Positions 1-64,000 of a stretch of 64,000 nt of DNA are shown in pieces (the stretch's first letter is position 1; every line of letters begins with the position of its first letter). This stretch comes from Hygrocybe punicea (taxonomy: Eukaryota; Basidiomycota; Agaricomycetes; Agaricales; Hygrophoraceae), in contig OY744471.1 in assembly GCA_963556145.1 (NCBI GenBank), positions 365,590 to 429,589 of the forward strand, in the 5' to 3' direction. A program made the translations under genes and the position numbers. The notes under the pieces were generated by a model, which did not search any database, had not been told where the DNA came from, and saw nothing but the letters and a program-made list of their open reading frames with translations.

Positions 1-199
1 ACAAGCCCAACTAGTATTGTTACCTATATTAGCAGTAATGGATTGATTACAAATCTTGTTTACTTGTATTGATCAAAAGCGGCTCAGCTAGATAATGGGA
101 AATGATTAGATAAGATGTGAACAAGAGGATGGTAAGATAATGATAAGATAGGATGCATCAGAGAGTGATTGTGATATTCTGCTTACATAAAGACAATGG

Positions 200-346
200 T
201 CTATTGTTCTGAGCAGTCTATTGTTCTAAACAGTCCAAATGGAGATAGAGCCCATTGTTCACAGCCTCTTTGATGCCATCCATTGTTCTCATGACTCAGT
301 CCTATTGTTCTCACTTTCCCATTGTTCTCAGTCCCCCATTGTTCTC
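200..346 (+). promoter_or_regulatory. Cluster of seven Rox1-like (HMG-box) operator sites
   Basis: ATTGTTC(T) cores occur at about 200-210, 217-227, 251-260, 279-290, 301-312, 318-329 and 335-346, all in the same orientation. The last four fit the full yeast Rox1 consensus YYYATTGTTCTC without mismatch, and the last three are spaced exactly 17 bp apart. They end 7 bp before a TATA box. HMG-box repressors such as Rox1 bind this site in yeast; that a homologue acts here is inference. Confidence 0.6.
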
Positions 347-352
347 CAACAG

Positions 353-360
353 TATAAATA
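353..360 (+). promoter_or_regulatory. TATA box
   Basis: TATAAATA lies directly after the last Rox1-like site and is followed by a pyrimidine-rich leader, as expected of a core promoter reading rightward. Confidence 0.55.
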
Positions 361-604
361 GGGCCCCCAAATTCCAGTAGTCAGTAGGATTTCCCCCCTC
401 ACCACTCAGTAGTCACTCTCAGTTGGGTTCACACAGTGTGATCCCTCATTCTCTTAGTACTAGTAGTTACTCATTGTAGTAGCTAGTGCTTGCAATCCAG
501 TCTAGTTCACTCTTATTCTATCATTCCCTGAGTTCCCCTTGTCATCAAGGAGAATTCACCCAGTTCACTCAGTTCAATCAATTCATTAGTCAGCATTAGT
601 CAGC

Positions 605-674
605 TAGATACATTTCTAAGGTTAAGGTTTCATCCTAAATAGATACACTTCTAAGGTTAAGGTTTCATCCTAAA
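605..674 (+). repeat. 35-bp tandem duplication
   Basis: Two adjacent 35-bp copies (605-639 and 640-674) differ by one base. They lie in the presumed LTR leader; no function is apparent. Confidence 0.85.
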
Positions 675-1104
675 CAAAAACAGAGTATTCAAAAGATATT
701 AAAGATATCCCTGAACTAGTAGCCAATGTGCATTTGAAGCTTCGGATTTAAGTCAGATATTATAATACCCAGAGATACTCTTGATTGAATAGGCCCTGTA
801 GCCAAAACTGTCCATATTCAACTGGTGAATATTGTTATCAGTATTCATTAGTTCATATTTTTATATTCCAGTAGTGAATATTAGTATTTTCAGTACATCA
901 CACACCCAATTGCTATTCATACCTACTCAAAGTCTCAATTCTTAATTGAAGAGACCTCACTATTACATTCTATTGATTCATATAGTACATATACCCACAA
1001 ACCCCTTCCTGATAGGTTATTTAGATATTAAAAACCCACGAACAACAAGAAGGTACCTGAACAAAGTCAACTCCGGTAATTCTTGGTGAAACAAACATTC
1101 ACAT

Positions 1105-2034
1105 AACACCGGATTCCCTTGGAAACTTACTATCGCTCGTTATACATCAACTGGTCTCGACTCTTAATATCCTTGTGCGTTTCTTATCTCCCTTCATTTC
1201 ATTGTGGCGCATTCCCATACACTCTAGATAGGTCTCTTGGTCCTTTAGCCAGCTGGACTGAAGACATGGTGGATGTTGGTCAACGCTGATTGTTTGGTCG
1301 TTGAGCCACCTTCTGGGCTACGCCTCTCTGATCATTTCCTGCGGCTGCGAGCAATGACTCAGAATCTCGCCTTTTGCTTCATCGATCCTCTCAATCTACC
1401 CCCGGCATCCTTTATCGTTCATCTGTGCCATCCTTCAGATCTTCAGACATCGTCACACCCGCGGAACGGAATGGGGCGGTTTGGGTGGCGGGGCGGCGGG
1501 GTGGCGGGGCGGCGGGGATGCACCTAGACAGCAATCAATAGCAATGTTTTTTATTAGAAATGGGAATGTTTTTTAATGTATCTTAATGGCGAAACATCTG
1601 CTCAGGGTGCAGAAATCTATTTAAATTCCGGAATTATATTTTCATGGAAGTTATACTACCTAAAAGTTTCTAGATAGGTGGACTTTTCACTGGGGTTGAC
1701 TGACCAAATCTGCATGTATTTTTGCCCATGTTCAAATCAACCAAATCTAGAGTAAAGAGGGGCCATGTGTGTTAAGAAATCAGGCAATTCGAACAGCATA
1801 ATTGTCCCATCAACGTTTGGCAAAGACATATATACCTCTTCGACTTGAGCGGAGCCCTAGGTAGGTAAAAAAAAAACCCTCCAGTTTGTATGATTGGGAA
1901 GGGAGGCAATATGGTTCCACGTACAGATTGACATATGGCAGGTGGGGCATTCTGCAGAGGTGTTCCAACCTTGCGAACTGTGGTACATCATGCTGGTAAC
2001 CTGGAGATAAGATACCCATAATCAAGCACTGCAC
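1105..2034. other. No recognisable gene
   Basis: An 84-residue open frame at 1273-1527 ends in a GGCGGGG-type simple repeat (about 1470-1520) and does not look like protein. The rest is AT-rich and featureless up to the transposon end at 2035. Confidence 0.5.
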
Positions 2035-2341
2035 TACGGTTGGCGGAATGGCCGCGGTTCGATTCAACCAGCGTGTCAGATTAATATCATAGATTATTAT
2101 ATAAACTCGATGTTTATAATATTATTTTTCATTAGATAATTGCCTATGCCTATAATTGAACAGCGGGCAACAATAATTGCAGGCAACAATAATATATTTC
2201 GGGGGGGGGGTCAATGAGACACACAGAATGACTACATATATCAACAAGGCGCAATCCGGACACTCAGGGGGGGGAAGGGGATCAACGAGGCGGACAGAAT
2301 GACACTATATACATCAACAAGAGGCACAGTCGAGGGGGGGG
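2035..2341 (+). repeat. Left terminal inverted repeat of the integrase/kinase transposon
   Basis: This is the reverse complement of 9420-9727, with small differences mostly in the G/C runs. It contains two poly-G tracts (near 2200 and 2265) and a third near 2333, mirrored as poly-C on the right. Confidence 0.9.
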
Positions 2342-2348
2342 GTTATTA

Positions 2349-3928
2349 TTACAATGCAGCAATCACTGTCGAAATGTCATGAAATATATCCCAGCAATTT
2401 GTAAAGGTTATCACCGGATTACCGAGGGACTGGTGTGCCGCTTCAGCAACAGCCGAAAAGTCTTCACTGACCCAGTCAAGATAGGTACTCAGCGGCCCAA
2501 CTTCTTCCACAAGGTACTCCCGGAGATGATCAATGGCTTGTGTAGGGACAGGAATGAGGCAGTTAAGCCCTCCGTAAAGGGTTGGATGCTCAAGAACATC
2601 AATTGGGACATGTCCAGAAGGCATTGCTTTATCAGCCTGAGTGCGAACCCGATGGTAATTCCACCACTTGCGAAAATCATCAAGTTCAGCTTGAATGAGA
2701 GGTGGGAATATCCAGTTGAATAGATCCCTGTGTATTTTTCATGTAGTCAGTGTGAAGGCTACATGTCACGGCAGGGTACCAAACCAACTTATGGAACGGC
2801 ACATTCGGATTGAAGATATGCTCTCGTTTGCCGCGCAGTACGTGGTCCTTAATGTTGAGGCCAGTTTTCTCTTTAAGCCATTGCCAAAAACCCTCAATGG
2901 TCGTATGGTGGGGACTCGGAAGAATAACGTATGAAGGGAAAGTATCAGTATCGATGTCCAGTGCATATGTGTTCCTGTAGGTCCAATTCAATAAACGCAC
3001 CATAAGCAGCTTGATGTTACTCACCGAAGAGCATCCTGGAATGCATACTGCCATCCAATTTCTGAGCTTTTGTCTGTTGTTGATTGGATTGGGATACCTG
3101 TTCATTTTGAGATCGAAGTGAAGTCCTCCAGATGAAATCTCTTACCTCCAATTTCGGTTATAAAGTCTAAGTAAAGGTGGCCAATGGCCCCTGCATTGCG
3201 ACAGTTGGGCACAACAGATAACTTTAACAGAACATCGCTCCATTTATCTTTATTGGTAACCCGATTTCGCCCATGTCAAGAGCCTGTTGTGAGAGTTTCT
3301 CATGACCATCAGAAGATATTTCGTGATAAGGACTGATTGCTGATAATGGTCGTCGAACCATCCCTCGATTTCTACCAGGGAATCGTTTGTCGAAGCCGAG
3401 AGGAAAATGTTCAAGCATAATGTTACGAACACTTTGCCTGTGAAAGTCTGATTCAGCTGACAACAATCAACATACGCCGCACAGCCGGCTTTTGTACCTT
3501 GCAACAAGCATTCCTTTCTGCTGCAACACGACTTGCACAAAGTTTGGCCCATTGTTCTGCACAACATCCTTGTCAACAACATCAATGACCAGCTGCCTGG
3601 CAACCTCTGGAGCAAGAGGCTTTCGAACAGATGGAATTCCCAGCCGGCGCTCCAGCTCCTTCAGAGTAGTTGTGCTATCATCATTCATCTTCAGGCAAGT
3701 AGTATGGACATCTCTAGCAGACACTCACCGAATGGCTAAGTTGTAGTCTTCCTTCAATCTCTTGATTTTCTCCTCTCTTTTCAGTCCACGTCGAGTATAC
3801 TCCATAAGTGAATCCCTGAGGATGTCGTCAGGAGGGTCTAGGAAGCCGAATGTAAGTAGCGTACTTCAAGTGGAATTTAACTTACAGATTTTTTCGCCAT
3901 AGCCGTTTTTGCCCTCAGGATTCGGCAT
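2349..3928 (-). pseudogene. DDE integrase (rve-type) of the transposon, one frameshift
   Basis: This is the presumed transposase. The start at 3928 gives MPNPEGKNGYGE, the usual N-terminus of the Agaricomycete 'integrase core domain' proteins. Next come a helix-turn-helix region (LKELERRLGIPSVRKP, then a segment ending LLQQKG), the first catalytic Asp in the SSDGHEKLS block, the GHLYLDF block, the catalytic Glu in IEGFWQWLKE and a C-terminal GGLNCLIPVP. Four or more introns are readable, for example donor GTTGGT to ACACAG restoring NVPFHKDLFNWIFPPLIQ. Between GEIGLP and KDKWSD near 3230-3250 a few bases are missing and the frame shifts, so this copy is probably inactive. The last codon lies next to the left inverted repeat. 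The family call is firm; exact exon ends are approximate. Confidence 0.75.
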
Positions 3929-4095
3929 GGAGGTCAGGGATGTTCAAAATAATTCAGGTTGTTGTCAATGGTGTGACAAAGTCCGCTGCTATTTTGCGTT
4001 TTTTTTCCCTAACCATCACTTCACATCACACTCTTTTACCTAACAGCAGCGACTTTTTTCCTGCACAAAACCCTCCTTTAAACATTCCTCTGCAT
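3929..4095. promoter_or_regulatory. Divergent promoter between integrase and alpha-kinase
   Basis: Only 167 bp separate the two start codons, which point away from each other, so the two genes must share control sequences. No TATA box or repeated operator stands out. Confidence 0.5.
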
Positions 4096-6490
4096 ATGGA
4101 TGACAACAACAACTCTGAATGTGATGGTTGCGGCATAACCTTCCCGCTACGGCAGAGTGATGGTCCTTGCCCCAAGTGTATCAAGCTTGGAGTTCACGCA
4201 CGCGACTCCATTGAATATTCTGATATCTCAGTACATTAATCTCCATCCTTTGCCACAAGTTTTCTTATATTTTGCCTAGAAATGGCCACAATGTCTGGCT
4301 TGTGGTGTCACTCGGCGCAATATGGCACCACCTCCTCTCAACTCTACTCAAACATGCGGCTCTATTCTATGCAACAAGCATACAAATGCAAATGCCGACA
4401 ATGGTTTGCCTCCCCACAATTTAGTGTAGTCTATATTATTCACATCTATACTTTTCAGCGGCATCGTCCCAGCTTCAATCCCAAAGCCGATCCCTCGCAC
4501 GAAACATCCCTGATGCCCACCAGCTTCGTGCTGCTGCCACACGAGAACGTCTCAAGCTGTTACCGCCATCCACCAGAGGGCCAACCACCAGTCTCAGCTC
4601 ATTAAACCTTCTTCAGCATGAGAATGGAGGAGGCGCGCCAGGTGAAGAGAAAGTCATGATTTGCTGGCAGGTATGTTTCGTCTTCATCAGTGTATACCAG
4701 TATTACATGTTACTTGAAGGTACGCGTCAGCAAGAATCCTCGAAGTATCGACGCCGACCTTGGTAGTGGTGCAAAGCGCTGGGCTGTTTCACTGTTTATG
4801 GAAGATATTAAGGCACAGATTACACAGCAAATTAGTATCGAGTGGACTCGCAGGCGCTCGCTACCATTGCTGCCGTATGTCATCTCTCCATCAACTATAA
4901 CCCTCTGACAAATATTACATAGTGAGGACGTCTCAATCCGATTTGATGGAAACAAAGTCCTAGAGTCTGACACAGCAACTCTCACGCTACTAGAGTTTTA
5001 CCGTTTTTATTCGTCTCCGAACATGGCACCTATTTTTACCCAAAAAGTCCCAGCAATGTGGAAGCATCATTCAAAAACCAAAATACCATTTCTTTGTTTG
5101 GAAATGTACATTAATTTTGAAGCGGTATGATTTTGTTTTAATGTTCCACGCTTGATGATGACAAACTTTCTTGGGATGCAGTGGCTGGAGCGAGCAGAGG
5201 CTGCAGAATATGATGGAAGGTGTGGAAAGGGGCAATCGCTATGCAAAAAATGTGTTCAGGATGAGGAGATAGAAAATGACGGTGACACAGATACTGCTGC
5301 TAGCAAGCGCGCATGTACAGGTGGTAGGTGGTAATTTTCATCAATAATTTTCAATTTGACTGATATCATCCACAGGAACAATGCAATCCAGCTTTCGCTT
5401 GTCAGGCCGGACTGAACAATCAGTCATTCTCACCCGAACTTTTGTCAGCCTGAAAAAATTTATTTGCTGTGTTGACGATGAAACAGCTGATTGCACATTT
5501 GAGAAAACTGGAAAAAGTATCTTTGGCGAGTTAGGAGATAATCCGTCAAATTCTGGCAGTATGAAACATGTCTACGATGTATGTGATTGTTGATCTTTCT
5601 TTGCAACTCACCGGACACTATTATAGCTCATGACATCAAATGGACGCTTTGCCGTCAAACGGTTTTTCCGTCTCAATGAGCAAGACAAGCTTTTTGATGA
5701 AGATGAACCAGGCAATGCTGTTTCTGTCAGCGATAATAATATTCAGATCCAGGCAGAGTTGAGTCGGCTAGCGCTTGGACAATGGTTCCTCAAGGCATTC
5801 TATAAGTTTGCTCAGAGGAAGGGTGTTGCTGTCGACAAATGTATGTTGTTGGTATTGCTCACAATGCCACTGACCAAGCTCATATTACGACTAGACATCA
5901 TGTTTGCTGATGCCTTTCTTGGAGAAGAGGAAGGAAATCCAACCCCTGCCTCCGGTCAATCCCCTGATGAGAAACCCATCTGGTGGCTCGTAGAGAAACA
6001 GCGCCCCACTACTGCTATTCAGTACAGCGGGACCCTCACACATACTACAAACAAGAAAGATCTGCGCAGCCTAACCGTATTTGCACTTGCACATTTTGTC
6101 TACGGTCACAGCAACAAGGAGATGGTATTTGCTGATATTCAAGGTAAGCGAATACATGTCCACAACACTATCTCCTTACCGAACTTTAGGTTCTCCTACC
6201 TCGGTTAATGGTCGGGATTTTTTGGTTTTGTTCGATATTATAACTCACACTATAACCGGGTAAGTTCTCGCTGTCAGACATATTACGGTGTTAATTTTTT
6301 CTTTTTCAGTAAATCTGGTGTTGGTGATTTCAGTGTTGACGGTATAAAGACATTTCTAAATGATCACACCTGCGGACAGGTGTGCATCGCTCTTGGGCTT
6401 GATTCCGAGGTCGCATTAGATACATTTGACGTGCAGGTTGATGAGAATGAGAATGGAAATGACGGTGGCCAATTTTCAGAGGACTCTTAA
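4096..6490 (+). CDS. Alpha-type protein kinase with N-terminal zinc-finger region
   Basis: An atypical protein kinase of the alpha-kinase (MHCK/eEF2K) fold. The start at 4096 opens with CDGCGITFPLRQSDGPCPKC, a CxxC...CxxC zinc ribbon; exon 2 has a second cysteine set (CLAC...CGSILC). A low-complexity middle follows. The kinase domain starts near 5380 (FRLSGRTEQSVILTRTF) and has VKRFFRLNEQD, the GQWFLKAFYKFAQ helix, LTVFALAHFVYGHS, the catalytic loop Asp in FADIQG, then VLFDI-THT, the SGVGDF turn and DHTCGQVC, whose CxxxC with the two histidines forms the known alpha-kinase zinc site. All signature residues are present. At least seven short introns are needed; the splice near 4400-4475 is ambiguous. 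An acidic tail ends at 6490. What a transposon gains from a kinase is unknown. Confidence 0.8.
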
Positions 6491-7227
6491 TATGCTTTTA
6501 CTTTGTTTCTCGTACTCATAGCTTACAGCCAACTGGCCCGCGTTAATACCTTTATCTTGCATCCCGTGTGAACATCAGATAATAGGCTTGTTGACTTCCC
6601 CATCATGGCGAATCCAATCCAACTACCCAGACTCGGACCTCTTGGTAGAATTGATGCCAACATACGACTTCCAACCACACCTGGTAACCCTGTCACCTAC
6701 GAAGATGTTTTTGATGCTAGACAATACCGCAAAGCTGTTGAACATGCGCAAGGTTCTTCTCATGCAATTGATATATTCTTCTCACCACATTGCCACTACA
6801 GATTCTGCAAATCGAACAACCAGGGTAGAAGTAGTTGATGCTGTCGTATACGAGGCGCAAGTTCTTCACGGCTACAAAGACTTGGACAGGAGTAAGCCAT
6901 GAAAATAAAAAATAAAATAAAAAGACTAACTTGTATAGGCTTACCACCTGCTTGGTTTCAGCAAATGATAGATCCCATGTCGGCCAATATCGAAAGGATG
7001 AAAGCAAGTTTAGCAGAAATTCCGAACATTAGGGATGAAATCCGACATGTCAAGACCAGCATACGACACCTTGTGGCTAAGGTGGACCAGCTTGCCCTGG
7101 ATATCACGGAGATCAAAAGTGATGTGAATATCATCAAGGTGCAGGCGTCTAAGGTAGGCTGATATATGTACTAACATTTTAAATGAGTGACTCTTTCGCA
7201 GGCTGTAAACCACCAATTATTTGACGG

Positions 7228-9114
7228 TAGTGTTGCCACGGCTCGGTCCGGAACCGTTAGCCGTTGGAGCCGGACCAATAATTAGCCGAGCCGAGCCATT
7301 CACTCGGCTAACGGTTAAACCTCGGCTTAGCCACGGCTAGCCATTATTAGCCGTTACCAAATATCCAAATTAGGAAATTTAGGTTTTCAGCCCGTTTGCT
7401 GGCTTCAACTTCACTTAGATAACCCCTCTGCTGCCTCCCATACCTCACGAACATGTACAGCCATTTCGCAAGGTTTTTAGGTGTTTCTTTTTCGTTTTGC
7501 GTATCTCCATGTACATGTACATGTATATGAAAAAAATGAAAAATACCTACTTCGTCGTCTTCCTGAATAGATCCATATTAAGCTCGTCAAACTTGGCCCG
7601 TGTAAGAATTTCCGAAAAGTTATTGCTGTCCTCGAACAACTCGATTCCGATCCTCGTCGACTGCTGGCTTGACAACATCCGCTTAGCCTTCTCGACCTCG
7701 CGCTTGAGCTTGCCCATTGCTCTCAAGTTAGTACCTGTCTTCTTGTACGCCTTAATAAGATGGTCAATAACGCGGTTGTAAAAGTCCTCGCCTGCGAGAT
7801 GAGTATCACCAGCAGTAGCTGATACTTCAAAGACTCCGTCGTCGATAGAGAAAAGCGCACATCAAATGTCCCTCCACCAAGATCGTAAACGATGATCTGG
7901 GACTCGCCGCCTTTCGTTTTTGGGATTGGAGTGGAACGTATTTTTGGCGCTGTCCCCGACGCTGCGCGTATTCGGGGTCAGTACGAAAACGGATTTGCGG
8001 AATCCGAAATGGACTTACAGCCGTTCGTCGTCACTGCAGCTGACCTAAGAGGGAGTTATCCGATGGCCTTGGTCGTGTAAGGTTCCATGAATGGCTTCGT
8101 GCAGCAAATACGCATTTGTGGGAATCGGATGAGGTGAGAGACGGCACCCTCGTCCGTTGATCCCGAGGAATACGTCGCGCTGGAGCTGGAACCGGTGGCC
8201 CCGGATGACACAGAAGTGGTGCGAGTAAGGGGATTGTAGTCATGGACGAGTAAGAGCGGCGGTGGGGGAATGATAGACGTGCGGCGTGTTGTCTGACCAA
8301 GCGGCAGGATTGGCGGTCTAGTAACGGGAGCGGGGGCGACGACAGGATGCGAGGTTGTAGAACGACGTTGAGCTGTCGTGATGGTGGCCGTGACTGTGGT
8401 TGTGACCGATCAGCGCCGTAGGGCGAACGCAGCAGTCGTAGCGGCAAAGAAGCTGATGGTTGGTGGTGGTGGTGCCTGAACTTGCGAGCCCGAGTTCGAG
8501 GACCCGGTTGCAGGGTGTTGGGTCGCGGCCGTGTTGTCACCGTGCGTAGCTAGACAGATCTTTGTTAGTAAAAGTAAAGAAAAAAAAACTTACCAGTGCA
8601 GCAGAGATGGGTGCACGACACTCCGCAACGTCTGGGACTGGCAGTCGTCGCTGCTGTTGCCGTCATTGCCACTGCTACTGTTTGCCGTCGCCGTGGTCAT
8701 TGGTCGTTGCTGCTGCTGGCCGGGCTGCTGTTGCCTCGAGATCATTTGCGCTGTAGTCAGAAATAAGTTGGTAGTAATAATAAAAAAAGATTCAAGAAAA
8801 GACATAACGTTGCCACTTCATTGCTCGCCCTCTGCTGGTTGCCGTTAGGGTGCTGTGGCCTTTGTTTTGGGTCGGCCTGCGTTGTCGCGAGCTGGTGTGG
8901 CTGTGGCTGTTGGCGTCAGGTATGGTGGTGTCACTCGCATGTTTGTGTGGATATTGGTGGACCTTGTTGGTTCTCCGCTATTAATTTCCTTTTTTGGACG
9001 GCTAGCCGCGGTTTAGCCGTTGCCACAACGGTCCGGTCCGGCTAATAACCCATATATGGGTTAGCCGTTGTTAGCCGTAGCCGAGCCGAGCCGGACCGAG
9101 CCGTGGCAACACTA
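7228..9114. mobile_element. Non-autonomous hAT element with captured gene fragments
   Basis: The ends are inverted repeats beginning TAGTGTTGCCACGGCTCGG, flanked by the 8-bp direct repeat TTTGACGG (7220-7227 and 9115-9122), the target size of the hAT superfamily. Both ends are packed with CGGCTA/ACGGTTA subterminal repeats shared with the 9.3-kb hAT at 40936-50263, including a TAACCCATATATGGGTTA palindrome. There is no transposase. The interior holds an Hsp70 fragment (7553-7925, minus strand) and GC-rich mosaic DNA, including a Gln-rich stretch on the minus strand (about 8590-8760), that may also be captured. Confidence 0.9.
7553..7925 (-). pseudogene. Captured fragment of an ER Hsp70 (BiP/Kar2-like) gene
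   Basis: Reading the minus strand gives [19 protein letters not shown] (the phosphate-2 motif of the Hsp70 ATPase), [26 protein letters not shown] and FDELNMDLF in family order. SSQQSTRI and the ESQIIVYDLGGG context resemble the fungal ER form more than the cytosolic one. A one-base deletion after GTFDV shifts the frame, several codons after KKTG are missing and only about 120 of some 670 residues remain, so it is a dead fragment carried as cargo by the hAT element. Confidence 0.85.
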
Positions 9115-9419
9115 TTTGACGGTTCGACCATCAAATATGAAGAAGTGCTATCTCCAACTGGCAAGAAGCTTGCAGAGGTATATAACTGGTTATTCTTATC
9201 TTTCCCACTGTTCACTCTGACGTTCTATGCTTAGGTCAACCTCCAGCCTATCCGAGATCTGGCCAGACTCAAAGCTCTTAACGGTGATAAATTGAAAGAA
9301 TACTATCAATTTTACCATCCTAATTCCCGGGTTGGGACCAAGACTATACGCGCCATGCGTGAGGACATACGTGTTGCCATTGGGTGCATGGTACCGATCA
9401 CGGAGTAGCCGCCTCCCTC

Positions 9420-9727
9420 GACTGTGTCATGACTGCCTCTTTTTGATGTATATAGTGTCATTCTATGCGCCTCGTTGATCCCCTTCCCCCCCCCCGAGTG
9501 TCCGGATTGCGCCTTGTTGATATATGTAGTCATTCTGTGTGTCTCGTTGACCCCCCCCCCCGAAATATATTATTGTTGCCTGCAATTATCGTTGCCCGCT
9601 GTTCAATTATAGGCATAGGCAATTATCTAATGAAAAATAATATTATAAACATCGAGTTTATATAATAATCTATGATATTAATCTGACACGCTGGTTGAAT
9701 CGAACCGCGGCCATTCCGCCAACCGTA
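9420..9727 (-). repeat. Right terminal inverted repeat of the integrase/kinase transposon
   Basis: This mirrors 2035-2341. It starts only about 10 bp beyond the stop codon of the Mug135-like gene at 9408, so the gene's 3' end and any polyadenylation signal must lie in the repeat. Confidence 0.9.
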
Positions 9728-10015
9728 ACTGCGCTGATAATTGATGTTGGCATGGCGTGAGCTGGGGTATTGGCATTCGGGTGTGCGACAAATTTTACAT
9801 AAATTACATAATTCTCGGTCCATACCCATCGCCTCGTCTTCTCGCACCACAAATTACAATGACGGTGGCTGTCCCTTGCCCCTACACCTTGTCGTCTCCT
9901 CTTCGCGCAGGTTCAGTATGCGAGATAACCGTGACACGACTTTATCGAACTCATGCCAGAGAGATGGGCTGCAATACGTAGGTATCAATACCGGCAGACA
10001 AGCTGTGATGGCTAC
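9728..10015. other. Short unique flank between two transposons
   Basis: This lies between the right inverted repeat of the integrase/kinase transposon and the 3' end of the Ngaro element. I see no gene or repeat in it. Confidence 0.5.
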
Positions 10016-10189
10016 TCTATGTCCGTGCAGGCAAAGTTTCTGGCAGAAGGAATTTGTTTCGGAAGTGGTTACGAGAAACAAATCTGTGGTATAGCGAGAA
10101 ACTCAGTTTTTGGGGGGAAAAACAGGAAGGGGTTTTTTCAAACTCGAAAACAGTGTCCAGTCCTAATCGAGAAGTCGAATGAGCTGCGA
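10016..10189 (-). repeat. Ngaro split direct repeat B2
   Basis: A 174-bp copy of 10502-10675 with the same length and a base change in the G/A run. It marks the 3' end of the element. Confidence 0.9.
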
Positions 10190-10342
10190 GGGTGGGAGGG
10201 ACAAGCAGCAGGTCTGAATAAAATGTGAACACAATGTCGAGTTAGTTGAGGAAGCCGTTATGTCTTATAGCAAGTATATTGATGAAGATATCTGCTGCTA
10301 GGGAGTGGCGGGGGGGTAGAATGAGGGAGCTGGAGGGTGGGT

Positions 10343-10501
10343 GAAATGAAAGAGATAATCTGCTCTATTGAGCAGGGAAGATCTTTTGGAGTGGCAAGTG
10401 GGAGTGGCACGAGCTGAGAGGCAGACGCGCCACAACTTGCCAAATTCGTACATAGACTTAATTCTAATTTACACTCATTCTTTGTGTTTGTTAGAAGACA
10501 A
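10343..10501 (-). repeat. Ngaro split direct repeat A2
   Basis: A 159-bp copy of 15547-15705, apparently identical, abutting B1. Confidence 0.9.
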
Positions 10502-10675
10502 TCTATGTCCGTGCAGGCAAAGTTTCTGGCAGAAGGAATTTGTTTCGGAAGTGGTTACGAGAAACAAATCTGTGGTATAGCGAGAAACTCAGTTTTTGGG
10601 GGAAAAAACAGGAAGGGGTTTTTTCAAACTCGAAAACAGTGTCCAGTCCTAATCGAGAAGTCGAATGAGCTGCGA
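10502..10675 (-). repeat. Ngaro split direct repeat B1
   Basis: A 174-bp copy of 10016-10189, just downstream of the tyrosine recombinase gene. Confidence 0.9.
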
Positions 10676-10755
10676 CTCCCAGATGTTAGGAGCCCAGCGA
10701 CGCGTTAAGCGAAGTGGACTCCCAATGATTAGGAGATGGGTGAGTTACTCACAGT

Positions 10756-11990
10756 TTAGCGGGGAGGTGGCATTGCATAGCGGAGGAAGGGTTCCAGGAT
10801 TGGCGTTCCCTGCATATATGGGGCCATGACTACTGCGTGTTGGCGTAGGTATGTTAGGAATGCGCCGGAGGTCCAGCGACCAATGGTTTTTACCACCTCG
10901 AAGGGAACGCCTCGTAGTAGGAGTTCAAGTGTGGCTCCAATACGGATCCCATGTCCCTGAAAGGGAGGTATTTTCAGTGCTTTGCTGATATCCTTCAGCC
11001 GTGATATGAAAGCTGATCGCGTGAGAGGTCGGAGTCCTTGAGGGTGGCGCCATGCGAATAAAGGATCAGCTGGGGATGGGTTGTTGATGGCGAAGTGGTT
11101 ATTGATGGCGGCCTCTGGATCCGATGGGCCTGGTTGTGTCGACCAGTATATATCCTCACCTTCTCGTGAAGTCTTGGTGACTGGGATGTGGAAGACTGAT
11201 ACTTTGAGATTGTTGCGATCTTTCCGCCACGTCATGTCAGAGCGTTGGACATGTAGGTTAGGATTGAAGGCTTTTAAAGTGGGAACGGTAAGTTCACCAA
11301 GCCGAGATACGGAATAAAAGGCGGTCGTAAGGCAAGCATAGAAGGCGGCATCGAAAGGGAGCGTTAGGTCCAGTTTATCCTTGGCCATTGCTAGGAATTC
11401 GGTGGTGACGGGTTCTCTCTTCGCACGAATGGATGTGGGGGGAGTGAGGGAAATGGCGCCATCGAGGGCCGCTTTTATCTCTGGGTGATTGGCGGACCAT
11501 GGCTGGCCATGGAGAATGTGCCATGCACGGACAGCGAAGACATAATTAGCCAGCGTCTTTCCGGAGTAAGCTCCGGCGCAGTTGGCGATGAAGGCGAGGA
11601 CTAGGACAGGCCCGGCTGGACATCGTTGAGGTTCAGGGATGCTGCGGAGATCACAGAACCGGTGAAATGCGAGAAGTCCTGCACCGTATCCAGCCTGAGT
11701 GCCTTGAGCCCAGGATACACCGATGACCTCTAGGATTCGGTCTAGGTCAGCATCGGTGATGTGGAGGGTGTGTCCGTTAGCATCATGTGCCGTACGTGTT
11801 CGAGCTGGTACCCATAGCCGCAGACGGTCGCGGGCAAGGCAGTGGGGACGAAGCGGTGAGTCAAGAGGGGCCAATCCGAGTCGATATGGTTGTGGCCTAG
11901 AAGGAACTGGGGCTGGGGGGGGATTGAAGGGTGGATCAACCAGACCATTGGCTTCGGAGGGCTCATATATCAGTCTCAAAGTCGGTGGGC
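10756..11990 (-). CDS. Tyrosine recombinase of the Ngaro element
   Basis: This enzyme integrates the circular cDNA through a covalent 3'-phosphotyrosine. The open frame runs much further upstream, but protein-like sequence starts only near 11990, so I place the start there; it overlaps the reverse transcriptase frame (stop at 11963) and is probably expressed by frameshifting, reinitiation or a spliced message. The N-terminal core-binding half is helical (GTQAGYGAGLLAFHRFCDL). The catalytic domain has the first Arg in SVSRLGELTVP, the HxxR pair in GHGIRIGATLE, Trp in TIGRWTSGAF and the Tyr in LTYLRQHA. All catalytic residues are present. Confidence 0.85.
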
Positions 11991-14275
11991 TGTTTGTGTG
12001 GGGGACCAGGATTCCTGAGAGAATTTGCAATGAGTTTTGCGGTTGCTTTGGGGTATCGGCCCTCTCGGAGCAGCTTGAGCTCAGTGTCTGAATATGGTAG
12101 GGTCGCATCAATGATGAACCGGTCGAGACCGGCGGGTATTTCGACGGGGGGTAAGAGGAGGTGGTACGGAGGATATATGCCCCGGGAGGGGCCATCAGCT
12201 GGGTTGGATTTGCTGGGGATGTAGGTTGCATGGATCGAGATAATGGAGTCACAAGACTCGATGAAGTTGTGGATGCGTTTAAAGATGTCGTTGATGGCTG
12301 CATTCCTGCTGCGGCCATTTGGCCAGCCTTCAACGACTCCCATGTTGTCCCCGAATAATTCAAAATGCTGGCCAGTTGTCGCAGACCGGGCGACTGATCG
12401 AATGAGGAGTTCGAATCCCAGGGCCTCTGCCCAGCCGATGTCGCGTTTACCATCAAGGGTCTTCCATCCTGGAATGAGGCGCCAAGCGCGCCAGCGGCCA
12501 GCAACGACGATTCCGATGCCAATGCCCGAACTGGCATCTGAGAAGGCGTCGAGGTTTGTGAGGTGGACAGGGCTTGGGATTGTCCGGCCAAGGAAGGGTT
12601 GGGCCAGCTTGGCACGCCACCATTGCAGGTCTCCACGGATTGACTGGTCAGCATGGCGTGGCATGAGAGGACGGTCACCGTAGATGCCAAGCATGTTCTC
12701 CAGGCCGGTGAGGTAGGCGCGGCCTGGAGGGACCACCAGGGATGCGTGAAGGAGCTTTCCGTAGATTTTTTGTACATCGCCGAGGATGTGGGTAGGCGAG
12801 CATTCCCATTCATGGATTGACGTGAGGTATTTGGCCTTCTTCTTTGGTGGAAGGGAGACCATGAGTGTTTCCAGATTCCAATCCAGGCCAATGAATGTCG
12901 TGGTTGAAGCAAAGGGCAGGTCCTTGGATTTCTCCCAGGGGATACCCAGCTGGTCGGATAGACGGTCAATGTCGTCGAAGTTGTAGGCGAAGCGTTGGTC
13001 CTCAGAGGAGCGGGGTGAGTGCGATGATAAGTCGAGGCAAGGGGAAGAGCAATCTTCGTCGAATTCTTCCAGCGTGCCATCGGGGAAAACTCTGCCACCA
13101 AACCAGAGGCGCCCACCATCGTGATGTCGGCCACGGGGGGCAATGTCGGCGTGCCAGTCTCTGCGGCGCATGTTGTATTCGTGGAGGCGTTCTCGAAGGA
13201 TCCGGAAGAAGATGTGGTCGTCGACCCATTTGGAGAGAGGTGCCATCCCATGGCAGCGGAATAGCTCGGTGCCTGCATCGCTGACGGAGCCATACACTCC
13301 GGCTGATGGTGCAACCCCGAAGCAGGTGGCGGTGTCGATGCAGAATTCGTCGGCAGCGAGTCGGACGACGGCACCTGGCCATTGGGAGGGGTGCAGGGGG
13401 ATCGTCCGGTATGCCTCTGCCACGTCTCTCGTGGCTGCCTGAGAGCCGGGGGGAAGGCGTGAGATGAGTAAGGAGACGATTGAGAAAGTCCCCCAGGTGC
13501 TGGGGAAGCGGTCCGAGTCGATCTGGGAGTTGATAGAGGGACTCGGGAATTTTGGTGAGGTCTTATGAGGGAATGAATAGTTTTGTACGTTGCGGAAGTG
13601 ATTCGGTCGGCCTGGTTTGGGTATGATGCCAAAGGGGGCCGTCTGGAAGGGGCCGATGAGCGTCTCGAGAGTTGACTGAGAAAAGGGTCCCAGGTATCGG
13701 CCTTTGGACAGCTCTTTGGATATGATTTTTTGGAATTCGGAGCTATGTTCAATGATGGAGTCTTTGTTGGGTGGGGCTTGGGTGCGTGAAATGGTGGGTA
13801 TCTCAAGATTGAAACCATATCGCATACTTTGAGGGAGATGATCATAGCGAGGCCAGATGCTATTTGAACGGAGTAGCGCTTCCCAAGCATCCGGTTTATA
13901 GGGAGTGAGGGCTTGATGCCTTCTGCGCTCGAGGACAGCCTTGTGCGCCGTGAGTGGTATGACCACATCCGGAGCAGAGGTGACGATTGTCGTGGCGGGT
14001 GCTGGTGCAGCCGGCCACGCGTTGGAAGTCGACACAGATGGGGCGGCCATCGCGGAGTACGAGGGACTTGTTGACGCGCTGTGCGAGCGCGAGGTGGAGT
14101 CCATCCCAGGTATGCGTTGCGGCGCATTCCACAATTCTGTGGGGGTTGCGACCCAGGCATACGGCGCAGGCAGAGTAGCCCCCACTGCCTGCGCCTGCCC
14201 GAAAATCCGACTTCTTTTCCGGACATCCTCGGCTGTCGCGAGGCCGGGGTGGAGACCCAGACCTCCTGCGAGCAT
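11963..14275 (-). CDS. Reverse transcriptase/RNase H of the Ngaro element
   Basis: A 770-codon open frame. Convincing protein begins about 120 residues in (ALTPYKPDAWEALL). RT blocks follow: LIGPFQTAPFGIIPKPG, FRNVQNYSFPH, TRDVAEAYRTIPLHPSQW, then the polymerase WVDDHIFF, where VDD replaces the usual YxDD as in DIRS elements. The RNase H domain has DAFSDASSGIG, a Glu in the WAEALGFELL helix, FGDNMGVVEGW and the ADGPSRG end. A zinc-knuckle segment (CAVCLGRNPHRIVEC and CSGCGHTTHGAQGC) is in another frame at 13896-14516 and ends inside the first part of this frame, so a frameshift or splice probably joins the two. No internal stop. Confidence 0.9.
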   Translation of the reverse strand: MLAGGLGLHPGLATAEDVRKRSRIFGQAQAVGATLPAPYAWVATPTELWNAPQRIPGMDSTSRSHSASTSPSYSAMAAPSVSTSNAWPAAPAPATTIVTSAPDVVIPLTAHKAVLERRRHQALTPYKPDAWEALLRSNSIWPRYDHLPQSMRYGFNLEIPTISRTQAPPNKDSIIEHSSEFQKIISKELSKGRYLGPFSQSTLETLIGPFQTAPFGIIPKPGRPNHFRNVQNYSFPHKTSPKFPSPSINSQIDSDRFPSTWGTFSIVSLLISRLPPGSQAATRDVAEAYRTIPLHPSQWPGAVVRLAADEFCIDTATCFGVAPSAGVYGSVSDAGTELFRCHGMAPLSKWVDDHIFFRILRERLHEYNMRRRDWHADIAPRGRHHDGGRLWFGGRVFPDGTLEEFDEDCSSPCLDLSSHSPRSSEDQRFAYNFDDIDRLSDQLGIPWEKSKDLPFASTTTFIGLDWNLETLMVSLPPKKKAKYLTSIHEWECSPTHILGDVQKIYGKLLHASLVVPPGRAYLTGLENMLGIYGDRPLMPRHADQSIRGDLQWWRAKLAQPFLGRTIPSPVHLTNLDAFSDASSGIGIGIVVAGRWRAWRLIPGWKTLDGKRDIGWAEALGFELLIRSVARSATTGQHFELFGDNMGVVEGWPNGRSRNAAINDIFKRIHNFIESCDSIISIHATYIPSKSNPADGPSRGIYPPYHLLLPPVEIPAGLDRFIIDATLPYSDTELKLLREGRYPKATAKLIANSLRNPGPPHKQPTDFETDI

Positions 14276-14516
14276 CGGTTAACCGCTTGTGCTCTCGGCT
14301 CCGTCTGGAGGGGGAGGGGTTGGCAGCGGTGCTGTGGGCTGAACTAATGTCCTGGTCAGCCTGAGCGCGTGGATGCGTAGGGTGCGGGTGCGGAGAGCAT
14401 GCATGGAGCAAGGGTGTGGCATGCGTGGAGCAAGTGTGTGGCATGCATGGAGCAAATAAGGGGCATGCATATAGCAAAGAGAAGGCATGCATGGAGCAAA
14501 GAGGAGGCATGCGCAA
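13896..14516 (-). CDS. Zinc-knuckle region of the Ngaro element
   Basis: A frame overlapping the start of the reverse transcriptase frame. It encodes cysteine/histidine clusters (CAVCLGRNPHRIVEC, CVDFQRVAGCTS, CSGCGHTTHGAQGC), like nucleic-acid-binding knuckles of gag proteins. Its first 40 codons are translated from the 22-bp minisatellite and look meaningless. It is probably the N-terminal part of the polyprotein joined to the RT frame; the joint is not resolved. Confidence 0.6.
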   Translation of the reverse strand: MRMPPLCSMHAFSLLYACPLFAPCMPHTCSTHATPLLHACSPHPHPTHPRAQADQDISSAHSTAANPSPSRRSREHKRLTDARRRSGSPPRPRDSRGCPEKKSDFRAGAGSGGYSACAVCLGRNPHRIVECAATHTWDGLHLALAQRVNKSLVLRDGRPICVDFQRVAGCTSTRHDNRHLCSGCGHTTHGAQGCPRAQKASSPHSL

Positions 14517-14528
14517 TGCAAAGGAAGG
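14397..14528 (-). repeat. 22-bp minisatellite, six copies, in the Ngaro element
   Basis: GCATGC recurs at 14397, 14419, 14441, 14463, 14485 and 14507, an exact 22-bp period. Because 22 is not a multiple of three, each unit puts its minus-strand ATG in the next reading frame. It lies in the 250-bp gap between the gag stop and the knuckle/RT region. Confidence 0.9.
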
Positions 14529-14542
14529 TGGAGGTTGTCGTT

Positions 14543-15517
14543 TTAGATGGATAATGGTAGAGGGAAATCGGGGGGGGCAACAGTCAGCAAGTGATCTATC
14601 ATTGGATGGAAGGAGGGGGGACTCACGCGGAAGTCCCTGGTATTGTCTCTATGCTTCCGATCTTCCCAATAAACCTCCTCTTTCGTTTTACGCAAGACGG
14701 ATTCATCTATTATGGAGATGTTGTAGGCGCCGCGGGGTGAGGGGATGGCAAGGTGCCATAGCCGTCGTTGTCTAGCCTGGTATAAGAGCAGGGCCTTCTG
14801 GTCAAGGGGGTCGCGGGAGGACCGCATCTCATGGATCTGAAGCTTGCCCCAGAAGGAGGCAAGCATGGCCACGCGATCGGCTGGCCAGTCGGCCTCCTCC
14901 ATGGCGATGATCATCCGGGGGACGGCTTGACAGAAATCTTCCCATTTGATGTCCCTGTCGTCGAGGGCCTTGTTGGAGTCTCTGGCAGCGGCAGCGGGTA
15001 CCCAGGATGTCGAGCCATCGGGTTTCCGGGCCATCACCATGGCATCGTCGTCGACTGTGGCGTGTGCTTGCATGGCCTCGTCTAGGCCCTCATTAGTGTA
15101 GTACCAGAGTTCGACGTATTGCCCTTTGTCCATCTTTTTAGTGGCGTAGTTGGACGCGAAGACGGGGGTGATGGAGGGCATCGGCCGATTCGGGATGGGG
15201 ATGTACTTGGTCTTGTTCTTCTTCATCTCTTCCTTTCGCACGTCCTCTCGTTCTTGGGCGGCTAGGAGAGCATGTTGTTCCACGGCTGCTTGGGCCTGTA
15301 AAAACTGTTCTGCTTGCTCCGCCGCGTCGTTGTGTAGCTGATCTTGCCATAATTGCTTTTCTAGGTCGTTACCTGCAGTCCAGACGTTGGTGAGCAGTTG
15401 TACCGCTTGGGCCTCTGTCGTGGCGGCATTGACAAAGGGTGCTCGGGTTGGGGCATAAAAGAGAGATGCATAGTCCGGGCACTGGAGTTGGGCAGGGTCG
15501 AAGAGAAGTCGAGGCAT
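14543..15517 (-). CDS. Gag-like protein of the Ngaro element
   Basis: A 324-residue protein starting MPRLLFDPAQLQCPDYASLF. A Glu/Gln/Ala-rich coiled coil (residues about 55-100) is followed by a basic KKNKTKYIPIPNRP and a conserved-looking core (YVELWYYTNEGLDEA, WEDFCQAVPRMIIAMEEADW) shared with the first ORF of other Agaricomycete DIRS elements. Such proteins package element RNA. No cysteine knuckles here; these are in the next frame. Intact. Confidence 0.8.
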   Translation of the reverse strand: MPRLLFDPAQLQCPDYASLFYAPTRAPFVNAATTEAQAVQLLTNVWTAGNDLEKQLWQDQLHNDAAEQAEQFLQAQAAVEQHALLAAQEREDVRKEEMKKNKTKYIPIPNRPMPSITPVFASNYATKKMDKGQYVELWYYTNEGLDEAMQAHATVDDDAMVMARKPDGSTSWVPAAAARDSNKALDDRDIKWEDFCQAVPRMIIAMEEADWPADRVAMLASFWGKLQIHEMRSSRDPLDQKALLLYQARQRRLWHLAIPSPRGAYNISIIDESVLRKTKEEVYWEDRKHRDNTRDFRVSPPSFHPMIDHLLTVAPPDFPLPLSI

Positions 15518-15546
15518 CAGAGAAGTTGGTGTGTGACTTTCGGAGA

Positions 15547-15705
15547 GAAATGAAAGAGATAATCTGCTCTATTGAGCAGGGAAGATCTTTTGGAGTGGCA
15601 AGTGGGAGTGGCACGAGCTGAGAGGCAGACGCGCCACAACTTGCCAAATTCGTACATAGACTTAATTCTAATTTACACTCATTCTTTGTGTTTGTTAGAA
15701 GACAA
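15547..15705 (-). repeat. Ngaro split direct repeat A1
   Basis: A 159-bp repeat marking the 5' end of the element, 30 bp upstream of the gag start codon at 15517. Confidence 0.9.
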
Positions 15706-17349
15706 AATAGGATGACGGGAAAGAGCCTCCTGAGGAAAAAGTAAATTCAAAAAGAAGAATCGCCAGGTCGGCCGGGAACGGTAGGCCCACCTCCCGAGAC
15801 GCAAACCCGTGCTGATCTTTATCGGACGATGTGGCATGCAGGTTCTATTATCGAACTCCTGTGCGTGATGTCTTCGTTGAGAAGATCAATCGCGCGAGTC
15901 CTTCCACTGAAAACGGCAGAACAAGTAACAAGGGTCGCAGTGCGGAGTCTATGTTTATTATGAACAAAAAATCGATTTCGTTTTATGGCGGAGTCTTTGA
16001 ACACACATCCCTCGGGAGGACCCATTTCCATCGAAGATGACTGTGCAGCTGACCGCCACGGGTTAAACTATTCAGAATGGCGCCAGGTGCCATCATCTCC
16101 TACGGAGTGTATTTCCTAGATGCGTGGGCCTATTCATCGATATGTCTCGTTTCCCTTCCACCTCTGAACTGGCCCTCATGGTCATCCAAATTCAAGCCTT
16201 CTCAGATGTTGCGCATCATTGGTGATCGAGGAAGTTTCTAGCGGTAGGGATACAAGTGACAGGCGGCGTCCCTCAAAAAAACCCGAGGCTCCTGGACATT
16301 CAATTTTTGTTTCGTCTACAAATGTTAGAAACATAGCCTCGGAAGAATTTCGACAGTAACCACTTTACGAGATCAGCGGAGGCTATCAAAGTGAGCGCAG
16401 TCAACTGACGACTTTTTGTACTGACTTTCCATTCTGACGAGAATCCTCAATGGCGGCCTTCCAGTTATCCACCCGCGTGGTACAGAATCAGACAGTTTTT
16501 CCACGAAGTGTCAGTCCGGATCCGGCACCCTTAGGATCCCATGCCGGTTGTGTTCGGAATCTATTGCAGGGCTCAAACGGCGTCCTTCGCAATTGATGGA
16601 TGATGTTCTGTGAGCGTTCTTGGGGCGCAACTACCCATTGCGGTATGGATGATGGGAATCAAAATTGACCGAAACCTGTGCCTCGACGGATAAAAGGAAG
16701 CACTGAAAGTGTCAAAAGTATACGTACTGTATCTTGGAACGCACATCGCACGGAACTGGGTCGGCTTCCGGATTTGTTGGATAACGGGCAGCCGCCAACA
16801 AGGTCCTTTGACCTCCCATCAACCGGGTTGGTTACTTTCTACTTGTTCTTGCAGATCCAACTTGAATCTGTCGGCCACAGTATGACTGTTAACTGCTTCC
16901 AAAATTGTCGCCTTCCGCGGGTACAGCGTCGGTCTCAAGGAGTCATGCACGTCGCCTTCGCGAAAGACCCATAGAAGATCTGCTGTATCTCAGTGCAGAT
17001 GGGTCGCGTTTCAAGCTTCAAGCTTCAAGTCTTAAGCTTTGTTGTATATCAGGTCCGTTCCTGAAGATGGTATTCATAGCAGAAAGATCTTTATTACATC
17101 CTTCATGTGTCAATTGCGCCTCGTAAAAATGTTACGTTTGGCGGAGAGAGGCCTCGTGCTATTGTCCCACGCTCCACCAATAACTGAATCAAGACATGTG
17201 AAATATCACCAAACCACGTGGTTAAGAGTTTGACATTTCTTATTTGGCTCGCGACCTTTAGCGTCGATATGGGGTCTGCGACGGCGCTAACAGCCTATAT
17301 ATTGGCCTTTCTGTTGCCTTATTTCTAGTCGAGGCGCTGCGGTTCCACC
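15706..17349. other. No recognisable gene; ends in the promoter of the next gene
   Basis: All open frames here are short and lack family motifs. A TATA-like CTATATATT lies near 17297-17305, about 45 bp before the start codon of the downstream gene. Confidence 0.5.
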
Positions 17350-18806
17350 ATGGCCGAGTCACCGCTTCATCACCCCCAAGCCACTCTAGGAGCTCTCGAG
17401 ATTGGCGTTTTTATCGCTCTCGTTCTTTTCGGGATTGCCACTGCTCAGGGTTCCGTTTACTATCAAAAATTTCCAAAAGATCCATTACATCTAAAGGCAT
17501 TGGTAAACTATAAATTCATGTTTTTTTGCTGCTCTGAACGATTCTTCAACGGCAAAACAGGTTGCGGTTGTCTGGTGAGCATCCTAGCGCCAATCAAGCG
17601 GTCTGCTAACATGTATGAATCAGGCTCCTAGAAGTTGCACATACGATTTTGATATCCTGCCTGGTTTACACCTTAACGATAACGTATTATGGACGTGCAG
17701 AGCAGTTAGCCAAGTTTACGTGTTTGAATATTCTCATTCTATTTGGATCCGGAATAACCTGGGTTGAACAAGTTGCGTTCCTTCACCTTTCTGTCGGAAA
17801 TTCAACTCAAAAGATTTGTTATTTTCTCCAGGTTTACTTTTCTTTTCGGATCTGGAAAATCATGAATCGATCATTCCTTGGCGTTTTGTGTATGGCTCTA
17901 TCGTCTGCTCGTTTCTTGGCCTGTGTGGTGTTATCCGCTGGTGCCTTCAGAGAACCAACGTTCGCACTGTTTGCCGAAGTTTACGCTTGGCTTCTGACGA
18001 CCGTTCTCGCTGGGAGCGCTTGTGTGGATATTATCATTGCTGTCTCTTTGTGCTATTTTCTGGTACATCAACGTGACCACTCATTCGGAAGGTAAAGGCT
18101 GCTACCGGCCTCCCCCCCCCTCGCCACTTTCTAATTCCCTTGCTGTGCCGTTATTTAGAACGACGAGAATGTTAGACCGCCTCATTGCATGGACACTCCG
18201 TGCGAGACCATTAAATTCGTTCAGTTTGACTGATGTCTTACCGTTCTTTTTGTTCAGAGACGGGTTTAATCACGAGGTATGTTGATCTAATGGCGCTACT
18301 GAACTTTACTGACGTGGTAATCCAGCATTACGGCGAGCGCAATGGTCATCTGTGTGAGTTGTGTATGAATTCTTTCTCTCCGCCGGTAATACTGAGGACG
18401 CTTTTATTTGCAGTTCAAGACCATGCCAGACAATTGTTAGTATTTGTTCAAAACTTTTTATTTATCATGAGAACACTCATTGGTTTCGACTTCAATGTAG
18501 ATGTCTGGCTCTCCATTTACATGTTTCTTGGAAAACGTATGTTGTCAGTCTCAGTCCGTGATTTCGAATGTTCAATCATCTGTTCCAGTGTATTCAAACT
18601 CTTTGTTGGCATCGTGAGGGGCCTTCCACATTTTATTATTTCCTGGTCATTATTTTGATCGTTGTATTCCAAGTCTGAACAACCGAGCAAAGCTCCGAGA
18701 AGCTATGGGTGGAATGTCCACGATCCGGATATCTGGATTGGCTAGGACGAATGCAGTCGCCCCATCGGGCCCTCGTGTTCGTTATTTTTTAAAAGTGTTT
18801 GGATAA
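17350..18806 (+). CDS. Seven-helix membrane protein, DUF6534-like
   Basis: A plasma-membrane-type protein of an Agaricomycete family of unknown function with a rhodopsin-like count of helices. The start CCACCATGG at 17350 fits Kozak rules. Exon 1 (17350-17502) reads TLGALEIGVFIALVLFGIAT, helix one, then SVYYQKFPKD. After two introns comes WLLEVAHTILISCLVYTLTI, later FSFRIWKIMNRS, then WLLTTVLAGSACVDIIIAVS, and finally VYSNSLLASLNNRAKLREAMGG, the family's C-terminal signature, restored by an intron from GTGAGG to CCAAG near 18610-18675. The stop is at 18806. About seven introns; those around 17710-17830 and 18100-18580 are not fully resolved. I see no disabling change. The family name is from memory. 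Confidence 0.75.
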
Positions 18807-20050
18807 AAAAGTCTAACGTTCGTTGGATAGTCTTTGCCCGTCTCTATGGAGATGTCCACAACGACGGGTAAGAGCCCGTTGGGGGCGGTCGAGAAGGTGG
18901 GGTTTTCCGCTACAACACTACTGGGTCCCAGTAAATGGACTGAAACAAATTTTTACTCATAGCCTGTCCCATTTGATTGACCTACGCGGCTCGCCGTAGC
19001 GATGTTCAAGTTACCATCGAACATAAGTGTGTAATGTAGGTACCCATTATGTATGATAATGCAGTTTTGTATTGCGCTGTAATAGCATTTGTAGAAGTCT
19101 TCTGACGCATTGCGACATCATCATACGTGCTCGTCACTCCGTTTGGCCATGAGTATTCGGTTGGTGCTGGCGTTGAACGTTGACCATCCATTTAGGCGTT
19201 GGGCTTGGGGGGTGCAACGATATCTGGACAAATGGCCCTCTGGCGTTGGATAATTTATACAAACGGAAATTATGGTTGAAGGTGAGCTTGGCGTTATTAG
19301 AAGTTAAGTAATATGGATGATACACGAAAGTAGATTAAGTTCTTATTGGTTAGGCGACTGGGCTTTCGCTCATCCGCTACGGCACGGCCGTATTTGTTGG
19401 TTTATGGAAGGTCCGGACCAACTACACCAACCTCGAACGAGGAATCACCTAGAACGACGATCACTGCCCACTCGTCGTTATTAACGATATAATCACGAAT
19501 ACCTGGTTGATGAGGTATCAAGCACTGAAACACAGTCGAAGGAGATACTGACGCCTTCGTTGGTCGCATTAACCCCAATATGTTTTTTGCGAGCAGACAT
19601 TTGCACATGATTGGTGGATGCAAGGAGATAAAATCGGAAGCTTTTCGGGAGCAATTCATAAAGGTAATCAATAAAACTTTCATTTCCGGCGTTGATGTGG
19701 TATACACCATCACCTACATTTTACAGGACCCTAAACTTTATGTTTATACTGGAGTTCTTACTCGCTTCGGAGTGAACCCTTGGGCGAGTCAACTTCCTGC
19801 CATCGGCATGTCCTTGGCTATAGCTTGCTGCGAGGATTAAGGGCTGAGGGCATATTGAACAAGTCGCTCCGAGTAATGGTGTGTCAGCCACTACGGAACT
19901 ACGAATGGAGCAATCTTAATAGCGAACCACATCAGCATGATCCTTGAAGCATCTCCACCTTATAATCAACTGGACGCGATAACGATATCCATCTGCTGAC
20001 ATATACACATCCTCGACACTTCTCACCAGGGAAAACCGCAATACCTTCAA
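18807..20050. other. No clear gene
   Basis: Open frames overlap on both strands around 19400-19840 (103 residues minus, 86 plus), but neither has motifs, clear introns or a convincing start. Possibly an eroded gene. Confidence 0.4.
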
Positions 20051-20073
20051 ATGGGATTTCCTTTATCGCCCTC

Positions 20074-20307
20074 TTGACGATGGCGCTTCCTATTGCTTCC
20101 TTCTTGGGAGGATTCTGGATTGGGTATTATGCTCCGGAGGCACTCCTAACCCACGGTTTCGATCCCGAGAACGGCACTGTAGGAGTGCTTGCTGGTGCGC
20201 ACAGACAAGCACGAAGGTGGGCACATAAGTTTCATGACCACTGCCACATAAAATCAGACGGGGGGGGACAAGGCGTTCAAATGGAGGACGTGATTGGTCG
20301 AAGGTAG
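20074..20307 (+). CDS. Possible small membrane protein, hypothetical
   Basis: The 77-residue frame begins with a hydrophobic stretch (ALPIASFLGGFWIGYYAP) that could be a membrane helix and continues as a soluble, His-rich part. The frame is open upstream of the ATG (FIALLTMALP), so the true start or a first exon may lie before it. It could be a small mitochondrial or ER protein. No family recognised. Confidence 0.3.
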   Translation: MTMALPIASFLGGFWIGYYAPEALLTHGFDPENGTVGVLAGAHRQARRWAHKFHDHCHIKSDGGGQGVQMEDVIGRR

Positions 20308-20587
20308 AGATTGGAAAAAGTATATGGGTGGTGGATTGAGAGTTGTCACGGTTGGAGAACCGCCATCAACATTTACACTCATGTTGATGCCGTCCTGTAA
20401 TAAGAGCTCGTTTGGCTACCCCAAATTAGATCAACATCACCTTGGAAGTGAACTAAAATGGCTGTAAGATTCCCCCAGGCAACAGTGGCAGTCACAATGA
20501 CTATCACACATAATTCAAAACACTATCTACTATTATACAAAAAATATCAGTAAGATTATTAGTGACTGACCAGAGAAGAGCGAGGCC

Positions 20588-21872
20588 TCAACAAATGCCA
20601 GACGGGACGCCAGAAGCCCACTGCAGCACTTCTTTACGATGCTCTAGGGCCCAAAGACTCTCCGATTGTTGCCTTAGATATTGGTCAAAGTGATAGGAAG
20701 GATATGGGGGGTTGATGTCATTATCACCACTGCTTTCGTCGTCCGAACTATCTGACGCCGTTCTGAAGGGATATACGAAAATTTTGATATTGGGAATGCC
20801 ATTGTACTGCAGAGTGCCGAACCGTTTGACGACACATTGCAGGTAGTGCCACTTGAAGACGCCTGGCGGGGGCAGGGGTTGGTCTCCGGCATGGACTGAG
20901 AGCGTCACAGAGAAGCAGTGAAGTGGAGGGAGGGTTATGTTCTTGAGAATTGGCAAAGAACTTGCACCAATGACCGACATCTCGGGGTGGTCGATGTTGA
21001 AGTTGTGCAGGGTATAAGTATTGTTCTACGCAACGTTGGCAATATTGAGTAATACGATATACCAACTGCATTTGGTGACTCACCGTAACGTGGTAGAAAC
21101 CAGCTTGATAATGATCCACCCAACTATCTAACGTATTCAAAAGAGTTATTCCGATCCTCGGATTGTATTGATAAATACCAGTGGCTTCGGTTACACCAAC
21201 AAACCGTTCCACGATGTCTTTGGCACCATTTGAGCCAATGCGCTTTGGGATGAGATGAGACACCACGACCGGATGGGCTGATCTAGTCACCACGCACGCC
21301 GCATCGCGCTGAGTGACGTGTCTGCGGAAGGTGGCGGAACTGGATTCCGATCTGGGGGTAGTCAACGAATGGTTTTGACGATCACTGATCTTGGAAAGTA
21401 TGATGGGGCGGGTGGGCTCGAATTCATAGATACCAGGGAGTAGCCGATCACCATGAACGACTTCCCGCCAGCTGGCGGTTCTATCAGAGTTGTACCAGGC
21501 GGACGACGTGCCTCTGGTGTGGGTGAAAACGTGACCAACGCCGAGGGGGTCGCACAGCAGATGAGCAATCATGATGATCCAGTCCACTGTGGTACCTGCA
21601 TATCGGGTGATGTCTTCGAACCTGCCCTCGATCAGGTACAGATGGCTAGACAGCTGTTGGCCAGAGGGTGGAGGTGGGTTTGTCGCAATGGTAAGACTGG
21701 CGTTGCGAACTCGGATGTAGACAAATTGACCTGTCGTAGTTGCTGGAGGGACTACTTGTACTCCCTTGGATGACGATTGGGCTATAGTTGTGGTGTTCTG
21801 CATTTCGGCAAGATGAAGTTCTCCTGATGTGTCGACGACAGCGCGATTCATTACACGGCGTCTGGTGTTCAA
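20588..21872 (-). CDS. HNH-endonuclease-like domain protein
   Basis: Two exons: 21872-21084 and 21025-20588, joined by a 58-base intron (GTGAGT...GCGTAG) that gives FYHVTNNTYTLHNF and a 408-residue product. The first half has an FVYIRVRNASL start and a middle part (WREVVHGDRLLPGIYEF). The HNH-like core is AACVVTRSAHPVVVSHLIPK, with the Cys, Thr and His of the first strand-turn, then NPRIGITLLNTLDSWVDHYQ, which carries the Asn and His. The C-terminal part (PPGVFKWHYLQCVVKRFG, acidic Ser/Asp-rich loop, YPSYHFDQYLRQQ) matches the basidiomycete HNH family. In that family the role is unknown; some copies may be defence or mobile-element derived. The frame is intact. Confidence 0.7.
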
Positions 21873-24085
21873 TTATGCGTTTCTTCCCAATGCCTCACTT
21901 ATACGCGCAGCACCGAACAGTCTCGTAGAGGACATCATACGGGACTGGGGTATGGATGTCAGCATGGATGTCAGCCACAAACAATCTTTGAAAGACGAGA
22001 ACAAAACAGACAGACGCTTTTCCCGACAGTAATAGTATGCATTTGTCTCTCACTTTATGATTTTACGCTGCATATTGTTCGACAACAGCAGGACACTAGT
22101 ACTATATATCCACAACCCGGGTCCCGTCCCCACAAGGGACCGTCCCATTCCCATTTCAATTCCTCATCCTACTACTTTGCAAATGAGGGCTTCACGGCAT
22201 ATGGCCCCATATTATCAGGCCACGTACCGATTCTGATGGGAGTTTGTGTTGAATTGGAATAAGCCCCACGCGTTGCGTCGTGGGTAACCAAAACAGCTTC
22301 TTCACGGTGCGGTAGGAAGCTGGGAGCGTCCTCGATTCAGGGCAACCGAGCAGTGAACACTACCACTGAGCGTGATCCAGGACCCAAGTTGACGACAGAA
22401 CCCAAACCGACGGCGTTCATGCGATGGGGGGAAGGCAGAAGGTGTCTGGGATGCAGGGAGCTGAAATGGGGGGAAGGTGAGGGCTTTGTTCATCCCTGGG
22501 AGAGAAGAAATTGTCACAGTTTGTTGGTGCAAGGAAAAGCGTAGCGGTGAAACAAATGAAGGAGGAACTCGATCGCCGACCATGGGGGTGCCCTTTTTTT
22601 CTTTTGATGGTTGATATCATCCGTTGGTTTCTGGTATGTGGTGACAAGCCAATGTCAGTTGGGGTCATGACCACTCCCACTGGCAACCGGGGCAACACTG
22701 GGGCAGAGGGGGGCGTCCTGGTGGGAAGGGGCTTACACGACAACGACAAAAGGATATCGGGGTGCAGCCAAATTTCGACCAGGTCCCAATTTCTTTCATC
22801 AGCTACTCACACCTCCCTTCAAGTCAACAAGTATGGCAGTGACGTGCGTAACGGTCATCATAGACCTAACACCGACGGATGAGCGGACAACTGTTGTCAC
22901 CTCCACTGCTCAGATGCAACCAATGTAAGTTTCAACGCCCACCGGTCCTTGGTCGATATCCAAACGCACAAGGCCAATGACGCCTTCACCCTCGGTGGAA
23001 TGCATATTAGGACCAGTAACCAAGTTGGTGGAGACGGAGGTGCAGACATCCTTAGGCAAGTCATACCGACGAGCTTCCGAAGTCATACCCATCGACTTAC
23101 TTACAACAGGAGGACACGGTGATAGACATCTATTCCCAGTTTGCGTCATCTTCTCGTCTCCTTCAAACAACCATACCATTGTCAAGACTTATCGCAGGTC
23201 TCTCTGCATGCATGAGTTTCAGCGCGGTGCATGAGTATCTCAGATGCACTCACATCAATATTTAAGGACGCCCACTCTGACACAGATATCCCCTCAATGT
23301 TAGGACAGCGAAGCCAACCCAGAAGGAGGGCAAGTATCGAGGCACACAGTTTTTAAATCATACTCACTCATTTAACAGCGGTATCCATTATGTTCCAGAG
23401 AGAGATTCGTGGCTCGCCCATGTGCCAGGATTCTCAATTGGCCAATGATCATTCTGCTGAGCTCTGTCAGGTTAGCTGCTTGTATACCTGCCTGTCGCAT
23501 GCCGAATGGTATTATACTTGATTGGGAAAAGGCACCCTTTGAGGCACGGAGACCAGGCAGGGACGTTCCGAGAGCAACTCACGTATCTGGGAAGCAATAT
23601 TGCGCTTCCAAGTCGGACTGCATGCCGTCGATGGAGCATCTGAATTCCAGCCCGCTGTAAGGTGACATGACAGCGGGACCTTGTTGCGTACAGGCAATCA
23701 GATCCGACTCCAATCCCATGAACTTCTCTCCTGGACTGGGAAATTCACAACTTCGGGGCACACTTGGTGGGTGAGTCAACCTGGTAAAAAGTGCGAGGGA
23801 TCAGATAATGACTTATTTCATAAATTCATATAGGCTGTCTTAGACCGTCACTGTATTCATTGTCCACCAGGAGCATTGGCTATTTGTTGGATTGGCTCTA
23901 GCGGGGTGGATGGGTGGGTACCGAGGACATCGGATGTATTTCAAGCGGTAGCGATAGCAATACCATAATGAAAACAAGGAATGATTCAGAAAACCATACA
24001 GCACCACGAGACCGGCTAATAATAATACCAACAAAATCACGGGAAGCAAGAAACAACATGCCTAAAAAATAATTTAATGCTATAT
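21873..24085. other. Spacer downstream of array gene 1
   Basis: No gene is seen. From about 22300 it is made of sequence repeated elsewhere in the array: 22390-22700 resembles 26680-26950, and 22790-24085 is nearly identical to 61540-62843, which lies downstream of array gene 9. Several short frames recur in each copy, but their frames break between copies, so they look non-coding. Confidence 0.6.
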
Positions 24086-25753
24086 TCATGCCTCATATGG
24101 TGGTGGCCAAGTTGCTGTATTACCCCCGGTCGATTCCGCCCGCATCGCCTGGTTGGGCGTGAGCAAACTGTTGAGCGTTGCAACCATGTCATGCCGTTCC
24201 CTCGTAGTCAACCGTGCGCGAGAAATGACACCCAGAATGTTCGCTATGTCTGGGAGTTCGTCCTGACCCACCTCGTTCGTTGTCGATGACTGGGGTAGCG
24301 GTGCTGTTGACATTTGAACATCTGCTGGTGGTGACGCGAGTGGTGCTACCTCTGGTGTCTTCAAGGAGGCTACGAGTGCCTGTTGTTGGCTGGCGGTTAG
24401 GCGGCGAAAAGCGTCAAGAGCAGAGGCTAAGTCAGCCTCCGGTGGTGGTGGTGGTGGTGGTGGTGCCAGACCAGCAGGAGGAGTGGGTTCTGGAGGCGAA
24501 GCGGCAACGGGAGCTGAGGGTGTCATCGCCCCTGCATCTGCTGATATATACCGAGTTTCAAATGACGAAGGAAGGGGACGAGCTATACTAACCAGCAAGT
24601 GTGGTCAAGGGGACATGATTGCGCTTATGTGCGTCCGGGACACCCGTTCGACTGATGCTAGTTGTGGATTCACTCCCGCGATGTAAAACGTGGATTGGAT
24701 CTGAGAAGGGTCTTTCTTCATCTAAGGTAGTATCAGATGTGGCACCGCTGGGAAGGATACTTTAGAATAAAACGCACCCAAACTGAGCAAAAGTGGAGTG
24801 GAGAGGTTTATTGTAGGTGCAGGCGGGCTCTCCTTAAAACCAGAGTAAGGCTGTATCTGGGATTCGACGGGAAGAGACCCTGGTGCTGCATCAGCGTGTG
24901 CGTGTCTACGCTTCCACAAAAAGATGAAGGCGATTGTGCAGGTGAGCAGAACAAAAGCAACTCCACCAACGATGCCACCGGTGACAGCGGCTTTATTGGA
25001 CTTGTGCGGAAGAGGTGAGGAGGGCACTGATGGAGAAGAGGACACCCGGGTGGAAGAAGTTGGGGAGGAGGATGTAGGGGATACTGAAGATGTGGTTATT
25101 GACGTGACAGCTAAGTTTGGGCTGTAGGAAAGTGAGTATGTTTTGTGTATTGTAAAAGAACCAGCCGCACTTGACAGTGATTGTAGAGAATGAGCTTGTT
25201 GGAAAGGCGGTAGCAGGTCTAATAGATGATGAGCTTGAGGCGACCTACTAGAAAGGACGACTCACAGTTGATACTCCGTCTCGTCTGAAGAGTGACCAGA
25301 TGGAGAATGTTGAGTGTAGGATTGAAAATATGGCGTGAAGTAGTCTGCATAGGAATATGTAGTTGTGAGATTCCCCAAGCAATCGGACGACGATCCAGGT
25401 TGGACAGTGTAAAATTGACAATAATCATGGTAACCGCATGCGACCAAGCTATGACCCGTGGGAATGTTGCAAATCCAATCAATGTAGCCAACGCCGACAG
25501 GGATGGTTACGGTGAGCAAGTTGGTTTCACCGTCAGGTGTTTGCAAGGTCACCAAGTCACTCAAAAAAGAATTGTTGTAGTAGAAGAGAACAGGTTCGCA
25601 CTGAGCGATCGAAAGCGGCATAACGACGTCGAAGCCAAACGAAGGATCGCCGAGTTGATAACCTTGCGTTGGTCGAGGAAAATCCGTGGTTTGTCCCAGC
25701 GCAGTGAGGATGACGGCCAACACAGCCAGAGCCATCATCAGTGTTGGATCCAT
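24086..25753 (-). CDS. Array gene 1: single-pass membrane protein, type-A tail
   Basis: Exons 25753-25266, 25121-24778, 24721-24593 and 24540-24086 give exactly 471 residues. Residues 1-20 are a signal peptide (ALAVLAVILTALGQ). The ectodomain (about 21-162) has five cysteines in QCEP, WICNIPTG, ACGYHDYC and SDCLGN, the pattern of the basidiomycete Ig/Knh1-like surface domain. A Ser/Thr-rich stalk leads to one helix (AAVTGGIVGGVAFVLLTCTI) stopped by KRRHAH. The tail contains poly-Pro, one DLASALDAFRRLTASQQQAL helix, SRARLTTRERH and the C-terminal WPPPYEA, a PPxY motif. Intron 1 (GTGAGT to CCTACAG) removes an in-frame TGA. A TTGGCC-N9-GGCCAA site lies 57 bp upstream. Probably a plasma-membrane receptor or sensor; ligand unknown. 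Confidence 0.8.
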
Positions 25754-25809
25754 CGTTATCGCTTTACGGAGAAAACCCCGTTCTCATGTCAGTACATGTC
25801 ACTCTTCCG

Positions 25810-25830
25810 TTGGCCACACTCCCGGGCCAA
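25810..25830. promoter_or_regulatory. Palindromic promoter element of array gene 1
   Basis: TTGGCC-ACACTCCCG-GGCCAA, 57 bp before the start codon. The same 21-bp element stands 38-78 bp upstream of genes 1 to 6, always with a 9-bp spacer. Confidence 0.6.
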
Positions 25831-27215
25831 TTTGCCCTGATACGAAATCGTCATATTGTTTGGACAACATTTCAACCGGGACACAACAGGTCCCACATTC
25901 TAATACAACTTGACGTCCTCGTTAGCTACTCACACCTCCCTTCAAGTAGTCAACAAGTACGGCAGGGACATGCGTAACGGCCATCATAGGAGGTGCAGAC
26001 GATGTCGAGGCTTGGCACAGTCCTTAGGCAAGTCATACCCACGAGCTTCCGAAGTCATACCCCATAGATTCAGTTACAACAAGAGGACACGTTGATAGAC
26101 ATCTATTCATGATTTGAATCAAACCTCTCGTCTCCTTCAAAAAACCAAACCAATGTCATCAAAGTCAAGATATATCAAAGGTTCATGCATGTGGTGCGTG
26201 AATATCTCAGATGCACTCACTTGAATACAATTTGAAGGACGCCGACTCTGACGCAGATGTCCCCACACGATGCTGTGGGCCCAAAGCCCACCCAGAAGGA
26301 GTGCAAGTATCAAGTATCATACTCACACTCATTCCATTCAACAGTGGTATCCATCATGTTCCCGAGAGATATTTGTGGCTCGCCCATGTGCCGGGATTCT
26401 CAGTTGACCAACGATCATTCTGAGCTTCTGTATACCTCCCTGTCGCATGCCGAATGGCATTGTACTTGATTGGGAAAAGGCACCCTTTGAGGCACGGAGA
26501 CCAGGCAGGGACGTTCCGAGAGCAACTCACGTATCTGGGATGCAACTCCAGCCTATATTGCGCTTCCAAGTCGAACTGCATGCGGTTGTGCGAGCATCTG
26601 AATTCCAGCCCACTCAAAGGAGACACGGTGGAGCATGGATGTGATGGTGTCAGAAGATGTGGACACGACCCAAACTGACGGCGTCCATGCGATAAGGGGA
26701 AGGCAGAAGGTGTCTGGGGTGCACGGAGCCGAAATGGGGGGAACGTGAGGGCTTTGTTCGTCCCTGGGAGAGAGGAAATTGTCACCGATTGTTGGTGCAA
26801 GGAAAGGCGTAGCGGCGAAACAAGGAGCAACTCGACCACCGAGGGTGCCCAATTATTTTGATAATTGATATCATCCGTTGGTTTCTGGTATGTGGTGGGC
26901 CAATGTCGGTGGGGATCATGACCACTCCCACTGGCAGCCGGGGCAACACTGGGTCAGAGAGCGTCCTGGCGGGAAGGGCCATATTATCCATATAATTGTC
27001 TGCCGAGTGGAAATACAAGTTAGGGGTAACGGTTGGACGGTAGTACAACGAAATGACAAAAAACACAGAACGCATAGTGCTGTGGACAGACAAAACAACT
27101 GCAGATACGCAGTAAAAGACTGTAAAAATCACGTGAAAAATTAGTGAAAAGAAAAGACAAGACATGCATGTACGCGTAGGGTGGCGGCGAAGTCACTGTA
27201 TTTGCCCTTGTCAAA
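25831..27215. other. Spacer between array genes 1 and 2
   Basis: Alpha-type spacer: 25915-26640 shares long blocks with 22800-23650, 28980-29830 and 61550-62400; 26640-26960 resembles 22380-22720. No gene. Confidence 0.6.
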
Positions 27216-28926
27216 TCAGTCGGTGTGCACGAGCAGATGATGGAGGGATGTAGCCAGTGCATGCCTCTCCCTCGGGCTCAACCGCGCGCGCGAGATGACA
27301 CCCAGAACATGACTCGCTATGTCTGAGAGTTCGTCCTGGCCCGAGTCGTTAGTTGTTGGCGACTGAGGTAGCAGTGCTGTTGCCATTTGAACATCCGCTG
27401 GTGGTGATGCCGGCAGTGATGCTTCTGGTGTATTCAAGGACGCTACGAGTGCATGTTGTTGGCTGGCGGTTAGGCGGCGAACAGCATCAAGAACCGAAGC
27501 CAAGTCGGCCTCCGGTGCCAGTGATGGTGATGCCGGAACGACGGAAGAAGTATTCATGGCGGTTATGAGTACCTGCCGTTGGCTGGCTGTCAGCCCAGCG
27601 GCATCAAAAGCTGAAGTTAAATCAGTCTCCACAATCCGGGATTCATGTGTTGACTGCTCGGGTGGATGATGTGATACAACGACATTCTTGGGTTTGGGGG
27701 GTACGGGAAGCGGGGTATCAGTAGGAGCTGAGGATGTCGGTGCCCCTGCACCTGGTGACAGAGGTTCAAAATGGGGAAGAAAACGTAAGAGTTTCACTAA
27801 CCAGCAAGTGTCGTAAAGGGGACATAAATGTGCCTTTGTGCGTCCGGCATTCCACTGATGTTAGGCGTGAATTCGGATTGTACAACGTGGATTGGATCTG
27901 TGTCCGGGAAGGGTCTTTCTTCATCTAAGATAGCATCAGACGTGACACCGCAGGGAAGGATTATTTCGAGTAGAACACACCCAAACTCGGCGAGAGTGGA
28001 GCGGAGAAGTATGCCATAGTCGTAGGCCCAGACTGGCTTGTCATCAAGCCAGAATAGGGCTTTAGCTCAGATTCGACGGGAAGAGACTCCAGGACTGCAT
28101 CAGTGGGTGAGTTTCTACGCTTTCGCCAAAAGATGAATGCGAGCAGAATAAAGGCAAGTCCACCAACGACGCCACTAGCGACAGCAACTTTGTTGGACTT
28201 GTGCGGCGGTGGTGATGAGGGCACTGATGGGGAAGAGGACACTCGGTTGGAAGATGTAGGGGATGCCGAAGATGTGGTTGTCGACGTGACAGCTAAGTTT
28301 GGGCTGTGGGGAAGTGAGTACGTTGTATGGATTGCAAAAGAACCAGTCGCACTTGACAGTGATTGTGGAGAAAGAGCTTGTTGGAAAGGCGGTAGCAGTT
28401 CTAATAGATGATGAGCGCTGAGCTCGAGATAACGAGTTGACGTGACGACTCACTGTTGAAACTCTATCGAGTCGCCTGTTGGAGACTGTTGGGTGTAGGA
28501 TTGAAAATATGTCGTGTAGTAAGAAGCATAGGAATATGTAGTTGTGACATTTCCCAAGCAATCCGACGACGATCCAGGTTGGACAGTGTAAGATTGACAA
28601 TAACCATGGTAACCGCATGCGAGGAAGCTATAACCCGTTGGAATGTTGCAAATCCAATCAATGTAGCCAACGCCGACAGGGATATAAACAACGAGCAAGT
28701 TGTATGCGTCGTCAGGTGTGTTCAAGGCCACCAAGTCACCCGCCACAGAATTGTCGTAGTAGAAGAGAACAGGTTCGCACTGAGCGATCGAAAGCGGCAT
28801 AACGACGAAGCCGAAGCCATTCGAAGGATCGCCGAGTTGATAACCTTGCGTTGGTCGAGGAAAATCCGTGGTTTGCCCCAGCGCAGTGAAGACGACGGCC
28901 AGAGCCATCATCAGCATTGGATCCAT
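27216..28926 (-). CDS. Array gene 2: type-B tail, C-terminus frameshifted
   Basis: Exons 28926-28454, 28303-27981, 27924-27802 and 27751-27216 give 484 residues (an extra ATG lies three bases upstream). The ectodomain has the same five cysteines; TM helix VAVASGVVGGLAFILLAFIF, then WRKRRN. The tail is the longer type B: EQSTHESR, then two copies of the helix motif (DLTSAFDAAGLTASQRQVL and DLASVLDAVRRLTASQQHAL), then SRARLSPRERH. Compared with gene 5, 11 bases are missing after LLV, so translation ends in HTD and the PPPY codons downstream are out of frame. This is the only copy without the [L/P]PxY end. Confidence 0.75.
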
Positions 28927-28982
28927 CATTATCGCTGTACGGAGAAAACCCCGTTCTCATGTCAGTACATGTCACTCTTGCG

Positions 28983-29003
28983 TTGGCCACACACCCGGGC
29001 CAA
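28983..29003. promoter_or_regulatory. Palindromic promoter element of array gene 2
   Basis: TTGGCC-ACACACCCG-GGCCAA, 57 bp before the chosen start codon at 28926. Confidence 0.55.
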
Positions 29004-30249
29004 TTTGCCCTGATACGAAATCCTCATAGATCCAACACCGACAGACTGGCACGACGAGCGCGCAACTGTTATCACCTCCAGAAGCAACCAGTGTACCAGC
29101 TTCAACTCCCACCGGTCCTTGGTCAATATCCAAACACCATAATGCCAGTGACGCCTTCGTCCTCCCAGGTCCAGCAACCAAGTTGGTGCAGACGGAGGTG
29201 CAGACGATGTCGAGGCTTGCCACAGTCCCTAGGCAAGTCATACCCACGAGCTTCCGAAGTCATACCCCATAGATTCAGTTACAACAAGAGGACACGTTGA
29301 TAGACACCTATTCATGATTTGAATCAATCTTCTCGTCTCCTTCAAAAAACCAAACCAATGTCATATCGAAGTCAAGACATATCAAAGGTTCATGCATGAG
29401 TTTCAGTGCGGTGCGTGAATATCTCAGATGCACTCGCATGAATACAATTTGAAGGACGCCGACTCTGACGCAGATGTCCCCACACGACGCTGTGGGCCAA
29501 AAGCCCACCCAGAAGGACTGCGAGTATCAAGGGAAGCATTCTGTAAATCATACTCACTCATTCTATTCAACAGCGGTATCCATTATGTTCCCGAGAGATA
29601 TTTATGGCTCGCCCATGTTCCTGGATTCTCAGTTGTCCAACGATCGCTGTGAGCTTCTGTATACCTGCATGTCTCATGCCGAATGACGTTTTACTTGAGT
29701 CGTTATCGAAACCAGGCAGGGACGTTCCCAGAGCAACTCACGTATCTCGGATACAACGCCAGCCTATATTGCGCTTCCAAGTTGAACTGCATGCGGTTGA
29801 TGGAGCATCGAAATTCCAGCCCGCCTAAGGTTACTCGGTGTGGACACGACCGCGGGACCTTGTAGCGTACAGGCAATCAGATCCGACGAATTTCTCCCCT
29901 GGACTGGGAAATCCACTCCATAGATTCACATAGGCCGTCTTAGACCATTAATATCAGATATCTAGCGAACGTACCGTCACTCTCGCATTCATTGTCCACC
30001 GGGAGCATTGGCTATTGTTCGGTTGGCTCTTAGGCTCTAGCGGGATGGATGGATGGGTACCGAGGACATGGAATGTATTTCATGCAGTAGCGATAGCAAT
30101 ACGATAACGATAACGATAATGTAAAACAAAACAAGGAATGCTTCAGAGAACCATACAAAGGAGCACCACGAGACCGACATAATAATAATACCCACCAAAA
30201 TCACGGGAAGCAAGAAACAACATGCCCAAAAAATAATTCAATGCTATAT
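29004..30249. other. Spacer between array genes 2 and 3
   Basis: Alpha-type spacer, like 25830-27000 and 61550-62843, ending in a GATAAC microsatellite (about 30095-30120) that recurs in the 3' flank of gene 6 (about 51785-51812). No gene. Confidence 0.6.
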
Positions 30250-31647
30250 TCATCCCGTATACGGTGGTGGCAAAGTCGCTGTACTACCCCCGGTCAATTC
30301 CGCCCGTATAGCCTGGTCTGGCACGAGCAAACTGTTGAGCGTCGCAACCATGGTATGTCGTTCCCTCGTAGTCAACCGTGCGCGAGAAATGACACCCAGA
30401 ATGTTCGCTATGTCTGGGAGTTCGTCCTGACCCACCTCATTCATTGTCGATGAGAGGGGTAGCAGTGCTGCTGCTGACATTTGGATATCTGGTGGTGGTG
30501 ATGCGAGTGATGCTACCTCTCGCATATTCAAGGAAGCTACGAGTGCCTGTTGTTGGCTGGCGGTTAGGCGGCGAAAAGAGTCAAGAGCTGAGGCTAATTC
30601 AGCCTCCGGTGGTGGTGGTGGTGCCAGATCAGCATCTGGAGGTGAAGCGGCAATGGGAGCTGAGGGTGCCAGTGCCCCTGCGTCGGCTGATATATACAGT
30701 TTCAAAACGACGAAAGAATGGGAAGGGCTATACTAACCAGCACGCGTGGTCAACGCGACATGATTGCGCCTTCGTGTGTCCAGGACACTGAGGCTAGGTT
30801 TGAATTTGCTCCCGCGATGTATAACGTGGATTGGATGTGTGGGTGAGAAGGGTCTCACTTCACCTAAGGTGGCATCAGACGTGGCATCAGCGTGCGAGTT
30901 TCTACGCTTCCGCAAAAAGATGAATGCGACTGTGACGGTGAGCAGAAAAAAGGCAAGTCCACCAACGACGCCACTAACAACGGCAGCTTTGTTGGACTTG
31001 TGCAGGGGTAGTGTGGATGAAGTAGAGTTTGGGCTGTAGGAAAGTTAGTACGTTGTATGGATTGCAAAAGAAACAATCATACTTGAGAGTGATTGTGGGG
31101 AACGGGTTTGTGGGAAAGGCGGTAGCAGGTCTAATAGATGATGAGCTTGAGGTGACCTAGTAGAAAGGACGACTGACAGTTGATATAATGTCGAATCTGA
31201 AGGGACACCAGATGGAGCCTGCTGAGTGTAGGATTGAAAATACGTTGTGTTGTAGTGTGCATAGGAATATGCAGTTGTGACATTCCCCAAGCAATCGGAA
31301 GACAATCCAGGTTGGACAGTGTAATATTGACAATAAACAACGCATGCGACCAAGCTATAACCAGTGGGAATGTTGCAAATCCAATCAATGTAGCCAACGC
31401 CGACAGGGATGGAAAGAACGAGCAAGTCGGTTGCACCGTCAGGTGTGTACAAGTTCACATCGATATCATGAGAATTGTTGTGGTAAACGAGCATGGGTTC
31501 GCACTGCGCAATTGAAAGTGGCATAACGACGTCGAAAGACGAATCGCCGAGTTGAAAACCTTGTGTTGGTCGAGGAACATCCGTGGTTTGTCCCAGCGCA
31601 GTGAGGATGACGGCGCACACAACCACAGCTATCAGCGTTGGACCCAT
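30250..31647 (-). CDS. Array gene 3: type-A tail, short stalk, fused exon
   Basis: Exons 31647-31178, 31033-30738 and 30686-30250 give exactly 400 residues. Signal peptide AVVVCAVILTALGQ; ectodomain with QCEP, WICNIPTG and SDCLGN, but VACVVYC in place of the ACGYHDYC block. The stalk is only about 16 residues; the Ser-rich segment of gene 1 is deleted. TM AAVVSGVVGGLAFFLLTVTV, then RKRRN. The intron that follows the juxtamembrane part in genes 1, 2, 4, 5, 7 and 8 is missing and its 3' end is now coding (ATSDATLGEVRPF). The tail has one helix motif and ends LPPPYTG. Intron 1 uses donor GTCAGT and a canonical CTAAC branch site. Confidence 0.8.
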
Positions 31648-31724
31648 CGTTATCGCTGTACGGAGGAGAAACCGTTCTCATAGTCACTGAATCATATGCA
31701 AGATTCTGCTTCTTCTCCAAGCGG

Positions 31725-31745
31725 TTGGCCACACTCCCAGGCCAA
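31725..31745. promoter_or_regulatory. Palindromic promoter element of array gene 3
   Basis: TTGGCC-ACACTCCCA-GGCCAA, 78 bp upstream of the start codon. Confidence 0.55.
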
Positions 31746-33145
31746 TGATACATTCCCACCAGGACCTCCAGCTGAGTGGGGGCGTATAGGCCTTTGTTGA
31801 TAAAGCGACAGACATAGACCCATCCTCCCCACCGTCGCCTTCAGTGGTGGTGAAATAAAATGCCTATCCACGCTTGCATCCCGCATCTCTTGCGCTTCAC
31901 CTCTGCAGCAGCCCTCTGAGTCCGTTCTGGAGCCTCACCCATGGGGACCTGCACCAACGCGGCAATGGTGAGCATGTTTTCTTCAACGGAGGCCACAGAT
32001 CTAGAGAGCTAGGGTTGTGTCAATAAACGGAACGGTGGACCAGAGGAGGTGAGATAGCCCTGTCTGTCCATACTCTCCTTGTAATTGGTTTTGTCACAAC
32101 TCTTTGCAGTATTCCCCCACCTTCTCCTCCCCGTGCATCCTGCGCCTTCTCCACACATCTCTTCGTATGTCTCTCATAATTTATCGATACAAAGACATGC
32201 TCGACGGACCATCTGGTGTTGTGGAAACCCTCAGATAGCTCATGTGTTATGGTTATGCTTCAACTTCTTCGCCGCACATTGTTGGAGACCCGCAAAGAAC
32301 TCGAAGAGATCGAGGAGCTCGATGCTTGGGATTGATTATCAAATCGGCCAAGGATCTTTAAGAAAAGGTCAGCATCTTCGGTTTAATTGCTTCCTCACCT
32401 AGACCAATTCTGCATGCCATCCATTATTTCACCAGCAGTACGGGGTCATGGAGGACTCCAACATTGATTTCGATGATGTTGAAGATGATGTCGACCGAGG
32501 AGTGTTCCAACGACGACGTACAAGCGTTTTCTTGACCTGACTGATTTCTCACCCAAGATACGATGCTCATAATTGAATATTTGAAGGATGCCGAATCTGA
32601 CGCAAATGTCCCCGCACAGCGCCATGCATCACCCAGGCGGGGACGGGCCATACATAGCAAGACACGGAATAGTTATTACTATCAATTATCGACACGCAAC
32701 ACCCACAAACCTCGCTCATCACACTCAACATCCGTACCAAGTTCATACAACTCACAATTGACGTTTGATTGACGATGTCCGAAAGAGAGAGAGCCATTCT
32801 AGCGTGTCGTTGTTCGGGTACCGGTCTGTTCTCAACGCTGTCTTATATCTAGAATGATCTCAGAGACCGAAATGGACTTGTGCTCATCTGCGGTTGGAGT
32901 CAATCGGCATGTCATTGGATGTCCTCAACAATAGTCTCGTTTCAGAGCAAACCGTACATGGTTGTAGATGCTTACATGGAAAGAGCAGGACAAAAAGACA
33001 TCGGGCGCGCATATCAGGCGAAAAAGTACAGGTTGGCTTTAACAATGGGAAGGCGATACATTAATAAACGCAGAACACCTAGCTCTCCGACTCACTATGG
33101 GCAGAAAACAAAAACTACCACCAGACATACAAATTGACAGTCCTA
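31746..33145. other. Spacer between array genes 3 and 4, with relic of a duplicated gene
   Basis: 31780-32540 resembles parts of 59500-60860 (for example GGAGACCCGCAA at 32283 and 60597, and the TCGATGATGTTGAAGATGATG block near 32472 and 60778). Short open pieces on both strands suggest an eroded gene, but no family is recognisable. 32560-33145 is beta-type spacer, shared with 53990-54470, 56740-57310 and 60890-61200. Confidence 0.5.
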
Positions 33146-34692
33146 TTAAATATATCCTTCAGCATATGGTGGCGGTGGCGAAGTTGTATTTCCCCTCGTT
33201 GGTACCCCAACATCTGCCAGTGGTGGGGCTGGATTGGCAGAGGAGTTCATAGCGGCTACGAACGCCAGCCGCTGGCTGGTCGTCAGACGAGCAGCATCAA
33301 AAGCCGGTGCTAACACCGCCCCCAGACTTTTGGAATCACTGGTGGTTGATTGCTTGGGTGGATCAGTTGAGGGGACATTATTTTCGTGAGTAGGGGGTGG
33401 TGGAGACACGGTGGCAATTCGATCTGAGGACGAGACATTTCCGGCGGTGTCAGGAGGATGTGATATTAGTATCCCTGGTGATATATATAAGTGTTCGCAA
33501 AATGAGGCAAGAAACTGTAGAGTTGCACTGACCGGGAGTAGTAGGGGGAATATGATTGCGACGTTGTGTGTCCGGGACAGCCGTTCGAGTATCATTAGAT
33601 GTGAATCCACTCCAGTGATGTACGATGTCGATTAAATCTGTATTTGAAGGACATTGTTGATCTGGAGTAGTATCGAATGAGACCGTGACACTGCTGGGTA
33701 GAATCCTGCATATATTGGAAACGCACCCAAACTGGGTGGAGCGGAGATGTTCATTGTAGGTGCAGGCGGGCTCTCCATAAAACCAGAGTAAGGCTTTAGC
33801 TGGGATTCGATGGGAAGAGACTCTAGAACTGCATCAGTGTGCGAGTTTCTACGCTTTCGCCAAAAGAGGAATGCGGCCGTGAAGGTGAGCAGAACAAAGG
33901 CAAGTCCACCGACGACGGCACCAGCAACGGCAGCTTTGTTGGACTTGTGCGGGGGTGGTGGGGAGGGCACTGATGGTGAAGAGGACACCCGGGTCGAAGA
34001 AGTTGAGGAGGATAACGTAGGGGATACTGAAGATGTGGTTGTCGACGTGGCGGCTAAGTTTGGGCTGTGGGGACGTGAGCATGTTGTATGGATTGCAAAA
34101 GAACCAGTCGCACTTGACAGTGATTGTCGGAAATGAGCTTGTTGGAAAGGCGATAGCAGTACTAGCTATAGTCCTGATAGACGATGAGCTTGAGGTGACC
34201 AGTAGAGAGGACGACTCACAGTTGAAACTCTGTCGAGTCTGAGACACCAGATGGAGACTGTTGAGTGTAGGATTGAAAATACGTTGTGTCATAATGTGCA
34301 TAGGAATATGTAGTTGTGATATTTCCCAAGCAAGCGGACGACGATCCGGGTTGGACAGTGTAAGATTGACAATAAACAACGCATGCGATGAAGCTATAAC
34401 CCGCGGGAATGTTGCAAATCCAATCAATGTAGCCAACGCCGAGAGGGATGGAAATATCGAGCAAGTTGTATACGTTGTCAGACGTGTACAAGCCTAAGAT
34501 CGCGTAGCCAACCCCCAAAGATTTGTTGTAGTAAAAGAGAACGGGTTCGCATTGAGCGATCGAAAGTGGAGTAACGACGTCGAAGCCACTCAAAGGATCG
34601 CCGATTCGATGACCTTGCGTTGGTCGAGCAGATTGTCCCAGCGCTGTGAGGATGACGGCCAACACAACTACAGCTATCAGCGTTGGACCCAT
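33146..34692 (-). CDS. Array gene 4: single-pass membrane protein, type-C tail
   Basis: Exons 34692-34220, 34064-33727, 33661-33533 and 33474-33146 give exactly 422 residues. An in-frame ATG exists at 34737, but 34692 (MGPTLIAVVVLAVILTALGQ) aligns with the other copies. The ectodomain has QCEP, WICNIPAG, ACVVYC and SACLGN. Ser/Thr stalk, TM AAVAGAVVGGLAFVLLTFTA, then WRKRRN. The tail is type C: exon 3 reads DQQCPSNTDLIDIVHHW, and exon 4 has HPPDTAGNVSSSDR, one helix motif (APAFDAARLTTSQRLAFVAA) and the end SPPPPYAEGYI, so the PPxY is followed by a few extra residues. No disabling change. Confidence 0.8.
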
Positions 34693-34729
34693 CGTTATCG
34701 CTGTACGGAGGAAAAACCCACAAGGGGAG

Positions 34730-34750
34730 TTGGCCACACTTCTGGGCCAA
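34730..34750. promoter_or_regulatory. Palindromic promoter element of array gene 4
   Basis: TTGGCC-ACACTTCTG-GGCCAA, 38 bp upstream of the chosen start codon. This small distance also supports the downstream ATG as the start only weakly, since the upstream ATG would overlap the element's edge. Confidence 0.5.
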
Positions 34751-37412
34751 TTTGCCTAATCCACCACCTGAGCGCTTCAAATTGAAGTTGGAGCGCCTCC
34801 AGCCAGTACTAACAGACACAGAGTCTGCCATCGCTGAACTTAGTATTCGTCAAGCCCCCCTTTGTGATATGAAATCTTCATTTACAGTTCAGTCAGCATT
34901 TTGACCAGGACCAACAAAACAGGTCCCACATACGCCTTGGGTCTGTGCAGTCAGCAAATGTTATCAATGTAGGCAGGAACACGCACGGCTATCATAGATT
35001 TAATACCGAAAGGCTTGCACGGGATCACCTCCATTGCTCAGATATAACCAATCTACCAGCTTCACCGCTCACCGGTCCTTGGTCAATATCCGCAACGCCA
35101 CGATGCCAGTTGCGTCTTCGCCCTTGGCGGAACGCATATTCCCGGGACCAGCAACCGATTTAGTGGAGGAAAAGGTGCAGAGTCTTTAGATAATGTCAGA
35201 GTCCCATTCAACGCCCATGGACTTACCACGGTCATAGACATCTACTCCCAGTTTGCACCATCTTCTCGCCTGCGTCGAACAACCATACCCGTGGTCATAT
35301 TTAAGTCCTCGCTGGATATGTTTCTCTAGGCTAGTGACTGCCCTTCGTTCTCTGGAAGCTCTGTCGAAGAGCTTGCTCGTCACAGAACGGCACTCGTCAC
35401 GAGTCTAACGTTTCTCGGTCGCACTCAGCCCTGAGCCCTACATCGGTTCGGTTCATCAATCGGACAACTAAGAACCTCATCTCAGCTATGGGTGCGCATG
35501 CAGTTCATGCCGAGTATGTCAGGTCAAAACACTGTCCTCTCATGGCCACGTAGTACGTCTCAACCCTTTTCCTTATCTGCGGTGATCATCCTTTTGCCAG
35601 CCTTTCAGGATACCAGTCCATGAAAGCTCCATGATTGATCAATCGCTACCATGGGCGGCATCGTGCAGTGGTGGGGCTTCATCGTGGGGCTCGAGGAAGC
35701 ACATTGTCTTGACACCGGGTCTTGATTCCGCCCTAGGAGATAGGAGAGAAGGGTATTGGCTGTTTGGCAACGCTGGTCAAGGAGCTTATTGAAGAGGAAA
35801 AAGAAGATCGAAATGAGGTGCCTGTTGGGACAAATACCAGCATGAGAGATGCTGGCGAGGTTGCGAATACCGTTGGACGAATTGACGATGCCCATCTGCT
35901 CATGGAAGTTGGGGACAATGGATCTGTAACCAGGTCAACGAATCGCCAAAGGGTCATTCTTTCCCAGCTCAAGGAAGAGTCTCGGCGAGAAGGCACGTCG
36001 ATTACGGCCTGGAGGCACAACTTCAATCATGGGTGCTTCCCAGCTCGTCGAATGGCTTCTTTTGGAGGGACTGGCGTCTTCCGCATCTCCCTCAACAAAC
36101 AGGAGGAAGACACCGTCAGCGAGCGATGGAGAGGATGGATTCGAGGTGGAGGTATGTAGTCAGATGAAGCTGAAACCGGTGGACATACCTTGATTCCGAC
36201 ACTCATCCGCCCGCTCTAGTCACTAAATTTCCAATGGACAAGCAGGGCCACTCCGCTGCGAAAATGACTGCGTAAAAGTGAACAACTTCTGTAGTTTTAG
36301 TAGTTTCGCCAGTCCGAACTGGCGCGGTGGCGCCACACCAGAAATATCCCCCCTGTTGTGGACAATCGGTCAATGCGGCTTGCCAGAGACACCGCAAAAT
36401 ATGGGAGTCATACCGTGAACAAGGGTATCATCGTGTCCCCGCAACGCAAGCCAGTGACACGCCTTCTATGGTTTGATCACACAGTGTTCGGCCTCTGCCC
36501 CCCCTCGATTCTTGCCATCTTTCTCGAACGGCGAACCATACCGAATGCCTCGGGGCCTAATCAAACTTTGGCCAGCCCCGATTCTAGGTACGTATATCCC
36601 AGGCCGAAGTTCAAACCACTGACACTCGCAATTCTATATATATATATATATATATACAAGCTTCGCTGCCTCAGGCTATTCCTCACATGAAGATTCCCCC
36701 AATTCTATCTGGATGCGACAACTTCCGCGTGCTATATACATATTGCCTAACAAGTTTTGCATTTCCGGTAATGTAGAGAGGCTTTCTGGAACAGAGGTGT
36801 CCTCATAACGAACTCGAGCCTCTAGCGGCGCTGCTTCACCCTGTGCCATCCGATTGACACCATAGTTATTCCGGACAATATTTAATAAATGGTGATGTTT
36901 GTTTGTTCTGCCGGGATTTCTTAGCCCCTGCTGGCTGGGGATCTGGATGGTGAGAACTACCCATGCCGCTTCATCTTCGGGGCACAACTCACGACCTATT
37001 TTTTTCCCCCTTGCATAAAGGAGTCATGGCTCCTTTGTACAATCATGGTTCGCTTGTGATGCAACAATTTATCCAGCTACTTCGCATCGGCGCTGTTGCA
37101 TCGTTATCCATTTCCGTCTGTGTTCCTTATACCTTTGATACCCAGCCAAATTTCCACAGCGAATTTACCATGATTCACTCTCGCAGACATCATGAATGCA
37201 TCATTTGTGTCCGGTCCGCAGGTTACATGGAGTGTATTTCATGGGGTAGCGATAGCAATACGAAAACAATGACACAAAACAAAACAAGGAATATCCAGAA
37301 AACCGTACAAAGGAACACCATAAGACCGGCCTAATATACACACCAAAATCACATGCGAAGCCAGAAACCAAGATGATGAGGACACGCCGACAAAAGAATT
37401 TAATGCCGTTAT
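34751..37412. other. Long spacer between array genes 4 and 5
   Basis: 34850-35200 is eroded alpha-type spacer. 35440-35760 is a relic shared with 51090-51340. A (TA)n microsatellite lies near 36634-36656. Open frames at 35764-36159 (plus) and 36676-36987 (minus) have no recognised motifs and are probably chance or relics. 37200-37412 is the 3' flank shared by type-A and type-B genes. Confidence 0.45.
35440..35760 (-). pseudogene. Relic A of an unidentified gene (copy at 51090-51480)
   Basis: Shared blocks with 51090-51340 include a TATGGGTGC block, CGTAGTACGTCTCAA, an AATCGCTA block and GTGGGGCTCGA in the same order, but with many indels. This copy has no long frame; the second copy keeps about 95 codons. 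No family recognised. Confidence 0.4.
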
Positions 37413-39215
37413 TCATCCTGCATACGGTGGTGGCGAAGTCACTGTATTACCCCTGGTTAAATCTGCTGGCGTCGCCTGGTCAGGCATAAGCAGATTATGG
37501 AGAGATGTAACCAGTGCACGCTGTTCTCTTGGGCTGAGCCGTGCACGAGAGATGACACCCAGCACATTACTCGCAGTGTCTGGGAGACCTTCCTGCACAG
37601 CCTCGCTCGGTGTCAATACCTGAGGTGGTAGTGCTGTTGGTATCGGAACATCAACTGCTGGTGGTGGTAATGATGCCTCCTCAGGCGCAGTCGGATGAGC
37701 AGAAGAAGTGGTCCAGGAAGCTACGAGTGCCTGTCGTTGGCTGGCAGTCAGCCTGCGAGTGGCATCCAAAGCTAAAGCTAAGTCAGCCTCCGGCGTATTT
37801 GGTACTGCCGGATCGGCAGCAGAAGCAGCATTCCAAGCGGCTATGAGTACCTGCCGTTGGCTGGCTGTGAGCCCAATGGCATCAAAATCTAAAGCTAAAT
37901 CAGCTTCCATATTCCGGGATTCACGTGTCGACTGCTCGGGCGGATAGTATGATACAACGGGTTTGGGGGGTACTGGAGGTGGAGCAGCAGCGGGAGCTGA
38001 GGACGTCGGTGCTACTGCGTCTAGTGATATATACAGAGTTGAAATAACAGTAGAATTATACTCACCAGCAAGTGTCGTAAGGGGGACTGGATTGTGGGCC
38101 GGAACAACCGTTCGACTGATGTTAGACGTGAATTCGCTTCCCCGATGTACAACGTGGATTGGATCTGTGTCCGGGAAGGGTCTTCCTTCATCTAAGGTAG
38201 CGTTAGGGGCACTGCTGGGAAGGATTAGTTAGATTGGGACACAGACTTGGCGGGAGTGGAGCGGAGAAGTATGTCGTAGTTGTAGGCCCAGACTGGCTTG
38301 TCATCAAACCAGAATAGGGCTTTAGCTCTGATTCGATGGGAAGAGACTCTAGAACTGCATCAGTGGGCGAGTTTCTACGCTTTCGCCAAAAGAGGAATGC
38401 GGCCGTGAATGTGAGCAGAACAAAGGCAAGTCCACCAATGACACCACCAGCGACGGCAGCTTTGTTGGACTTGTGCGGGGTTGGTGATGAGGGCACTGAT
38501 GGGGAAGAGGACACCCGGGTGGAAGAAGTTGACGAGGATAATGTAGGGGATGCTGAAGATGTGGTTGTCGACGTGACAGCCAAGTTTGGGCTGTGGGGAA
38601 GTGAGTATGTTGTATGGATTGTAAAAGAACCAGTCGCACTTGACAGTAATTGTGGAGAAAGAGCTTGTTGGAAAGGTGGTAGCAGTTCTAATAGATGATG
38701 AGCTCGAGGTGAACAGTAGAAAGGACGACTCACAGTGATGTCGAGTCTGAAGAGACACCAGATGGAGAATGTTGGGTGTAGGATTGAAAATATGTCGTGA
38801 AGTAGTCTGCATAGGAATACGTAGTTGTGACATTTCCCAAGCAATCCGACGACGATCCAGGTTGGACAGTGAAATATCGACAAAAACCATGGTAACCGCA
38901 TGCGATGAAGCTATAACCCGTGGGAATGTTGCAAATCCAATCAATGTAGCCAACGCCGACAGGGATATAAAAAACGAGCACGTTGTATGCGTCGTCAGGT
39001 GTGTTCAAGGCCACCAAGTCACCCGCCACAGAACTGTTGTAGTAAATAAGAAAGGGTTCGCACTGAGCGATCGAAAGTGGCATAACGACGTCGTAGCCCT
39101 GCGAAGGATTGCCGATTTGAAAACCTTGTGTTGGTCGAGGAACATCCGTGGTTTGTCCCAGCGCAGTGAAGACGACGGCCAACACAACCAGAGCCATCAT
39201 CAGCGTTGGATCCAT
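37413..39215 (-). CDS. Array gene 5: type-B tail with two helix repeats
   Basis: Exons 39215-38734, 38590-38241, 38191-38066 and 38020-37413 give exactly 521 residues, the longest copy. Signal peptide ALVVLAVVFTALGQ; ectodomain cysteines QCEP, WICNIPTG, ACGYHGFC, SDCLGN. Ser/Thr stalk, TM AAVAGGVIGGLAFVLLTFTA, then WRKRRN. The tail carries EQSTRESR, a helix copy (DLALDFDAIGLTASQRQVL), a second (DLALALDATRRLTASQRQAL), SRARLSPREQR and SPPPYAG at the C-terminus. Intron 2 has a weak donor, GTCCCA, where its relatives have GTGCGT; the frame holds only with this donor. Intact by this model. Confidence 0.8.
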
Positions 39216-39261
39216 CGTTATCGCTTTACGGAGAAAACCCCGTTCTCATGTCACTCTTCCG

Positions 39262-39282
39262 TTGGCCACACACCCGGGCCAA
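39262..39282. promoter_or_regulatory. Palindromic promoter element of array gene 5
   Basis: TTGGCC-ACACACCCG-GGCCAA, 47 bp upstream of the start codon, identical to that of gene 2. Confidence 0.55.
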
Positions 39283-40764
39283 TTTGCCCTGATACGAAAT
39301 CCTCATTTGACACTACATATTGTTTGGACAACATTTCGACCAGGAATAGACTTACCGACTCTGACGCAGATGTCCCTGGACGACGCTGTGGGCCTGAAGC
39401 CAACCCGCGAGTATCAAGGCAAGCATTCTTGAAATCGTACTCACTCATTCCACTGGCACTAGTACTGTCAAGTCTTTCCAGTTATCGCACTCCAATTCTT
39501 CACCCTCCGAGTCCGTATCACCCCCATGCATAGCCTGTCTTGACCGTCGCATCAGACAGAACCGCAAAATACTACCCAAATCCATGCCTTGGCCTCCAAA
39601 TACACGTCTCACACATGTTCCTCAACGGATGCCACGGAGAGCTAGGGTTTTGTCAATAAACGACCAGGAGAGGTGAGATTACGCGGGAATGAGAGGATGC
39701 ATCACGAGAAACTTGAAATCAGGTCATACTCTCCTTGTCGTTGGTTTTGTCATAGACATCAAACATAGGTATCATAATTATAAGGTAACGGTGACAACGG
39801 CAGCTTTGAGATCGGCGGTCATTATTCTCCCGTCACACCTCGTCATGTCTCTCATAATTTACACCTCAGTTGTACTGGTGCGGACCAGCTTGCTCGCATA
39901 TGTGCCTATCTGAAAATGTTAACCCGGGCTCTCATCGAGGAACGTTGTAGGGAACATTCCAACCCATAACAGGGATGCATACCGCCACCGAGTTCTGTAA
40001 CATACATTTGCAAGCGTCGAGATGAACAGATACAAAAACGCGATCAACGTGTTCACGGACCCATCTCTGGTGTTCTGGAAACCCCCAAATGTCCGGATGG
40101 TGACCAGTTCATTGCACTTTTGTCAGACAGCTCATGCGTTCTCTCGACTTCAGATGCTTCGTGCTTCTCCACCACTGTCCACGCCGCACTATGCTGACAC
40201 CAGCAGCAGGATTGGCGGTGTCAACATCTCACCTGTGCATACATACATGTACCCACAACAGAAATAGCCAATGCAACCTCTCACTCGAAAGCCGTTCCAA
40301 GTGCATCTCAGGATCCTAATGTCCCCGTGGAGATCATCACTGCCACGGAAGAGATTGTCAGGCAACTAGAAGATCGTCTCCCACGACAGAAAGGCTTCCG
40401 GGCTTTGGTTGGATGACTGAATTTGATTCGGTAAGTGGACTGCGTTATCTCCCAAAGAAAATACATCCGTTATCTTTGTCTTTGCTCAGATTATACAGAC
40501 GATCACAAATATATCACACCTACGATATGCACATCAAATAATGGGGCAGGCGTGGCAATGAAGTCGTTCTGACAAAATATGGCATACCGGAGTTATCTTA
40601 ATCGGTATTTTCTTGTCGTCTTCCCTGTTGAATAATCCATGCTTCTCTCGGCCTCCCCCTATCGCTCCAACTTGAGGAATGAGGGTCACGATGTTCCGGG
40701 TGTGAAATTATCTAACCGTAGAACTTGTACAAGTTACAGTGCGGATTTTTCTTGTCTATATATG
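39283..40764. other. Spacer downstream-side of the foldback element
   Basis: 39340-39450 is a short remnant of alpha spacer. 39600-40400 shares scattered blocks with 31970-32340 and 60420-60700 (for example GAGAGCTAGGGTT and the TCAATAAACG block). No gene. Confidence 0.4.
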
Positions 40765-41123
40765 CACAGGGTGCGCAGTAGCATACCATGTCACACAGTA
40801 TCTTGAAAGTACTTGACAAGTATACTAAATATCATTACCATAACATTCAACATGGTATTGTAACAGTATTCAGACATAAACTACAATACTTGTGCTCAAA
40901 TTCATCTGAAGGTATGAAGGCAAATGAGACTTATATAGTGTTGCCACGGCTCGGTCCGGCTCGGCTCGGCTACGGCTAACAACGGTTAACCCATATATGG
41001 GTTGTTAGCCGGACCGGACCGTTGTGGCAACGGCTAAGCCGCGGCTAACCGTCCAAAAAAGGAAATTTGTCAGGTGACCCAGGTCGGCCAGATCCGTTGT
41101 TTGTATTTACCGTTTTGTTCATT

Positions 41124-41504
41124 GCTCACCCGTACAAAGTACAAGTGAGCATTCCCCGACTCATCGTTCGCCTGTACAAAGTACTAGCGAGCTTTTATCT
41201 TGGCTCAGACGTGCCCTAACCTCTTGGCTCAGAGACTCTTGCATTCCATCGTTGTTCGTCTTGGCTCAGACTTGCCCTAACTTCTTGGCCTCCGAGACTC
41301 CTTCGTTCCATTCTCGCTCGCCTGTACAAAGTACAAGCGAGCTCCAGCCTCCAGGCGTGTCTTGGCTCGGGTGCTCCCATCGCTCTAGCCGTTCTCGTTC
41401 GCCTGTACTGAGTATCAACAAGCTCCACGCTCCCATTGGCCTTGGCTCAGGTGCTCCCATTGGTCAATCTATTCTCGTTGGCCCGTACAGTGTATCAGCG
41501 AGCT
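41124..41504. repeat. Five hairpin-forming subterminal repeats of the hAT
   Basis: Copies at about 41124-41150, 41167-41192, 41316-41342, 41396-41423 and 41476-41504 follow the pattern GCTCGC-C-TGTAC-AAA-GTACA-A-GCGAGC, each an imperfect inverted repeat. TTGGCTCAG is repeated between them. They lie upstream of the accessory gene and could bind transposase or control transcription. Confidence 0.7.
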
Positions 41505-41596
41505 CTTTGACTTCGTCTTTCACCGCTCCTTTGCATCCCTATCCGTGTGTATCTTTTTTTTTGCACCTATTCTATTAACCCAAATACTGCTGTCAG

Positions 41597-44189
41597 ATGC
41601 CGTCGACCTTCAAAACCTTCATCCTCGACAACTTTGTAATCACCTCCCCAAATGCGGGTCCCTTAGCTGCCTTCCCCAGTTACCACAATTTCGACTGTGA
41701 TGATCCAGGGCCAGAGTGGACCTATACAACGAATTGGGCGCGCAACGATCTTCCACAGCTCCCATTTGTGCCCCGTTCGATACGATGGGATCACCCATTA
41801 ATACAGCGTCTAGTCTGTGATTACAAGTCGCTATCTATCGAACGCGTCCGTGGTGGGTTCCAATTATCAGCTGCTACCTGAGAAAAATGGCACGATCTCG
41901 AAACCTCTCTCTATGTGGTTGCTCGGGAATTACTGGGAAAAGCCCCGGGTGCCTTTTTTCCACTTGAATACAGATGTTTCCCCGTCCCTCACACATACGG
42001 CTACCTCCGCATTCATACACGTGAACACTCAGCCCGAAAGTGTGCCATGAAGTCCCGAGATGCTTTCATACCGTTGATGGGACTGTGTTCAATGGCCATC
42101 TCATTTTTCACAGCCAGCTATGTCCCATATGGCGACGACCCCAACTGGGTGAAGATACTCACTAGCGAAACCAAGGTCCACCCAGAGTGGGTCCAGCAAC
42201 TGCGGGATTCACCGATCGCCGACTTCACCGACAGCGTTCCGAGAGTAGGCATGGTCATTGACGTGCATCAATGCAAATGGTTGGCACACATCCCAAGACT
42301 CGTCAGAGTCGATATCCCTATCTGGTTCGTATGGAGCACCCTCGACAAGCCCCTACGCGTATCACCCAAACCCGAGGTGGCAAACTACTTACCCAATAAT
42401 GCACAAGTCCAGGCTGCCTGCCAGCAGTGGCAGTTGGAGCAGTTGTCTCCGCCACCGCCTAGCCCTACCACTGATGTAACATCCTCCAAGAAGTTCCCTA
42501 AGCCAAACCCAGGCTCTCGCCAGAAACTTGGAGAAACTTGGCAGGAATTCTTTGTTTGACAAGCAGTATGCCACGAGAAAATTGCTGCCATGGAGACTGC
42601 ACAAGAAACAGCCGCTCGCTTGGCTCGTCAGAAGGAAGGTGAACGCTTTCGCGCACCGGGGAAGAGAGGGGCTGCTGTCTTCCGCTGGCTGGAAATGGAT
42701 GGCTTTCGCCTCAGAACGAGAGTCAATTTCAGAGAGATAGAAGATCTGTGGGAAGAAAAGCCGCCGGAACATATGCGATATAATGCCTTTGATAGGGAAT
42801 GGGACGTCTGTACCGAATTTAACCCCGACGCGCCAGACAACGAAGACCCATTCGGTAACGACGACTACGACGGTGAATATGACGATCCCACCTTGGAAGA
42901 AGGTGAGGCGAGGCAACCTGCTGATCAAATCAATAGCCAAACAATACCTGCGGGTCCACTTCCTGCGGAACACTGGCAGCGAGATGTGCTGTCCATTCAT
43001 GGTGTCGGCGATCGCCACACGGATGCCGCTGCTCCTAAATTTACGACTACCCTTGACTGCCATCTTTATGATCGCTTTGGATTCGATTGGGATGACACCG
43101 CCTACGCTGACGGTCCTACGCCATCAAATACCGAATGGGACCGGACCCTTAATATTTTGCAGGACCCTCACCCTCAAGTGGCTACTAAATACAAGGGCCC
43201 AATCTTCGACTTCGTCGCATGTCTGATCGATGGACCAGTGGACGGGTTATCAGCTATGCCATGGGATCTCAGTTCGTCGAGCCTTTTTCCATTGCGTGAA
43301 CGACAGGAACATTATCTGACAATTGAGCGGAGGGAGATGATGAACAATAGAGATCAAAAAATATATTTTGTCGGGTCCACGAGTGCTACTGCGAATATTG
43401 ATTGGCTGCTTACAGTAGATAGTCCGGTCACCACTCTGCAATGCCTCCGATCGTGTAGGGATATCACAGAAGCTGTTCGGTATCTTGCGGAACGCGGAAT
43501 CCCCTTCAATACCCTCAATCCTTGCCCTGCCTTTTCACACCCACCTCCATCGACAGGCCCTCCACCACCCCCCATATCTCTCGGTGTGCGTGCAGTTGGC
43601 TACCAGCCTGATGCTGCTGATTATGCCGCTTATGAAGCGGCTCGAGACCATTTTCTACGTTCTCCACATGCACGTGAAGCAATCCTCAAGGGTGGTATTG
43701 TCTGGCGCCTCGCGATGGAATTCGTTGGCCCTGGACGGGTTCTTACTGGCCCCTCTAGTGCAGCCTTCTCTCGTGGGCAAGTCTTCCATTTTGCGGATGG
43801 CACTACTTTCTGTGACGATCACCTCGGTGAAGATGAGCTTGACCTCATATGTGGCGTATATAGGGTGTATACTGGTGGGTACCCTCTCTGGATTCGTCAG
43901 CCATGCGTTAAGTCAACGTGATGTAGGATCGAACCAACAGGTCTCCCATCTTTCCTGGTGGCCAAAGCACTCAACTTGGCAGAAGAGCCTTTTCAATGTT
44001 GGCCACTGGACTCCCGCTGCCGAGGACTGGTTTCAGAAACGTCTCGAACTCATCCAGCAGAACAAGGCCCCATGTCGGACTGCTGGAAAGTGGTATGAAT
44101 CTCTTCCGAGGCATGGAAGGTCACTGCGTTTGGCTCAGAAGATACATGAGGTAGCGGGCCGGTTCATAGAAGGCGAGACATTTCCGTAG
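41597..44189 (+). pseudogene. hAT accessory gene, two in-frame TGA codons
   Basis: Function unknown. One frame runs from ATG at 41597 to 43874, then an intron (GTGGGT...GATGTAG, 43875-43926) and a last exon 43927-44189: 846 codons. The frame is broken by TGA at 41879 and at 42557. Both sit where a CGA arginine codon would need one C-to-T change. Features: PGAFFPLEYRCFPVPHTYGY, Pro-rich linker (about residue 290), a central helical ETAQETAARLARQKEGERF, an acidic stretch (CTEFNPDAPDNEDPFG), and a C-terminal SWWPKHSTWQKSLFNVGHWT / AEDWFQKRLELIQQ block. I recall this C-terminal block in many Agaricomycete hypothetical proteins, so it is probably a regular hAT-linked gene. Confidence 0.7.
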
Positions 44190-44310
44190 TTTGTTGGTCT
44201 CGTTTCATTGTTTTTCCTTGTATCGTGTACATTTGTCTTACCATCCACGTCGACCACATTATTTACGTGATGTTCTTGTGTCCCTTCGTTTCATAATAAA
44301 ATTTATATTT

Positions 44311-47300
44311 CTACTGAAGTTTTTCTGTAAGAGACTGAATGAATGAGTTGACATCTTCTGGGAGCTGCATCTGTGCATCATCGTAAGTCTCCAACTCATG
44401 AAGCTCCTGACCCCAATCCAGACCATCCGTAAAATTGAGACCTCTTCCCTGCCGAATGGAATACTTCAAAAGTTGAAGGGCTTCCATTAATTCAGGTGAA
44501 ATGCGATTCCGTCGTGCAGTCATAGTTTCCTTGCTTGACGAAAACACTCTTTCACAAGGCACTGCCGAAGCTTGTATCGGTAAAATGTCCATGGCGAGAG
44601 AAAAAATTCTCGGATAGCGAAGTTGATTTTCCTTGTCCAACTATGTTTAGCATGAAATGGATACATCTGTCATCGGCCTCACATACCTGCCAGTATGTCA
44701 GACTCTTTGTTGTTGGCTGTGTATCGCGAAGGTAAGCTGCGGCCTCGACTTCTATTGCCCGTTGCACAACTGAGTGACCTCGAATACGGTTGAGGCCGAG
44801 GATGTCTCTCGCAGTGGGATGTGGCAGGACTGCAGGTGGTTCTGCATTTACTACAGGGCCCTCGGTTCCAGTAGTAGGGTCATACGGGCGAAGCTATGTA
44901 AGATAGAGTAATTCAGGTGATAAAAGCGGAAATATTATTGGTACATACGGCATTAATAAATAAATCTTTGGCCCAATCAACTCGCTCTGGCATGTACTCC
45001 TCGAGCCACGTCAATTTGATGGATGGATCTAGAACTGGAAAAAAACCGTCAGCAAAAGCAAAAAATTAGTTAGATACAGACTCATGGCCAGTGTGTAAGC
45101 AGGGACCATGTCCGTTCGGCTACTATATAATTCAAGTTTGTCGATCCCCTTCTGGACGATTTCAGAAGTTTCCGGATTCTGCTCTTGATGTACTTTCCAG
45201 ACATTGAGCATCGCTTCAAATGCAGGTACGGCGTGACATAATGTTGGAGTCTTCTCATGTGATAACATTTGTTGGAAGGCATGTGGAATCTGACAATGAT
45301 AATACATTATATAGAAAAGGAACAATCAAATACACTCACCTGGAGAATAGATTGAAATTTTCGAAGAGCGTTCCAGTCGGAATCACGGAGCTGGAACTTG
45401 TGCAGTTCAGAAAATTCCCGGCTTTCGAGGAAGGTGTCAAGAACCTAGATAACCACGTCAAATATTGGCCACGAAATAAAAAATAAAAAATACCTCTTGA
45501 AGATCAATGGCTCGTTCAATCATGAGTAATGTTGAAGACCACCTCACTTCCATGTCACGCAGAAGCTGAAGTTCCTTCTGCTCTAATCTCTCAAACAAGG
45601 ATGAAAAATACTGTCGGCGCAGAGAAGATGATCGGATCTAGTATAAATTAATGTTTTCGCATCAAAAGGTAAGTTGCTGCACAAGATAGCAAGAGAGAGA
45701 CATACTGCACGAATGAGAGATCGGACAGTTGCAATTGGATCTCGGTCAATCCCTTCCAAGAAGTTTGCAGGGTAAAAGTCGTCAGCGGTTTCAGCCACAT
45801 AGTCGAGATTGGTGATTGCCGCTAGCACAGCCTTGCAAGCAAGGTTGACGATGTGGGGGAAACATCTGGAGGTAAAGAGTATTAGTACTTATGGTGCAGC
45901 AACAAAATCATGTCACCTACCTAATTCGACACTCAATTTTGTCAAATTTGATTTTCCGTCGCCGAAGTTCACGCTCTAATATGGCCATGAACGTATCATT
46001 GTTTGAGGCATTGTCGAGGGTAATCCATCCAATCTGAGAGGATGAGGGTCAACGAGAATACGAAGAAACTTTGAATATTGAATACCTTGTGAGTAATCAT
46101 AAGCCGATCAGTAACGTATATGAATACATGGGCGAGATGCTCGCCATCATGTCGCCCAGGAACACGATGAAATCCCACCAAGTTGGAACGTAATCTGAGA
46201 ATGTGTTGACGGCCAGTGGGGGTTTCTTCAGTATGCGATTGGATCCAATGAGCCGTGATAGCCATGAAAGGAGAACGATTCGGATCGGACCACATATCCA
46301 TTGTGAATGAAATCTTCCCTAATGAGTGCTGTTCCTTTATTAACAAGAATAGTCAAAATGCAGGTAGCAGCCGCTCTGACCTGCATGTCTTTACTTAGTT
46401 GATCTAAATGTTCTTGAAGCGTCTCTTCAATGCGTTTACGGATCGTAGTCCTGCCAGGAATATCCGACTCCCGAAGTTCTTCTCGAAGCATGAGGAAAAT
46501 TGCCCGCAGATGCGGTGATTCGACAACATTGATTGACTAAAATAATGATATCTCATCAATACAGGAATATAAAACAATCGAAAAATATACCTGATCATCG
46601 CCGACAATGAACTCGATGATTGCGTCAACGAAAGCTTCCCTCGAGTACGATGTGCGTTCTTGCGGCATCCGTCCCGTTGGTTGCCCTTTACCCTTTCGAT
46701 ATCCATCCAGGGCAGCCTGGGCACTCTTTGCCTTTATCTTGATGCCCAACTCGTCACAACCAGACACCCAAACATTCATGTGTTCCTCTATCAAGTGACG
46801 GCGAATAGTCCCGGTGGATGTCTTGACACTAAATTTGGTAATCTTATAGCTTGGATTCGTTGCATGGATATTTCTATTTAAGTCGTTCAGCATCATATAA
46901 TAACTAGGATGTGGAAACACATACCCGCAGAACATGCAACTATACTGGTTTCCCATCTTTTCGAAGAAAGTCCACACGTCCGATGCGATGTGACGAGACT
47001 TGTTGCCTGCGGGACCATTCGTTCGCGATGAACGAGTTGCTGGATTTGCTGCAGGTGGCCGTGGGTTATGGTTGGATTCTGACCCACTAGACTTAGAGCT
47101 GGACGTTGACACCAGCGACACCGGCGACGTTGGTGAGGACGTGGACGTAGCAGTTGCTAGGTCAAAGAGTGGGAGTGAAGGTTGCTGTGAAGTTGAGGCT
47201 TGTGGAGGTGAAAGTGAGGTGAAGGGACCATCACTGGGAGAACTCGATGGTAATCGGAATGTGACTTGTCGAATGGGTATGATTGGGCTGCCAGAAGAGA

Positions 47301-47763
47301 ATAAGTTGGGTGGGTTGCGAGAAGAAGCTGCGACAGGCGTCTTCCTTTGTTGACGACGACGGCGTGAGCAAGGAGATGGTGTAAATAGAATATTGACAGC
47401 TGCTGCTGCGTTGTTTGGGTCATTAGCTTTTGCAGAAAGAACCCTTCGCCGAGCATGGTCCAATATCGCAGGCCCCACCTGTCGAATCGGTGTAATGGCT
47501 GGGTTGGTAGGTCTTGATAGAAAGCTGGGACCAAAGGGATCGTCGATGTCTACTTCAACGGCCTTGCCCTTTCCTTTGTCTCGATGGATCGGTTCAGGAG
47601 TTGGAGTGGACGGTTGAGGTACTGGATATGTATGAGAATGTCAGCACCGTATATGAGTGGGTTTAAAAGTGAAATATCTACCTTGAATTCGGAAGGATGT
47701 TTGAAGCGCGCCATTTGCAAAGGCAGTCGTCTTGGACTTTTTGGCTCCACGTCGAGGAGGCAT
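44311..47763 (-). CDS. hAT (Ac-like) transposase
   Basis: It cuts and pastes both hAT elements of the window. The start at 47763 gives MPPRRGAKKSKTTAF. A Ser/Pro-rich N-terminal part is followed by a BED-type zinc finger: CMFC, then after an intron NIHATNPSYK and IRRHLIEEHMNVW. The RNase-H-fold core has the first Asp in SFTMDMWSDPNRSPFMAITA, the second in TLDNASNN and the conserved RCFPHIVNLACKAVLAA. The C-terminal dimerisation domain reads YPRIFSLAMDILPIQASA, VPCERVFSSSKETMTARRNR. About nine introns, each with readable GT and AG. I found no stop inside the exons, so it may be active. Its 3' end meets that of the accessory gene. Confidence 0.85.
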
Positions 47764-49260
47764 ATTGGTCTAAAGAGTTATGCAAAGTTCAGTCGAATAT
47801 ATGATGACTGACGTGAATTTCAATTTAATGGACCTCCAGACACGATAGCTTTCCAAGGGTGTAACCGATCTCAATCAAGACGTATTGCAACTTGTGTGCA
47901 TGCTGTATGACTATTGTCCTGCCATGAACGCTACTAACAATTACATTTCTCCTGTACAACGTGGTGAATAAGTTGAAGATGCAGACGTAACCGGGTGAGT
48001 TTGATGGTGGATGTATGAAATACACATGAAATACAAATTATTGGTAAAAGTACAATAGAAAAAATATGAACATCTCAGTAGTGGCAAAGGGAAAAAAACG
48101 TGGAGATTAAAAAAACACGGTGCTAAGCGAAACAGCATGCAGACACATGTATCGAGGGTATGGTCTTGATCTGTTCCTTGTGTCAAACGGGCAGATCCTG
48201 GTGCAAGATATGAATAGGATGACAACCCATTGCGAAGAGGGGGATAAGTCAACGTACCCAGAGCTGGGGAAGCAAAGAGTAGGGGGAAGACGACGCCAGC
48301 CATAGCAAAATGGCAGATAAGAACCTCAGTGTCGGCATCGGCAGATAACACAACCAGGAAGGAACATCTCCCTATGATTCAATCAAGGGGAGAAGAGAGA
48401 CAAGAATCTCCCTATGATTCAATCAAGGGGAGATGAAGAGAAAAGACTTAGAATGGCGCTCAACAGTAACTCGATCATGTGACCGTGAGACTTGAGCTTC
48501 ACCATACTGTGACCGTAAGAGCCTTATGTTCTTCTCAACCATCTTTGCCAGTGCCGAGCACCAGCAAAGACTTGTCCCCATCGCTTTCTACCATCTTTGC
48601 CAGTGCTGAGCACCGCAAAGTCTCGTCCCTGTTGTCTCTGCATCTCCCTGTCTTCGGCCTTCATCATCTTATTTTCTGGTCCATATTTCACGTCCTTCCA
48701 TCTGTTTCACTAGTGCTGGGCACTCAAACTTTTCACAAGTCATCGCCTTTTCCTATCCCCCTGTGTACTGGGGGTGTCTCGACATCTTCTACCTGTGGTC
48801 TCTCTCATAATACTTGCAATGATTTGCGTGTTGCACTTGGTGATTTCGTGTCAGCCTGCATGTAGCAACATCCTCACATTCTCCCTGTAGACAACTCGGT
48901 TGAGGGCATCAGCGGAATATATTGGACATTTGCCCTGGACTATCCGTTTTTTCAAGGTGAGTCAGTCGAACCCTGCATTGCAAAAAATGATGTCTAATTT
49001 TGATGGGACTAGCCTACTCTCCCACCTGCAAGGACCATTCTCTCCTTCGTGGTGGAACATGATTTTGTCAAACAAATTTTGTCCTGGTGTGAGTATTCGG
49101 AGTCGAGGATGTAATCATGATGGCAGTCAACAATCTCGGTGAGAGCAGTTATATTTCTCGAATAGCAATAATTATTCTGATTTCTTTCATCTTATGGTTC
49201 TCTTGCACGCTCCAAGGCTATCGACATGGCATTGGAGACAACAATTTAGCCCTTGCCATG
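47764..49260. other. Non-coding interior of the hAT
   Basis: No gene recognised. A 30-bp direct duplication built on CTCCCTATGATTCAATC occurs near 48367 and 48408, and CATCTTTGCCAGTGC is repeated near 48540 and 48590. 48940-49110 may hold a decayed upstream part of the BCS1-like fragment. Confidence 0.45.
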
Positions 49261-49800
49261 TACAACCTCTGCTCGACAATGGATCCCCTTTGGAACTCTT
49301 TGATGGTTGGAGGGTTTAAAGATAGCGGTAAACTATCACTCATCGATTCCTTAGCTGGCGAACTCGGTCTTGATATCTATGTCGTCAGCCTTTCTTGAAG
49401 CTGAATCCTAGCATAAGTACTGCATAAGTGATAATACTTTGACGACGTTAATGGGATATGTTTCAATCAGGCAAGTCGCTTTCTCGCATGGCTATACATT
49501 TACGTGCTCCGTCAGTCGTGACATTATGTCCACCTATGAACACAACTGAAACTACTCACACTTCAAGGCTACGTCTGTGTGGACTCTTAAACAGCCTCGA
49601 TGGTGTCACTGCTGCTGAAGTCAGGTATGTCGACCCTCCAAATAAAATAAAATAAAATAAAAGTAAAAATTAGGAGACATAATTTTGCTGCCTCTTATTT
49701 GCTACAACGAACCACATCGAGTGTCTGGATCCAGCGAAACCGGACGTTTGGGTCAACAGAACGAACGCAAGCCAAGAGTGTCTTCAAATGGCTTCCCTTA
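49261..49800 (+). pseudogene. Captured fragment of a BCS1-like AAA ATPase gene
   Basis: 49300-49398 reads GKLSLIDSLAGELGLDIYVV followed by SLS, the Walker A region of fungal BCS1-like mitochondrial AAA chaperones, with the usual Thr after GK changed to Leu. 49590-49625 gives LCGLLNSLDGVTAAEVR, and 49690-49760 continues, with frame changes, to the segment that in the family reads 'TNHIECLDPA..RPGR'. Walker B and the sensor parts are mostly missing. It is inside the hAT and not in frame with any element gene, so it looks captured and dead. Confidence 0.7.
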
Positions 49801-50949
49801 CAAACCCTCTCGCATCTCAGTAACGCCCGAAGCATTGACAACGTGAGCTTCTTTCTATAGGTCAGATTTAATGGCTCAATGTTTCATCTCTTCAGTATCA
49901 AATGGTGACTGTTACAAGTTACGATACGACATGGTTGTTCATCAAGGTAATTGAGACTATGTAGATGCAATAATTATTCAGTATTATTATATTTTACACC
50001 AAAATCTATCCTTCATTAGCACAGCAGTCGTCTGGTGATGTTTTGAGCCTTGGGCAATGCCAGAAAACCAGTTGCGAGCCAGCAAACACTCCGGAAACCT
50101 CGAAATCATTATATTTCCTAATTTGGAAATTTTGTAACGGCTCAAAACGGCTAGCCACGGCTAAGCCGAGGTTTAACCGTTAGCCGTAGCAACGGCTCGG
50201 CTCGGCTAATCATTGGCTCGGCTCAATCGGCTAACGGTTTCAGACCGAGCCGTGGCAACACTAGACTTATACCTTTTCAATAACATCAAGCCTTTTGTTT
50301 CACTACTTTTACTGTATCTACAGCAAAGTACTGTATAGTTCAGATAGAATACTTGCAGCCTAAGATGAATCAAAGTATTAAACTAGTAAGGAAGTTGTGC
50401 CACTTTCACTACTAGGATACCTTTTGAATCCTTTCAAGATACAGTGTGAAATAGTATAGTACTGTTGCCATATTGTGGATCTAAGATACTGTGTCAATAC
50501 TTTTAAGATACTGTTTCAGTACTTTTATTATAATAAAAGTATCTTAAAAGTATTGACACAGTATCTTAAATCCACAATATGGCAACAGTACTATACTATT
50601 TCACACTGTATCTTGATAGGATTCAAAAGGTATCCTAATAGTAAAAGTGGCCCAACTTCCTTACTGGTTTAATACTTTGATTCATCTTAGGCTGCAAGTA
50701 TTCTATCCAAACTATACAGTACTTTGCTGTAAATACAGTAAAAGTAGTGAAACAAAAGGCTTGATGTTATTGAAAAGGTATAAGTCTCATTTGCCTTCAT
50801 ACCATCAGATGAATTTGAGCACAAGTATTGTAGTTTATGTCTGAATACTGTTACAATACCATGTTGAATGTTATGGTAATGATATTTAGTATACTTGTCA
50901 AGTACTTTCAAGATACTGTGTGACATGGTATGCTACTGTGCACCCTGTG

Positions 50950-51934
50950 TATATGGTCTTAGCAAAGCATACTGCTTCCCTATTTCGGAAAAGCCACCGA
51001 AGGTTTCTCTGTGCGCGTGAGTTTTTATTCTTGCGTTTCAGAGATGACGGTGACTAAATTACATGAGGCAGCCGCGCGAATACCTTAAGAAATTCATCTC
51101 AACTATGGGTGCAGTTTTCGTTGACTATGTCCAGGCCAAACGCTGTTCTCATAGCCGCGTAGTACGTCTCAATCGTGGTCTCATCCCTTATCCTGACCTT
51201 AGCTGACCATCCCATCGGCAGCCTTTCTGGAAACAATGCCACGAAACCTTGAAATCGCTCAATCGCTATCGTGAACCATACTGGATTGTTGCAGTGGCAA
51301 TTGACTGTGGGGCTCGAAAAGTATGTTGTCTTTCCACCAAGGCGTTGATCGACGTGCACTCCCGGCTGTCTCGTCGCCGAGAGACCCATCTAGCAGTTGA
51401 AGGAAAGGCTGGCAGGTGATTGATTGACAACGAGAACCAAGGTCTTTCGGAGTACCATCAACGAGTAACAAAGGGGACTAATCAGAGGTGGAGGTACGTC
51501 GCAAAGCAAAGGTATTCAGACGAGGACACCTTGGTTCTGACGCTGAAGACGCTGTCTGTACCCTGCGCCTGACACAATTTTAACCAAAATCTCCCAAAAC
51601 CAGAATTGGAGCTCTGCTGCGAAATCATATAATGACTTATTCCATAAATTCACATAGGCTGTCTTAGACCGTCACTCTCGTATTCATTGTCCACCGGGAG
51701 CATTGGCTATTTGTTAGGTTGGCTGTAGCGGGATGAATGGATGGGTACCGAGGACATAGAATGTATTTCAAGCGGTAGTGATAGCAATACGATAACGATA
51801 ACGATAACGTAAAACAAAACAAGGAATGATTCTGAAAACCAGCAGCACCACGAGACCGGCCTAATAATAATACCCACCAAAATCATGGGAAGCAAGAAAC
51901 AGCATGCCTAGAAAATAATTTAATGCTATATTCA
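50950..51934. other. Spacer downstream of array gene 6, with relic B
   Basis: 51090-51480 (minus strand) is the second copy of the unidentified relic at 35440-35760; about 95 codons remain open (RFQGFVALFPERLPMGW). 51640-51934 is the conserved 3' flank of type-A genes, with a GATAAC microsatellite near 51785-51812. Confidence 0.5.
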
Positions 51935-53389
51935 TCACGCATACGGTGGTGGCAAGGTCGCTGTATTACCCCCGGTCAATTCCACCCGCATCGCCTGGTC
52001 TGGCATGAGCAAACTGTTGAGCGTTGCAACCATGGCATGCCGTTCCCTCGTAGTCAACCGTGCGCGAGAGATGACACCCAGAATGTTTGCTATATCTGGG
52101 AGTTCGTCCTGGCCCACCTCGTTCGTTGTCGATGACTGGGGTAGCAGTGCTGCTGCTGACATTTGAATATCTGCTGCTGGTGATGCGAGTAATGCTACCT
52201 CTCGCATATTCAAGGAGGCTACGAGTGCCTGTTGTTGGCTGGCGTTCAACCGGCGAACGGCGTCAAGAGCTGAGGCTAAGTCAGCCTCCGGGGCTGGTGG
52301 TGGTTGTGCTAGATCAGCAGGAGGAGCGGGTTCTGGAGGCGAAGCGGCAATGGGACCTGAAGGTGTCAGTGCCCCTGCATCTGCTGATATATAGAGTTTC
52401 AAAATGAAGAAGGAATGGGAAGAACTATACTAACCGACACCCGTTCGACTGATGCCAGGTTTGAATTTACTCCCGCGATGTATAACGTGGATTGGATCTG
52501 TGTCTGAGAAGGGTCTTACTTCACCTAACGTGGCATCAGACGTGGCATCAGCGTGTGAGTTTCTACGCTTTCGCAAAAAGATGGATGCGACTGTGACGGT
52601 GAGCAGAACAAAGGCAATTCCGCCAGCGACACCACTAATAACGGCAGCTGTGTTGGACTTGCGCAGGGGTAGTGAGGAAGGCACTAATGGGGAAGAGGAC
52701 ACCCGTGTGGATGAAGTGGGGGATACTGAGGACAGAATTGTTGACGTGACAGCTAAGTTTGGGCTATTGGAAAGTGAGTATATTTTGTGGATTGTAAAAG
52801 AACCAGTCTCACTTGACAGTGATTGTGGAGAAAGAGCTTGTTGGAAAGGTGGTAGCGGTTCTAATAGATGATGAGCTCGAGGTGACTTAGTAGAAAGGAT
52901 GACTGACAGTTGAAATGATGACGAGTATGAGGAGACACCAGATGGAGACTGTTGAGTGTAGGATTGAAAACCTGCTGTGTAGTAGTTTGCATAGGAATAT
53001 GTCGTTGTGAGATTTCCCAAGCAATCGGACGATGATCCAGGTTGGACAGTATAATATTGACGTTGAAAACCCGATGCGATGAAGGTATAACCCATGGGAA
53101 TGTTGCAAATCCAATCCGAGTAGCCAACGCCAACAGGGATGGTTAGATTGAGGAGGATGATTGTGTCGTCAGGTGTGTACAAGGACACCTGGAAAGGATT
53201 GCTACGAGAAATGTCGTAGTAAAAGAGAACGGGTTCGCACTGAGCGATTGAAAGTGGAATAATGACGTCGAAGCCAAACGAAGGATCGCCGAGTTGAAAA
53301 CCTTGTGTTGGTCGAGGAACGTCCGTGGTTTGTCCCAGCGCTGCGAGGATGACGGCGCACACAACCACAGCCATCAGCGTTGGACCCAT
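51935..53389 (-). CDS. Array gene 6: type-A tail, fused exon
   Basis: Exons 53389-52908, 52763-52435 and 52383-51935 give exactly 419 residues. Signal peptide AVVVCAVILAALGQ. The ectodomain has QCEP, WICNIPMG and SDCLGN, but the third block is IASGFQRQYYTV, so this copy has lost the cysteines of ACGYHDYC. Ser/Thr stalk, TM AAVISGVAGGIAFVLLTVTV, then RKRRN. Like genes 3 and 9 the second intron is gone and HADATSDATLGEVRPF is coding. The tail has one helix motif (DLASALDAVRRLNASQQQAL) and ends LPPPYA. The first intron has donor GTCAGT and acceptor AATAG; reading straight through it is also open here, so an unspliced form could exist. Confidence 0.8.
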
Positions 53390-53452
53390 CGTTATCGCTG
53401 TACGGAGTAGAAACCGTTCTCATAGTCACTGATCTGCTTTTTCTCCAAGCGG

Positions 53453-53473
53453 TTGGCCACACTCCCGGGCCAA
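53453..53473. promoter_or_regulatory. Palindromic promoter element of array gene 6
   Basis: TTGGCC-ACACTCCCG-GGCCAA, 64 bp upstream of the start codon, identical to that of gene 1. Confidence 0.55.
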
Positions 53474-54527
53474 TTTACCCTAATAATACATTCCCACCAA
53501 GACCTCCAGCTAGTACTAATAGACACGGATTGAACGAGGGATTTGAGGACGGAGTGGGGGCGTGTAGGCCTAGGATTTTGTGTTGGTCGTTGTTGTTGAT
53601 GGATGATGCAGGAGCTGTCGATGGCCCCGGCGATGGGGATTCGGAGAACCTTGAGATGGGAGACGGACAATGACGATCGAAATGGTGGAAAAAATATGTT
53701 GCTACGTACGGCCATTTATCCAGCTACATAAACCTATAATGGCTGATTTTTAGCTTCATTCCCCAGAATCTCGATTCTTCTCCTTGGACACGGACAATCT
53801 GGTGTTCGCCATCCTCATTAACACAAAGGCACTTGTTTACTTGACTTCCAATAAAAGCTGGATGCTAAACGTGTACAATGAGCTGGGCCAGCCAACGATC
53901 GACACATATGAATTCCCGAAATACAAACCTCCCAGTGAAGTTGTATGGATGTCGGGGTTGGATGTCAGCCACAGGCTGCCCAAATAATTTTTTTGAATCA
54001 CAAGAGCGGGACGCATCACCCAAGGCAGTCATAGCAAGACACGGTGAGCACAAGCAATAGTAATTACCGACACGCAACACCCACAAACCTCACTCATCCC
54101 ACTCAACATCCATACCAAGTTCATGCTACTCACAATCGACGTTTGATTGACGATGTCCGAAAGAGAGACTCTGAGCCATTCTAGGGTGTCGTTATTCAGT
54201 TCTCAACGTTGTCTAGAATGATCACGAAACATTTCAGTGAAATGGACGTGTGAACACATCTGGGCTGCTGTCCAGCCAACAGGCATTTGGAGTCAATTGG
54301 CATGTCATTAGATGTCTTCAACAATAGTCTCGTTTCAGAGCAGACAGTACGTGGTTGGAGACGATGCACGGGGTATGCATATCACCCAAATACAGTTGAA
54401 AATGTACAGGTTAGGTGAAAGCATTAATAAACGTGGAATACCTAGCTCTTGGCAGAAACAAAAACTACCACCCCAGATATGCAAATAATGACGCAACAAA
54501 AAATGTGCGATGCTCCTATTGAATATA
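53474..54527. other. Spacer between array genes 6 and 7
   Basis: Beta-type spacer, closely similar to 56340-57325; for example both hold ATCTGGTGT(T/C)CGCCATCCTC and AGCTGGGCCAGC. No gene. Confidence 0.6.
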
Positions 54528-56045
54528 TCATTCCGTGTATGGTGGCAGTGGCGAAGTTGTATTACTCCTCGTTGGTACCTGAACATCTGCCGATGGTGAG
54601 GCTGGATTGGCAGAAGAGTTCATAGCGGCTACGAATGCCAGCCGCTGGCTGGTCGTCAGACGAGCAGCATCAAAAGCCGGAGCTAACACCGCCCCCAGAT
54701 TCTTGGATTCACTGGTCGTTGACTGCTTGAGTGGATGAGTTTCGGGGACATTATTTTCGTGCGTAGGGGGTGGAGGCACAGTGGCAAATCGATCTGAGGA
54801 CGAGACGTTTCCGGTGGTGTCAAAAGGATATGATGTTAGTATCCCTGGTGATATGTAAGTGTTCGCAAAATGAGGCAAGAAACTGTAGAGTTGCACCGAC
54901 CAGGAGTCGTAGGGGGAATATGATTGCGACGTTGTGTGTCCGGGACAGCCGTTCGAGTATCATTAGATGGGAATCCACTCCCGTGATGTATGATGTCGAT
55001 TGAATCTGTATTTGAAGGACATTGTTGATCTGGAGTAGTATCGAATGAGACACTGCTGGGCAGAATCCTGCATATATTGGAAACGTACCCAAACTGGGCA
55101 AAAGTGGAGTGGAGAGGTTCATTGTAGGTGCAGGTGGGCTCTCCATAAAACCAGAGTAAGGCTTTAGCTGGGATTCGATGGTAAGAGACCCTAGGGCTGC
55201 ATCAGCGTGTGCGTGTCTACGCTTCCACAAAAAGATGAAGGCGATTGTGCAGGTGAGCAGAACAAAAGCAACTCCACCAACGATGCCACCGGTGACAGCG
55301 GCTTTGTTGGACTTGTGCGGAGGTGGTGAGGAGGGCACTGATGAAGAAGAGGACACCGGGATGGAAGAAGTTGATGAGGATAATGTAGGGGATGCTGATG
55401 ATGTGGTCGTCGATGTGACAGCTAAGTTTGGGCTGTAGGAAAGTGAGTATGTTGTATGGATTGCAAAAGAACCAGTCGCACTTGAGAGTAATTGTGGAGA
55501 AAGAGCTTGTTGGAAAGGCGGTAGCAGTTCTGATAGACGATGAGCTTGAGGTGACCAGTAGAGAGGACGACTGACAGTTGATATTTTGTCGAGTCTGAAG
55601 AGACACCAGATGGAGACTGTTGAGTGTAGAATTGAAAATCTGTCGTGGAGTAGTCTGCATAGGAATATGTGGTTGTGACATTCCTCAAGCAAGCGGATGA
55701 CGATCCAGGTTGGACAGTGTAATATTGACAAAAACCAACGCATGCGAGGAAGCTATAACCCGTTGGAATGTTGCAAATCCAATCAAAGTAGCCAACGCCA
55801 ACAGGGATGGAAAGACTGAGGAAGGTGATTGTAAAGTCAGGTGTGACCAAGAACACGTAGTATTGCTCCAAAGAATTGTCGTAGTAAAAGAGAATGGGTT
55901 CGCACTGAGCGATCAAAAGTGGCATAACGACGTCGACGCCAGTCGAAGGATCGCCGAGTCGATAACCTTGTGTTGGTCGAGCAGATTGTCCCAGCGCTGT
56001 GAGGATGACGGCCAACACAACAACAGCTATCAGCATTGGATCCAT
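54528..56045 (-). CDS. Array gene 7: single-pass membrane protein, type-C tail
   Basis: Exons 56045-55576, 55432-55089, 55029-54901 and 54844-54528 give exactly 419 residues. Signal peptide AVVVLAVILTALGQ; ectodomain with QCEP, WICNIPTG, ACVGFC and SACLRN. Ser/Thr stalk; TM AAVTGGIVGGVAFVLLTCTI and KRRHAH almost as in gene 1, so the membrane part is type A-like while the tail is type C (DQQCPSNTDS, APAFDAARLTTSQRLAFVAA). It ends SPLPPYTE: an LPxY in place of PPxY. A one-base difference from gene 3 just after the ectodomain lies in intron 1 and does no harm. The palindromic promoter element is absent. Confidence 0.8.
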
Positions 56046-57325
56046 CGTTATCGCTGTACGGAGGAGAAACCCACAAGGGAGGCATCAGTAGATCTACTCA
56101 TCCGCTTTTGGCTTCTCGGAGGGACGAGTGGCTGTGACCGTGACAATACCAAGATCCACAATGAGCTGCGCGCAATATGCGACAAGTCGGTATCGCTCCA
56201 TAGTTCTGAAGTCATTGTGACGATGACAGCTGCTGTAAAATATGCATGCCAAGTGCTTTTTCGTTGTTTCGAGGGGGTTCTTACTGCTCCAAACCAAGGA
56301 GGCAGGGACGAGAACCGACGATGGCGGAATTCCAACGGATTGGGGGCATACTGATGCATGTTGGTCGTTGTTGTTGGATGATGCAGGGGGAAAACATATG
56401 CTGCTACGTACGGCCATTTATCCAGCTACAAAACCTATAATGGTTGATTTTTAGCTTCATTCCCCATCTCGATTTACAGAATCTCGGTATCTTCTCCTTG
56501 GACACGGACAATCTGGTGTCCGCCATCCTCATTAACAACACAAAGGCACTTGTTTACTTGACTTCCAATAAAGCTGGATGCTAAACGTGTACAATGAGCT
56601 GGGCCAGCTAATGATCAACACCAAATCGACACATATGAATTCCCAAAATACAAACCCTCCCAGTGAAGAGCCTTTTGGTGGACATCATATGGAACCGACG
56701 TAGCGATGTCGGGTTGGATATCAGCCACAGGCTGCCCAAATAAATTTTTTCAATCACAAGAGCGGGACGCATCACCCAAGGCGGCCATAGCAAGACACGG
56801 TGAAGACAAGCAATATTTATTACTATCAATTACCGACACGCAACACCGACAAACCTCACTCATCCCACTCAACATCCGTACCAAGTTCATGCAACTCACA
56901 ATCGACATTTGATTGACGATGTCCGAAAGAGAGAGAGCCATTCTAGGGGTGTCGTTGTTCGGGTACCGGGTCTGTTCTCAACGCTGTCTTCTATCTAGAG
57001 GGATCACGAAACATCTCAGTGACCGATATGGACATGTGAACTCATCTGGGCGGCTGTTCGGCCAACGGGCAATGCGCATGTCGTTGTGAGGTTCAACACC
57101 AGCCTCGTTTCAGAGCAAACCGTACACGGTTGTAGGAAACAGCAGGGCAAAAAGGTATCGGGTGTGCATATCAACCCAATACAGGTGAAAATGTACAGGT
57201 TGGCTTTAACAATGAGAAGGCGATAGCATTAATAAACGTGGATACCTAGACACGGAGGCTACCACCACAGATATACAAATAATGAACGGTATAAATCACG
57301 CAACAAAAAGATCCTATTAAATATA
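56046..57325. other. Spacer between array genes 7 and 8
   Basis: Upstream of gene 7 the sequence departs from the other promoters after about 50 bp. 56340-57325 is beta-type spacer like 53560-54520. No gene. Confidence 0.55.
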
Positions 57326-58926
57326 TCATTCTTTGTATGGTGGCAGTGGCGAAGCTGTATTACTCCTCGTTGGTACCTGAACATCTGCCGGTGGTGAGGC
57401 TGGATTAGCAGAAGAGTTCATAGCGGCTACGAACGCCAGCCGCTGGCTGGTCGTCAGACGAGCAGCATCAAAAGCCGGAGCTAACACCGCCCCTAGATTT
57501 TTGGATTCACTGGTCGTTGACTGCTTGAGTGGATGAGTTTCGGGGACATTATTTTCGTGTGCAGGGGGTGGTGGAGGCACAGTGGCAATTCGATCTGAGG
57601 ACGAGACGTATCCGGCGGTGTTAGGAGGATGTGATGTTAGTATCCCTGGTGATATATATAAGTGTTCCCAAGAAACTGTAGAGTTGCACTGACCGGGAGT
57701 CATAGGGGGAATATGATTGCGACGTTGTGTGTCCGGGACAGCCGTTCGAGTATCATTAGACGTGAATCCACTTCCGGGATGCACGGTGTCGATTGAATCT
57801 GTATTTGAAGGACATTGTTGATCTGGAGTAGTATCGAATGAGACACTGCTGGGCAGAATCCTGCATATATTGGAAACGCACCCAAACTGGGCAAAAGTGG
57901 AGCGGAGAGGTTCATTGTAGGTGCAGGCGGGCTCTCCATAAAACCAGAGTAAGGCTTTAGCTGGGATTCAATGGTAAGAGACCCTAGGGCTGCATCAGCG
58001 TGCGCGTGTCTACGCTTCCATAAAATAATGAATGTGACTGTGAAGGCGAGCAGAACAAAGGCAACGCCACCAACAACGCCACCAACAACGACAGCTTTGT
58101 TGGACTTGTGTGGAGGTACTGAGGAGGGCACTGATGGGGAAGAGGACACCCGGCTGGTAGAAGTTGAGGAGGATAACGTAGGGGATACTGAAGAGGGCAC
58201 TGATGGGGAAGAGGACACCCGGCTGGTAGAAGTTAAGGAGGATAACGTAGGGGATACTGAAGATGTGGTTGTCGATGTGACAGCTAAGTTCGGGCTTTAG
58301 GAAAGTGAGTATGTTGTATGGATTGTGAAAGAACCAGTCGCACTTGACAGTAAATGTGGAGAAAGAGCTTGTTGGAAAGGCGATAGCAGTTCTAATAAAT
58401 GATGAGCTCGAGGTGACCCAGTAGAGAGGACGACTCACAGTTGATATTTTGTCGAGTATGAAGAGACACCATATGGAGACTGTTGAGTGTAGGATTGAAA
58501 AATTGTCGTGGAGTAGTCTGCATAGGAATAGGTAGTTGTGACATTCCCCAAGCAAGCAGATGACGATCCGGGTTGGACAGTGTAATATTGACAATTACTG
58601 TTAATGCTGACGCATGCGATGAAGCTATAACCCGTGGGAATGTTGCAAATCCAATCAAAGTAGCCAACGCCGACAGGGAAGTAAAGATTGAGCATGAAGG
58701 ATGCGTAGTCAGGTGTTTGCAAGGACAAGTAGTCAACCCCCAAAGAACTGTTGTAGTAAATGAGAACAGGTTCGCACTGAGCGATTGAAAGTGGAATAAC
58801 GACGTCGAAGCCAAACGAAGGATCGCCGAGTTGAAAACCTTGTGTTGGTCGAGGAACATCCGTGGTTTGTCCCAGCGCAGTGAGGATGACGGCCAACACA
58901 ACCACAGCTGTTAGCTTTGGATCCAT
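57326..58926 (-). CDS. Array gene 8: type-C tail, duplicated stalk segment
   Basis: Exons 58926-58439, 58294-57882, 57822-57694 and 57645-57326 give exactly 449 residues. Signal peptide AVVVLAVILTALGQ; ectodomain with QCEP, WICNIPTG, ACVSINSNC and SACLGN. The stalk holds an in-frame 69-bp tandem duplication (23 residues, each copy with VSPTLSSSTSTSRVSS). TM KAVVVGGVVGGVAFVLLAFT, then KRRHAH. Tail type C ends SPLPPYKE (LPxY). An in-frame TAA in the stalk region falls inside intron 1, whose acceptor here is the less usual CTAAAG. No palindromic promoter element upstream. Confidence 0.8.
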
Positions 58927-61224
58927 CGTTATCGCAGTGTGGAGTCAAAGCTGGTTTGACTTCCCATCATCATGTCAGGCACCGAGATCGAGCCAGAGTA
59001 CTTATGGTACTCACTTGTGCGATAAAAATCACCAAGACATCATGTTTGTCGCTTTTCATCAACACGCATAAGATATGCCCATCGGAGGGAATAGGGCAGT
59101 TGTGGCATTAGAGCCGTTCTGAAAGAATCGAGCTCCTTTATACCTCATTTTCACAGGATCGTAACGACCATTGCCGGTTTACGGGATTCTTGGGTGTCCG
59201 CCAACTTTTCGCCACTTGGATACTGAAATTCCGAACAATGAGGGGCAGTTGAGTGAATGTGTGACAATATGCAACCTACTCCATGCGGACGAAGCTTATT
59301 CCCTCTATCATTGAGGATAACATGACTCAGACAACTATTTGAAAGAAAACCTCGTGGATCAATCAATGTCAAGGAGATAAACTGGACCTACTCTCGCAAA
59401 CTTGATTCCATCATGTCCATCTCCATGTCATCGATGTTGCAGAACGGATGACAAACTTGAGTTTAGATGCCATTTGCAATAAAATGCGCTTGGGTAACAC
59501 AAAAGCGACAGATGTAGACCCATCCTTCCCACCGTCACCTTCAGTGGTGGTGAAATAAAATGCCAAAACAGGGCTATCCGCGCTGGTACGCCGTCCTTCC
59601 GGATCCCGCATCTCCCTCGCCAACTTGCGCTTCACCTCTGCAGCAGGTCCGTTCTGGCGCCTTACCCATGCGGACCTGCAACAACGCGACAATGCTGAGC
59701 ACGACTTGGGCATTCAGGGTGTTCACCTCCCCAAACACAATCAGCCGTGTGCGTGCTTCCATATCGACAGGTAGCGTCATGCATTTGACGTTGACCGCAA
59801 ACAGGTTGGTGTTGGATGGGTTGTCGAGAAGCCCCAGCGTCAGAAGACTCAGAACCGAATGTTTCCACAGGTATTCCAAATGATGGGGACCGCAAGAGCG
59901 CGTTCTGTGAGTTTGAGGCTCTAGGACTGTCTTCGCTACCCTGTAACTTGTGGCCTACAAGCCTGCACCGCGATGGAAGGTCCAGTGAGCCAAGGAGAGG
60001 AATTTGATGATCAAAACTTACCGCTTCTGAGCAATAACGCGCCTAAAACCATGAATAAGAATCGCTAGAAAATAACGAACGACAAAATAATTTTGCACAC
60101 CTTCAATATTCAATGCTGCACGGGATGGTCTATCCACAGATTGCATAATCACATTGGATGGAGATTATGGACCCGCGAAGGCATTTGCCTGGCGATATCC
60201 TCGAGTACAGAGGGGTCAGAAAACTTGAGGTGGTAGGTTGTTGGATTCATGTGTGTTAGAATGTCCTTGTCTGAGGGGGGCAAAGGGAAAACTGTGCCGT
60301 TTACTTGCGAGCCTGTGAGACCGATAAGCCACGCAGGTTCTCGAGCCGGTCGCACTTCTCACCTGTGGATCCTGGCCCAAAGCCTTCCAAATACTGCTAT
60401 AACAAAAAGTCTCGCATGTTTTTTCTTCAACGGAGGCCACAGAGAGCTACGGTTGTGGCAATAAACGGAAAGGTAAGGGAGGTGATATTGCGCGGAGTCG
60501 CGGACCTCCCCACATTGATAGATTTTCTCCGTTCTTTGCATCGCTCATACGTCACGGTTATGGTCATTCTTCGCCGCGCATTGGAGTGATACCTTGGAGA
60601 CCCGCAAGCTACAAGAAGAAGAACGCGAAGAGATTGAGTAGCTAAGATTATCAAATCGGCCAAGGAAAAGGTCAGCATCTTCGGTTTAACTGCTTCCCCA
60701 GATCATTCCGCATACCATCCATTATTTCACCCGCAAACCTCCAGAGTATGGGGTCACGAAGGACTCCAACATTGATTTCGATGATGTTGAAGATGATGTC
60801 GACCGAGGAGCATTCCAACGACGCGTAAGGATCAGACTCATGAAATTTTCTTGACCTGACTGATTTCTCACACAAGATACGATGCTCACATTTGAATATT
60901 TGAAGGATGCCGAATCTGATGCAAATGTTCCCGCGTGCATCACCCAAGGCGGGGATGGGCCATAGCAAGACACGGCGAGCACAGGCAATAGTTATTACCG
61001 ACACGCAACACCCACAAACCTCGCTCATCCTATTCAACATCCGTACCAAGTTCATGCAACTCACAATCGACGTTTGATTGACGACGTCCGGAAGAGAGAG
61101 AGCCATTCTAGCGTGTCGTTGTTCAGGTACCGGTCTGTTCTCAACGCTGTTTTCTATCTAGAATGATCACGAAACTTCTCAGTGACCGAAATGGACGTGT
61201 GAACACATCTGGGCTGCTGTCCAG
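58927..61224. other. Spacer upstream of array gene 8, with relic shared with 31780-32540
   Basis: 59500-60000 (minus strand) keeps about 100-codon pieces in two frames, and 60420-60860 repeats 31970-32520. These look like two parts of an eroded, duplicated gene of unknown family. 60890-61200 is beta-type spacer. No intact gene. Confidence 0.45.
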
Positions 61225-61310
61225 CCAACAGGCATTTGGCCGAGCAGATTGTCCAAACGCAGTGAGGATGACAGTGCACACAACCACAGCTATCAACGTT
61301 ACAAGTAAAA
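61225..61310 (-). pseudogene. Relic of a tenth array gene: signal peptide only
   Basis: The minus strand reads LIAVVVCTVILTAFGQSARP with the same codons as exon 1 of genes 3 and 4. The ATG region has been altered (ACGTTGATAGC follows a lost start) and the similarity stops right after the SARP position, where beta-type spacer begins. Just upstream, 61345-61365 still shows a decayed promoter element (TTTGCC-AAACTCCCG-GGCCAA). It marks a deleted unit between genes 8 and 9. Confidence 0.7.
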
Positions 61311-62843
61311 ACCGTTCTCATGTCAGTCACGATCTCTACTTGCGTTTGCCAAACTCCCGGGCCAATTTGCCCTAATAATAACGATCCCACCACAGCCCTC
61401 CGACTGTAGTACTACGCAGATGCTGCCAGTGCCGAACTCAGCATGTCACAGTATTCCGCGAGCTCCTCTTTGTGATACGAAATCATCTGAAACTCACTAA
61501 ATCATGATATTGTTTAGATAAAATTTCGACCAGGTCCCAATTTCTTTCATCAGCTACTCACACCTCCCTTCAAGTCAACAAGTATGGCAGTGACGTGCGT
61601 AACGGTCATCATAGATCTAACACCGACGGATGAGCGGACAACTGTTATCACCTCCACTGCTCAGATGCAACCAATGTAAGTTCCAAAGCCCACCGGTCCT
61701 TGGTCGATATTCAAACACCATAAGGCCAATGACGCCTTCACCCTCGGTGGAATGCATATTACCAGGACCAGTAACCAAGTTGGTGGAGACGGAGGTGCAG
61801 ACATCCTTAGGCAAGTCATACCGACGAGCTTCCGAAGTCATACCCCATCGAATTACTTACAACAGGAGGACACGGTGATAGACATCTATTCCCAGTTTGC
61901 GTCATCTTCTCGTCTCCTTCAAACAATCATACCATTGTCAAGACTTATCACAGGTTTCTCTGCATGCATGAGTTTCAGCGTGGCGCATGAGTATCTCAGA
62001 TGCACTCACATCAATATTTAAGGACAGATATCCCCGCAATGCTAGGACAGCGAAGCCAACCCAGAAGGAGGGCAAGTATCGAGGCACACAGTTTTTAAAT
62101 CATACTCACTCATTTAACAGCGGTATCCATTATGTTCCAGAGAGAGATTCGTGGCTCGCCCATGTGCCATTCTCAATTGGCCAATGATCATTCTGCTGAG
62201 CTCTGTCAGGTTAGCTGCTTGTATACCTGCCTGTCGCATGCCGAATGGTATTATACTTGATTGGGAAAAGGCACCCTTTGAGGCACGGAGACCAGGCAGG
62301 GACATTCCGAGAGCAACTCACGTATCTGGGATGCAATATTGCGCTTCCAAGTCGGACTGCATGCGGTCGATGGAGCATCTGAATTCCAGCCCGCTGTAAG
62401 GTGACTGTGTGGACAGTGGACACGACAGCGGGACCTTGTTGCGTACAGGCAATCAGATCCGACTCCAATCCCATGAATTTCTCTCCTGGACTGGGAAATT
62501 CACAACTTCGGGGCACACTTGGTGGGTGAGTCAACCTGGTAAAAAATGCGAGGGATCAGGCAATGACTTATTCCATAAATTCACACAGGCCGTCTCAGAC
62601 CGCCACTCTCGTATTCATTGTCCACCGGGAGCATTGGCTATTTGTTGGGTTGGCTCTAGCGGGATGGATGGATGGGTACCGAGGACATGGAATGTATTTC
62701 AAGCGGTAGCGATAGCAATACGATAATGATAACAAGGAATGATTCAGAAAACCATACAGCACCACGAGACCGGCTAATAATAATACCAACAAAATCACGG
62801 GAAGCAAGAAACAACATGCCTAAAAAATAATTTAATGCTATAT
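61311..62843. other. Spacer downstream of array gene 9
   Basis: 61540-62843 is almost identical to 22790-24085 at the other end of the array, with few small indels. It contains no gene. Confidence 0.7.
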
Positions 62844-64000
62844 TCATCCCTCATATGGTGGTGGCAAAGTTGCTGTATTACCCCCGGTCGATTCCGCCGG
62901 CATCGCTTGGTTGGGCATGAGCAAACTGTTGAGCGTTGCAACCATGGCATGCCGTTCCCTCGTAGTCAACCGTGCGCGAGAGATGACACCCAGAATGTTC
63001 GCTATGTCTGGGAGTTCATCCCGGCCCACCTCGTTTGTCGTTGATGACTGGGGTAGCAGTGCTGTTGACATTTGAACACCTGCTGGTGGTGATGCCACCA
63101 GTGACGCTGCCTCTGGCGTATTCAGGGAGGCTACAAGTGCCTGTCGTTGGCTGGCATTCAGCCGGCGAAGAACTGAAGCTAAGCCAGCCTCCAGTGCTGG
63201 TGGTGGTGGTGCCAGATCAGCAGGAGGAGCGGGTTCTGGAGGCAAAGCGGCAATGGGAGCTGAAGTTGTCAGTGCCCCTGCATCTGCTGATATATACAGA
63301 GTTTCAAAATGAAGAAGGAATGGGAAGAGCTATACTAACCAGCATGTGTGGTCAAGCCGACATGATTGTGCCCTTGTGTGTCCAGGACACCCGTTCGACT
63401 GATGCTAGGTTTGAATTTGCTCCCGCGATGTATAACGTGGATTGGATTGGTGTCTGAGAAGGGTCTTACTTCACCGAAGGTGGCATCAGTCGTGGCATCA
63501 GCCTGCGAGTTTCTACGCTTCCGCAAAAAGATGAATGCGACTGTGAAGGTGAGCAGAACAAAGGCAATGCCACCAACAATGCTACCAACAATGACGTTGG
63601 ACTTGTGCGGAGGTACTGAGGAGGGCACTGATGGGGAAGAGGACACCGGGGTGGAAGAAGTTGAGGAGGATAACGTAGGGGATGCTGAAGATGTGGTTGT
63701 GGACGTGACAGCTAAGTTTGGGCTATTGAAAAGTGAGTATGTTGTATGGATTGTAAAAGAACCAGTCGCACTCGACAGTGATTGTGGAGAAAGAACTTGT
63801 TGGAAAGGCGGTAGCAGTCCTGATAGATGATGAGCTTGAGGTGACCCAGTAGAGAGGACGACTCACAGTTGATACTCCATCGAGTGTGAAGAGTTTCCAG
63901 ATGGAGAATGTTGGGTGTAGGATTGAAAATACGTTGTGTCATAGGAAACATAGGCATATGTAGTCGTGACATTCCCCAAGCAATCCGAAGACGATCCAGG
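62844..64000 (-). CDS. Array gene 9, partial: type-A tail, fused exon
   Basis: The 5' part lies beyond the window. Visible exons: 64000-63867 (partial), 63722-63340 and 63286-62844; their frame is consistent throughout. The visible ectodomain end has SSSDCLGNVTTTYAYV. Ser/Thr stalk, TM VIVGSIVGGIAFVLLTFTVA, then RKRRN. As in genes 3 and 6 the second intron is absent and ADATTDATFGEVRPF is coding. The tail has a shortened helix motif (EAGLASVLRRLNASQRQAL) and ends LPPPYEG. Confidence 0.75.

Follow-up and report, generated by a model that had tools for sequence, protein, structure and literature searches.

A probable IS3EU-like cut-and-paste transposon of Hygrocybe punicea that carries an alpha-kinase and a Mug135-like gene beside its integrase

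The window analysed here, a stretch of 64,000 nucleotides of the Hygrocybe punicea genome, contains at positions 2035-9727 a copy of a DNA transposon in which three genes lie between inverted repeats of about 293 bp. The left terminal inverted repeat (2035-2326, plus strand), delimited from the DNA and from a pattern search of the genome, has the outer end TACGG, the right one (9434-9727, minus strand) has the outer end CCGTA, and the two arms are 97.3% identical over 294 columns. An earlier note on this DNA had already recognised repeats flanking the three genes and measured them at 305 bp, a length that by eye reflects a few extra matching bases past a small indel. Directly outside the arms are 7-bp target-site duplications (2028-2034 on the left and 9728-9734 on the right), the two copies of which differ by one mismatch.

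The integrase/transposase gene (2349-3928, minus strand, seven exons with predicted introns) extends from an ATG at 3928 to a stop codon at 2349-2351, just inward of the left repeat. The window copy carries a 10-bp deletion near 3251, and the corresponding gene of the copy on contig C7 has an open reading frame of 422 aa. The DDE residues D153, D219, and E262 are present in all four integrase sequences compared, and ahead of the first catalytic D the protein has only C51, C60, H120, and H148 and is without an HHCC motif. Comparison with the rva_4 profile (PF24764) gave 23.4 bits for the C7 copy (E 5.4e-5) and 25.5 bits for the roughly joined window exons, under the cut-off of 26 in both cases, and the match spans about positions 100-175 of 194. 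Because of this sub-cut-off score and the partial coverage of the profile, the predicted integrase is regarded as a distant relative of rva_4 rather than a member; a sequence search of the PDB returned no match to it at E <= 1. Between the divergent start codons of the integrase and the kinase lie 167 bp (3929-4095), exactly the gap given in the earlier note.

The alpha-kinase gene (4096-6490, plus strand, 11 exons with predicted introns, 627 aa) is open in the window copy, and its product belongs to PF02816 (Alpha_kinase; E 5.5e-22, 79.2 bits against a cut-off of 21.3). The N-terminus is Cys-rich and the middle region has no Pfam match. Alpha-kinases are marked by a catalytic Lys, a D-x-Q-G motif, and zinc-binding His/Cys residues, all of which are present in the putative kinase as judged from an alignment of 18 sequences and from PDB matches; K401, Q544, and G545 are invariant in that alignment, and D542, D560, H587, C589, and C593 are kept in at least 90% of its sequences. 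Over its C-terminal ~80 residues the putative kinase can be aligned with Dictyostelium myosin heavy chain kinase A, DIQG and the zinc-binding His/Cys residues included; it differs from the Dictyostelium protein in being transposon-encoded and in its Cys-rich N-terminus and Pfam-blank middle. Seventeen homologues were found in the protein collection, known there without genomic context; 14 of these are named and come from 11 species, which we take to be Agaricomycetes. Scans of viral-contig and genome-contig collections with one of the homologues yielded no relatives.

The third gene (6605-9408, plus strand) has five exons and encodes 235 aa in uninterrupted copies. Its product consists of an N-terminal part, a long coiled coil recognised by eye, and a Mug135_C domain well above the Pfam cut-off (PF08593; E 1.8e-11, 44.6 bits, cut-off 23.8); it shares this C-terminal domain with other PF08593 proteins and differs from them in its N-terminal part, its long coiled coil, and its location on a transposon. 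The stop codon at 9408 is 25 bp short of the BLAST repeat boundary, and it does end some 10 bp ahead of the right repeat, as previously described, when the repeat is counted to 305 bp. Searches of the protein collection with the single sequence left no match at E <= 0.01 out of 345 candidates, and those with a six-sequence profile gave one poor match among 5999, so that the third gene has no cross-species support from that collection. Mug135 was also scarce in the portion of the literature searched, where one paper names it just as a gene in a table. In the window the gene is split by a hAT-like insertion of 1887 bp (7228-9114) that is foreign to the IS3EU-like element, has 24-bp perfect inverted ends and an 8-bp duplication, contains an HSP70 fragment, and is missing from the full copies on C1 and C7. 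The window copy is therefore a damaged one, with the 10-bp deletion in its integrase and this insertion inside its third gene.

A genome-wide search with the inverted repeat, as the earlier note had proposed, gave 16 matches in the 92.2-Mb genome, and two further loci, on C1 and C7, carry the element in full, including the three genes, at 98.7-98.9% identity outside the nested insert. Likeness to these two copies ends at the element boundaries (235-270 bp of window flank compared). A second family has the same three genes in the same order, with integrase matches that are 50-85% identical. All three genes were found in identical order in 3/3 full-length copies of the window family and in 3/3 second-family copies that gave matches to integrase and kinase alike, which upholds the proposal that the three genes move jointly on a DNA transposon; a fourth second-family copy with a nested insertion (C7:1.42 Mb) gave integrase and Mug135 matches only. 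No full-length copy has repeats enclosing the integrase alone, the case that would have spoken against joint movement, while truncated copies do lack genes. Matching bases in the target duplications were 7/7 on C1, 7/7 on C7, and 6/7 in the window copy for the window family, and 7/7 on C6, 6/7 on C3, and 6/6 in one composite copy for the second family. Over both families, 7-bp duplications, two of them with a single mismatch, thus flank five of six copies and a 6-bp duplication flanks one. Some truncated ends lie in sequence that is nearly the same on several contigs (C9, C23, and C8).

Linkage between kinase and integrase extends beyond these families. With integrase lineages grouped by sequence identity, 18 of the 31 loci of a related integrase have a kinase no more than 8 kb away (15/31 by Pfam matches alone, since three of the 18 depend on kinases found with queries from integrase-side kinases), compared to 0 of 75 classic rva_4 loci among the matches listed in the same genome, which were merged to loci by hand. 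On this basis the classic rva_4 integrases were rejected as members of the same family. The 13 related-integrase loci without a kinase within 8 kb comprise five truncated window-family copies, three single weak matches, and five others (C39:1.17, 1.98, and 3.51 Mb, C8:5.87 Mb, and C7:1.42 Mb); one truncated window-family copy, on C2, retains kinase pieces by tblastn. Viewed from the kinase side, such an integrase is found within 8 kb of 15 of the 27 Pfam kinase matches by genome-wide search, and of 20 of the 27 after a sensitive flank scan, a count that takes in five integrases detected solely by scanning kinase flanks (15/27 without them), against 0.16 expected under uniform placement. Kinases with no such integrase within 8 kb do exist (12/27 Pfam matches genome-wide, 7/27 after the flank scan); the earlier note had named kinases regularly found without the repeats and integrase as evidence against its reading. 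Of four extra kinases recovered with the integrase-side queries, three are near an integrase and one (C1:8153428) is not.

The association of Mug135 is narrower. A Mug135 match lies within 10 kb of 9/27 kinase matches, where 0.1 would be expected; two of these pairs were set aside, the one at C7:1406102/1409401 as more probably a nested element and the one on C36, with 9.9 kb between its members, as doubtful, so that 7/27 remain. Among the 18 Mug135 places (merged by hand from 21 matches), eight are more than 8 kb from any related integrase, and five of the integrase-free places resemble the window protein (C2, C34, C6:6.27 Mb, C36:5.26 Mb, and C8:1.9 Mb). Gene order differs by lineage: integrase leftward followed by kinase and Mug135 rightward; integrase rightward, Mug135 leftward, and kinase rightward; or kinase rightward facing a leftward integrase, the last with no Mug135 match of its own.

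Taken together, these results suggest, with a probability of roughly 0.78, that positions 2035-9727 are an IS3EU-like cut-and-paste transposon in which the kinase is resident in this lineage and many of its relatives and the Mug135-like gene is resident in part of the lineage. An alternative appears unlikely in which a transposon with just an integrase picked up the kinase and Mug135-like genes from a host on one occasion and has carried them since as passive cargo that it does not need. Host-gene capture does occur here, as the HSP70 piece in the nested hAT-like element demonstrates, and evolution is faster in the Mug135-like gene than in the other two (pN/pS between families 0.54, range 0.51-0.66, against 0.21 for the integrase and 0.29 for the kinase, with synonymous sites near saturation). 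Against this, comparison between families shows strong purifying selection on predicted integrase and putative kinase alike, and weaker selection on the Mug135-like gene; the elements on C3 and C6 give a kinase dN/dS of 0.17, three different gene arrangements all retain the kinase next to related integrases, and rust IS3EU elements are also reported with alpha-kinases. The putative kinase is, by these comparisons, a resident gene and not a chance passenger.

Placement in IS3EU is indicated by TA..TA termini in three full window-family copies and three second-family copies and by a DDE integrase-like transposase without an upstream HHCC. The TACGG..CCGTA ends and ~293-bp repeats of the window copy fit the rust IS3EU families, reported with TAYGG..CCRTA ends, inverted repeats above 30 bp, and 6-bp duplications (PMC12730594), while the second-family copy on C3 ends in TAGAG..CTCTA instead. 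In the TET+ IS3EU families of fungi described by Kojima (2025, PMC12730594), an alpha-kinase gene is opposite in direction to the transposase and a TET/JBP gene lies between the two. The window element resembles the rust families in end motif and long inverted repeats and the TET+ families in kinase orientation, and differs in its mostly 7-bp duplications, in having nothing between integrase and kinase, and in its Mug135-like third gene; the main text of that paper does not name Mug135. The suggestion that a kinase as regular transposon cargo would be new hence does not hold; what appear to be new are a Mug135-like gene as companion, duplications of mostly 7 bp, and gene sets that are reshuffled yet retained. 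Styx of Zymoseptoria likewise combines an IS3EU-type transposase with extra genes, is about 8 kb long, and moves in crosses; as described, its duplications are 6 bp and its extra genes have GATA, CCHC, and DUF3577 domains, with a kinase in none of the four genes (PMC10853768), in contrast to the kinase and mostly 7-bp duplications here.

A separate superfamily with its own 7-bp duplications is improbable: IS3EU duplications are usually reported as 6 bp, five of six copies here have 7 bp, the rva_4 match is sub-threshold, and there is no PDB relative by sequence, but the termini, end motifs, long repeats, missing HHCC, and kinase opposite to the transposase are all IS3EU-like, and one second-family copy has a 6-bp duplication. 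An ordinary host gene cluster between repeats from unrelated insertions or segmental duplication, for which the truncated ends on near-identical contig stretches might speak, was rejected as highly implausible on the target duplications directly outside the repeats, the different sites of the full-length copies, and the loss of any match to C1 and C7 beyond the element ends in the 235-270 bp of window flank compared.

As an IS3EU-like element, the transposon would be cut at its TACGG..CCGTA ends by the integrase through D153, D219, and E262 and be inserted where the target is cut with a stagger of, in most cases, 7 bp. The kinase, which has a Cys-rich N-terminal part and for which the Mug135-like coiled-coil protein is a possible adaptor, may phosphorylate the transposase itself or host proteins of chromatin, silencing, or repair, and phosphorylation could let the element escape silencing or time its movement, comparable to the TET/JBP proposal for other fungal transposons. 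Such a role of the putative kinase in counter-silencing or transposition control is the most likely function in our assessment, held tentatively. We consider it possible, with somewhat more reserve, that alpha-kinase and Mug135-like protein form a dedicated transposon signalling module in several IS3EU-like lineages, kept through changes of gene order and acting on host chromatin or repair for movement, in which case the basidiomycete expansions of both families would be largely transposon genes.

That a DNA transposon keeps a kinase under purifying selection raises the question of what a transposon gains by phosphorylating something. If most such kinases sit in transposons, the expansion in rusts would reflect the number of transposons rather than adaptive change in host signalling; the alpha-kinase family is called highly expanded in rusts, with 79 and 39 copies in two columns of a table row (PMC4469406).

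The DNA transposon at window positions 2035-9727 is IS3EU-like and a real multi-gene transposon, of which we observed the mobile unit, the ends, the duplications, the gene set and its conservation. As the earlier note had described, inverted repeats, here arms of approximately 293 bp each that are 97.3% alike, surround an integrase, an alpha-kinase (PF02816) and a Mug135-like gene (PF08593). The integrase (ATG at 3928, - strand) and alpha-kinase (4096-6490, + strand; 11 exons, 627 aa) are divergent with start codons 167 bp apart, exactly the spacing first reported, and the Mug135-like gene (6605-9408, + strand) lies downstream of the alpha-kinase. Intron positions were set by hand and with a purpose-made spliced aligner, all gene models being predicted from genomic DNA alone. 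The integrase carries a DDE triad (D153, D219, E262). Pfam analysis of the copy on contig C7 gave Alpha_kinase at 5.5e-22, Mug135_C at 1.8e-11 and, for the integrase, a sub-threshold rva_4 match (5.4e-5).

A search of the genome (92.2 Mb in 42 contigs) resulted in 16 matches to the terminal repeat, with the complete element present at two further loci, C1:2423586-2429399 and C7:1307266-1312978. Identity among the three full copies was 98.7-98.9% when the nested insert was left out of the alignment, and each is flanked by direct 7-bp duplications (7/7 bases alike for C1 and C7, 6/7 for the window). Seven further repeat loci examined at length (L019-L025) were truncated, interrupted or diverged; kinase pieces of a truncated C2 copy persist in L022 and L023. 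One truncated window-family end recurs at C9:12295, C23:10543 and C8:6097843, two of these contigs being small, which suggests that the ends were duplicated or that these are haplotype contigs.

The copy in the window is damaged: its third gene is split, and 10 bp of the integrase are missing near 3251 relative to the C1 and C7 copies. The Mug135-like gene contains a hAT-like element (7228-9114) with 24-bp perfect inverted ends, an 8-bp duplication and an HSP70 fragment (PF00012, 4.1e-25), which was absent from the C1 and C7 full copies when these were compared with the window. L020 and L021 contain sequence related to this insert, with 78% identity along ~600 bp and, in addition, a 25-bp end. 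Among the other full copies, C1 has lost 1 bp of the alpha-kinase gene, while in the C7 copy all three frames are open and the repeats have deletions.

A second family was recognized by its integrase, with matches of 50-85% identity, and by its kinase; at C3:4.25 Mb, C6:0.37 Mb and C6:7.81 Mb it comprises all three genes, again ordered as in the window copy. Its ends, located by pattern search and then read in short stretches, are TACGG..CCGTA with a 7/7 duplication at C6:0.37 Mb and TAGAG..CTCTA with a 6/7 duplication at C3:4.25 Mb; a single, decayed end was found at C6:7.81 Mb. The predicted C3 kinase (L037) has one in-frame stop, and the D of its D-I-Q-G motif is replaced by N; this is a decaying copy. 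A 20.8-kb composite (C7:1402650-1423510) has second-family ends (TACGG..CCGTA), second-family matches to Mug135 and integrase, and a flanking 6-bp duplication; inside it lie a kinase and an integrase from a different lineage, convergent with each other.

Comparison of the C7 copy with the C3 element gave pN/pS values of 0.21 for the integrase (370 codons), 0.29 for the kinase (456 codons) and 0.54 for the Mug135-like gene (194 codons), all upper estimates because synonymous sites are near saturation; kinase constraint is therefore nearly equal to that of the transposase, and the third gene is less constrained. Kinase dN/dS between C3 and C6 was 0.17.

Related integrases were collected with three protein queries, matches were merged to loci and classic rva_4 loci were removed (39 to 31). 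An alpha-kinase match lay within 8 kb of 18 of the 31 loci (15 with Pfam kinase matches alone) and a Mug135_C match within 8 kb of 10, one of them (C7:1.41 Mb) via nesting. As a control, 75 classic rva_4 loci of the same genome were used; among the matches listed, none was near a kinase and one was near a Mug135 match. Conversely, 15 of 27 Pfam kinase matches were near one of the 31 integrase loci, rising to 20 of 27 with a profile scan of kinase flanks, where uniform placement expects 0.16. At 13 of the 31 integrase loci there was no kinase within 8 kb. These comprise five truncated window-family copies, three single weak matches and five other loci (C39:1.17, 1.98 and 3.51 Mb; C8:5.87 Mb, which has a Mug135 neighbour; and C7:1.42 Mb, where a second-family copy contains another, nested insertion).

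The gene partners are common to three arrangements. Divergent integrase and kinase with a downstream Mug135-like gene characterize the window and second families, whereas at C3:6.70 and 7.79 Mb the integrase converges on the Mug135-like gene, followed by a kinase in the integrase's direction; in this integrase group of five loci, a kinase is found at two and a Mug135 match at three. The third integrase group has a convergent kinase and integrase at 10 of 11 loci (exception C39:1.98 Mb), and among Mug135_C matches in the genome this lineage has none of its own. At five of six kinase loci (L038-L041, L044 and C6:595 kb, L036) there are weak traces of an integrase, likewise convergent with the kinase, the flank scan of L039 giving none. 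The kinase loci L038-L041 and L044 are almost identical to one another (97-99% in the part they share), and four of the five lie no more than 170 kb from the end of a contig. Three Mug135-like loci (L065, L066, L069) are 96.9-99.6% identical across the whole 3.1-kb stretch, in which neither integrase nor kinase was seen; they are perhaps another element with a Mug135-like gene.

Among the best 7999 candidates scored, at least 17 kinase homologues were found at E <= 0.001, 14 of them named, from 11 species; these relatives suggest that the genome is that of an Agaricomycete. Alpha-kinase residues are kept across the alignment, and homologues full length at the N-terminus have a Cys-rich start in common; PDB relatives are myosin heavy chain kinase A, ALPK1 and eEF2K. 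In a 19-row tree a metagenome kinase joins the second family and is separated from the window family (99/97); one of the Favolaschia proteins pairs with a Mycena protein (100/100) rather than with the other. A Hohenbuehelia homologue (P0017) combines PF02816 and PF13358, perhaps as a mis-joined nested insertion.

IS3EU elements are described as having TA..TA ends, usually 6-bp duplications and no HHCC (PMC10045372), and rust IS3EU ends as TAYGG..CCRTA (PMC12730594). All TET+ IS3EU families are said there to encode an alpha-kinase in opposite orientation to the transposase, TET/JBP lying between the two (PMC12730594). The regular presence of a kinase on a transposon, initially thought new, has therefore been known since December 2025. 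The window element resembles these elements, as so described, in its ends, repeats, DDE triad and kinase orientation; its duplications are mostly 7-bp where those of IS3EU are usually 6-bp, and unlike the TET+ families it has its integrase and kinase directly side by side and contains a Mug135-like gene. A search of open-licence PMC papers turned up no Mug135-like gene on a transposon. Styx, also a fungal IS3EU-type element, has extra genes of other kinds (PMC10853768), and the alpha-kinase family of rusts is called highly expanded (PMC4469406).

The DDE integrase would cut at the element ends and insert with a stagger of mostly 7 bp. Acting in trans, the kinase may modify host proteins or the transposase, which would favour escape from silencing or the timing of movement, and the Mug135-like protein, with its coiled coil, may link the kinase to its target.

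Beyond the element, two long overlapping open frames (10756-14343, - strand) resemble by eye, in their motifs, a reverse transcriptase and a tyrosine recombinase such as a DIRS-like retroelement would carry; their single Pfam match, DNA_pol_viral_C, is weak and sub-threshold. Direct repeats of 174 bp (10016-10189 and 10502-10675), 99% identical, adjoin these frames.
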